A stretch of 40,671 nucleotides of DNA from Synechococcus sp. SB0662_bin_14 (lineage in GTDB: Bacteria > Cyanobacteriota > Cyanobacteriia > PCC-6307 > Cyanobiaceae). The number at the start of each line of letters is the position of its first letter. Position 1 is the stretch's first letter. Shown piece after piece: positions 1-40,671 of this stretch. Location: positions 1-40,671 of the forward strand of contig VXNS01000046.1 in NCBI GenBank assembly GCA_009840445.1, in the 5' to 3' direction. A model generated the notes under the pieces. That model did no database searches, had not been told where the DNA came from, and saw only the letters and a program-made list of their open reading frames with translations. A program made the translations under genes and the position numbers.

Positions 1-37
1 TACTTATAGTGTCCTCGGATATTTTTTTAAGAGACAT

Positions 38-62
38 CCCGACCCGACCCGACCCGACCCGA
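38..62. repeat. Pentanucleotide tandem repeat (CCCGA)5
   Basis: Five perfect back-to-back copies of CCCGA lie between two AT-rich flanks. Simple repeats of this kind can change copy number by slippage. No gene can be assigned to it, although it is open in one plus-strand frame that ends at 258. Confidence 0.9.
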
Positions 63-286
63 TTATAGCAGAAATCCAGGAAAATATGGTGGAAATTATG
101 ATAGAAAATTTATGAAAGCCTGGAAAATGCCTGAACGGGGCAACCACATGGTCTCGGAACCAATGGGCCACAAGGCTTCTCAAGAAGAGAAGACGAACTG
201 GGGGAAATGCTTGGGTCTGCAACTGGGGATTGTAGAGAATAAGGCTTAATTCTTAACCAGACCGCAGAAAAATTTCTGTAACACGT

Positions 287-330
287 TGCTACAGTTTCCT
301 GTAAATAAATGCTACAGTTTCCTGTTGCTA
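287..330. repeat. Short direct repeat, 23-bp period
   Basis: The 16-base unit TGCTACAGTTTCCTGT occurs at 287-302 and again at 310-325, separated by seven AT-rich bases. A third partial unit (TGCTA) follows directly at 326-330. Function unknown. It lies about 200 bases upstream of the ATPase gene and could be a degenerate iteron-like or slippage-derived repeat. Confidence 0.75.
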
Positions 331-536
331 TGATCTCCAGCTCTGCCGTAGTCTTAATCCTCCGCAGTCTGGCCGGAATGACCCTTGTCTGTGGTGACGT
401 CACTCTCGAACCTGTGGATGGCCTACAGGACGCGGGCCGGAACGATGGAGCTTCCCCCTCGCCTTTTGTCCCCCTCGCAGCCTTTCCAAAAAGCTGTTGA
501 GGAACACAGACCCCCAACCCATGTTTTCCCCCGAGG

Positions 537-3215
537 ATGCGACTGGTCCACTGTCGGATTTGCAACGTGCGCGTCCACCGGGAACTGAGCCTGGATTTTG
601 CCCCGGGCCTGACCCTCATCGGCGGCGCCAATGAAACGGGCAAGAGCACCCTTCTTGAAGCCTTGCACCGGGTCCTGTTTCTAAAGGCCACCGCCAGCGG
701 CGCCGTGGTGGACGCACTCCACTCCCGCACACACCCGGGGGCGCCGACCGTGGAGTTGACGTTTGAGGCCAGGGGACGGTGTTGGCGGCTCCATAAGGGA
801 TTTGGCGGCTCCCGTGGACGAACGGAACTGCACCCCTCCAAGGGGTCGCCCCTGACGGGACCCGAGGCGGAGGAGATGCTGGCAACGCTGTTGGAAAGCG
901 ATGGTCCCCTGGACGGCCGCCGGGCCAGCGCCGTCCTTGACAAGTGTTGGGCCCACCTTTGGGTTGTGCAGGGGCAAGCGGGGCATAACCCCCTGCAAGA
1001 TCGCCAAACTTACCCCCTGGAGCAACTGATCAGGCAGTTGGAGCAACGGGGTGGCGCGGCGCTGCAATCCCCGCTGGATCAACAGGTGGCGGATCGGATT
1101 GACGAACAACTCGCCGCCACCTTTACCAACCTGGGTAAAACACCCAGGCCCAGGAAACATTCCCCCCTGTGGAGGGCGGCGCAGCAGAAGGAGTTGGCGG
1201 CGCAGGAGCTGGCCGCAACGGAGCAACTGGTGCAGGAGGACAGGGCCGTCAGCCAGCGGCTGTCCCAAGTGCGTGACGAACTGGAGCAGGTTGGCGGTGA
1301 ATTGGATGCCCTCAAAAGGCGTCTGCCCCGGTTGCGGCGCCTACAGAACCAATGCCTCGTGCAAAGCAAGGAGTTGGACAGCCTGAACGTCAGGGTGGAG
1401 AGGCTGGGCCAGGATCACCGCAGCCTCAAGGAACTGACCGGTGCAGCACGGCAGCACAAGCTGGAGCAGGAGCAGTGCCTGGAGCAGGAGCAGGGGTTGG
1501 CGCAGCATCTGGTGAGCGCCCGGCAGACCCAAGGGGAACACCAGCAGCAGGTCAATCACCTGAGAGAACGGGACGCTTACCTGTCCCATAAGGTGGACCA
1601 ATTGCAATGTTGGAAGGAGCAGCGGCGACTCCAGCGGGAGATTGCGGTGCTGCAACAACAGCAACAAGCTCAGGAGCAGTTGCGCAGGGGCTTGGGACGG
1701 TTGCCTCCCATCGACCTCGCCCAGGTGAGGGAACTGCGCCGACTGGAAGGCCGTCAGCGGGATTGTCGAACCCGCCGGGACGCCATGGCCGCCACGGTGG
1801 AATTGCTCCATGCCCAGGCCCCTCAGCAGGTGCAGCTTGGGGAACAGGCCCTCGTCGTGGGTCAGCCGCTGCAACTGACCCGGGCAGCGGAGTTGCGGGT
1901 GGGAGATGCCGTGACCGTGCGCATCAGTCCCGGCAGGGACCAGGCGGCGTTGGCCGAGGCCGACCAGGACGCCACCCAGGCCTTGGACGAGAAGCTGCAA
2001 CAACTGGGTGTGGCCAGTGTGGAAGCGGCCGACGAGATCCTCCGTGAGCGGCAAGGTTTGGAACAGCAGTTGAAGGCCCAACTCCAACAAGCGGATCCCA
2101 AGCGACTCCAGCGCCTTCAAGAGGACTTGGCCCATGGGGAAACCCGGCTGCGGCAGTTGGCGCAAGACGTACCCGGCCAGGCCGACGTCGCGCCAACCGG
2201 GGAGGACCCGCCCACCACCGTTGTGCTGGAACGCCAGCTTCGGGAGCACCAACGCACCAGCCAGCAGGTGAGGCATCGGTGTCGGCAAGCCGAGGCGGCC
2301 TTGAACACGGCCCGGCAGGCGGTGACCACCCTCACGGCTCAACAGGCCCAGGCGCAGACCAGGTCACAGGTGCTCGCCAGTCAACAGCAGTCCTGCCTGG
2401 GGCAGGTGCAGAAGCTGTTGGCCACCCATGGGACAATCGAAGCTCTCGCAACCCGCGCCACCCAGGAGAAGGAGCACCAGGTCCAGGCCCAAATCAGGCT
2501 GGACCAGCTTCGCCGACAACTTCAGGATTTGATCGCACCTGAGCAGGATGCGCCAGAGGTGCTCATCCCCAGGCTGGAGCGCCAGGAGGCAAAGCTGGAA
2601 AACCGGCAACAACAGTGGCTCAGCGAGGAAGGACAACTCCAGGAGCGCCGCCGCAGCATCAGCAGCAAGGATCCGGTCACCGCCCTGGAGAAGGCCCAGG
2701 CGGCCTGGGCCCAGGCCCAGGAGCAATGGGAGCACCAGCAGCAGTTGGGGGAAGCCTTGTTGTTGCTCAAGAAGCGCTTCCGCCAAGCTCAGGCGGATCT
2801 CTCCAACCGCTACACCGAACCCCTGGCCCAGGCCATCAGCAGCTATCTGGCGCCTTTGCACCCTGACCAGCAAGGCCCCGTCTGCCAGATGCACTACAGC
2901 CGGGATGCGGGCTTGCAGGGTCTCCAGTTATGGCGCGGCCAAAACATGTACGACTTTGCCCAACTCAGCGGCGGGATGCGGGAACAGTTGGGCGCTGCCC
3001 TGCGTCTGTCCATGGCCGATGTTTTGAAGGATCGCCATGACCACTGCCTGCCCCTGATCTTTGACGACGCCTTCACCAACACCGACCCCGAGCGCATCCC
3101 CATGGTGAGCAGGATGTTGAACACCGCTGCGGCCCATGGCCTCCAGGTGATTCTGCTCACCTGTGATCCCCAGGCCTATGGATCCCTGAAGGCGGAGACG
3201 GTACATGATTTGTAG
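537..3215 (+). CDS. YhaN/SbcC-like SMC-type ATPase (892 aa)
   Basis: A Rad50/SMC-type ATPase with its nucleotide-binding halves at the two ends of the chain. The Walker A loop GGANETGKST lies at residues 29-38. A very glutamine-rich coiled coil fills most of the middle (about 160-760). The signature LSGGMREQ starts at residue 810 and Walker B LIFDD ends at about 844. The short block after Walker B (LLTCDP, about 873-878) resembles the FTCHP motif of YhaN proteins more than the H-loop of true SbcC, but the histidine is aspartate. It is probably a DNA-end or repair ATPase. An SbcD/YhaM-type nuclease partner would be expected, but none is visible in the window. ATG 537 is the only reasonable start, because an in-frame stop lies at 498-500. 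It converges on aroA with 28 bases between the stops. Confidence 0.8.
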   Translation: MRLVHCRICNVRVHRELSLDFAPGLTLIGGANETGKSTLLEALHRVLFLKATASGAVVDALHSRTHPGAPTVELTFEARGRCWRLHKGFGGSRGRTELHPSKGSPLTGPEAEEMLATLLESDGPLDGRRASAVLDKCWAHLWVVQGQAGHNPLQDRQTYPLEQLIRQLEQRGGAALQSPLDQQVADRIDEQLAATFTNLGKTPRPRKHSPLWRAAQQKELAAQELAATEQLVQEDRAVSQRLSQVRDELEQVGGELDALKRRLPRLRRLQNQCLVQSKELDSLNVRVERLGQDHRSLKELTGAARQHKLEQEQCLEQEQGLAQHLVSARQTQGEHQQQVNHLRERDAYLSHKVDQLQCWKEQRRLQREIAVLQQQQQAQEQLRRGLGRLPPIDLAQVRELRRLEGRQRDCRTRRDAMAATVELLHAQAPQQVQLGEQALVVGQPLQLTRAAELRVGDAVTVRISPGRDQAALAEADQDATQALDEKLQQLGVASVEAADEILRERQGLEQQLKAQLQQADPKRLQRLQEDLAHGETRLRQLAQDVPGQADVAPTGEDPPTTVVLERQLREHQRTSQQVRHRCRQAEAALNTARQAVTTLTAQQAQAQTRSQVLASQQQSCLGQVQKLLATHGTIEALATRATQEKEHQVQAQIRLDQLRRQLQDLIAPEQDAPEVLIPRLERQEAKLENRQQQWLSEEGQLQERRRSISSKDPVTALEKAQAAWAQAQEQWEHQQQLGEALLLLKKRFRQAQADLSNRYTEPLAQAISSYLAPLHPDQQGPVCQMHYSRDAGLQGLQLWRGQNMYDFAQLSGGMREQLGAALRLSMADVLKDRHDHCLPLIFDDAFTNTDPERIPMVSRMLNTAAAHGLQVILLTCDPQAYGSLKAETVHDL

Positions 3216-3243
3216 CGGCTTCCGGGGCGGGCGGTCCATTTGT

Positions 3244-4599
3244 TCAGGACTCTTGTGCCCCTGGCATCCGAAGTTGCCCCAACTGCTGCCAAAAACCGGG
3301 ATAAGACACGTCAGCGGCATCGATCCCCTGAATCTGGCTGGGGCCATGGGCATTGAGGGCGGCCATGGCCAGGCTCATGGCCACCCGATGGTCGGTTTCA
3401 CTGTCAAGCCGGGCGCCCCGCAACCTTTGGGGACCGTCAATCACCAGCCCGTCAGCGGTTTCCTCCACCACCGCCCCCATGGCTCGCAACTGGCGGGTCA
3501 TGACGGCCAGCCGATCCGTCTCCTTGACCCGCAACTCCCTGGCGCCCTGGATCCGACTGGTGCCCTCCGCAAAGAGGGCGGCCACAGCCAATACAGGAAT
3601 TTCATCCACCAGTCGCGGTACAAGATCGGCATCAATGGAGAACGGACCCAGCGGGCCGTGTTCAATGACGAGGTCCCCCACCGGCTCACCGGTGATCTGC
3701 GTCTGGTTCTCTACCCGCAACTGGGCCCCCATGGCGCGGAGCACCTCCAGCGCCCCTATGCGGGTGGGGTTCAGTCCCACATGATGGAGGCGTAACCGGG
3801 AGCCGGGGGTGATGGCGGCCCCCACCAGCCAAAAGGCAGCGGAACTGATGTCCCCGGGAACATGAACCGCTTGGCCCCTCAGCGATTGGCCTGGTGTGAT
3901 GCGTACATGACGACCGTAGTCGCCACTCACCTGCACGTTTGCCCCAAACGCCTTCAACATGCGTTCGCTGTGGTCCCGTGAGCAGTTGGGTTCAATGACG
4001 GACACTTCACTGCTGGCGGTGAGACCCGCCAGCAGCAGGGCGGATTTCACTTGGGCCGAAGCCACGGAGGTGCCGATCACGCCCCCTTGCAACTGGCAGC
4101 CGCTCACGGTCAAGGGGGCCAGGGTCCCGTTGGCCCGCCCGTCGATACGGGCACCCATGGCATGGCAGAGGGGACGGCTGACCCGTCCCATGGGCCGCCG
4201 CCTCAGGGACCCATCACCAGTGAGCACAAAATAGCGCCCTCGGCGGCCAGCCAACAGGCCCAGCAGCAGCCGCATGGTTGTGCCGGAATTGCCGCAATCC
4301 AGAATATCGCCCGGCTCCTGCAGACCGTCCAGCCCCACACCCTCCACCGCCACCGGCTGATCCTTGTCCCCTATGGGACTGATGGCCACCCCCATGGCCC
4401 GCAGACATTCGGCGGTGCGGCAGGGATCTTCCGCCGCCAGCATCCCGTGAATGGTGGTGACGCCCTCTGCAACGGCGCCAAAGAGGAGAGCTCTGTGGGA
4501 AATGGACTTATCCCCGGGGACTCTGACCTCACCCTGTAGACTGTGGCCTGGTTCGATGGTGATGCTGTTGCCCTCTATCTGGAGAGGCGCACTCATCAT
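3244..4599 (-). CDS. aroA: 3-phosphoshikimate 1-carboxyvinyltransferase (EPSP synthase)
   Basis: Transfers the enolpyruvyl group of phosphoenolpyruvate to shikimate 3-phosphate, the sixth step of the shikimate pathway to aromatic amino acids; acts in the cytosol. The N-terminal [12 protein letters not shown] block binds both substrates. [14 protein letters not shown] and [13 protein letters not shown] are the family's phosphoenolpyruvate-contacting segments, and the C-terminal RVKETDRL block is also present. About 451 aa, normal for the family. The open frame extends to a GTG at 4614, but ATG codons at 4599 and 4596 fit the family better; I chose 4599. The leading [20 protein letters not shown] is typical. 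With trpC and tyrA it makes three aromatic amino acid genes in the window, each in a separate location. Confidence 0.96.
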
Positions 4600-4699
4600 G
4601 ACTGGTCTGGACACACCTCATCCAACAGATAGTTTTGTTGGCTCATGGTGACAACAGAAGCCAGCCAGGGCAAGGGCCCTGCCTCTTGCAAGCATCAAG

Positions 4700-4813
4700 T
4701 CACATCATCAAGGCGTTGTCGTCCTCCAGGATGACTTGCCAGGAGCGCAGATCAAGGAACAGCTCCTCCAGGAACGACAGGAAACCTCCACACCGGACAT
4801 ACCCGTAGACCAC
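4700..4813 (-). pseudogene. Possible small or 5'-truncated gene
   Basis: In the 260 bases between aroA and the methyltransferase, one minus-strand frame is open from 4840 down to a TGA at 4700-4702 and reads as convincing protein: FLSFLEELFLDLRSWQVI, then LEDDNALMM at the end. A GTG at 4811-4813 is the only usable start; the frame is closed upstream by a TAG at 4841-4843. I do not recognise the product. It may be a real short protein or the surviving 3' end of a longer gene whose front was lost at the junction near 4841-4864, where the duplicated 86-bp segment begins. Confidence 0.4.
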
Positions 4814-4863
4814 TCCCTCGGAATCAACTTCATCTCTCCTCTAGGGAGTAAGGAACGTCAGTA

Positions 4864-4949
4864 TTGTCCCGAACACGAGGTCCACTACCATTGCACGACA
4901 ATGGACAGCAACAACCCCTGATCACCAGCCGGCGCAATCCCCTGGTGAA
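4864..4949 (+). repeat. 86-bp segment duplicated in inverted orientation at 29288-29373
   Basis: This segment covers the probable start of the methyltransferase gene and its first 28 codons. Aligned base by base with the reverse complement of 29288-29373, it differs at only 3 of 86 positions (T/C at 4870, T/C at 4886, C/A at 4918). The reading frame ITSRRNPLV that it encodes is the natural N-terminus of TrmH-family enzymes, so this copy is probably the original and the distant one the derivative. Confidence 0.9.
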
Positions 4950-5679
4950 ACAGTTGCGGCAACTCCACACGACCCGTGGCCGACGGGAGGCGGGGCTGTT
5001 GCTGCTGGAGGGGACCCACCTGCTGGAGGAGGCCTTGCGCCATGGCCTGTCTCTCCAGCAGGTGGTCTTCACCCAGCGTTGGGGCGAGCATCATCCCACC
5101 CTGCTGGGGCAAATTCCACCCTGCCTCCAGCAAAGCGTCAGCGAGGGGGTTTTGGCGGCTGCGGCCACAACGGTCCATCCCGACGGGGTGGTGGCCACGG
5201 CCCTGTTGCCCCAGGCGCCTTGGCCCCGGCAGCCCCGGTTCCTGCTGGCCCTGCATCACGTCCAGGATCCCGGCAACCTGGGCACCCTCCTACGGACCGC
5301 CGTGGCGGCAGGGGTGACCGGCGTGGTGCTGGCGCAATGTGCGGATCCATGGCAACCCAAGGTGCTCCGCGCCGCGGCGGGAGCCAGCTTTGCCTTGCCC
5401 GTCCGCCAGGTCCCCGGTGTGGAACCGGTGCTGGCGGAGGCCCATGGACAGGGACTGCGCACCATGGCCACCTGTGTTGCCGGAGGCCTCCCCTACACCC
5501 AACTGGACTGGTCGTTACCCAGTCTTCTGGTGTTGGGCAACGAGGGCTCCGGACTTTCCACCGGGGTGGTGAGCCGCTGCCAAGTGGCAGTCTCCATCCC
5601 CCACAGTGGCGCCGTGAACTCCCTGAACGTGGCGGTGGCTGGGGCACTGCTGCTGTTTGAGCGGTTGCGGCCGGCTTGA
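4864..5679 (+). CDS. TrmH/SpoU-family RNA 2'-O-methyltransferase
   Basis: A SPOUT-fold methyltransferase that moves a methyl group from S-adenosylmethionine to a ribose 2'-OH of rRNA or tRNA. The N-terminal substrate-binding part starts with ITSRRNPLVKQLRQLH and contains LLLEGTHLLEEAL. The trefoil-knot part has QDPGNLGTLLRTAVAAG (motif 1), LVLGNEGSGLS (motif 2) and IPHSGAVNSLNVAVAGALL (motif 3). About 271 aa, normal length. The start is uncertain. TTG at 4864 has an AAGGA about ten bases upstream. TTG at 4891 is closer to the family N-terminus. There is no in-frame ATG, and the only nearby ATG (4901) is out of frame. The exact RNA target cannot be told from sequence. Confidence 0.9.
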   Translation: MSRTRGPLPLHDNGQQQPLITSRRNPLVKQLRQLHTTRGRREAGLLLLEGTHLLEEALRHGLSLQQVVFTQRWGEHHPTLLGQIPPCLQQSVSEGVLAAAATTVHPDGVVATALLPQAPWPRQPRFLLALHHVQDPGNLGTLLRTAVAAGVTGVVLAQCADPWQPKVLRAAAGASFALPVRQVPGVEPVLAEAHGQGLRTMATCVAGGLPYTQLDWSLPSLLVLGNEGSGLSTGVVSRCQVAVSIPHSGAVNSLNVAVAGALLLFERLRPA

Positions 5680-5742
5680 ATTGCCTCTGGGTTGCGAAGG
5701 CCTGCCCTGGTTGCGGGTGGGACGTACTGGCAGCAGTTCAGA

Positions 5743-7206
5743 ATGGCAACCACTTGCCGTGAACCCTTGTCCCAGGACTTTGACCTTGACGTATTGGTGA
5801 TTGGTGCGGGCTACGGGGGCTTTGACGCCGCCAAGCATGCCGCCGAGCACGGTCTGCGCACAGCGATTGTGGAGGCACGGGATCTGGGGGGTACCTGTGT
5901 CAACCGGGGATGTGTCCCCTCAAAAGCACTGCTGGCGGCCAGTGGCCGGGTGCGGGAACTGAACGACCAGACGCGCTTGGCCCGTTTGGGCATCCACAGC
6001 GGCGGCGCAACGGCCCAGCGGCAGCCCATGGCGGATCACGCCCGGCAGTTGGTGGACACCATGCGCACCTCCATCGGCAAAACCCTGCAACGCCTGGGGG
6101 TGCAGGTGCTGGAAGGCAGGGGCCGGCTGCGGGGTCCCCATGGGGTGGTGGTGCGTTCGGCCCGGGGCATTGAGCGGGAGATCACGGCGGCCCACGTGAT
6201 CCTCGCCACCGGGTCGGAGCCTTTCGTGCCGCGGGGCATTGCGCTGGATGGTCACACGGTGTTCACCAGTGACGAGGCCTTGGAGTTGTCCTGGCTGCCC
6301 CCCTGGATTGCCGTTGTGGGCAGCGGGTACATCGGCCTGGAATTTGCGGACATTTACACGGCGCTGGGCTGTGAGGTGACCCTGATTGAGGCGCTGGACC
6401 AGCTCATGCCCAGCTTTGATGCGGACATCCGCAAGCTGGCCACCCGCCACCTCATCGAGGCCCGTGACGTTGACACCTACACCGGGGTCCTGGCCAGCAA
6501 GGTGACGCCAGGATCACCGGTGCGGATCGAGCTTCGCCATGCCGCCAGCAAGGAACTGGTGGACACCCTGGAGGTGGACGGGGTGCTGGTGGCCACCGGT
6601 CGCGCCCCCGTCAGCCGGGACTTGAACCTGGCCAGTGTGGGGGTGGCCACGGAGCGGGGCTTCATTCCCGTGGATGAGCGGCTGCGGGTGCTGAAGGATG
6701 GTGAACCCGTGGAGGGGCTATGGGCTGTGGGGGACGTGACCGGCAAGCTCATGTTGGCCCATGCCGCCGCCGCCCAGGGCGTTGTGGCGGTGGAGAACAT
6801 CCTTGGCCACGGGCGTACCATGGATTACCTCAGCATTCCAGCCGTCACCTTCACCCATCCCGAGATCAGCTCCGTGGGGCTCACCCAGGAGCAGGCCCAG
6901 CAGGAAGCCACGGAGCAGGGGTTTGAACTGGGCAGTGTGCGCAGCTACTTTCGCGCCAACGCCAAGGCCCTGGCGGAAGCGGAAGGGGACGGCCTCATGA
7001 AACTCCTGTTCCGTCGGGATAACGGCTGCGTGCTGGGGGCCCAGATCTACGGTCTCCATGCGGGGGACTTGATTCAGGAGGTGGCCAACGCCATGGCTGC
7101 GGGCCAGTCCGTCCAGCAGCTCAGCCGGGCCGTGCATACCCATCCCACCCTCAGCGAGGTGGTGGAGGTGGCCTATAAGCAGGCCGCCGCGGCCCTCTCC
7201 GCCTGA
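5743..7206 (+). CDS. lpdA: Dihydrolipoyl dehydrogenase (E3)
   Basis: Flavoprotein that reoxidises dihydrolipoamide with NAD+, as the E3 subunit of pyruvate dehydrogenase and the glycine cleavage system. The FAD-binding loop VIGAGYGGFDAA is followed by the redox-active disulfide GGTCVNRGCVPSKAL (Cys52 and Cys57). The NAD-binding loop VVGSGYIGLEFADI and the C-terminal interface segment HAHPT-like VHTHPTLSEVVEVA follow. About 487 aa from ATG 5743; the frame extends back to a TTG at 5692, but the family starts near FDLDVLVIGAG. It lies 63 bases after the methyltransferase and 22 before trpC, likely co-transcribed. The lipoate needed by its complexes depends on lipB, also in this window. Confidence 0.95.
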   Translation: MATTCREPLSQDFDLDVLVIGAGYGGFDAAKHAAEHGLRTAIVEARDLGGTCVNRGCVPSKALLAASGRVRELNDQTRLARLGIHSGGATAQRQPMADHARQLVDTMRTSIGKTLQRLGVQVLEGRGRLRGPHGVVVRSARGIEREITAAHVILATGSEPFVPRGIALDGHTVFTSDEALELSWLPPWIAVVGSGYIGLEFADIYTALGCEVTLIEALDQLMPSFDADIRKLATRHLIEARDVDTYTGVLASKVTPGSPVRIELRHAASKELVDTLEVDGVLVATGRAPVSRDLNLASVGVATERGFIPVDERLRVLKDGEPVEGLWAVGDVTGKLMLAHAAAAQGVVAVENILGHGRTMDYLSIPAVTFTHPEISSVGLTQEQAQQEATEQGFELGSVRSYFRANAKALAEAEGDGLMKLLFRRDNGCVLGAQIYGLHAGDLIQEVANAMAAGQSVQQLSRAVHTHPTLSEVVEVAYKQAAAALSA

Positions 7207-7228
7207 TCCTCACTCACCAGACTGATCC

Positions 7229-8143
7229 ATGCAGATCCGCCGCCGCCCCCCCAATCCTCTGGTGCGGGTGGCCCATCTCACCTACGTCACCCCCCATCCG
7301 GAGAGTGAGCCCCGTCATATCCTGGAAAAAATTGTCTGGGCCAAGGGGGAGGAGTTGGAGCAGGCCCGCCAGCGGGTTCCCCTGCAGGAGCTTCAGCAAC
7401 AGGTGGAGCAACGACCCCCCACCCGCGGGTTTCGTCGGGCATTGCAACAGGCGTCGGAGGTGCCTGCCGTCATCGCGGAGATCAAAAAAGCCAGCCCCAG
7501 CCGAGGGGTCATCCGTGAGGATTTTGACCCCGTCGCCCTGGCCCGGGCCTACGCCGCCGCTGGCGCGTCCTGCATCTCGGTGCTCACGGATCAGCAGTTT
7601 TTTCAAGGCAGCTTTGCGGTGCTCAGCGCCGTGCGGGAGGCGGTGACCCTGCCCCTGCTGTGCAAGGACTTCATTCTCTCCCCCTACCAGTTGTTCCAGG
7701 CCCGGGCTGCCGGCGCCGACGCAGCCCTGCTCATTGCCGCCGTCCTCTCGGATCAGGACATTCTCTACCTCCGCAAAGTGGCCGGCCAGTTGGGGTTGGA
7801 CTGTCTGGTGGAGGTGCATGACGCCGGGGAGATGGAGCGGGCCCTGGCCCTCGGGGTGGACCTCATCGGCATCAACAACCGGGACCTGACCACCTTCACC
7901 ACCGACCTGGCGGTGACTCAACGTCTGGCCGCCACCCACCGCCAAGCCCTGCGCCAAGGTGATGCCCTGCTGGTGAGCGAATCCGGCCTGAGGGAGCACA
8001 GAGACCTGGAGCGGGTGGCGGCTGCCGGCGCCCAGGCGGTGCTGGTGGGGGAAGCCCTCATGAGTCAGCCCGACGTGGCCGCCGCCCTGCGGGCGTTGCG
8101 GGGCGGGGCGCCGCAGCACTCAGCGCTTGCGCAGCAGCAATAG
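7229..8143 (+). CDS. trpC: Indole-3-glycerol phosphate synthase
   Basis: Ring closure of carboxyphenylaminodeoxyribulose phosphate to indole-3-glycerol phosphate in tryptophan synthesis; a cytosolic (beta/alpha)8 barrel. Family segments visible in order are [12 protein letters not shown] (active-site lysine loop), [37 protein letters not shown] and LVSESGLRE, ending in VLVGEALM. About 304 aa with the N-terminal extension [17 protein letters not shown] typical of cyanobacterial copies. The last eight codons overlap the end of the convergent O-methyltransferase gene by 24 bases. Confidence 0.96.
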
Positions 8144-8812
8144 GCCGTCACCCAGCGGCAGAAAGGCCGGTTCCACCCGTGCATCCGCAGCAACAACGTC
8201 GTTCAACGCACAAATGGCCTGCAGGGAGGTGTCTCCAGGGTGTTGGTGCGGCTCCACCACCTTGCCGCCCCACAGCACGTTATCCAGGATGAGCACCCCG
8301 CCTGGCCGCAGCCGCGTCAGCACCTCCTCGTAGTAGAGGCGACCGTTTTCCTTGTCGGCGTCGATAAAGCCCAGGTCAAACCTGGGCCCTTGGGGAAGGG
8401 TTGCCAGGGTGGCGGCGGCAGGTCCCAGGCGCAAGGTGATGCGGTCCGCCAAGCCCGCCTGACGCCAGTGGGTCCGGGCAATGCGGGTCCACGCTTCGTT
8501 CACGTCCAGGCAGAGCAGGCGCCCCCGGGGACCCAGACCGCGGGCCAGGCAGAGGGCGGAATAGCCCGTGAAGGTGCCCACTTCGATGGCCTGCCGGGCG
8601 CCCATCACCCGGGCCAGCCACTCCATGAACACCCCCTGCTCCGGAGCAATCTGCATCCTGGCCACGGGTCCCAACGCCTGGGTGGCGGCAATCAAGGCCC
8701 GTTGCACCTCATCGGGGCCGCCGCCGTGGTTCAGAATGTAGTCGTGAAGATCCGGGTTCAGGAAAAAGGACTTGGGCAGGGCAGGAGGCAGGGCTGACGG
8801 TGTCTCGGGCAT
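8120..8812 (-). CDS. Class I SAM-dependent O-methyltransferase (CCoAOMT family)
   Basis: Methyltransferase of the caffeoyl-CoA/catechol O-methyltransferase type. The S-adenosylmethionine site is [17 protein letters not shown], the metal-binding region is [19 protein letters not shown], and [17 protein letters not shown] completes the family signature. About 230 aa, the usual size of these bacterial enzymes. The methyl acceptor (a phenolic or catechol compound) cannot be predicted. It converges on trpC with a 24-base overlap. Confidence 0.9.
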
Positions 8813-8866
8813 GGGGAGGCGGGGGCGCGTTTCCCCTTTCCAGGGGAATTTATAAACGACCTCACG

Positions 8867-9508
8867 TCAACTGGTCATTGCCTGTGCCGCCTCGTCAGCC
8901 GGCAGGTCCTCGCGCACCTCATGGTGGACCTCCACGAGGGCCAAGGTGCTGTTTTGCCATGAATAGATGGACCTGGCCCGGTAGCGGGCGTCATCCACCA
9001 AGCGAATGTGCTCCAGAATATCCCATTCCATGTAATGAGACTCGAAGACCACCTCCTGCTCATCCACTTGGCGGATGTGGGAACGGATCGGGGAGCCACA
9101 AAAGTAGCCACGGCTGCGGTAGAGCTGGTGGCCGATGAGATAGGCCTCTATTGCCCCTGTGGTGGCATAGGGAGAAGCCTGGCTGAACGGCGTCTCCTTC
9201 TGGGCAGGCCACCAGCGGAAGCGGTAGCAGGAATCTCCCTTGAGGGGATCTTCAAAGGATTCGATCCGCAGCATGGTGTCCATGGCCACGGTGCTTCCAT
9301 CACAGAAGTCAAAGCGTCGGTGGCTGCGCCAGAGGCCGACATTGCGATTGAACCAACGGCGGATAACCTGGTCCACCCCACCGCCAAAGGGACCACGGCT
9401 CTTGGTGAGCGGTACGCGGGTAATCAACTCGTTGGGGTGAGCCACAGCAGCGACTGAACGGTGGATGAGGCCAGCGCAGCCCACCTCTTGAGTCCTGTTT
9501 AGCGACAA
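8867..9508 (-). CDS. CpcS/CpeS-like lipocalin-fold protein (possible bilin lyase)
   Basis: I do not recognise this protein with certainty. Its order of conserved-looking segments follows the CpcS/CpeS family of phycobiliprotein chromophore lyases. An N-terminal FNRNVGLWRSHRRF resembles the family's F-x(6)-G-x-W-x-S-x-R helix-strand. The end resembles the family's closing block: a FESHYMEWDILEHIRL strand, ARYRARSIY in the place of LRxRTSV, and VEVHHEVRE in the place of SFxSEIR. If correct it would load or handle a bilin on a phycobiliprotein. The start is unsure: TTG 9508 gives 213 aa, GTG 9445 gives 192 aa, and neither has a clear ribosome binding site. It diverges from sasA across 152 bases that hold no other gene. 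Confidence 0.6.
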   Translation of the reverse strand: MSLNRTQEVGCAGLIHRSVAAVAHPNELITRVPLTKSRGPFGGGVDQVIRRWFNRNVGLWRSHRRFDFCDGSTVAMDTMLRIESFEDPLKGDSCYRFRWWPAQKETPFSQASPYATTGAIEAYLIGHQLYRSRGYFCGSPIRSHIRQVDEQEVVFESHYMEWDILEHIRLVDDARYRARSIYSWQNSTLALVEVHHEVREDLPADEAAQAMTS

Positions 9509-9660
9509 CTGCGCCCGTGGGCCAGGGGAAAAAGCTTGCGCTCATCGGGAGCTTTTCCATCCCGGCTTCCAACATCACGGGATCAACACAGTCACCGTCC
9601 ACATCTTCATATTTCCTTCAAGAACAAATTAGGATGGACACATCTCCGCAGCATTGACGG

Positions 9661-10791
9661 GTGGGCGGTCCCACTGCAACCAACCAGCAAGCCAGGGTCG
9701 GCGTATCCCTCCTGTTGGTGGCCGGTCAGCACCATTTGGCCACCCGGGCTTTGCGTCGGTTGATGGCTTTTCTGCAGGATGACCACCGTGAGCTGGACAT
9801 CCATCTCCAGCTCATCGAGCCTGGGCAAAACCCGGAGTTGCTGGAGTTGCACAAGCTGGTGGCCACGCCGGCACTGGTTAAGCTTTCCCCCGCGCCACGT
9901 CAGGTGTTTACGGGCATCACCATGCTGAGCCAAGTGCAGTCCTGGCTGCCGCGCTGGGGTCAGATGGAGCACTTGAACAGCCTGGCCATGCCGGTGATTC
10001 CCTCTCCTGCGGAGGATGGCCACGATAGTCCCAGGGCCTTGGAGCTGGAGGACCAGCTTCTGGTGCTGCGCCAGGAGAACGAGGTCCTGATTGACCGCTT
10101 GCAATTTCAAGAGCGCCAACTGCGCATGGTGGCCCATGACTTGCGCACCCCCATGACCACCACCAGCCTGGCCCTGCAAAGCTTCAAAAGGGGTCACATC
10201 GGCAACGAAGAGCTTCTGGATATCCTCGGGCGCCGTCTCCATGAAATGGAGCAACTGTCCAACGATTTGTTGGAAGTGGGAAGCACCCGCTGGGAAGCCC
10301 TGTTTAACCCCCAGCGCCTCAGCCTCTCCCAGGTCTGCGCCGACGTGCTGCTGGAATTGGAGAAAATGTGGTCCGGCCGCAACCTGGAAATACAAACGGA
10401 TATTCCCAGTGACATCCCTGACGTCTTTGCCGACTCGCGACGCATGCGCCAAGTGCTGCTCAATCTTCTGGAGAACGCCTTCAAGTTCACCCCGGACGGG
10501 GGGCACGTGAAGCTGGGTCTCATGCATCGCACCAGCCAATGGGTGCAAGTGAGCATCTGTGACAACGGCCCCGGGATTCCGGTGGACGAGCAGGAACGCA
10601 TCTTCCAGGATCAGGTGCGTCTGTCCCAAACCTCCTGGAAAACTGCGGGGTTTGGCGTCGGTCTTTCCGTCTGCCGCCGGATTGTGGAAGTCCACACCGG
10701 CAAGATCTGGGTGGTGTCGGAGCCTGGGGAAGGGTCCTGCTTCTACTTCACGGTTCCGATTTGGCGCAACCAGAAACTGCCTGGCCGCTAG
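9661..10791 (+). CDS. sasA: Circadian clock-associated sensor histidine kinase SasA
   Basis: Output kinase of the Kai clock: its KaiB-like N-terminal domain binds KaiC, and it autophosphorylates and passes phosphate to RpaA. The thioredoxin-like KaiB domain covers residues 14-100 (SLLLVAGQHH ... LVATPALVKLSPAPRQVF). A short coiled coil (127-150) leads to the H-box MVAHDLRTP with phospho-accepting His159. The N-box NLLENAFKFTP, G1 DNGPGIP and G2 GFGVGLSVCRRI complete the ATPase domain. About 376 aa, the family length. The start is GTG 9661. An ATG at 9634 in the same frame is cut off by a TGA at 9655-9657, so it cannot be used. Confidence 0.94.
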   Translation: MGGPTATNQQARVGVSLLLVAGQHHLATRALRRLMAFLQDDHRELDIHLQLIEPGQNPELLELHKLVATPALVKLSPAPRQVFTGITMLSQVQSWLPRWGQMEHLNSLAMPVIPSPAEDGHDSPRALELEDQLLVLRQENEVLIDRLQFQERQLRMVAHDLRTPMTTTSLALQSFKRGHIGNEELLDILGRRLHEMEQLSNDLLEVGSTRWEALFNPQRLSLSQVCADVLLELEKMWSGRNLEIQTDIPSDIPDVFADSRRMRQVLLNLLENAFKFTPDGGHVKLGLMHRTSQWVQVSICDNGPGIPVDEQERIFQDQVRLSQTSWKTAGFGVGLSVCRRIVEVHTGKIWVVSEPGEGSCFYFTVPIWRNQKLPGR

Positions 10792-10832
10792 CTGGCCCGG
10801 ATCTTGCTGGCTCGACAAACGGAGGGAAGAGG

Positions 10833-10862
10833 TTGACCCTTTACCCTCCTCAAGCCTATGAT
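10833..10862 (+). promoter_or_regulatory. Sigma70-type promoter for tRNA-Glu
   Basis: TTGACC (10833-10838) and TATGAT (10857-10862) are separated by 18 bases and match the -35 and -10 consensus at five of six positions each. The -10 ends 21 bases before the tRNA-Glu gene, which places the likely transcription start near 10869. Confidence 0.6.
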
Positions 10863-10883
10863 TAAGCCTCGCCAAAAGCCCTA

Positions 10884-10956
10884 GCCCCCATCGTCTAGAG
10901 GCCTAGGACACCTCCCTTTCACGGAGGCGGCAGGGGTTCGAATCCCCTTGGGGGTA
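10884..10956 (+). tRNA. tRNA-Glu (anticodon TTC)
   Basis: A complete cloverleaf of 73 bases. The acceptor GCCCCCA pairs with TGGGGGT, followed by discriminator A. The anticodon stem CCTCC/GGAGG carries loop CTTTCAC with anticodon TTC at 10918-10920. The T arm is AGGGGTTCGAATCCCCT. CCA is not encoded. In cyanobacteria tRNA-Glu also feeds glutamate into tetrapyrrole (chlorophyll, haem and bilin) synthesis through glutamyl-tRNA reductase. Confidence 0.97.
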
Positions 10957-11023
10957 CTTTTCGTGAGGGGATGCTCCGTAAAACCCTCTAACCTCTGGGG
11001 AATCCAGACTTCCAGCAGCTCCC

Positions 11024-11611
11024 ATGAACGTCTTGCTAGCGGCTGGCCCCGAGTCCACAACGCTGTTCACCATCACCGTTCAGGGCTGTGGCGGTTCCTC
11101 CTGGCGGTTTGTGGACCAGCGGCGCATCACGGTTCCCCTGCATCGTCTGCAGTCCACCCATCGGCGACTTCTCCTGGCCGGGGACACCATCCTCTCCGTC
11201 ACCCGTTGCCAGCCCATGGGTGATCCACCGCCGCGGCCCCATCCCGATCCTGCGCCAGGCAACAACGAGTCCCCCTCCCCTGCACCGTTTCTCCTGGCAT
11301 CAGTTCCCCCTGCAGAGGAAACGGAGCCGCCCCAGCCGGTGGAGCAGGTCCCGACGACGCCGGCCCATCAAGGCCAAACGCAAGACCGGACGACAGGAGA
11401 CCTGGCTGGAGAGCATATGATCGTGCTCCTGCTCTCCGTATTTGGTGTCCTGATTCTGTTGGTCCTCCAGGTGATGCGCCACTTGGCTCAACAGTGGGGG
11501 ACTTGCCCCCAGGCTCGGCAGCGTTCCGATCCTGCAGTCGTCGGCATCTGGATGCGGGAATTGGCCAACTTGAGACTTGGCCAACTGTTGAGGCGGGCCA
11601 GCACGTCTTGA
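11024..11611 (+). CDS. CpcD-linker-domain protein with C-terminal membrane anchor
   Basis: About 195 aa in three parts. Residues about 13-62 resemble the CpcD-type phycobilisome linker domain: FTITVQGCGG, then RRITVPLHRLQSTHRRL and LLAGDTILSVTR, matching the family pattern VPxxRLxxxxxRxxxxGGxIxSI. A proline- and glutamine-rich spacer (65-125) follows. A hydrophobic helix, MIVLLLSVFGVLILLVLQVM (about 132-151), then looks membrane-spanning, with a short basic tail. No Pfam00427-type linker domain is present, so it is not CpcG or CpcL. I infer a small protein that could tether a rod end or ferredoxin-NADP reductase-like partner to the thylakoid. It sits between tRNA-Glu and the guanidine riboswitch. 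Confidence 0.65.
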   Translation: MNVLLAAGPESTTLFTITVQGCGGSSWRFVDQRRITVPLHRLQSTHRRLLLAGDTILSVTRCQPMGDPPPRPHPDPAPGNNESPSPAPFLLASVPPAEETEPPQPVEQVPTTPAHQGQTQDRTTGDLAGEHMIVLLLSVFGVLILLVLQVMRHLAQQWGTCPQARQRSDPAVVGIWMRELANLRLGQLLRRASTS

Positions 11612-11677
11612 CCGTTCCGTAGCCAATCACACAGCCCCGTTGATCAAGGTGTCGCAACACTTGGGGTGCGGAAGCGA

Positions 11678-11776
11678 TTTCTAGGGTTCCGGTCCCAATT
11701 CCCCCAGGGGCGTCTGGTCCAAGAGAAATCCACTGGGGTCACCCAGGTGCACGGAGGGACAAAAGCCCGGGAGGCC
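11678..11776 (+). promoter_or_regulatory. Guanidine-I riboswitch (ykkC class)
   Basis: All three conserved blocks of the ykkC/guanidine-I aptamer are present in order and with normal spacing: CTAGGGTTCCG at 11681-11691, CTGGTCCAAGAG at 11714-11725, and ACGGAGGGACAAAAGC followed by CCGGGAG at about 11751-11774. The RNA binds free guanidinium and turns on downstream genes. It lies 25 bases before the guanidine hydrolase start, which agrees with that function. No terminator T-run is visible between aptamer and start codon, so translation control is more likely (see findings). Confidence 0.93.
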
Positions 11777-11801
11777 GCCTGCACCGTCACCCCCCATTCC
11801 C

Positions 11802-12992
11802 ATGGCCTCGGCGTCTGGCAACAAGGGTCCTTTTCAAGGATTCCACTCCTCGGAAGGCCGGCGGGCCTTGGCCAAAGAACAATATCTTTCCCAGGCGGGC
11901 TGGCGCCAGGAGGTGGAGCGGGGTCATGCTTTCGGTCTGGAGGCTGCCGACAGCATCAGGGACCGCAGCATTTCCACCTTCTCCCGGGGGGAGTTGCCCC
12001 ACTTCGCGGGGATCAACACCTTTTTGAAGGCGCCCTACCTGGAAGACGTGCATCAGGTGGGACGCCATGACGTGGCCGTGATGGGGGTTCCCCACGACAG
12101 CGGCACCACCTATCGCCCGGGAACCCGTTTCGGCCCCCAGGGCATCCGCCAGATGTCCGCCCTCTACACCCCCTACAACTACGAGATGGGGGTGGACCTG
12201 CGGGAGCAGATCACCCTTTGCGACGTGGGGGATATTTTCACCCTTCCCGGCAGCAACGAAAAGTCCTTCGATCAAATCTCCAAGGGGGTGGCCCACGTGT
12301 TTGCCTCCGGGGCGTTTCCCATCATCCTCGGGGGGGACCATTCCATCGGGTTCCCCACGCTGCGGGGAATCTGCCGCCATCTGGGCCACCACAAAGTGGG
12401 CATCATCCACTTTGACCGCCATGTGGACACCCAGGAAACCGACCTGGACGAGCGGATGCACACCTGTCCGTGGTTCCATGCCACCAACATGGTCCATGCT
12501 CCCGCCCGCAACCTGGTGCAGTTGGGCATTGGCGGCTGGCAGGTGCCGCGACCGGGTGTGAAAGTCTGCCGTGAGCGCAACACCAACGTGCTCACGGTGA
12601 CGGACATCACGGAGATGGGCCTGGAAGCCGCCGCCCGATTCGCTGTGGAACGGGCCAGTGACGGGACGGACTGTGTCTACGTTTCCTTTGATATTGACTG
12701 CATTGATGCGGGCTTCGTGCCGGGCACCGGCTGGCCGGAGCCGGGTGGCCTGCTGCCGAGAGAGGCCCTGAAGCTGCTGGAACACGTTGTGCGCAACGCG
12801 ACGGTCTGCGGGCTGGAGGTGGTGGAGGTGTCGCCCCCCTACGACGTCAGCGGCATCACCGCACTGATGGCCACCCGGGTGGTGTGCGACACCATGGCCC
12901 ACCTGGTGATCTCCGGGCAACTGCCCCGTCAGGGGCGACCCGCCTGGATCCGGGAGACCTGTGCCATGGACGTGGGGCAGGACTGGAGGTGA
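11802..12992 (+). CDS. gdmH: Nickel-dependent guanidine hydrolase (ureohydrolase family)
   Basis: Hydrolyses guanidine to urea and ammonia. It belongs to the arginase/agmatinase fold: GGDHSIG (His180), FDRHVDT (Asp205, His207, Asp209) and SFDIDCID (Asp297, Asp299) supply the two-metal site. The FDRHVDT variant, in place of the FDAHxDT of agmatinases, and the long N-terminal part (about 90 residues before VAVMGVPHDSGTTYRPG) match the cyanobacterial GdmH/Sll1077 group. That group uses nickel and needs HypA/HypB-type chaperones. About 396 aa. Context is decisive: a guanidine-I riboswitch upstream, then hypA, hypB and an ABC importer, the same order as sll1077-sll1082 of Synechocystis. The older label for such genes is agmatinase (speB). 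Confidence 0.93.
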   Translation: MASASGNKGPFQGFHSSEGRRALAKEQYLSQAGWRQEVERGHAFGLEAADSIRDRSISTFSRGELPHFAGINTFLKAPYLEDVHQVGRHDVAVMGVPHDSGTTYRPGTRFGPQGIRQMSALYTPYNYEMGVDLREQITLCDVGDIFTLPGSNEKSFDQISKGVAHVFASGAFPIILGGDHSIGFPTLRGICRHLGHHKVGIIHFDRHVDTQETDLDERMHTCPWFHATNMVHAPARNLVQLGIGGWQVPRPGVKVCRERNTNVLTVTDITEMGLEAAARFAVERASDGTDCVYVSFDIDCIDAGFVPGTGWPEPGGLLPREALKLLEHVVRNATVCGLEVVEVSPPYDVSGITALMATRVVCDTMAHLVISGQLPRQGRPAWIRETCAMDVGQDWR

Positions 12993-12995
12993 GCC

Positions 12996-13445
12996 ATGCA
13001 CGAACTGGACATGACCCGCTGCCTCCTTCAGGCCCTGGGGGACTGGCGGGACCAGCACCCCGTTCAGCCCCGTGTGGGCACAGTCCACCTGCTGGTGGGG
13101 GAGTTCACCTGCGTGGAGCCCAGTCAGTTGCGGCTCAGCTTTGCGGCGGCCGTCAAGGACACCTGGCTGGCGGGAGCCCAGCTCAGCATTGTGTCGGTTC
13201 CCCTGGTGGGGGAATGCCTGGTGTGCGGCAACAGCTATCGGCCGGATCCAGCCCGCGGCTATGCCTCCCCCTGTTGCGGTCACCCCATGGAGACCATTCT
13301 CTCCGGCCGTGAGTTGAAGATCCAGCGCATCGACTACAGCCGACCCCCAATCTGCGGTCCACCCGTCCAGGCCAACCCTTGTGCCCAGCCAACGCCTTCC
13401 TTCGCCGATCCATTGCCATGCACATGCCCATCAGCGACACCGTGA
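12996..13445 (+). CDS. hypA: HypA-like nickel metallochaperone of the guanidine operon
   Basis: Delivers nickel to the neighbouring guanidine hydrolase (inference from context); the family normally serves hydrogenase. The N-terminal MHELD carries the Met1-His2-Glu3 nickel site. A zinc-ribbon-like part follows with CLVCG, but the second pair reads SPCCGHP instead of CPxCG, so spacing and one ligand differ from classical HypA. The tail after YSRPP is long and overlaps hypB, giving 149 aa. Translation starts at ATG 12996, four bases after the hydrolase stop, with GGAGG reaching into that gene's end. No hydrogenase genes are in the window. Confidence 0.88.
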   Translation: MHELDMTRCLLQALGDWRDQHPVQPRVGTVHLLVGEFTCVEPSQLRLSFAAAVKDTWLAGAQLSIVSVPLVGECLVCGNSYRPDPARGYASPCCGHPMETILSGRELKIQRIDYSRPPICGPPVQANPCAQPTPSFADPLPCTCPSATP

Positions 13446-14155
13446 ACCTGAGCCTGCTGGCGGCCAACGATCAGCAGGCCCGGCACAACCGCCAGCACTT
13501 TGACGACTGGGGTCTGTTCTGCATCAACGTGATGAGCAGCCCTGGCGCCGGCAAGACGGTCCTGCTGGAGCAGGCCCTCCGCACCCTCCATGGCAAGCAG
13601 GCCATGGCCGTGCTGGAAGGGGACATGGCCACCCAACTGGATGCCCAGCGGCTGGCGGGTCTGGGGGTTCCCGTGGTGCCCATCACCACGGGGCGGGCTT
13701 GCCATCTGGACGCCGCCATGGTCTCCACCGGCTTGCAGCTTCTCCGGCAGCAATGCGATCCGGCGTCTCTGGATCTGCTCTGGGTGGAAAACGTGGGCAA
13801 TCTGGTGTGCCCGGCGGAGTTTGCCGTTGGCGAGCACTGCAAGCTGGCCTTGCTGAGCGTCACGGAAGGAGACGACAAGCCACTCAAGTACCCGGTGATG
13901 TTTCGTGAGGCGGACTGTGTACTGATCACCAAAGTTGACCTCCTCCCCCACGTGCCTGCCGATCCGGAGCGCATGGGCCACCACCTTCGGCAGATCAATC
14001 CCCGCTGCGGGGTGTTCCCGGTGTCGGCCCTCACCGGCGCCGGCATGGGGGATTGGCTGGCCTGGCTGGGGCAACAACTGCTGGCCAAAGGCCCACCACC
14101 GGAATCCGCCCCGGCAACCAGCGGCCTGAAGCCACCAGCCCTGACGGCCACCTGA
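13418..14155 (+). CDS. hypB: HypB-like nickel-inserting GTPase of the guanidine operon
   Basis: SIMIBI-class GTPase that works with HypA in nickel insertion. The P-loop is SSPGAGKT, the metal-sensing site is in TTGRACHLDA, the WVENVGNLVCPAEF segment is the family signature, and ITKVDLL is the guanine-specificity motif. No histidine-rich nickel-storage N-terminus. About 245 aa from ATG 13418, which overlaps the end of hypA by 28 bases; an earlier TTG in frame (13379) is less likely. Dedicated copy for the guanidine hydrolase by context. Confidence 0.92.
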   Translation: MHMPISDTVNLSLLAANDQQARHNRQHFDDWGLFCINVMSSPGAGKTVLLEQALRTLHGKQAMAVLEGDMATQLDAQRLAGLGVPVVPITTGRACHLDAAMVSTGLQLLRQQCDPASLDLLWVENVGNLVCPAEFAVGEHCKLALLSVTEGDDKPLKYPVMFREADCVLITKVDLLPHVPADPERMGHHLRQINPRCGVFPVSALTGAGMGDWLAWLGQQLLAKGPPPESAPATSGLKPPALTAT

Positions 14156-14201
14156 GCCCCCGTCACCCGCTCCCCGTTCCTCCGCCCACACTTGTTGTGC
14201 C

Positions 14202-15251
14202 ATGACCTTCACCCACCGCCACCGCCGCTCTCCTGGCGCCCTTCTTTCCAGGTTGATGTGCCTTGCCGCGGCCTCCCTGCTGGTGGCGGCCTGTGGTCCC
14301 AGACCACCATCCGCCACCACGTCTGCGGCTTCAGGCCAGAAGGCTGATCCCGTCACCATCGGTTACAGCAACTGGGCCGGTTGGTGGCCCTGGGCCATTG
14401 CGGCGGAGAAGGAACTGTTTGCCAGCAACGGCGTGGCTGTACGGATGAAGTGGTTTGACGGCTACGTGGAATCCATGGAAACCATGGCGGCTGGTCAGAT
14501 TGACTGCAATTCCCAGACACTCAACGACACCATCTCCTTCCTCCCTGGGGCCAACGGGGGCCAGGTGGTGGTGCTGGTCAACGACAATTCCACCGGCAAC
14601 GACCAGATTATTGTCGATGCCTCCATCACGTCCATCCAGGATCTCAAGGGCAAAACCGTTGTCATTGAAGAAGGAGTCGTGGACGACTTTCTTCTCAGCC
14701 TGGCCCTCCGGGACAACGGGATGACGCGGGAGGACCTGGTGATCAAGGGCCTTCCCACAGACCAGGCGGCGGCAGCGTTTGTGGCGGGCAAGGCGGATGC
14801 CGTGGGGGCCTTTCCTCCCTTCACCGGCACGGCCAGGAAGCGGGACGGCGCCCATGTGCTGGTGGACTCCTCCAGCTATCCTGGCGCCATTCCCGACCTG
14901 CTGGTCTGCAATGCCGACCTGATTGCTCAGCGCCCCGATGCGGTTCAGGCCATTGTTGACACCTGGTGGGATATACGGGCCTTCATGGACGACAATCCCG
15001 AAGAGGCGGAGGCCGTCATGGCCGGTCGCGCCGGTATTTCTCCAGAGGAATATCAACAGTACAAAGACGGCACCACACTCTTCAGCATTGAGGACAATCT
15101 TGAGGCCTTCAGTGAAGGCGACACGATGAAATCCATGGCCTATGGGGCCGAGATCATGGCGGATTTCATGGTGGAGACCGGCTTTATTCCAGAGAAGCCG
15201 GACATGAGCAATCTGTTTGATGATCGCTTCATCAAGGCCTCTGTCCAATGA
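14202..15251 (+). CDS. ABC importer substrate-binding lipoprotein (NitT/TauT type)
   Basis: Periplasmic-side binding protein, about 349 aa. The signal peptide ends in a lipobox LVAAC (cysteine near residue 31), so it is anchored to the membrane by lipid. The mature part follows the TauA/SsuA pattern: VTIGYSNWAGWWPW, GQIDCNSQTLNDT, IQDLKGKTVVIEEGVVDDFLL and AFVAGKADAV. Corresponds in order to sll1080 of Synechocystis. The ligand is probably guanidine or a guanidino compound, inferred from the riboswitch and operon. Its stop overlaps the permease start (ATGA). Confidence 0.88.
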   Translation: MTFTHRHRRSPGALLSRLMCLAAASLLVAACGPRPPSATTSAASGQKADPVTIGYSNWAGWWPWAIAAEKELFASNGVAVRMKWFDGYVESMETMAAGQIDCNSQTLNDTISFLPGANGGQVVVLVNDNSTGNDQIIVDASITSIQDLKGKTVVIEEGVVDDFLLSLALRDNGMTREDLVIKGLPTDQAAAAFVAGKADAVGAFPPFTGTARKRDGAHVLVDSSSYPGAIPDLLVCNADLIAQRPDAVQAIVDTWWDIRAFMDDNPEEAEAVMAGRAGISPEEYQQYKDGTTLFSIEDNLEAFSEGDTMKSMAYGAEIMADFMVETGFIPEKPDMSNLFDDRFIKASVQ

Positions 15252-16045
15252 CCGCCCACACAATCCGGCGCTGGTTCTCTTCAGAGGCCCTCCGTTCCTC
15301 CGTCTGGCGGTTAGGGCTACATGCCACGTCCCTGCTGCTGCCGCTGCTGCTTTGGCTGGTGGTGAGTCATGCACAGGTTGTGGATCCAGCCTTCTTGCCT
15401 TCCCCTGCACAGGTCATCGAGTCTCTCTGGTCCATGGCCCGCAGCGGGATCCTGCTGGCGGATGCCTCCGCCAGCATTCGTCGCGTGATGCTGGGTTTTC
15501 TTTTGGCGGCTGTAGTGGGGGTGCCTTTGGGAATCCTGATGGGTTCTTTTGCCACAGTTCGCGCTCTACTGGAGCCTCTTTCCGGTTTCCTGCGCTATAT
15601 GCCTGCCGCGGCTTTTACGCCTCTGCTGATTATTTATCTGGGCATTGACGAGGCGCCGAAAATTGTACTGATTGCAATCGGTACAGTGTTTTTTAACATG
15701 CTGATGGTGATGGATGCGGTGAAATTTGTTCCCCAGGAGCTCATTGAAACTACACGCACTTTGGGAGGATCCCAGCGCCAAGTGGTGGCCCAGGTGATCA
15801 CCCGCTACACCCTGCCCAACATCATCGACACCCTGCGCATCAACATGGCCACGTCCTGGAACCTGCTTGTGGTGGCTGAACTGCTGGCGGCAGAGGTGGG
15901 CTTGGGCAAGCGAATTCAGTTGGCACAACGGTTTTTTCGCACGGAGCAGATTTTTGCGGACTTGCTGGTGCTGGGGCTGATCGGCTTTGCCATTGACTTG
16001 GCGTTCCGGCTGTTGCTGCGGCTCACCTGCCGCTGGGCCGTCTGA
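15248..16045 (+). CDS. ABC importer permease (NitT/TauT type)
   Basis: Inner-membrane permease, about 265 aa with some six hydrophobic segments. The first begins at HATSLLLPLLLWLVV. Later ones include VMLGFLLAAVVGVPLGILMG and PLLIIYLGIDEAPKIVLI. The coupling-loop region is ETTRTLGGSQRQVVAQVI followed by the EAA-like LPNIIDTLRINMATSWNLLV, the contact site for the ATPase. The start codon overlaps the previous stop as ATGA, so the two are translationally coupled. Same operon and substrate inference as the binding protein. Confidence 0.9.
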   Translation: MTAHTIRRWFSSEALRSSVWRLGLHATSLLLPLLLWLVVSHAQVVDPAFLPSPAQVIESLWSMARSGILLADASASIRRVMLGFLLAAVVGVPLGILMGSFATVRALLEPLSGFLRYMPAAAFTPLLIIYLGIDEAPKIVLIAIGTVFFNMLMVMDAVKFVPQELIETTRTLGGSQRQVVAQVITRYTLPNIIDTLRINMATSWNLLVVAELLAAEVGLGKRIQLAQRFFRTEQIFADLLVLGLIGFAIDLAFRLLLRLTCRWAV

Positions 16046-16061
16046 ACAGGAGGAGGTTTTC

Positions 16062-16859
16062 ATGGACTTCAACGTTCAGTCCGTATCCAAAACCTTCGGT
16101 GAAGGGCGGCAGGCTCGGCTTGTGCTCAAGGACATCAACCTCAGGGTCCGCTCAGGGGAGTTCACCGCGATTGTGGGCCGCTCCGGGTCCGGCAAATCCA
16201 CCCTGCTTCGCTGTCTTGCCGGGCTGGAGCACCCCAGCCGTGGGTTGATCTGCATGGATGGACAACCTGTAACCGGTCCGGGTCCTGATCGCGGTCTCGT
16301 GTTTCAAAACTACAGCCTCTATCCCTGGCTGAACCTGGCGCAGAACGTGGCATTCGGGATGGAGTTGCAAGGGCGTTTCTCACGGCGGGAGATTCAAGAG
16401 CGCACGGCCTATTTCCTTGACGTGGTGGGTTTGGGGGATCGACGCAAGCTGCTGCCGAGGCAATGCTCCGGCGGGATGCAACAGCGGGTGGCCATTGCCC
16501 GCGCCCTGGCAGCGGGTCCCAAGGTGTTGCTGTTGGATGAGCCCTTTGGCGCCCTGGATCTTCACATCCGCGCCACAATGCAAAACTTTCTTTATTCCCT
16601 TTGGGAGCGCACCCGTCTCACTGCCATCCTGATTACCCACGACCTGGAGGAAGCCCTCCTCCTGGCTCAGCAGGTGCATGTTCTGGCTCCCAATCCTGGC
16701 CGCATCAGCCACACATTCACCACAAACTTTAACCATCAGGATCTGGACAAGCTACGATTTAATTCCTCTTTTCTCCAGCAACGCCAAAACCTGGCTCAAG
16801 CCATGGAATCCGTTGAGCCTGTAGACCCCCTGACTAACCACCAGCCACAGCGGGGATAA
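16062..16859 (+). CDS. ABC importer ATP-binding subunit (NitT/TauT type)
   Basis: Drives import by the two preceding proteins. Walker [12 protein letters not shown]-loop [10 protein letters not shown], signature [15 protein letters not shown], Walker [13 protein letters not shown] and H-loop ITHDLEEA are all present. The first signature residue is cysteine instead of the usual leucine. About 265 aa from ATG 16062, which has a strong AGGAGGA ribosome binding site at 16049-16056. Last gene of the guanidine operon. Its final codons overlap the convergent sulfur-carrier gene by 26 bases. Confidence 0.92.
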
Positions 16860-17109
16860 TGGAAACTTCGTCCCCCTCCTTCAACGGCGTGGCCTGATTG
16901 TCCAGGAAACGAATATCTTCGCTGTTGACGTAGATGTTGAGAAAGCGGCGCAATTTGCCGGAGTCATCACAAAGACGGGCCTTCAAGCCGGGGAAGCGTT
17001 CATCAAGAGCCTGGATCAACTGGTTCACGTCCGCCGCGTTCAGCTCAACAACTGCTTCGTTGGCCGTGAACGGTTGCAGCGGTGTGGGAATCAAAACTTG
17101 AACGGGCAT
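16834..17109 (-). CDS. CysO-like ubiquitin-fold sulfur carrier protein
   Basis: A 91-aa MoaD/ThiS-fold protein ending in the exposed di-glycine PAVAGG, which an E1 enzyme adenylates and converts to a thiocarboxylate. The segment [17 protein letters not shown] and the end [11 protein letters not shown] closely resemble mycobacterial CysO (known family sequence, from memory) more than MoaD or ThiS. It starts at ATG 17109, with AGGAGA just upstream. It is the last of four minus-strand genes: JAMM protease, MoeZ-like E1, threonine synthase, carrier. It would hand sulfide to a PLP enzyme; which amino acid results is open because the adjacent partner is ThrC, not CysM. Confidence 0.88.
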
Positions 17110-17172
17110 GGAATTCTCCTCAGGTGTGCGGTGTGGTGAATGGGTGCCTGGGGCCAAGCGCTGGGCCGGACC

Positions 17173-18474
17173 CTAGGCTGCCGGTGCCATCCCGGCCGTG
17201 GTCTGGCCGGAAGCCTTGGCCCAAGCCTGGTTGAAGCTGTCCAGCCGCGCATCAATCTTGAACGGGGCGCCAATGACGTCCCTCACGGCCTCCGCTGTTT
17301 TGAGACCGTTGCCGGTAATGTAGGCCACGGTGGTTTCATCGGGGTGGATCTTGCCGGACTCCGCCAGCTTTTTGAGCACGGCAATGGTGGTGCCACCGGC
17401 AGTCTCTGTAAAAATCCCCTCCGTTTCCGCCAACAGCTTGATGGCGGAAACAATCTCGGCATCACTCGCGGCCGTGATGGTGCCACCGCTTTGTCGGGCC
17501 ACGTCCAGGGCGTAGGGACCGTCAGCGGGATTGCCAATGGCAATGGATTTGGCAATGGTGTGGGGTTTCACCGGGGCGATGAAATCCCGACCTGCGGCAA
17601 AAGCCTGGGCAATGGGTGAGCACCCCTCCGCCTGGGCGCCGCTAAAGCGAACCGGCTTGTCCTCCACTAGGCCCGCCGTCACAAACTCGCGGAACCCCTT
17701 GTGGATCTTGGTGTAAAGAGATCCCGACGCCAGGGGCGCCACCACGTGGTCCGGCAGGCGCCAGCCCAGTTGCTCGGCCACCTCGAAGGCCAACGTCTTG
17801 GAGCCCTCGGAGTAGTAGGGACGCAGGTTGATGTTGACAAAACCCCAGCCGTGGGAATTGGCCACCTCGCAGCAGAGGCGGTTCACTTGGTCGTAGTTGC
17901 CTTCCACGGCCATAAGGGTGGGGTGGTAGATCAGGGTGCCCAGCACCTTCCCGGCTTCCAGATCCGCGGGAATGAACACACAGCAGCGCAGGCCGGCATG
18001 GGCGGCGATGGCGGCGGTGGAGTTGGCCAGGTTGCCGGTGGATGCACAACTGACGGTGGTGAAGCCCAACTCGCGGGCACGGGTCAGGGCGACGGACACC
18101 ACCCGATCCTTGAAGGACAGGGTGGGCATGTTGACCCCGTCGTTCTTGATGTAGAGACGGTTGAGGCCGAGGCGCCGGGCAAGGTGGTTGGCCCGCAGCA
18201 GGGGCGTCAAGCCCGTGCCCACGTCGATGGGATTGCTGTCGATGGGCAGGAAATCCCGGTAGCGCCAGATGGAAAGGGGACCCGCTTCGATGGCGGCGCG
18301 GCTGACCCGGGCCTTGATGCGCTCCATGTCGTAGACCACTTCCAACGGCCCAAAACACACCTCGGAACAGACATGCTGAGCAGTGGCCTCGTAGGGATGG
18401 CCGCATTCACGGCAGCGCAAGCCGGTGACGGTGGCTTCAGAACTCTGTCGAGGTTGAGTCAGTGTAACTGTCAC
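17173..18474 (-). CDS. thrC: Threonine synthase (PLP enzyme)
   Basis: Converts O-phosphohomoserine to threonine; fold-type II PLP enzyme. The N-terminal CRECG ... C...C segment is a zinc-ribbon-like start found in ThrC. The PLP lysine is in PTLSFKDR; SCASTGNLANSTAA binds the cofactor phosphate; GGTITAASDAEIV and TAGGTTIAVLKKL follow. About 433 aa from GTG 18474; the frame reaches back to a TTG at 18501. It lies 63 bases upstream of the CysO-like carrier on the same strand. PLP synthases next to such carriers elsewhere use the carrier's thiocarboxylate as sulfur donor, which raises a question about an additional role here (see findings). Confidence 0.93.
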   Translation of the reverse strand: MTVTLTQPRQSSEATVTGLRCRECGHPYEATAQHVCSEVCFGPLEVVYDMERIKARVSRAAIEAGPLSIWRYRDFLPIDSNPIDVGTGLTPLLRANHLARRLGLNRLYIKNDGVNMPTLSFKDRVVSVALTRARELGFTTVSCASTGNLANSTAAIAAHAGLRCCVFIPADLEAGKVLGTLIYHPTLMAVEGNYDQVNRLCCEVANSHGWGFVNINLRPYYSEGSKTLAFEVAEQLGWRLPDHVVAPLASGSLYTKIHKGFREFVTAGLVEDKPVRFSGAQAEGCSPIAQAFAAGRDFIAPVKPHTIAKSIAIGNPADGPYALDVARQSGGTITAASDAEIVSAIKLLAETEGIFTETAGGTTIAVLKKLAESGKIHPDETTVAYITGNGLKTAEAVRDVIGAPFKIDARLDSFNQAWAKASGQTTAGMAPAA

Positions 18475-18521
18475 AACAAGAGGGCTGGAAGACTGGGCCA
18501 AACTCTAGCAACGGAGCACGG

Positions 18522-18570
18522 CCACCTCCCCTAATACCCGACTTCTCCGGTCGGGTATTAGGGGAGGTGG
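18522..18570. other. Perfect 21-bp inverted repeat (hairpin)
   Basis: 18522-18542 and 18550-18570 are exact reverse complements (arms beginning CCACCTCCCC), with a 7-base loop TTCTCCG. The hairpin sits two bases after the MoeZ-like gene's stop and about 20-50 bases before the thrC start, on the strand both are read from. No T-run follows on either strand, so it is not a classical intrinsic terminator. It may act as a transcription or RNA-stability boundary within the cluster, or be a small mobile repeat. Confidence 0.85.
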
Positions 18571-18572
18571 GG

Positions 18573-19742
18573 TCAGTAGCGATTCAGGCTGGGGTCGATC
18601 TCCGCCGTCCAGGCGTCAATGCCACCCTCCACGTTCACCCCCTCCACCCCAAAGCGGCGCAGGGCCAGGACGGCCTTCGCGGAGCGCCCCCCCATCTTGC
18701 AATGCACGTAGAGGCGCCGCCCGGTGGCCATGGCGCGCACGGCCTCCACCGCAGCCCCACTTTCAATGGTGTTGAGGGGCACCAGCTCCGCGCCGGAGAT
18801 GCGGGCAATCTCCGCCTCCTGGGGCGTGCGCACGTCCAGGAGCACCACGTCCTTTCCCCTCTGATCCAGCAGTGCTTTCAACTCCTGCACGGTGATGCTC
18901 TCCACCGCACCCGCTTCCTCCTGGCCGGGGCTGGAGCCCGGCACACCACAAAACTGCTGATAGTCAATCAAGCCGGTGATCCTGGGCCGCTCCGGGTTGG
19001 GGCGCAGCTTGAGTTCCCGGAACGTCATCTCCAGGGAGTTGAACAGCAACAGCCGTCCGCTCAGGCTACGGCCAATGCCCGTGATCAGCTTGATGGCTTC
19101 CGTGGCCTGGATCAGGCCGATGAGTCCTGGCAGGACGCCCATCACCCCCCCCTCCGCACAGGAGGGCACCAGGCCCGGCGGTGGCGGTTCCGGGTAGAGA
19201 TCCCGGTAGTTGGGGCCGTCGTCAAGGTTGAACACCGTGGCCTGGCCCTCAAAGCGGAAGATGGAGCCGTAGACGTTGGGCTTCTTCAGGAGCACACAGG
19301 CGTCGTTCACCAGATAGCGGGTGGGGAAGTTGTCGGTGCCGTCACACACCAGGTCGTAGGGCTCCATGATCCGGAGGGCGTTCTCGGCGCTGAGGGCAGT
19401 GTCGTGGAGATCCACCTGGCAGTGGGGATTGATCTCCTGGATGCGGTGCTTGGCGGAGGCAATTTTGGGCCGACCCACCCAACTGGTGCCGTGGATCACC
19501 TGGCGTTGCAGGTTGCTGTGGTCCACCACGTCAAAGTCCACAATGCCGATGCGGCCCACACCGGCTGCCGCCAGGTAAAGCAGCAGGGGGGAGCCCAATC
19601 CACCCGTTCCCACGCACAGCACCCTGGATGCCCGCAGACGCTTCTGGCCCTCCATGCCAATCTCCGGCAGGATGAGGTGGCGGGAAAAGCGGGCCACCTC
19701 ATCCTGGCTGAGGGTCACTGTGCTTGTATCCGGCGGCAACAT
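18573..19742 (-). CDS. MoeZ-like E1 adenylyltransferase fused to rhodanese
   Basis: Activates the C-terminal glycine of ubiquitin-like sulfur carriers and thiolates it. The ThiF/MoeB domain starts at LSQDEVARFSRHLILP, has the ATP loop VGTGGLGSP and DGTDNFPTRYLVNDACV. LYPEPPPPGLVPSCAEGG lacks the CxxC zinc pair of E. coli MoeB, as in actinobacterial MoeZ. The C-terminal rhodanese has the persulfide loop YVHCKMGGRSAKAV. About 389 aa from ATG 19742; the frame extends to 19838 but MLPPDTSTVTLSQDE is the usual cyanobacterial start. It can plausibly serve both the CysO-like carrier next door and MoaD for molybdopterin (moaE is at 38161). Confidence 0.92.
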   Translation of the reverse strand: MLPPDTSTVTLSQDEVARFSRHLILPEIGMEGQKRLRASRVLCVGTGGLGSPLLLYLAAAGVGRIGIVDFDVVDHSNLQRQVIHGTSWVGRPKIASAKHRIQEINPHCQVDLHDTALSAENALRIMEPYDLVCDGTDNFPTRYLVNDACVLLKKPNVYGSIFRFEGQATVFNLDDGPNYRDLYPEPPPPGLVPSCAEGGVMGVLPGLIGLIQATEAIKLITGIGRSLSGRLLLFNSLEMTFRELKLRPNPERPRITGLIDYQQFCGVPGSSPGQEEAGAVESITVQELKALLDQRGKDVVLLDVRTPQEAEIARISGAELVPLNTIESGAAVEAVRAMATGRRLYVHCKMGGRSAKAVLALRRFGVEGVNVEGGIDAWTAEIDPSLNRY

Positions 19743-19815
19743 GGCAAAAACAGCAGACAAAAGCTCGTCGTTTGCAGTATGGCTGCTCTCCGCGCCGAGG
19801 TTCCCCCCAATCCCC

Positions 19816-20343
19816 CTAGACAGGTTGCAAAACATCAATGGTCATGGGCTGAAGACAACCTGATTCCCCCACCCACCAGGCGCCCCGATCCCCCTCGGTC
19901 AATCGGCTGTCTCGGCTGGCCACGGCAGAGATCCACACCAGGCTTCCGGGCCAGGCGTGACGCTGATCCATGGCGGAGGGCCGCGGGGCGCCCCGGGGAT
20001 GGGAATGGGCCACCCCCAACAGGAGAACGTCCGTCTTGCGGCAGTACTTCTGGGCGGCAATCAGTTCGAGGGGATCCACCACGAAACGATCAGTGCGACT
20101 GTGGCCCTGGTGCAGATCCTCGGCTTCATCTTCATCCTGGGAATCCCGGGGCTGGGGGGGCTCGCACCAGTCGGGGCGCCACACGTTCCGACTGGGCCAG
20201 ACACGCTGCCCGTACAGGGTCCCACCACGGCGCCCGCCAAGGAGAAGCGCACAACCCTCCTCAGGCCAGGGCGCGGCAAGGCTCCGCTCCAAGGCCGCCA
20301 AACAGGCCCCGTTGAGTTGCAGCGCCACTGGCGCCTTCCCCAT
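19816..20343 (-). CDS. JAMM/MPN metalloprotease (Mec-like)
   Basis: Zinc peptidase of the JAB1/MPN family. The catalytic set is visible: glutamate in PEEGCALLLGG, then VAHSHP and PSAMDQ, matching E ... HxHP ... SxxD. In the mycobacterial pathway such an enzyme (Mec) clips the new amino acid off CysO. About 175 aa from ATG 20343, which has AAGGAGG two bases upstream; a GTG at 20370 is also in frame. An acidic insert (DSQDEDEAEDLHQGH) separates the first strands from the active site. First gene of the minus-strand sulfur cluster, diverging from the CAAD gene. Confidence 0.88.
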   Translation of the reverse strand: MGKAPVALQLNGACLAALERSLAAPWPEEGCALLLGGRRGGTLYGQRVWPSRNVWRPDWCEPPQPRDSQDEDEAEDLHQGHSRTDRFVVDPLELIAAQKYCRKTDVLLLGVAHSHPRGAPRPSAMDQRHAWPGSLVWISAVASRDSRLTEGDRGAWWVGESGCLQPMTIDVLQPV

Positions 20344-20381
20344 GTCCTCCTTATGGTTAGAATGGCTCACCTGCCAGGCCC

Positions 20382-20768
20382 ATGATCAACGCTGCCAACA
20401 CAGAAGACAAGGCCGCTAAAATACCATCAATACGCCCGCCAGGGGCCCAAGAGGACCTTTCCTTGACCTTCTCCAAACGCTACGACGAGGCCATTGGCAA
20501 GATCAATGCCTCCCTGGACAAGGTGGACTGGGAGAAGGCAGGCCGCATCGGCATGGTTGCGGGCCTCCTGCTGGTCTTGAGCCTGGCCCTGGTGTTGGTG
20601 AACAGCGTCCTGGCAACCATCCACCTGATTCCCGTTGTGCCGGGACTGCTGGAACTGCTGGGTCTGGTGGTGACCGCCCAATGGTGTTATCGCAATCTTT
20701 ACACCAAAGACAAACGTCAGGCCTTGGGGGGAAAACTTCACAACCTTCGCAAGGAGTACCTGGGTTAG
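20382..20768 (+). CDS. CAAD-domain thylakoid membrane protein (CURT1-like)
   Basis: A 128-aa protein with an N-terminal soluble tail and an amphipathic helix (SKRYDEAIGKINASLDKVDW). Two hydrophobic helices follow (GMVAGLLLVLSLALVLVNSVLATI and VPGLLELLGLVVTAQWCYRNLY), then a basic end. This is the CAAD module, found alone in cyanobacteria and appended to some aminoacyl-tRNA synthetases, and related to plant CURT1 thylakoid-curvature proteins. The likely place is the thylakoid membrane. It diverges from the JAMM gene over 38 bases and converges on tyrA. Confidence 0.87.
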   Translation: MINAANTEDKAAKIPSIRPPGAQEDLSLTFSKRYDEAIGKINASLDKVDWEKAGRIGMVAGLLLVLSLALVLVNSVLATIHLIPVVPGLLELLGLVVTAQWCYRNLYTKDKRQALGGKLHNLRKEYLG

Positions 20769-20776
20769 ACAGGGGA

Positions 20777-21691
20777 TCAAACGGGCGGCTGGGGGGAGAC
20801 CATCTGCTGCCGCAGGTCCCTGGTCTGCTGAAGGGCGGCGCAGAGTTGATCCCAGCGCTCCTCCCGCACCAGACCCTCCAGGGCCTCCAGGCTGTCCCGA
20901 TAGTGATGAAGCGCGTGCCGCAGGGCGTGTCTGTTGTGGGACGCCATCAGGGTCCCCAACCGGGGATTGCCCCCACCCACCCGGCTGGTGTCGGCAAAGC
21001 CGCTGCTGGCCAGGCCCTCGGCCAGGTGGCGGATGAGTTGATTCGGTTCTTGTGTCACGGTGCGCAGCAATGCCGCGCTCACCAACACAGGCAAGTGGGA
21101 AACGAGGGCCACGGCATGGTCGTGGTCCTGGGCGCTGCAGTGGACCACCCGGCCCCCCAGGACACGGATCAAGGCCTCCAGAAGACGGAGATCGGCAGGA
21201 GAGGTGGCATCTGTGGTGGTCAAGGCCCAGGGACGACCGTGAAAGAGGCCGGGTTGGCCCGCCTCCACACCGGCCGCCGTGGTGCCGGCCATGGGGTGTC
21301 CCCCAACAAAACGACCAGGCCAGGCCGCTTTCCACGCGGCCAGCACGGGAGCCTTGACGGATCCCACGTCGCTGACGAGGGCCTGCCGGGGCAGGGCTGA
21401 CAAAAGCTGGGGGGTGGGGGCAAGAAGCCGGTCCAGCGGCAGGCAGAGCACCACCAGGCCCGCCTCCCTGAGCACTGCCGGATCCGTAGAGACCACGTCG
21501 GCCAGACCCCGCTGCCGGGCCCGCTCAGCCGTCTCGGCGCGATGCACCAGGGCCACGGTGGGGACACCCAGGGCCTTGAGATCAAGGCCGATGGCGCCGC
21601 CGATGAGCCCCAGTCCCACTAGGCCCACCGGCCGTCGCACCAGGTAGGACCGCAGGGTTTGCAGGGGGGACTCCGGACCACTCACCACCAT
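20777..21691 (-). CDS. tyrA: Arogenate/prephenate dehydrogenase
   Basis: Oxidative decarboxylation in tyrosine synthesis; cyanobacterial enzymes of this family generally use arogenate and NADP+. The Rossmann loop is VGLVGLGLIGGAIGLDL; SDVGSVKAPVL, GGHPMAGTTAAGVEAG and HDHAVALVSHLPVLVSAAL are the substrate-site segments. About 304 aa. ATG 21691 is the start; the frame continues to a TTG at 21700. It diverges from the helicase-like gene with 35 bases between starts, so a short shared promoter region is implied. Confidence 0.94.
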   Translation of the reverse strand: MVVSGPESPLQTLRSYLVRRPVGLVGLGLIGGAIGLDLKALGVPTVALVHRAETAERARQRGLADVVSTDPAVLREAGLVVLCLPLDRLLAPTPQLLSALPRQALVSDVGSVKAPVLAAWKAAWPGRFVGGHPMAGTTAAGVEAGQPGLFHGRPWALTTTDATSPADLRLLEALIRVLGGRVVHCSAQDHDHAVALVSHLPVLVSAALLRTVTQEPNQLIRHLAEGLASSGFADTSRVGGGNPRLGTLMASHNRHALRHALHHYRDSLEALEGLVREERWDQLCAALQQTRDLRQQMVSPQPPV

Positions 21692-21726
21692 GTCCTCCAA
21701 CGCCGGTGGACCCTTACCATTGCTCC

Positions 21727-23172
21727 ATGTTGGAGGCCCATGTTCACGAGCGGCTCAAGCGGCTGCTTCACCAGGACAGTCGTCCACTTTGGGCCCATCA
21801 TCTGAGCCTCTCCCGGCTGGTGGCCCGCAGCCTGCGACGGCATGACGTCACCCTGATCGACATTGCCCCCGGCAGTGAACCAAGCTGGCGCCTGAGTGCC
21901 CTGCTGCCCTGCTGCCTGGCGGGTGAGGCCGTTGCCCTGGTGGTGAGCCGGCAGTTGCATCAGCGCCTCCAACGTGTGGAATTGCCCCGTCTGCATCGTG
22001 CCGGCATTACACCACCCCTCTGGGAAGGGGACAACTGCCCACAGGATATTCCCCTGTGGCTACTGCGGCCCGCCGAATTGCTGCGGGCTTACCAGGCAGG
22101 GCAGCTTCACGGGCGGCAACTGGTGGTTCTGGACAGCGGCCAACTGGAGAAGGATCTGCAAACCGCAATGGGGATCACGCTGGAGGCCCAGGACTGGAAC
22201 CGCCTCCAGCAGGCTCACCCTGTCTTGGCCCAGGCCGTTGCCTCCTGCTTTGACCAGCTCAACCAGCAGGTGTTTGCCCATCCCGCCAATCCCCTGGGTC
22301 GTGTTCCCGTCAGCGAGGCGGCCGAAGCTCCCCTGCGGCAGTTGCTGGGGGACCACGGCCCCATGCCGGACCCGTGGCAGCGCTGGCTCCATGCCCGCGG
22401 TCCCTGGGCAAGCTGGGCGGAGGTGGATTACCGTCTGCTGCGCTGGAGGTGGCAGCGGCAACCCTTGGAACCCCTCCGGTTTCTTCAACCCCTGCTCACC
22501 GCCAGGGGCATGATTCTCTGCGGCAGCCCGGGCCCCGGCAAAGCCCTGGAGGACAGCCTCAACAGCCGTCCCGTGGTGCGGGTGAAGCTGGGGGATCCGC
22601 CCCTGCAGGACCCCCTCCCCCTCTATGCGCCCCGGCGGCAGCCCCTGCCCAATGCCCCCGTCTTCCCTCGCCATCTCCTGAATCAGTGTTGCCGCCTGGT
22701 GTTGGCCCGTTCCGGCCTCACGGCAGTGCTGCTGGACGACGTGCCCCTGCGGCAGGCCCTGGCCAGCGGGTTGGCGGCGGAATTCGGCAGTCGTGTGGTC
22801 CACGAGTGCCTGACCCCCGCAGACAACGGTGTGCTCTGCGCCAGTTGGGGCTGGTGGCAGGAGCACCATCATCAACTGCCCCTGCCCAGACAACTGGTGA
22901 TCGGTTCCCTGCCCCTGCCGAGCCTGGAAGATCCCGTCACGGCAGCCAGGGTCCGACATTGGCGCCGGCAAGGCCGGGATTGGTTCCAGGACCTGCTCCT
23001 GCCCGATGCCCTGGCAACCATGCAGCACGTGGTTGCCTGTTTGCGGGGGAAGCAGGGCACGCGGCTGGCTGTTCTGGACGGGCGCATCCATTGCCGAAGC
23101 TGGAGCCAACGGGTGCTGGATCAACTGCAGCCCTGGGTTGGCCTCTCCCGACTGTTACCCGACGAGCACTAG
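21727..23172 (+). CDS. DinG-related helicase-like protein with degenerate ATPase motifs
   Basis: About 481 aa. The beginning (LEAHVHERLKRLL ... LWAHHLSLSRLVARSLRRH) follows cyanobacterial DinG-like helicases. Where those have a Walker A loop, this protein reads DIAPGSEPSWRLSALLPCCL, lacking the GK-S/T. The DEAH-box position reads LVVLDSGQLEKDL. C-terminal helicase-like strands (LVLARSGLTAVLLDDVPL; LVIGSLPLPSLEDPV; WFQDLLLPDALATMQHVV) remain. No iron-sulfur cysteine cluster is evident. It may therefore bind DNA or a partner without ATP hydrolysis. The frame starts at GTG 21706, but ATG 21727 fits the family. Confidence 0.72.
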   Translation: MLEAHVHERLKRLLHQDSRPLWAHHLSLSRLVARSLRRHDVTLIDIAPGSEPSWRLSALLPCCLAGEAVALVVSRQLHQRLQRVELPRLHRAGITPPLWEGDNCPQDIPLWLLRPAELLRAYQAGQLHGRQLVVLDSGQLEKDLQTAMGITLEAQDWNRLQQAHPVLAQAVASCFDQLNQQVFAHPANPLGRVPVSEAAEAPLRQLLGDHGPMPDPWQRWLHARGPWASWAEVDYRLLRWRWQRQPLEPLRFLQPLLTARGMILCGSPGPGKALEDSLNSRPVVRVKLGDPPLQDPLPLYAPRRQPLPNAPVFPRHLLNQCCRLVLARSGLTAVLLDDVPLRQALASGLAAEFGSRVVHECLTPADNGVLCASWGWWQEHHHQLPLPRQLVIGSLPLPSLEDPVTAARVRHWRRQGRDWFQDLLLPDALATMQHVVACLRGKQGTRLAVLDGRIHCRSWSQRVLDQLQPWVGLSRLLPDEH

Positions 23173-23206
23173 CTCTTTACCATGGGGAGAGCAGAGGATT
23201 CCATCC

Positions 23207-23443
23207 ATGGGAGAAGCAAAACGTCGCCGTGATCTGGGCTTGCCGCCACGGCAAACGTCAAGACAACCACGAGACACCTCACCCCGGGTGGTGAGTTGGC
23301 TGCCCTTGACCCGTCAACAAGCCCGAAGCTTCATGACCTGGACCAGCCGCGGCGCCTGGACCGGCATCGGCCTGCTGGTGGTGGTCTGGCTGGTGGTCCG
23401 CTTTGTCGGTCCCGCCCTGGGCTGGTGGACCCTACAGGGCTGA
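23207..23443 (+). CDS. DUF2839-type small membrane protein
   Basis: 78 aa. The N-terminus MGEAKRRRDLGLPPR is the hallmark of the cyanobacterial DUF2839 family. One transmembrane helix (GIGLLVVVWLVVRFVGPAL) lies near the C-terminus. Function unknown. It lies 34 bases after the helicase-like gene and 7 before alr, probably in the same transcript. Confidence 0.82.
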   Translation: MGEAKRRRDLGLPPRQTSRQPRDTSPRVVSWLPLTRQQARSFMTWTSRGAWTGIGLLVVVWLVVRFVGPALGWWTLQG

Positions 23444-23450
23444 GCCATCC

Positions 23451-24647
23451 ATGCCGGTCTCTTCGCCGGAGCGGCAGACCATGGTCCTTGAACGCTCCAG
23501 AGCCTGGGTCGAGGTGGATGAAGGGGCCATCACCCACAACACCCGGGTGCTGCGCCAGAGGATTGGCCCCCACGTGAAACTGATGGCCGTGGTCAAGGCC
23601 AACGGCTACGGCCATGGGGACGGTGCCACAGCCCACGCGGCCCGGGCCGGGGGCGCCGACGCCTTTGCGGTGGCCAGCCTGGTGGAAGCCGTTGGCCTCC
23701 GTCGCCAGGGGTTGCAGGAGCCCGTGCTGGTGCTGGGTCACCTGAGCCGGATGGACGAGGCCCGCGCCTGCCTGCGCTGGCGTCTACTGCCCACCATCAG
23801 CACCCTGGATCAGGCCCGGGTGTTCCATGCCGTGGCCAGTGATGCGGGGGCCTGTTTACCGGTCCACGTGAACCTGGACACAGGCATGGCACGTCTGGGG
23901 ACGCCGTGGCAGGAGGGGGCGGCATTGGTCCAGGCCATCCAGCTCCTGGGCAACCTCCGGGTGGAGGGGGTCTATTCCCACCTGGCGGCTGCCGATGCCG
24001 TTGATCCCGGCCTGACCCGGCGGCAGCGGCAACGCTTCGATCGGGTGCTGGCCCAGCTTGGCAACGGACAACCCGCAAGACTGTGCCGCCACCTGGCCAA
24101 TTCCGCCGCCACCATGGCCGACACCAGCCTCCACTACGACATGGTGCGGGTTGGCCTGGCCCTCTATGGCCATGCTCCGGCGGAACACCTGGCGGGCATC
24201 CTGCCCCTGCAACCGGCCATGGCGGTGCGGGCAAGGGTCACCCTGCTCAAAACCGTCCCTGCCGGCACCGGCATCAGCTACGACCACCACTACCACACCA
24301 CACGCCCCAGCCGACTGGCGGTGGTGGCCATCGGCTATGCCGACGGGGTGCCGCGGCTGCTCTCCAGCCGCATGGGCGTGCTCCATCGGGGACACTGGCT
24401 ACCCCAGGTGGGGGCCATCACCATGGACCAGCTCGTGATTGACGCCACCGACCACCCCCAGCTTCACGCCGGCGCGGTGGTCACCCTGCTGGGCCACGAC
24501 GGAACCGCAACCATCAGCCCGCGCCAGTGGAGTGAAGCCTGCGACACCATCCCCTGGGACATTCTCTGTGGTTTCTCCAACCGTCTGCCCAGGTTAAGCG
24601 CTGGCCATTCACCATTGCAGGGTGACCCGGCGACCCTGCAATGGTAG
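23451..24647 (+). CDS. alr: Alanine racemase
   Basis: Makes D-alanine for peptidoglycan; PLP enzyme with a TIM-barrel. The PLP lysine is Lys49 in VVKANGYGHG; VEGVYSHLAAAD, LANSAAT and HYDMVRVGLALYG are barrel segments; the C-terminal domain has GISYDHHY with the second catalytic tyrosine and IGYADGVPRL, GAITMDQLVID. About 398 aa from ATG 23451. Its last twelve codons form a 13-bp hairpin (listed separately) that ends at the stop codon, 16 bases before tRNA-Ser. Confidence 0.95.
   Translation: MPVSSPERQTMVLERSRAWVEVDEGAITHNTRVLRQRIGPHVKLMAVVKANGYGHGDGATAHAARAGGADAFAVASLVEAVGLRRQGLQEPVLVLGHLSRMDEARACLRWRLLPTISTLDQARVFHAVASDAGACLPVHVNLDTGMARLGTPWQEGAALVQAIQLLGNLRVEGVYSHLAAADAVDPGLTRRQRQRFDRVLAQLGNGQPARLCRHLANSAATMADTSLHYDMVRVGLALYGHAPAEHLAGILPLQPAMAVRARVTLLKTVPAGTGISYDHHYHTTRPSRLAVVAIGYADGVPRLLSSRMGVLHRGHWLPQVGAITMDQLVIDATDHPQLHAGAVVTLLGHDGTATISPRQWSEACDTIPWDILCGFSNRLPRLSAGHSPLQGDPATLQW
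24611..24645. other. 13-bp perfect hairpin inside the end of alr
   Basis: ACCATTGCAGGGT at 24611-24623 and ACCCTGCAATGGT at 24633-24645 are exact reverse complements with a 9-base loop. The right arm ends on the first base of the alr TAG. No T-run follows. It may reduce read-through into tRNA-Ser, or serve as an RNA-processing signal ahead of the tRNA. Confidence 0.7.
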
Positions 24648-24662
24648 GCTGGAGCGGCCACT

Positions 24663-24751
24663 GGAGAGGTGGCTGAGTGGTTGAAAGCGGCTCCCTGCTA
24701 AGGAGTTACAGGAGGCAACTTCTGTCGAGGGTTCGAATCCCTCCCTCTCCG
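24663..24751 (+). tRNA. tRNA-Ser (anticodon GCT)
   Basis: 89 bases with a long variable arm, as expected for serine. The acceptor GGAGAGG pairs with CCTCTCC, discriminator G. The anticodon loop CTGCTAA carries GCT at 24697-24699 and reads AGC/AGU. The T arm is AGGGTTCGAATCCCT. CCA is not encoded. Confidence 0.97.
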
Positions 24752-24771
24752 TTCTTGAGAATCTCCCTCCC

Positions 24772-26394
24772 TCAGCCCTTGAAAAAGCGCAAGGTTCGGG
24801 GATGTCCCCATGAACCGTCCACCCGGAGGTGGGGCTGATTGAGGGCCATGTGGCGCAGGATCCAGAACACCCGCTCCACCTGCTCCGGCGCCCCGACCGC
24901 CTGGGCAATCTCCACAGCGGTGCGGGGGGTGGCATCCAGTAGGGCCGCCACCTGCTTTTGCAGGCTCAGCACAGCGGCAGCGGCCTTTTTGCCTGCTTCC
25001 ACGCCGGGCTGGTGGTAAGCGTTGACGTTCACCAACTCCCCATAGAGCCCCACTGCCCGCTCAAACAGGGCCACCAGGGCCCCCAACTCCCGTGGACCCA
25101 GTTGCTCCATGGTGATGGTGAGGCTCTGGCGACCACCCTCGGTGAGGGCGCTGCGGGTGCCCTGAAGGAAGCCGTCCAACAGGTCCCCAGGGCTGTCGTC
25201 CTCCTCCGTCAGAGAAGCGGCGGGAGGGTCCTGGAGCACCTCGATGAACGTGACAAAGAAATTATCGATTCCGTCCCGAAGCTGCTGCACGTAGGCGTGC
25301 TGGTCCGTGCTGCCCTTGTTGCCGTAGACCGCAATGCCCTGGTGAACCACCATCCCGTCCCGATCACAACGCTTGCCGAGAGACTCCATCACCAACTGCT
25401 GCAGGTAGCGGCTGAACACCTGCAGGCGATCCCGATAGGGCAACACCACCATGTCCCGCGTTCCCCGCCCTGAGCCGGCCACGAACCAACTGGCGGCCAT
25501 GAGGGCGGCAGGGTTGCCGCAGAGCGCGGGCTGACGGGTGGCGCTGTCCATGGTCGCCGCCCCGGCGAGGAAGTCTGCCATCGGCACACCCGCCAGCAGC
25601 CCCGGCAACAGCCCGACAGCAGAGGTGATGCTGGTGCGCCCCCCCACCCAGTCATGGAGGGCAAAGCGTTGCAGCCAGCCTTCCGAGGCGGCCTGCCGAT
25701 CCAGCTTGCTGCCCGGCACGGTGATGGCCACCGCCTGGGCTGGCCAGGCTCCTCCCAGTTGCTCCAGGCGGCGGCGGGTCTGCACCATGCCGACGTGGGG
25801 TTCCGGGGTGCTGCCGGATTTGCTCACCACAATCACCAGGCTGGTCTTGAGCCGCTCCCCCAGTTCCCCATAGATGCGGCCCATGCCCTCCGGGTCCACG
25901 TTGTCAATAAAGTGAAATCCCAAGCCCACTCCGGTCTGCTGCAGGGCGTGAACGACCAGCAGGGGTCCCAGCCCCGAGCCGCCGATCCCGATCCATACCA
26001 CGTCGGTGAAGGCCGCTCCTGAAGGGGTGGTGACGGACCCCTCCAGCACATCCTGGGCAAAGGCGGTCATGGCCTGCTGCTGCTGCAGAAGTGCTTCGGT
26101 GATGGCGGGATCCGGCGCCAGTTGTGGGGTCCGTAGCCAGTAATGGCCCACCTGCCGCTGCTCGTCAGGATTGGCAATGCTGCCTTTCTCCAGGGCGGCC
26201 ATGGCCGCAAAAGCACTGTCAAAGCGTGGTTGAAGACTGGTGAGCACCTGCGGGCTCAGGGCCATGCGGCTGGCGTCCAGCCAAAAGCCCAACCCTTCGT
26301 CATGCCAGAGCAACGCACAGAAACGTTCCCAACGCTGCTGCTGGTTGGTGGTCTCAAGGGGGGGGAAGGAGGGGATTTGGGGAGCCAAGCTCAT
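24772..26394 (-). CDS. pgi: Glucose-6-phosphate isomerase
   Basis: Interconverts glucose 6-phosphate and fructose 6-phosphate in glycogen turnover, glycolysis and the oxidative pentose phosphate path. Family segments are VWIGIGGSGLGPLLV, VVSKSGSTPEP (phosphate site), GGRTSITSAVGLLPGLLAG, GNKGSTDQHAYVQQLRDG and the closing NAYHQPGVEAGKKAAA. About 540 aa, the usual cyanobacterial length. ATG 26394 chosen over a GTG at 26403. It ends 20 bases from tRNA-Ser, convergent. Confidence 0.95.
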   Translation of the reverse strand: MSLAPQIPSFPPLETTNQQQRWERFCALLWHDEGLGFWLDASRMALSPQVLTSLQPRFDSAFAAMAALEKGSIANPDEQRQVGHYWLRTPQLAPDPAITEALLQQQQAMTAFAQDVLEGSVTTPSGAAFTDVVWIGIGGSGLGPLLVVHALQQTGVGLGFHFIDNVDPEGMGRIYGELGERLKTSLVIVVSKSGSTPEPHVGMVQTRRRLEQLGGAWPAQAVAITVPGSKLDRQAASEGWLQRFALHDWVGGRTSITSAVGLLPGLLAGVPMADFLAGAATMDSATRQPALCGNPAALMAASWFVAGSGRGTRDMVVLPYRDRLQVFSRYLQQLVMESLGKRCDRDGMVVHQGIAVYGNKGSTDQHAYVQQLRDGIDNFFVTFIEVLQDPPAASLTEEDDSPGDLLDGFLQGTRSALTEGGRQSLTITMEQLGPRELGALVALFERAVGLYGELVNVNAYHQPGVEAGKKAAAAVLSLQKQVAALLDATPRTAVEIAQAVGAPEQVERVFWILRHMALNQPHLRVDGSWGHPRTLRFFKG

Positions 26395-26439
26395 CCAGGC
26401 CACATATCGTTTGGCTAAACGCTAAGCCATATGGTGTTT

Positions 26440-26488
26440 TGCCTTGCACACCCAGGGCGCGCCGGGGTTAAGAACCACGTGCAAGGCA
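26440..26488. other. 10-bp inverted repeat after psaL
   Basis: TGCCTTGCAC (26440-26449) and GTGCAAGGCA (26479-26488) are exact reverse complements around a 29-base GC-rich interior that can itself pair in part. On the psaL strand it begins about 22 bases after the stop codon and precedes pgi. A T-run is missing on that strand, so termination is possible but unproved. Confidence 0.55.
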
Positions 26489-26509
26489 TTGTCCTCGTTC
26501 AGGCCTGGA

Positions 26510-27001
26510 TCAGCCCACGCTCCACACACCGGCAGCCATGTCCACCAGAGGACGCACCAGGTCCGTGCCACAGAGGAACCAGGCGAAGGCAGCGCCACCG
26601 CAGCCCCCAAGCCACCAGCCACTGGCGAATTCTTCCCAGCCGGCTCTGGTGCACAGGTCGGTTGGCGGGTTGGGAATGGTGGCGGAAGGAGGCTGCACCT
26701 TGGGAGCGCTGCCCGCGGTCCCGTAGAGGGACAGGGCAACGGTGAGCACGGTGACCAGGACCACCGTGTCCAACAAACCGGCGGTGGCGGCCGCGTCGGT
26801 GGCCCTCAGGCCACTGGTGACGGTCAGGGGACCATAGAGGAAGAAGCCGTGGGCCATCCCCACCTCCAGACCACGACGGTTGGGGGAGAGTCCTTGCCGG
26901 TAGGCCGGCAGAGCGTTCAGGAAGGCCTTGATGAAAGCGTTGGAGTTGAAGGGGGTGGCCAGGTCCCCAACAGTGGGGTCCGCGACGGGGGTGACGGTCA
27001 T
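26510..27001 (-). CDS. psaL: Photosystem I reaction centre subunit XI
   Basis: Membrane subunit that joins photosystem I monomers into trimers. 163 aa. The N-terminal region PVADPTVGDLATPFNSNAF, then LPAYRQGLSPNRRGLEVGMAHG, is characteristic. Hydrophobic segments follow at FFLYGPLTVTSGLR, GLLDTVVLVTVLTVALSLYG and the C-terminal glycine-rich GGCGGAAFAWFLCG. It follows psaI on the same strand by 72 bases, the usual psaI-psaL pair. Confidence 0.95.
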   Translation of the reverse strand: MTVTPVADPTVGDLATPFNSNAFIKAFLNALPAYRQGLSPNRRGLEVGMAHGFFLYGPLTVTSGLRATDAAATAGLLDTVVLVTVLTVALSLYGTAGSAPKVQPPSATIPNPPTDLCTRAGWEEFASGWWLGGCGGAAFAWFLCGTDLVRPLVDMAAGVWSVG

Positions 27002-27073
27002 GGTTGGCGAGGGAGACGTTAATCAGGAAGCGCCGCAGACAAGGTGCGGCGCGGCGTCGGGAAACTTGCCGAA

Positions 27074-27202
27074 TCAGTCCGTCGATTCAACAACGGTGAA
27101 CAGGATTCCCATGGCCACGAAAGCGCTGATGAGCACGAGGGGAATAAACACTGATGGCATCCACGCTGCGGCGTAATCGCCAATGGTGAAATCAACAGTC
27201 AT
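27074..27202 (-). CDS. psaI: Photosystem I reaction centre subunit VIII
   Basis: 42-aa single-span photosystem I subunit that packs against PsaL. It starts MTVDFTIGDYAAAWMPSVFI, and its transmembrane helix (IPLVLISAFVAMGILFTVV) ends in ESTD. Too short for many gene callers, but length, composition and place just upstream of psaL make the assignment firm. Confidence 0.93.
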   Translation of the reverse strand: MTVDFTIGDYAAAWMPSVFIPLVLISAFVAMGILFTVVESTD

Positions 27203-27398
27203 GCCGAACGGAGCAAGAGGGCTGTTTCAAGCATCGGCAGCATCCCAGCAGGCTTGGGAAGTGCCCATGATTGACGGCTCAAACCCTAAGTGGGCCAGCC
27301 TTTGATCCCGGTGACCACAGTCTGGGGGTGACATAAAAGTTCAACCCCCGGGCATTGGGCCAAGCCTTGGGCACCGGGCAGGGGGATAGACTTACACC

Positions 27399-27860
27399 AT
27401 GGAGACCCTATTACTCGTTGGTGTTGCCGTCCTTTTTCTCGTGGGAGCCGTTCTGCTGCAACGGCGGCGGCAGCTCCCGGGGAAGCAGGCCCCACCCGGC
27501 CCGGATCCGGTTCAGGGGGGCTTGCAGCCTTCCCCCTCCCCCGGGCAACCGGCGGTGCTGCCCGTGATGGGCCAGTCCAGGCCTCCGGGTCCACGACAGC
27601 GGCGCCAGATGCTGCGGTACTTGAAGTCCGCCTACGACAAGGGGGCAAACGCCCGGCTGGCGGCCATGGAAGACATGGTGGCCTGGGGACACCCTGCCTG
27701 CCTTCCTCTCCTGCGTCGCGGCCTGCGGGATGCGGACCTTCGTGTGGTCGGCTTGGCAGCCCGTGGTCTGGAACGCTTCCGCGGCCCACGTCAGCGCCTC
27801 AGACGTCTTCCCCGTGGTCCTCGTCGCCACCGGGGCAGTCGCCCCTCACCACCTGCCTGA
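27399..27860 (+). CDS. Small membrane-anchored HEAT-like repeat protein
   Basis: About 153 aa. An N-terminal transmembrane helix (LLLVGVAVLFLVGAVLLQ) is followed by a proline/glycine-rich spacer and then a helical repeat pair, ANARLAAMEDMVAWGHP and LPLLRRGLRDADLRVVGLAA, that resembles HEAT-like repeats. The last 20 residues are almost only Arg, Pro and Gly and lie inside the 62-base antisense overlap with the convergent glycosyltransferase gene. That tail may therefore be a recent extension. Function unknown. Confidence 0.7.
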   Translation: METLLLVGVAVLFLVGAVLLQRRRQLPGKQAPPGPDPVQGGLQPSPSPGQPAVLPVMGQSRPPGPRQRRQMLRYLKSAYDKGANARLAAMEDMVAWGHPACLPLLRRGLRDADLRVVGLAARGLERFRGPRQRLRRLPRGPRRHRGSRPSPPA

Positions 27861-28791
27861 CCCTGTAGATGCTGCGGTTCTGGCTCTCGTGGTAGGTGCG
27901 CATCAGCAGCTCCCCCAACAACCCCAGGCAGAACATCTGCACCCCGGCCAACCCCAACACCACGGACAACAGCAGCAGGGGACGGCTGCCGATGTTTTCA
28001 CCCATGATCTTCACCACCAGCAGGTAAAAGCTCATCAGAAGGCTGGTGGTGATGGCCAGTAGCCCGGCAAAGCCGAACACGTGCATGGGCTGGGTCAGGA
28101 AGCGCTGCAGGAACCAGACGGTGAGCAAATCCATCAGTACCCGGAAGGTGCGGTCGATGCCGTATTTGCTGCGGCCAAACTGCCGCGCCCGATGATTGAC
28201 CTTGATCTCGTCAATGCGGGCCCCCTCGATGGATGCCAGGGCTGGCAGGAAGCGGTGCAGCTCCCCATAGAGGTTCATGTCCTCTACCAATTCGCGGCGG
28301 TAGGCCTTGAGGGAGCAGCCATAGTCATGCAGCCGCACTCCCGTGACGTTACCAATCAGACGATTCGCCAATCGTGAAGGCAGCTTGCGGCTCAGGGCCC
28401 TGTCCCGACGCTGGTGCCGCCAGCCGCTCACCAGGTCGTAGCCTTCCCGCAGGCGGTTGATGATGCGGGGAATATCGTCAGGGTCGTTTTGCAGGTCTCC
28501 GTCCATGGTCACGATCACATGGCCGCGGGAGACGTCAAACCCGGCGGCCATGGCCGGGGTCTGCCCGTAGTTGCGGCGTAGCAGCACCGCCACCAGCTCC
28601 GGCGTGTCCCGGGCCAGCTTTTGCAGATGCTCAGCCGTGCCATCGGTGGAGCCGTCGTCAATGAGCACCAACTCGAAGGGCTCCTTCATGGGTCTCAGCA
28701 CCCCCAGCAGTTGCTCCAGCAAAAGCTCCAGGCCATCGGCCTCGTTGTGGAGGGGAATCACCACGGAAATGCTGGGCTGAACCGTGGTCAT
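27799..28791 (-). CDS. GT2-family glycosyltransferase (DPM1/GtrB-like) with two membrane helices
   Basis: Transfers a sugar from a nucleotide sugar to a polyprenyl phosphate or similar lipid. The GT-A start is ISVVIPLHNEADGLELLLEQL, the metal-binding part is LVLIDDGSTDGT and VTMDGDLQNDPDDIP, and RRNYGQTPAMAAGFD and DYGCSLKAYRR are typical of the dolichol-phosphate-mannose-synthase-like branch. Two C-terminal transmembrane helices (FGFAGLLAITTSLLMSFYLL and LLLLSVVLGLAGVQMFCLGL) anchor it. About 330 aa from ATG 28791. Confidence 0.9.
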   Translation of the reverse strand: MTTVQPSISVVIPLHNEADGLELLLEQLLGVLRPMKEPFELVLIDDGSTDGTAEHLQKLARDTPELVAVLLRRNYGQTPAMAAGFDVSRGHVIVTMDGDLQNDPDDIPRIINRLREGYDLVSGWRHQRRDRALSRKLPSRLANRLIGNVTGVRLHDYGCSLKAYRRELVEDMNLYGELHRFLPALASIEGARIDEIKVNHRARQFGRSKYGIDRTFRVLMDLLTVWFLQRFLTQPMHVFGFAGLLAITTSLLMSFYLLVVKIMGENIGSRPLLLLSVVLGLAGVQMFCLGLLGELLMRTYHESQNRSIYRVRQVVRGDCPGGDEDHGEDV

Positions 28792-29147
28792 TGGCCGGCG
28801 TAGGGGCAAGTGGCGACAAGGGAATTATATACAACGCCCATAACCCGCTCCAGGAGCAGGTTTTCCGCCTTGGAAAAACAGATGTTCAATCAGGGAAGCC
28901 AGCCACGCTGGCCCGTGGGACCGGGTCAGGGGGCTTGCCGCATTCGGGATTATGAAAGACCTGCTCAACGGCGAGTGATTTTAAGATGGCGCCATGACGG
29001 CATCCACCACCCCGAAGCCCGAGTCCCGACCGCCAGAGGTGAAGCAGTCTGCTTCCCTTAGGCGGGAAGCAGACCCGTCGATGGCCTACGTTCCTGCTGT
29101 CCGGAGCAACGACTGGCTGCGACCGGCAGCAGCCAACCAAGGTTTCC
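28792..29147. other. Gene-poor accessory stretch before the transposase remnant
   Basis: About 356 bases with short open frames on both strands but no recognisable protein. A plus-strand frame from ATG 28994 runs into the transposase remnant, but its first 50 codons show no domain. An 11-bp hairpin lies at 29047-29074. The stretch may include a decayed end of the insertion sequence. Confidence 0.5.
29047..29074. other. 11-bp perfect hairpin
   Basis: GTCTGCTTCCC (29047-29057) and GGGAAGCAGAC (29064-29074) are exact reverse complements with a 6-base loop. There is no T-run on either side. It may be a left-over of the insertion sequence or an RNA structure; function unknown. Confidence 0.7.
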
Positions 29148-29410
29148 ATGGTAAGGAGTTGAAGTTGTTGGAGATGGCAGAGATGTTTGCCAGGGAGGAG
29201 GACGCCTGTGCATGGATTGAGAAGTTATGCTGGCCTCAGGGACCGTGCTGCCCTCACTATGGCTTTACCAACAAGCCCATGTTCACCTTCACCAGGGGAT
29301 TGCGCCGGCTGGTGATCAGTGGTTGTTGCTGTCCATTGTCGTGCAATGGTGGTGGACCTCGTGTTCAGGACAACGGGGTGCTATTCCCTCATGCTCTCCT
29401 GAACCCTTGA
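29148..29410 (+). pseudogene. IS1595-type transposase N-terminal remnant fused to foreign sequence
   Basis: The reading KELKLLEMAEMFAREEDACAW, then IEKLCWPQGPCCPHYGF, matches the N-terminal part of IS1595/ISXO2-like transposases, which have a zinc ribbon CPxCGS. Here the second cysteine is tyrosine. The ATG at 29148 is one base out of frame with this reading, which suggests a single-base loss just after the start. After about 45 codons the similarity stops, and from 29288 the frame is the reverse complement of the methyltransferase gene's start at 4864-4949. The catalytic domain is absent, so the element is dead. Confidence 0.7.
29288..29373 (-). repeat. 86-bp inverted copy of 4864-4949
   Basis: Read on the minus strand, this matches the first 86 bases of the TrmH-family methyltransferase gene at 83 of 86 positions. 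It is embedded directly after the transposase fragment. Outside the 86 bases similarity drops off quickly at the codon-28 end and more gradually at the other. Confidence 0.9.
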
Positions 29411-29424
29411 TCGTTGGGCAGTGA

Positions 29425-29529
29425 ATGGCCCGTCCCTCTCCAGAGAATCCCGATCTGTTTGAAGATAATGTGAGAAACTTATTTGAAGATAATTATGATT
29501 GTGAAGTGGTTAAATCAATAAAGAATTAA
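29425..29529 (+). CDS. Possible 34-aa small ORF
   Basis: A short open frame, MARPSPENPDLFEDNVRNLF followed by EDNYDCEVVKSIKN. It is acidic and AT-rich, ends four bases inside the convergent restriction gene, and has no clear ribosome binding site. It could be a peptide gene or the end of a lost accessory gene. Not recognised. Confidence 0.25.
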   Translation: MARPSPENPDLFEDNVRNLFEDNYDCEVVKSIKN

Positions 29530-30266
29530 CGTCTCGCCGCAACGGCTGCGATGTGACCGGCGAAATGAGCCACGAAGGACTTGAGTGAAGTAAGTTCGCT
29601 GAGGTGACGATAGTGACCATCTTCGGCTGCTTCACGGGGAGACACCAAAAGCGTCGCGCTGGAATAGAGTCCTTCCTGCACGAGTCGCCTGCAAAGCAGG
29701 TCGTAGCGCTGTGCATGGGATGCACCTTTGAAGGCTTGATCAACGGGGAAATGGGGCTCCTTGTCCTTCATCGGCGAATTGGACTTGTCACAATCTTCAA
29801 GGAGCATGATCCAGACAAGTAAGGGGCGTGGCGCGTCCTCCCCGAATGCCCCTTCGCGGTAAGCTGTCCAGAGGTCGTATGCTGCACCGATGGCCTCTTC
29901 GGATCGATTGTTGAAGTTGTTGCCAAAAGACGGCCCAACTTGTGACTTGAACTCAAGTGCGGCCACCAATTTGCCGTGATTCATCACAAGCATGCCCCAA
30001 AGCTTCGTCGGACGAAAAAACCCCGGCAATGTCAGGACGCGCTGCTGCAGGCAAATGTTGGCCTGGTTGAGCCCGTTGGCTTCAACCAGGGATCGGGCTA
30101 TGGCAAGAAACCCGTCCATATTCTTACCTGCCGTCACCGCGCCGCGCAAACCCGCATCCTGGTTGCCGGATTCGATCTGCTTGGCGAGCGCTGCTTCACG
30201 GTTGCGCCAAAAGAGCTTTACCGCCTCCCGGGCCTGCGCCTCGTAGTTGGCGAGATTGAGGCTCAT
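29526..30266 (-). CDS. PaeR7I/XhoI-family type II restriction endonuclease
   Basis: Predicted to cut CTCGAG. The whole 246-aa protein follows the PaeR7I family: YEAQAREAVKLFWRNR at the start, then RGAVTAGKNMDGFLAI, TLPGFFRPTKLWGMLVM, LVAALEFKSQVGPSFGNNFN (nuclease-like E-x-K and following strand), AAYDLWTAYREGAFG and a conserved FAGHIAA end. It appears intact. Its ATG overlaps the stop of the methyltransferase fragment (ATGA), so its translation is probably coupled to the methyltransferase. The region is visibly less GC-rich than the flanking core genes, a sign of transfer. Confidence 0.9.
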   Translation of the reverse strand: MSLNLANYEAQAREAVKLFWRNREAALAKQIESGNQDAGLRGAVTAGKNMDGFLAIARSLVEANGLNQANICLQQRVLTLPGFFRPTKLWGMLVMNHGKLVAALEFKSQVGPSFGNNFNNRSEEAIGAAYDLWTAYREGAFGEDAPRPLLVWIMLLEDCDKSNSPMKDKEPHFPVDQAFKGASHAQRYDLLCRRLVQEGLYSSATLLVSPREAAEDGHYRHLSELTSLKSFVAHFAGHIAAVAARR

Positions 30267-30538
30267 TGCACCACCTTGCCTTCCATCAGGTCCATCTCAT
30301 CAGTTGAAAGATCATAAAGGCTCGCGACGATCCCGTTTAATTCGTGGCGATCATTCGTATCCGAGCAACGCCTTAAACGCTCACGGACGGGCTCGCCAAC
30401 GCTTCCCCACCGGGGAAGCCTGATCCGCCTGAGATACTGGGCCTGAAACCGCAAATATCCTCCCCGCATCCTGGTTGAATAAAGCGACACAAAGAGGCGG
30501 GCGATGCCAGAGCGCATCACCGCCTGTAACGCATGCAT
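30263..30538 (-). pseudogene. C-terminal fragment of the PaeR7I-type methyltransferase
   Basis: 91 codons in the same frame as the upstream methyltransferase and separated from it only by TGA GAT. It starts at an ATG (30538) and reads HALQAVMRSGIARLFVSLYS, then TRMRGGYLRFQAQYLRRIRL, the usual end of the target-recognition domain in such adenine methyltransferases. If ribosomes restart at this ATG after the TGA, the enzyme could exist as two pieces. Its own stop overlaps the endonuclease start. Confidence 0.85.
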
Positions 30539-30541
30539 ATC

Positions 30542-32014
30542 TCACGCATCGGCTGTGATGAAATAGAGGTTGTGGTGTGGGTAGAGCTTCCCGCTCTCAT
30601 AAACGATTGATGCATCCCCCTTGATATCGGGGATCAGGAGTTTCTCGCGGTCAGCGAGTGCCGGATCAATGTGGTCGATGGTGCGATACCAATTGTGGGG
30701 AGCTTTCTTGGCAACATGCCGCCGTGCAATCTGTTGATACCGCTCTTGCAGATAGCGTTTTAGCTTAGGGAAGTCCTCGAGTCTGACAAGCTTGCCGTCA
30801 TCGCCAAAGGGGTTGATCAACCCTTTACCCCCCCATTGGACGTGTCCCTCGAGAATGTCCTTGGTCATCACCAATGGAAGTTTTCGGCATGGCTCCACCT
30901 CCAGCCCCTCAAAATCTCCAATGAAGGCCTTGTCCGCGCCTGTGGCAACACCAATGCCGACTTTGCATCCAGCCTCCTCTAGCCGAGGAAACTGGGCCTC
31001 AAGACGACGCACCAGGACGAGTGCATCCAAGTCTTCCAAAATCCACGGCTCACCGCCCGACGCAATTGCATCAATCTCATGGATGACGCTCGAGGCTTTA
31101 AGCTTCGGCAATGCGAATTCACGAACGAGACTGGCCAGTGCGTTCCTGTCGACTTCGGGACGGGCAAACACACGGGTACCGTTACCGGTCTGGCCTGGCC
31201 TACGGCGTTCAATGACGGTGATGGCGGGATAGGCGCTCACCTCCGAGTGAAATGCACTGGTGCCAACCATGTCGATGTAAGCTGCCAGGTGGTATGTCTT
31301 GCTGACCAGCTCGCGCAGCTTCTTGCCATAGCGGTTCTTCATCCACCGATCAGCGCAAATAAAGCCGAGCTTCCCCCTTTTTCCCAAAAGACGAAGCGAC
31401 TGCTCGATAAAGGGCACGTAGAGATCGGCGCGGTCGTAGATCGTGCTGTAGCGCCGCCGGTATTCGCCCATGAGCACATCAGGGATCATGTCCTGGCGCA
31501 CATAGGGGGGATTGCCAACAGCGTGAGTGAAGTCCTGATCAAAGTCACAGAGCAGGAAGTCGTCTTGGGTGAGCCATGTATTGAGAAGGGCTGCGGTGTC
31601 CTTCCCGGACATACCCTGCCCAATCATCAGAGCACCCAGGGCTTGGCGGGTACTCTCAAACGTCTTGCGGTGCAATTCGATACCCCGGATCGCGGGAGCA
31701 AGCTGCTCAAATCCGAGACCATTCGGCTCACGTTGCGCCGCCGTCAACAGCCGCTCCACAGTCGGGAGCATGAAATCTCCATTCCCGAAAGATGGTTCGA
31801 GGAGACGGAAGCTTGTCAGGGGCTGATCAATCGTATAGCCAACCAGATCAAGAATGAAATCGACAACTTCGCGCTTGGTGTAGATCGCCCCGCGCTGTTC
31901 GATGCCACTGTTACTTGCGAGTCGCTCAACAGTATCCCTGATTGGACAGAGTCCCTCGAAAGAAGGTTGAACGGACAGCGACTGCGCCAATCTGTTTGTT
32001 CTAGATCGAGACAT
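30542..32014 (-). pseudogene. PaeR7I/XhoI-type adenine-N6 DNA methyltransferase, cut by an in-frame TGA
   Basis: Protects CTCGAG sites by methylating adenine. 490 codons from ATG 32014. The S-adenosylmethionine motif is [10 protein letters not shown] and the catalytic motif is NPPYVRQ, the Eco57I/TaqI-like gamma arrangement; [19 protein letters not shown] precedes it. The frame stops at TGA 30544-30542 right after YFITADA, and the missing C-terminal part follows in the same frame. TGG to TGA is a one-base change, so a tryptophan was probably lost. The ATG lies within the last codons of the upstream glycosyltransferase gene (14-base overlap). It may be inactive, a two-piece enzyme, or a sequencing error. 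Confidence 0.85.
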
Positions 32015-33242
32015 GCTGACGATAAAGACACTCCAAGGCATTTACGTTATCAGCCAAAGTATAGTGCTCCAGCACCCGTTGCCGGGCCTGATGCCCCAGA
32101 TCGGCCGTCAAGCGTGGTTGATCACGAAGGATGGGCAGGATGGTGCGCAGTTGTGCGGCCACGTTATCTGTGGACAAGACGATGCCGGCGCCACCGGCCA
32201 GCACTTCCCCATGGGCCCCTGCATCCGTGGCCACACAGGCGGTGCCCACGGCCATGGCCTCCAGAAGCGCCAGGGACAATCCTTCCACCAGTGACGGCAG
32301 AACGAACACTTCCGCATTGCGCAGCAAGTTGAGCCGTTGTTCCGGCCGCTGCTCATAGCCCCACCAGTAAATCGTTCCATCGTCACTGGCCAGGGGAAGG
32401 GAAGCCCGCAAGGGTCCATCCCCCACCACGGCCAATAGGCAACCCTCCGGTCGAATAATGCGCCATGCCTTGAGCAGGGCTTCCACGTTTTTCTCCGGTG
32501 CCAGGCGACCCATATACAGAAACAGCCGCTTCCCCTGGAAGACCGTGGGCATGGCGCCGGGGCCAGGGCACCACGCCTGGGAATCGATGCCGTTGGGAAT
32601 AACGGCCAGACGGGACTGGGGTACACCCAACCGCGTCAACTCCTGGGCCTGTAATTCAGAGAACACCACCACACTGCTATAGCGGGCCAACGCCGGAGCG
32701 TAAAGCTTGTAAAACTGCCGCATGGTGGCTGCCGTGGCACTGCGCTGCCGGGCGTTAAACGGGGAGTGGAAGGTGGCCACCAGGGGGAGTCCCAGTTGCT
32801 GGCAAATCTCCGGCAAGCGAAAATCCAGAGGTGAGAGGGTGAGGCTGGCATGCACCAGATCCGGTTGGAGGCGCTGCAAGGCATGGCGCAGGTCACGGGC
32901 AGCCTGGGGACTGGGAATGGTGTAGATCTGTGACCTGAGCAGATAGGGGAGGGCCACCTCCGGCAGACCGTCCGCCAAGGCCGTTGTGGTGACTGGGGAG
33001 CCTTGGCCATCGTTCCAATCGCTCTCGGTTCCATGGCCGGTGTCCAGAGCGGCGGCGTCCTCCTGCTGCAGGCTGGTGCGGAACATGCGTCCCAGGCTCA
33101 ACTGGGCTGCCGGTGTGTCGAAGTGGAAAAAAGACACCCCGTGCCCCCGCTCCCGCAGCGCCTCGGTGATGGCCAGTCCATAGGTGACGTTGCCGCAGAA
33201 CGGGGACTTTTTGCCAAGCCAGGCAACATGCACTGGTCCCAT
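32001..33242 (-). CDS. dgdA: GT4 glycosyltransferase, DgdA-like (digalactosyldiacylglycerol synthase)
   Basis: About 413 aa, GT-B fold. The beginning [20 protein letters not shown] is, to my knowledge, characteristic of cyanobacterial DgdA (Slr1508 group), which adds galactose to monogalactosyldiacylglycerol in thylakoid lipid synthesis. The second half has [28 protein letters not shown] and [19 protein letters not shown] (the E-x7-E motif). ATG 33242 is chosen because upstream codons show no family similarity. It is 19 bases after recO. Another lipid or polysaccharide role is possible. Confidence 0.75.
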
Positions 33243-33261
33243 TGCACCAATGGATGTCACG

Positions 33262-34092
33262 TTAGCAGGACCGCTGGGCCCTGGCTTGCTGTGGATTCGT
33301 GGCATCCGCCGCCAACTGCTCCAAAAAGCCGAGGGACCGTGGTTGCCGCTGCAGGTGCTGGCCAATCCAGAGGCGCAGCAACCGCAGTAGCCGTTGCCAC
33401 ACCGGCAAGGGTCCCATCAGGTCTCCGTTTGAGCGGCGCCGTGGCAGGGCCGGGCGCTGCAACCGTTGCAGCAGCGCCAACTCGGACGCATTGAGCACCA
33501 TGGCGGCGCCAGGCTGCCTACCCCTGTGAAAGCCTTCGTCCGGCAAGAAACTGCAGCACCAGTCCCAGTTCCCCAAGGGGGGCGCCAGAGGGCTGTGGTC
33601 ACCGCAGCACCAATCTGTGGGTAAGGCCAGGCCGCCGCTGGCCAGCAGGTGCATGGTCCCCTGAACGGCAACGGCCACCGTCTCCCGCAGCGCCTGTGCC
33701 CCCGGAGCCAGTTGATCCAGGCGCTGCCAGTGGAGCCGCAGCAACTCCACGGTGGTTGGCGCCGGATCCCCCTGCTGCACCAGCAGGAGGGTGAGTTCAG
33801 CCAGCAACTGGGCAGCCGTCAGGGATTCAAGGCGTCGCCCTAGACCTGCAAACGTCTGCCGCACCTCCAGTTGGGTGACCCGTCCCAGGGAACCACGCCC
33901 GCTAGCGACCAAAAGCCGCAGTTCCCGCAGGGGCGCCGCCCCGGCCAAGCTGGAACCGGGTCGCCGTGCGCCAGGCACAACCAGCCGGGTGATGCCCTCC
34001 TCGGGCGTGATCACGGTGAGCAAGCGGTCCCGCTCACCCAAGGCCGAGGCCTTGAGGCCCAGGCTGACTTCAATCAAGCGTGCCTTAGCCAT
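33262..34092 (-). CDS. recO: DNA repair protein RecO
   Basis: Helps RecR load RecA on single-strand-binding-protein-coated DNA. The N-terminal OB fold begins EVSLGLKASALGERDRLLTV, then ITPEEGITRLVVPGARRPGS and LRELRLLVASGRG. A helical domain with LAELTLLLVQQ follows. About 276 aa from ATG 34092. A cysteine pair, WCC...WCC, occurs where many RecO proteins carry a zinc site. It is 16 bases from deoC. Confidence 0.9.
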   Translation of the reverse strand: MAKARLIEVSLGLKASALGERDRLLTVITPEEGITRLVVPGARRPGSSLAGAAPLRELRLLVASGRGSLGRVTQLEVRQTFAGLGRRLESLTAAQLLAELTLLLVQQGDPAPTTVELLRLHWQRLDQLAPGAQALRETVAVAVQGTMHLLASGGLALPTDWCCGDHSPLAPPLGNWDWCCSFLPDEGFHRGRQPGAAMVLNASELALLQRLQRPALPRRRSNGDLMGPLPVWQRLLRLLRLWIGQHLQRQPRSLGFLEQLAADATNPQQARAQRSC

Positions 34093-34108
34093 GGGCGAGC
34101 CGGCCCCG

Positions 34109-34828
34109 TCAGCGAAGGGTGCCGATCTCGCCACGGCGTGCGGCCTCCAGCAGCGCCGGAGCGCCACTGAGCCCCAACCGCTGGGCGCCGGCCTCCAACA
34201 GCCTCAAGGCCTGCTCCAGGCCATGGATGCCTCCAGACGCCTTCACGCCGGCCCGCTTTCTGGCCAGCTTCACCAACCGGCGCACCACTTCAGGGGTGAC
34301 CCCAGGCCCGTAGCCGGTACCGGTCTTGAGCCATTGGGCCCCCGCATCCATAGCCGCTTCCACCAGTGTCTCCAGCAGAGGGGTGGGCAGACGGGCCGCC
34401 TCCGTGATCACCTTCACCGGCAGGCCCAGTTGGACAATGGCAGCCAACTCTCCGTAAACCTGCTCTGTGTCGCCATCGGCAAGGGCGGCAAAATCCGGCA
34501 CCACGTCCAACTCGTCGGCGCCAGCCTCGGCCACCCACTCCGCCTCCGCCAGTTTGACGGAGGAGGGCACGGCGCCCGTAGGGAAGCCCACCACGGCCAC
34601 CAACCTGGGTCCGCTGGGGGGGAGACGGCACCGCACCCGCTTGACCCACCCGGAAGGGACGCAGAAGCCTCCACATTCCCAGAACCTGGCCGCTCCCACC
34701 TGCTCCTGCAGGGTGCTGCTGCTTTGCAGGGGATCCAGGCAGGCGTGATCCAACAGGGACGGCAGGTGGATGGTGGCCAGCAACCCCTGCAGGGTTGTGT
34801 GGTCTTCTGCGGCAGCGGGACGGTTCAT
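34109..34828 (-). CDS. deoC: Deoxyribose-phosphate aldolase
   Basis: Cleaves 2-deoxyribose 5-phosphate to glyceraldehyde 3-phosphate and acetaldehyde; class I aldolase TIM barrel. LLDHACLDP is the start of the barrel, AGADELDVVPDF, LPVKVITEAA (Schiff-base lysine) and WLKTGTGYGPGVTPE, then GVKASGGI (second lysine) follow. About 239 aa. Its ATG shares one base with the lrtA stop (TGATG), showing translational coupling. Confidence 0.93.
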   Translation of the reverse strand: MNRPAAAEDHTTLQGLLATIHLPSLLDHACLDPLQSSSTLQEQVGAARFWECGGFCVPSGWVKRVRCRLPPSGPRLVAVVGFPTGAVPSSVKLAEAEWVAEAGADELDVVPDFAALADGDTEQVYGELAAIVQLGLPVKVITEAARLPTPLLETLVEAAMDAGAQWLKTGTGYGPGVTPEVVRRLVKLARKRAGVKASGGIHGLEQALRLLEAGAQRLGLSGAPALLEAARRGEIGTLR

Positions 34829-35424
34829 CAGCCGCGGGGTTCAATCACCCCGTAGCCCCCGTGGTTACGGCGGTAGACCACCCGGATCTGCTGGTCTTCG
34901 CGGTCCCGGAAGACGTAGAAGTCGTGGTCCACCAACTCCAACTGGGTGATGGCCTGCTCCAGGGTCATGGGCGGCATGGCAAAGTACTTGCGACGCACTG
35001 CGGGTGTGGGCAAAGCCGGCCGCGACTGCCCCTGCTCGTTGAGTCGTGCGATGGCCTCACTGCTGCCGTTGAGGGCGGCAAGGGCAGCGCTATCCCCACT
35101 GGAACGATTACCCTCGGCGCGGTGGTGATCCTTGATGCGCTCCTTGTAGCGGCGTAACTGACGGCTCAGCTTGCTGGAGACCAGGTCGATGCTGGCGTAG
35201 AGGTTCTCCGAGCGCTCTTCGGCCCGGATGATGGCGCCGTTGGCGAAGATGGTCACCTCCGCGGTTTGCTGCTGCACGCTGGGATTCCTGGCCACGGAAA
35301 GGTGGACGTCGGCTTCGCTGATCAGGCCCTCGAACTTGGCCACGGCACGGCTTAGCTTGTCCTTGGTGTAGTCACTGATGGCCTGAGTGATCTCGAGATT
35401 ACGGCCATGGATCAACAGCTTCAT
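34828..35424 (-). CDS. lrtA: Long-form ribosome hibernation factor (HPF/LrtA)
   Basis: Binds the 30S subunit and dimerises ribosomes in darkness or starvation; first described in cyanobacteria as a light-repressed transcript. 198 aa. The N-terminal domain MKLLIHGRNLEITQAISDYT with RRYKERIKDH binds the ribosome. A flexible linker (about 110-135) leads to the C-terminal dimerisation domain YFAMPPMTLEQAITQLELVD, ending in VVYRRNHGGYGVIEP. ATG 35424 fits the family; the frame extends 15 codons upstream. It diverges from lipB over 59 bases. Confidence 0.94.
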   Translation of the reverse strand: MKLLIHGRNLEITQAISDYTKDKLSRAVAKFEGLISEADVHLSVARNPSVQQQTAEVTIFANGAIIRAEERSENLYASIDLVSSKLSRQLRRYKERIKDHHRAEGNRSSGDSAALAALNGSSEAIARLNEQGQSRPALPTPAVRRKYFAMPPMTLEQAITQLELVDHDFYVFRDREDQQIRVVYRRNHGGYGVIEPRG

Positions 35425-35483
35425 AGGCTGCTCCTGAACACAGGTGCTGGCCTCAGGGTAGCGACCCAACTCCCCCTTGGACC

Positions 35484-36137
35484 ATGCGGCAAGCCGATCT
35501 GTTGCACCTGGATCTGGTATCCATCACCGATGCTTTGGCGCAGCAGGAGCAGCGGCAGCGGCAACTCCTGCTGCGGCCCGATGGTCGCGAAGCGGTTCTG
35601 CTCATGCAACATCCTCCCTGCTACACCATGGGACGGGGCAGCAGCGCCAGCCATCTGCGCCATGGCGTCCAGGGTCTGAGCCACCCCTTGCACCATGTTG
35701 ATCGCGGTGGCGAGGTGACCCACCACTGCCCTGGCCAGCTTGTGCTCTGGCCCGTCCTGAACCTGCAGCGCCACACCCCGGACCTGCATTGGTACTTGCG
35801 CAGTCTGGAGACCGTTGTGCTGACGGTGCTGGCGGCATTGGGGTTGCCCGGTGAGCGGAAGCCGGGCCTGACCGGGGTGTGGTGCGGTGGCCGGAAAGTG
35901 GCGGCAGTGGGCATCGGCTGCCGCCGCTGGATGACCCGCCATGGCCTGGCCCTCAACGTGAGCTGCAGCTTGCAGGGATTTGACGCCATTGTTCCCTGTG
36001 GGCTGAGGCATCATGCGGTGGGGCGGCTGCTGGACTGGCGCCCCGGCCTCACCTGCGCCGACGTGGAACCTCTTCTGCTGGCGGCTGTGGCGCGGCAATT
36101 CAATCTTGAACTCCTCCCCTGTGCGGCTGTGGGATAG
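35484..36137 (+). CDS. lipB: Octanoyl-[ACP]:protein octanoyltransferase
   Basis: Moves octanoate from acyl carrier protein to lipoyl domains, first step of lipoate synthesis. RGGEVTHHCPGQLVLWPVL is the family's RGG-THHxPGQ motif, GRKVAAVGIG carries the catalytic lysine, and the acyl-accepting cysteine is in IVPCGL. About 217 aa. Its products are needed by the complexes that use LpdA (5743). The stop is directly followed by the acyl-ACP synthetase gene. Confidence 0.94.
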   Translation: MRQADLLHLDLVSITDALAQQEQRQRQLLLRPDGREAVLLMQHPPCYTMGRGSSASHLRHGVQGLSHPLHHVDRGGEVTHHCPGQLVLWPVLNLQRHTPDLHWYLRSLETVVLTVLAALGLPGERKPGLTGVWCGGRKVAAVGIGCRRWMTRHGLALNVSCSLQGFDAIVPCGLRHHAVGRLLDWRPGLTCADVEPLLLAAVARQFNLELLPCAAVG

Positions 36138-36166
36138 TGGTGGCTCACGTGCCGACGTTCCCTGGG

Positions 36167-38149
36167 ATGAGCAGCCAATCCAAGGCCCACATTGCCTGGC
36201 AGGCAACCCGGGCTGACGCGCGGGCACAGCAGTCGGGACCTGACTGGAGCGGGTTGAAGCAACTCTACGACCTCTGGCCGGAGCTGGCTCGCCGCCATGG
36301 TTCCCTTGAGGCGTTGAACGCGCCCCACGCCACGCCACCCGAGACCTTCACCTTTGCCGAGCTGGAGGCGGCCATCGACACAACCCGCACAGCCCTGCAA
36401 AGCCTGGGTCTGGGGGCCAACGACGTGGTGGCGCTTTTGGCAGACAACGGTCCCCGCTGGCTCGTTGCGGACCAGGCGGTGATGAGCTGTGGGGCTGCCG
36501 ACGCTGTGCGGGGCTCCACGACTCCGGTGGAGGAGTTGCATTACATCATCGAGGACTGCAACGCCTGCGGCCTGATCCTGCAAGACCGGGCCCTGCTGGA
36601 GCGTCTGCAACGTCTGCCTCTTGGTGACCACGTCTGGCAGCAGTTGCGTTTTGTGGTGTTGCTGACGGATGAGCCGCACCCTGCCGAACTTGAGTGGCCC
36701 AACCAGCGGCCCCGCTCCGACGGAACCCCGGTGCCGCTGCTGTCATGGTCCCGGTTGCAGCAACGGGCCCAGGGCAATCCTATCCAGAAGGCCGCGGTGC
36801 TCAGTGGCGAAGCCGTGGCCACCATCCTCTACACCTCGGGAACCACGGGCCGACCCAAGGGGGTGCCCCTGCGGCACCGGAACCTGATCTACCTGATCCA
36901 GCAACTGATCGTGGCGGTTCAACCCAATCCGGGGGAACGGGCCCTCAGTGTGTTGCCCATTTGGCATTCCTATGAGCGGGCGGCTGGATATTTCCTGCTC
37001 AGTTGTGGTTGCCGGCAGGTCTACACCACCATCCGTGATCTTGGGAAAGATCTGCAAAGCGTGCGGCCCCACTTCCTCACCAGCGTGCCCCGTCTCTGGG
37101 AAAAAATTCAGGAGGGCTTTGATACTGCCCTGCGCCAGGCGCCGCCAAGCCGCCGCAATCTGGTGCGCTCCGCCTTGGCCTGTAGCCGCTTCCACTGTGG
37201 GCAGTGGCGGGCTTGGCGGAATCTTCACCCCGTTCCCTGCAACCCTGGGCAACGGCTGTCGGGCCTGGTGCTGGCTGGTGTGAGCTTGCCCCTGCACCGC
37301 CTGGCGGAGTTGCTGCTCTGGCCCAAGCTGCGGCAAAAGCTGGTGGGGGGTCGGTTGCGCCTTGCCATCAGTGGCGGCGGCGCCCTGAGCCCATCTGTGG
37401 ACGGCTTCTTCGAAGCAGTGGGAATTGAATTGTTGGTGGGATACGGTCTCACGGAAACCAGCCCTGTGCTCACGGCGCGGCGCCTCTGGCGGAATCGGCG
37501 GGGTAGTGCTGGCCAACCCCTGCCCGGCACGGAAATCCGCATTGTGGCTACGGACCAGACCATGGGTCCCCGGGAAGTGATGGGTTGGGAACAAACGGGG
37601 ATTGTGCAAGCCCGGGGTCCACAGGTGATGGGTGGTTACCTGGGGCGGCCTGAAGCCACCGCCCAGGTTCTGGATGGAGAGAACTGGTTTGACACCGGTG
37701 ATCTGGGTTACCTGCTCCGGGATGGTTCCCTGATGATCACGGGCCGCGCCAAGGACACCATTGTGCTGGCCAACGGGGAAAACATTGAACCTACGCCGTT
37801 GGAAGACGCCCTCCTGGCCCATCCCCTGGTGCAGCAGGTGATGGTGGTGGGCCAGGATCGCCGCACCTTAGCGGCCCTGGTGGTACTTGATGAGCCAGCC
37901 CTGAACGAGCAGAAGCAGGGGTGGCCTGCAGAACCGGCCCACCTCATGCCCGTATTGCGTCGCGAACTGAACCAGTTGCTGGCCCAGCGCCGTGGTTCAC
38001 GGCGGGAGGAGCGTCTCAGCGCTCTGGCCTTTGTGGACCCCTTCACCATGGACAACGGCCTGCTCACCCAAACCCTGAAACAGCGGCGAGACCGCATCGC
38101 CGCCACCCACCAGGCCCGGATTGACGCCCTCTACACGGGGCAGCAATAG
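36167..38149 (+). CDS. aas: Long-chain acyl-ACP/acyl-CoA synthetase (AMP-forming)
   Basis: Activates free fatty acids by adenylation; the cyanobacterial enzyme loads acyl carrier protein and recycles fatty acids from membrane lipids. ILYTSGTTGRPKGVPLRHRN is the ATP-binding P-loop motif; LVGYGLTETSPV is A5; WFDTGDLGYL is A7; GRAKDTIVLANGENIEP is A8. About 660 aa with the long insertion region typical of this group. ATG 36167 is taken as start; GTG 36137, overlapping the lipB stop, is also in frame. Confidence 0.92.
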   Translation: MSSQSKAHIAWQATRADARAQQSGPDWSGLKQLYDLWPELARRHGSLEALNAPHATPPETFTFAELEAAIDTTRTALQSLGLGANDVVALLADNGPRWLVADQAVMSCGAADAVRGSTTPVEELHYIIEDCNACGLILQDRALLERLQRLPLGDHVWQQLRFVVLLTDEPHPAELEWPNQRPRSDGTPVPLLSWSRLQQRAQGNPIQKAAVLSGEAVATILYTSGTTGRPKGVPLRHRNLIYLIQQLIVAVQPNPGERALSVLPIWHSYERAAGYFLLSCGCRQVYTTIRDLGKDLQSVRPHFLTSVPRLWEKIQEGFDTALRQAPPSRRNLVRSALACSRFHCGQWRAWRNLHPVPCNPGQRLSGLVLAGVSLPLHRLAELLLWPKLRQKLVGGRLRLAISGGGALSPSVDGFFEAVGIELLVGYGLTETSPVLTARRLWRNRRGSAGQPLPGTEIRIVATDQTMGPREVMGWEQTGIVQARGPQVMGGYLGRPEATAQVLDGENWFDTGDLGYLLRDGSLMITGRAKDTIVLANGENIEPTPLEDALLAHPLVQQVMVVGQDRRTLAALVVLDEPALNEQKQGWPAEPAHLMPVLRRELNQLLAQRRGSRREERLSALAFVDPFTMDNGLLTQTLKQRRDRIAATHQARIDALYTGQQ

Positions 38150-38160
38150 CAATACAAGGA

Positions 38161-38610
38161 ATGAACATTGCTGTCCGGCTGCTGGAGAACCCCTTCGATC
38201 CGCTGGCGGCGTTGTCGGCCTGGGGACTCAACGACGCGGCCCAGGCCCAATTCATCGGTCGGGTGCGGGGCACGGGCGTGGATGGGGCGCCCCTGCGGGG
38301 CCTTTGGCTGGAACATTACCCGGGCATGACGGAAGCCATGCTCAACACCATCTGCCGTGAGGAACTGGTGCGCCACGGCGCCGGCGCAGCCCTGGTGTGG
38401 CATCGGGTGGGCGCCTTGGCGGTGGGAGAGTCCATTGTGCTGGTGGCCACGGCGGGGGACAGGCGTGGTGCGGCCCTGGCCAGTTGCCAAGCAATCCTGG
38501 AAGCCCTGAAGCACCGTGCCCCCTTCTGGAAAAAGGAGTTGGCCCATACAGGTGAACGCTGGGTTCCGGGCAATACGCCCTACGGTGTCAGAACTTCAAC
38601 TGCTGGATAG
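38161..38610 (+). CDS. moaE: Molybdopterin synthase catalytic subunit
   Basis: Adds two sulfurs to precursor Z using the thiocarboxylate of MoaD. 149 aa. FIGRVRGTGVDGAPLRGLWL begins the fold, LEHYPGMTEAML binds substrate, WHRVGALAVGESIVLVATAG and LKHRAPFWKKELAHTGERWV (with the catalytic lysines) complete the family pattern. ATG 38161 has AAGGA upstream and is 11 bases after the synthetase stop. MoaD is not in the window; the MoeZ-like E1 at 18573 could serve it. Confidence 0.94.
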   Translation: MNIAVRLLENPFDPLAALSAWGLNDAAQAQFIGRVRGTGVDGAPLRGLWLEHYPGMTEAMLNTICREELVRHGAGAALVWHRVGALAVGESIVLVATAGDRRGAALASCQAILEALKHRAPFWKKELAHTGERWVPGNTPYGVRTSTAG

Positions 38611-38903
38611 CCCACGGGCAGCACCAGGACCACAGGTGCGGGACGGAGAAACGGCATCGGCAACACAACAAAGGCCAAGGGAAAAGTATTGACAGGAGGA
38701 AGCAATACAGGTCACGACATGATGTGCATAAGGAATAAAGTGTAAACAATCCTTAAGAGTTTGCAAGGGTTGATCTCGGTGTTGCTAGCTGTGGTGAACG
38801 ACACCAAACACAGGAGGACAGCATAGCACAGTGAATTCAACCCTTTTGTCAAGTAAGGCCTGACACCTCTCGATTCTGATGCTAACCCTGATGATAGCCA
38901 GCC
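38611..38903. other. Intergenic region before the LRR gene
   Basis: About 290 bases, AT-richer than the core genes to the left. No gene is recognisable on either strand. A TTGACA at about 38689 is the best -35-like hexamer, but no convincing -10 follows at the right distance. An in-frame TAG at 38895-38897 shows that the LRR gene cannot start before 38904. Confidence 0.5.
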
Positions 38904-40671
38904 ATGTCCCCATCCGTGCTCTTCTACAGAAAGCTGCCCCCTGGCCTGGTGGGCGCTGCGCCACTGACCATTCTCCTCCTCGTGTTCTCCCCAAGCGCTC
39001 ATCCCCAGACCCAGAACATCTGTGAACGGCTGGGCGCATTGAAACACAGTGGGGCAGTATGCAATCTTGCCGATAAAGGACTCACCTCCTTAAGCTCAGG
39101 GGACTTCGACGGGCTCTCCAATCTACAAGCACTCCATCTGAGTAACAACGATCTAAGCAGTTTGCCGGAAGATATTTTCGATGGACTCTCCAGTCTACAA
39201 TTGCTCTATCTGGATAACAACGATCTGACCAGCCTACCGGAAGATGTTTTCGATGAGCTCTCCGGGCTATACAGTCTCCTGTTGAACGAGAATAAGCTAA
39301 CCAGTCTGCCAAGAGACGTCTTCGATGGGCTTTCTGGTCTGCAATATCTCTATCTGAATGGCAACAGTTTAACCTGTTTGCCGCAGAGCACACCTGAAAG
39401 GATAACGGTTGACGTCAAGTTGTTGAAGTGTGTAGAGCCCATCATCGTCACCATCACTGGTGGCGCTGCGGTGACGGAGGGGGCAGCAGCCAGCTTCACC
39501 CTCATCTCCAGCCCTGCCCCTGCTGCTGCGCTCAGCGTCTCGGTGACCGTGGCCCAGAGTGGAAACTATGTCGCTGCGGATGTCATCGGTAGCAAAACGA
39601 TAATGATCCCCATCAGCGGTACCGCCACCTATACCGTAGCCACGGTGGACGACAGCACCAACGAGGTAGACGGCTCCATCTCGGTGACGGTGGGCACGGG
39701 CGCCGGCTACACGGTGGGCAGCAGCGACAAGGCCACGGTGACGGTCCATGACGACGACCCGAACATCTGTGAACGTCACCATTCCCATGGGAGACTTTGC
39801 TGGATTTCCTATCGAGGAATCACCTCATTAGGTGAAAGCGACTTTGCTGGGGCTCTAAATGTTGAAACACTCTTGATGTCTGGTAATAAAATTAAAAGTC
39901 TACCGGCAAATGTCTTCACTGGGCTCTCTAATTTAGACTGGCTCTCAATGAGGTTCAATGGCATAAGCAGTATATCAGAGGATGCTTTTGATGGGCTCTC
40001 TAAGCTACGAGATATCGATCTACTTGGGAATGACCTAAGCAGCCTACCAGAAGACGTCTTTGATGGGCTCTCTGGCTTAGAAGACCTTGGACTGAGTCAA
40101 AATGCCTTAACCGGCTTACCAGAAGATATATTTGATGGACTCTCTAATCTGGAAACACTTGTACTGAATAGCAATAAGATAAGCAGCCTGTCAGAAGATA
40201 TATTTGATGGCCTCTCTAAGCTAACCTGGCTACAGCTGTGGAGCAATAAGCTAAGCGGTCTGCCGGAAGATGTCTTCGATGGACTCTCTAATCTGGAAAC
40301 ACTCTTGCTGTCTGGTAATTGCCTAAGTAGTCTACCAGAAGATGTGTTCGATGGTCTTTCTAATCTGGAAACACTCACACTGGATTACAATGATCTAAAT
40401 AGCCTGCCGGAAGGAATCTTTGATGGACTCTCTAATCTCAAACTGCTCTGGGTGAGGGGCAATAAGTTAAGTTGTTTGCCGGGAGGCCTACCGGAAGGCG
40501 TGAAAGTTGACGTCAACCTACCGCAGTGTATTTACGTCAACATCACGGGAGGCTCGGATGTCAGCGAGGGCACAGCGGCCAGCTTCACCCTGACAGCCAA
40601 CCCCGCGCCTGCTGCTGCGCTCAGCGTCTCGGTGAGAGTAGCCCAGAGCGGTGACTATGCCGCTGCTGACG
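38904..40671 (+). CDS. Secreted leucine-rich-repeat protein with alternating beta domains (partial, runs off window)
   Basis: 589 codons are visible and the frame is still open at the window end. A signal-peptide-like start (LVGAAPLTILLLVFSPSAH) is followed by a cysteine cap (CERLGALKHSGAVC) and four 24-residue repeats of the type LSSLPEDIFDGLSSLQLLYL (residues 60-155), closed by LTCLPQ...C. A beta-sandwich-like domain (about 177-285; VTITGGAAVTEGAAASFTL ... ATVTVHDDD) resembles Calx-beta-type modules. A second cap (CERHHSHGRLC), nine more repeats and a second, near-identical beta domain follow. The repeat consensus is like that of Toll-like and lamprey receptors. It is probably an exported or surface protein that binds host or bacterial ligands; this is inference. 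Confidence 0.85.
   Translation, partial: MSPSVLFYRKLPPGLVGAAPLTILLLVFSPSAHPQTQNICERLGALKHSGAVCNLADKGLTSLSSGDFDGLSNLQALHLSNNDLSSLPEDIFDGLSSLQLLYLDNNDLTSLPEDVFDELSGLYSLLLNENKLTSLPRDVFDGLSGLQYLYLNGNSLTCLPQSTPERITVDVKLLKCVEPIIVTITGGAAVTEGAAASFTLISSPAPAAALSVSVTVAQSGNYVAADVIGSKTIMIPISGTATYTVATVDDSTNEVDGSISVTVGTGAGYTVGSSDKATVTVHDDDPNICERHHSHGRLCWISYRGITSLGESDFAGALNVETLLMSGNKIKSLPANVFTGLSNLDWLSMRFNGISSISEDAFDGLSKLRDIDLLGNDLSSLPEDVFDGLSGLEDLGLSQNALTGLPEDIFDGLSNLETLVLNSNKISSLSEDIFDGLSKLTWLQLWSNKLSGLPEDVFDGLSNLETLLLSGNCLSSLPEDVFDGLSNLETLTLDYNDLNSLPEGIFDGLSNLKLLWVRGNKLSCLPGGLPEGVKVDVNLPQCIYVNITGGSDVSEGTAASFTLTANPAPAAALSVSVRVAQSGDYAAAD

Follow-up and report, generated by a model that had tools for sequence, protein, structure and literature searches.

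The cyanobacterium Synechococcus sp. SB0662_bin_14 carries, within the 40,671 nucleotides of contig VXNS01000046.1 analysed here (the window), a short gene that a first-pass annotation described as encoding a CpcD-like domain, a proline-rich spacer and one hydrophobic helix, with no rod-linker domain. How does such a protein arise, and what could it do at the photosynthetic antenna? We denote the gene X; its parts and the features discussed with it are listed in Table 1.

Table 1. Coordinates of gene X, its parts, its upstream neighbours in the window and a related fusion gene elsewhere
Feature	Position	Strand	Basis
X, whole gene	11024..11611	+	ORF; 195 aa plus stop; 9 full-length orthologues; pN/pS 0.57
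FNR-type CpcD domain, residues 1-62	11024..11209	+	FNR N-terminus identity, profile matches, fold
Pro-rich spacer, residues 63-131, mostly disordered, length variable	11210..11416	+	low pLDDT 75-122; in-frame length changes
Predicted membrane helix, residues 132-151	11417..11476	+	hydropathy in 9/9 orthologues; model helix 124-160
C-terminal tail, Arg-rich, model-helical	11477..11608	+	sequence and model; shorter in 4 orthologues
tRNA-Glu(TTC)	10884..10957	+	ancestral petH locus marker
sasA, KaiB-domain histidine kinase	9661..10791	+	ancestral petH locus marker
GrpE-like fusion	L087:3215-4357 and L042, strain LMB bulk15M, contig G007:C59	- (L087)	

Gene X is a constrained coding frame

The open reading frame starts with ATG, is coding from 11024 to 11608 and ends with a stop codon that extends to 11611. 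It is intact in all nine orthologues at a pooled pS of 0.38, and the insertions and deletions that distinguish the orthologues in the spacer preserve the reading frame. Codon-by-codon comparison of the nine orthologues gave an overall pN/pS of 0.57 (0.49-0.66), with values of 0.37 (0.26-0.51) in the CpcD domain, 0.73 in the spacer and 0.56 in both the helix and the tail, and in a codon bootstrap the ratio was below 1 in every region. The N-terminus of ferredoxin-NADP reductase (FNR) has a pN/pS of 0.46 in seven genomes of the same clade, so that the constraint on the X domain is as strong. These substitution patterns indicate that X is under purifying selection and is not a chance frame. Four of the orthologues (L008-L011) end early, at (V/A)NC, and do not have the Arg-rich tail. 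The tRNA-Glu gene ends 66 bp before X, with sasA further upstream, and the only promoter-like site that we found lies upstream of the tRNA.

The N-terminal domain is of the CpcD type

When the window's protein was used as a single query, nothing significant was found in Pfam, NCBIfam, PHROGs or the PDB sequences; the first lead was a non-significant match (E 1.7) to the FNR of PDB entry 8HFQ. Since single-sequence searches gave no significant match, profiles were needed. The CpcD profile, PF01383, matches seven of the nine orthologues, all below its gathering cutoff (best 6e-4; the highest score, 20.5 bits, compares with a cutoff of 27), and leaves the window copy unmatched; the clade's own FNR is also below the cutoff, at 14.9 bits. 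A profile built from the nine orthologues retrieved the FNR chain of 8HFQ, a CpcL-phycobilisome structure (3.8e-5), and one built from the orthologues together with FNR N-termini retrieved CpcD (1.9e-8) as well as FNR and rod linkers. The CpcD match that the first-pass annotation had proposed as a check of its claim thus exists at the level of the family.

In an AlphaFold2 model, residues 14-62 form the beta-beta-alpha-beta arrangement of the CpcD fold with pLDDT 85-92, a loop near residues 21-30 excepted. The whole model has a pTM of 0.30 and consists, beyond the domain, of a disordered spacer and helices, disorder being predicted for most of residues ~63-122. The top Foldseek neighbours of the model are nearly all CpcD, ApcC, FNR or rod-linker chains, with the FNR of 8HFQ in second place, at modest E-values of which none is below 0.001. 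The core residues identical in all nine orthologues include P38, R41, L42 and G53. A Pfam search of the window protein found no Pfam00427 rod-linker domain, and neither Pfam nor NCBIfam matched an FAD- or NADP-binding domain within its 195 residues. Orthologues, profiles, model and hydropathy therefore all bear out the annotated layout: X is confirmed as a CpcD-type domain that leads, through a Pro-rich and mostly disordered spacer, to a single predicted membrane helix, without a rod-linker domain.

X occupies the ancestral locus of petH

The search for relatives of X returned a second class of matches, which lie inside frames of ~400 aa and are restricted to their first ~100 residues. These frames encode FNR (identified by Pfam in one frame from the genus of X and one from another genus, and by NCBIfam). 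Over the ~73 residues compared, the N-terminus of X shares 38-41% identity with the FNRs of its own genus and 29-35% with those of three other Cyanobiaceae. In a tree of 37 N-terminal domains, all X proteins and one fusion protein form one group (support 96/95), and a branch supported at 97/91 parts X and the clade FNRs from 18 other Cyanobiaceae FNRs. This tree, from which CpcD was left out, is based on 73 alignment columns and drew a long-branch warning from the tool, so that gene order was needed as further evidence.

Gene order points the same way. Outside the genus of X, both sasA and petH, the gene for FNR, could be placed in seven Cyanobiaceae genomes (G013, G014, G017, G026, G031, G033 and G264); in every one of them petH follows sasA at a distance of ~1 kb, and tRNA-Glu stands between the two. 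In the sponge-associated clade that carries X, it is X that comes after the tRNA-Glu, and petH is found on another contig; in the two genomes read, G000 and G001, this relocated petH is preceded by an M48-type peptidase and followed by zwf (names by sequence reading). An opposite-strand gene, SRPBCC-like by sequence reading, also lies between sasA and petH in G017, and its homologues adjoin sasA in G026 and G032; we did not find it in the seven sponge-clade genomes searched. As judged from sequence and gene order, the X domain and the N-terminus of the clade's own FNR are paralogues. The simplest account would be that petH was duplicated or rearranged in the stem of the clade, and that its 5' part remained where it was and acquired a new 3' part.

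This same CpcD module of the FNR type has also been joined to a different partner. In one strain, LMB bulk15M, it forms part of a protein with a GrpE-like domain in two copies (a weak GrpE match), whose gene adjoins an Hsp70 gene. In two other strains the relatives of this GrpE-like protein have no CpcD module, which suggests that this domain behaves as a transferable module.

In the genomes searched, X was found only in a genus of sponge symbionts

Of the ten genomes of the Candidatus Synechococcus spongiarum genus, a genus of sponge symbionts, nine carry X; a search of 390 further genomes of the family (E 1e-5) did not find it. The family-search matches outside the genus are mostly the ~400-aa frames, and the 18 that were taken out were all checked as petH; one (G309) is a 137-aa frame cut by the contig end. 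The match in G264 is a small soluble CpcD protein and not X, and a match in an unrelated genome of the class (G047), with stop codons inside it, was set aside as chance. Viral contigs contained no relatives. A class-wide search returned frames of FNR, CpcD and linker length, and none of the odd-length frames that were inspected has a membrane helix.

The tenth genome of the genus, G001, rated 95% complete, is without X. Because sasA and the hydrolase gene downstream (guanidine/agmatinase-type) are missing from the same assembly, this absence is uninformative: the block may have been lost, or the assembly may have a gap there.

Pfam00427 linkers occur in all ten genomes of the genus and phycobiliproteins in all four that were tested. 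The carriers of X thus have phycobilisome genes, in agreement with the first-pass annotation, which had regarded presence in organisms lacking phycobiliproteins as evidence against its proposal. In the window's genome PF01383 finds only ApcC and rod linkers and no free-standing CpcD gene, in a search to which X and FNR are invisible as well. This genome also encodes a Pfam00427 linker with a hydrophobic C-terminus (hydropathy 2.02; L085:607-1416, minus strand, contig G000:C6), a candidate CpcL.

X compared with FNR, CpcD and CpcL

The closest known counterpart of X is the N-terminal CpcD-like domain of FNR (FNR-L / FNR3D, petH), with which it shares sequence, tree position, fold, N-terminal place and a flexible linker. 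X differs from FNR in having neither the FAD nor the NADP domain and in that its spacer leads to a membrane helix, and the true petH is a separate gene. CpcD, the soluble rod-capping linker, is likewise a stand-alone CpcD-type domain without Pfam00427; however, CpcD is small and soluble, whereas X has 195 aa with a spacer and a predicted membrane helix, and in the X-only profile search X was nearer to FNR than to CpcD. CpcL (CpcG2), the membrane linker of the CpcL-phycobilisome, resembles X in its predicted anchor on a phycobilisome-type protein, but it carries a Pfam00427 domain and anchors the membrane-near end of the rod, whereas X has only a CpcD-type domain, which in FNR binds the distal end.

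We were not able to find a described linker with the layout of X, either among the class-wide matches inspected or in a literature search, beyond whose reach most subscription journals lay. The first-pass annotation, to which this layout was not familiar from the described linkers, is supported on this point as far as these searches extend; it missed the FNR origin of the domain. What is new in X is the architecture in which a known docking domain is placed.

The membrane helix leaves two orientations to weigh

Mean hydropathy reaches 2.98 at residues 133-151 of X and ranges from 2.29 to 2.98 across all nine orthologues, so that a membrane helix is predicted in every one. All nine carry a net charge of -1 to -5 on the N-terminal side of the helix and of 0 to +4 on its C-terminal side. 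By the positive-inside pattern, these flanking charges predict the CpcD domain on the non-cytoplasmic side, away from the phycobilisomes, the opposite of the CpcL orientation with its cytoplasmic linker domain. The sequence shows no signal peptide, and the stretch ahead of the helix exceeds 130 residues; for these two reasons we consider a cytoplasmic N-terminus somewhat more likely.

Possible functions of X

In 8HFQ the CpcD domain of FNR binds the distal end of the rod (PMC10322944). PMC9319322 describes this domain as required for the retention of FNR on phycobilisomes, the position of FNR as important in PCC 7002 for the return of electrons to the quinone pool, and the purpose of the docking domain in the main phycobilisome type as unclear.

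As X carries the docking domain of FNR, the same rod site is expected as its target. We tentatively favour the reading that a duplicated antenna-docking domain at the old petH locus, having acquired a spacer and a helix, caps and tethers rods and displaces FNR. The domain would insert into the open end of an antenna rod, at the site of FNR's own CpcD domain, and the flexible spacer and the helix would tether this rod end to the membrane. X would thereby cap rods, keep the antenna close to the membrane and take the place of FNR on some of the rods. In favour of this reading are the identity of the domain, its constraint and invariant core residues, the phycobilisome linkers and phycobiliproteins of the carriers, the lack of a free-standing CpcD gene in the PF01383 search and the transferable behaviour of the module; against it stand the charges around the helix and the failure of PF01383 to detect the window copy. 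The wider proposal, that X represents a new class of phycobilisome attachment protein, a membrane-anchored rod cap that arose by FNR duplication in sponge symbionts, fixes rods to the membrane and sets the share of FNR on the antenna, is possible, and we put it forward with greater reserve.

The first-pass annotation had offered three functions. Capping of rods at the membrane would be the leading one, with the flanking charges counting against it. Since the domain descends from FNR, the suggestion that X holds FNR-like partners is better restated as mimicry of FNR, and possibly competition with it, at rod ends. For the third, anchoring of a reduced antenna to photosystem I, we found no specific support.

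The charge pattern favouring an N-out/C-in orientation in all nine orthologues, together with the divergence of the window copy below Pfam detection, would also fit a CpcD fold that no longer binds phycobilisomes and has been repurposed, for example for a role at the envelope or facing the host. We regard this as unlikely: a stretch of over 130 residues ahead of the helix would need to be moved across the membrane with no signal peptide seen, the core motif of the CpcD domain is conserved, and X has been found only where phycobilisome genes exist. Rather doubtful, too, is a regulatory decoy, which would mainly displace FNR from rods and raise the free or membrane-near FNR, the helix serving only to localise it. 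A close paralogue of the FNR docking domain would be expected at the same site, and the position of FNR matters for electron return in PCC 7002 (PMC9319322); yet a soluble cap would be enough for this, and the conservation of helix and spacer points to a role for attachment. That X is a decaying fragment of petH, an accidental open frame without function, is highly improbable despite its position where petH once lay, the presence of petH elsewhere, the fast-evolving spacer and tail and the shorter tails of four orthologues, as the nine intact frames at a pooled pS of 0.38, the constraint in every region and the conservation of a membrane helix with no counterpart in FNR all argue against it.

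X offers a docking domain split from its enzyme, under selection and predicted to be membrane-anchored, and therefore a direct way to ask what docking does. If the tethering interpretation is true, X would provide a second route, besides CpcL, for tying antenna rods to the membrane, and an instance of lineage-specific antenna rewiring in a symbiont of sponge tissue.

Downstream of X

A Guanidine-I riboswitch is located at 11670-11775 of the window and is followed, at 11802-14155, by an agmatinase-family gene, hypA and hypB. These genes look like a nickel-dependent guanidine hydrolase operon, and not like one for agmatinase.
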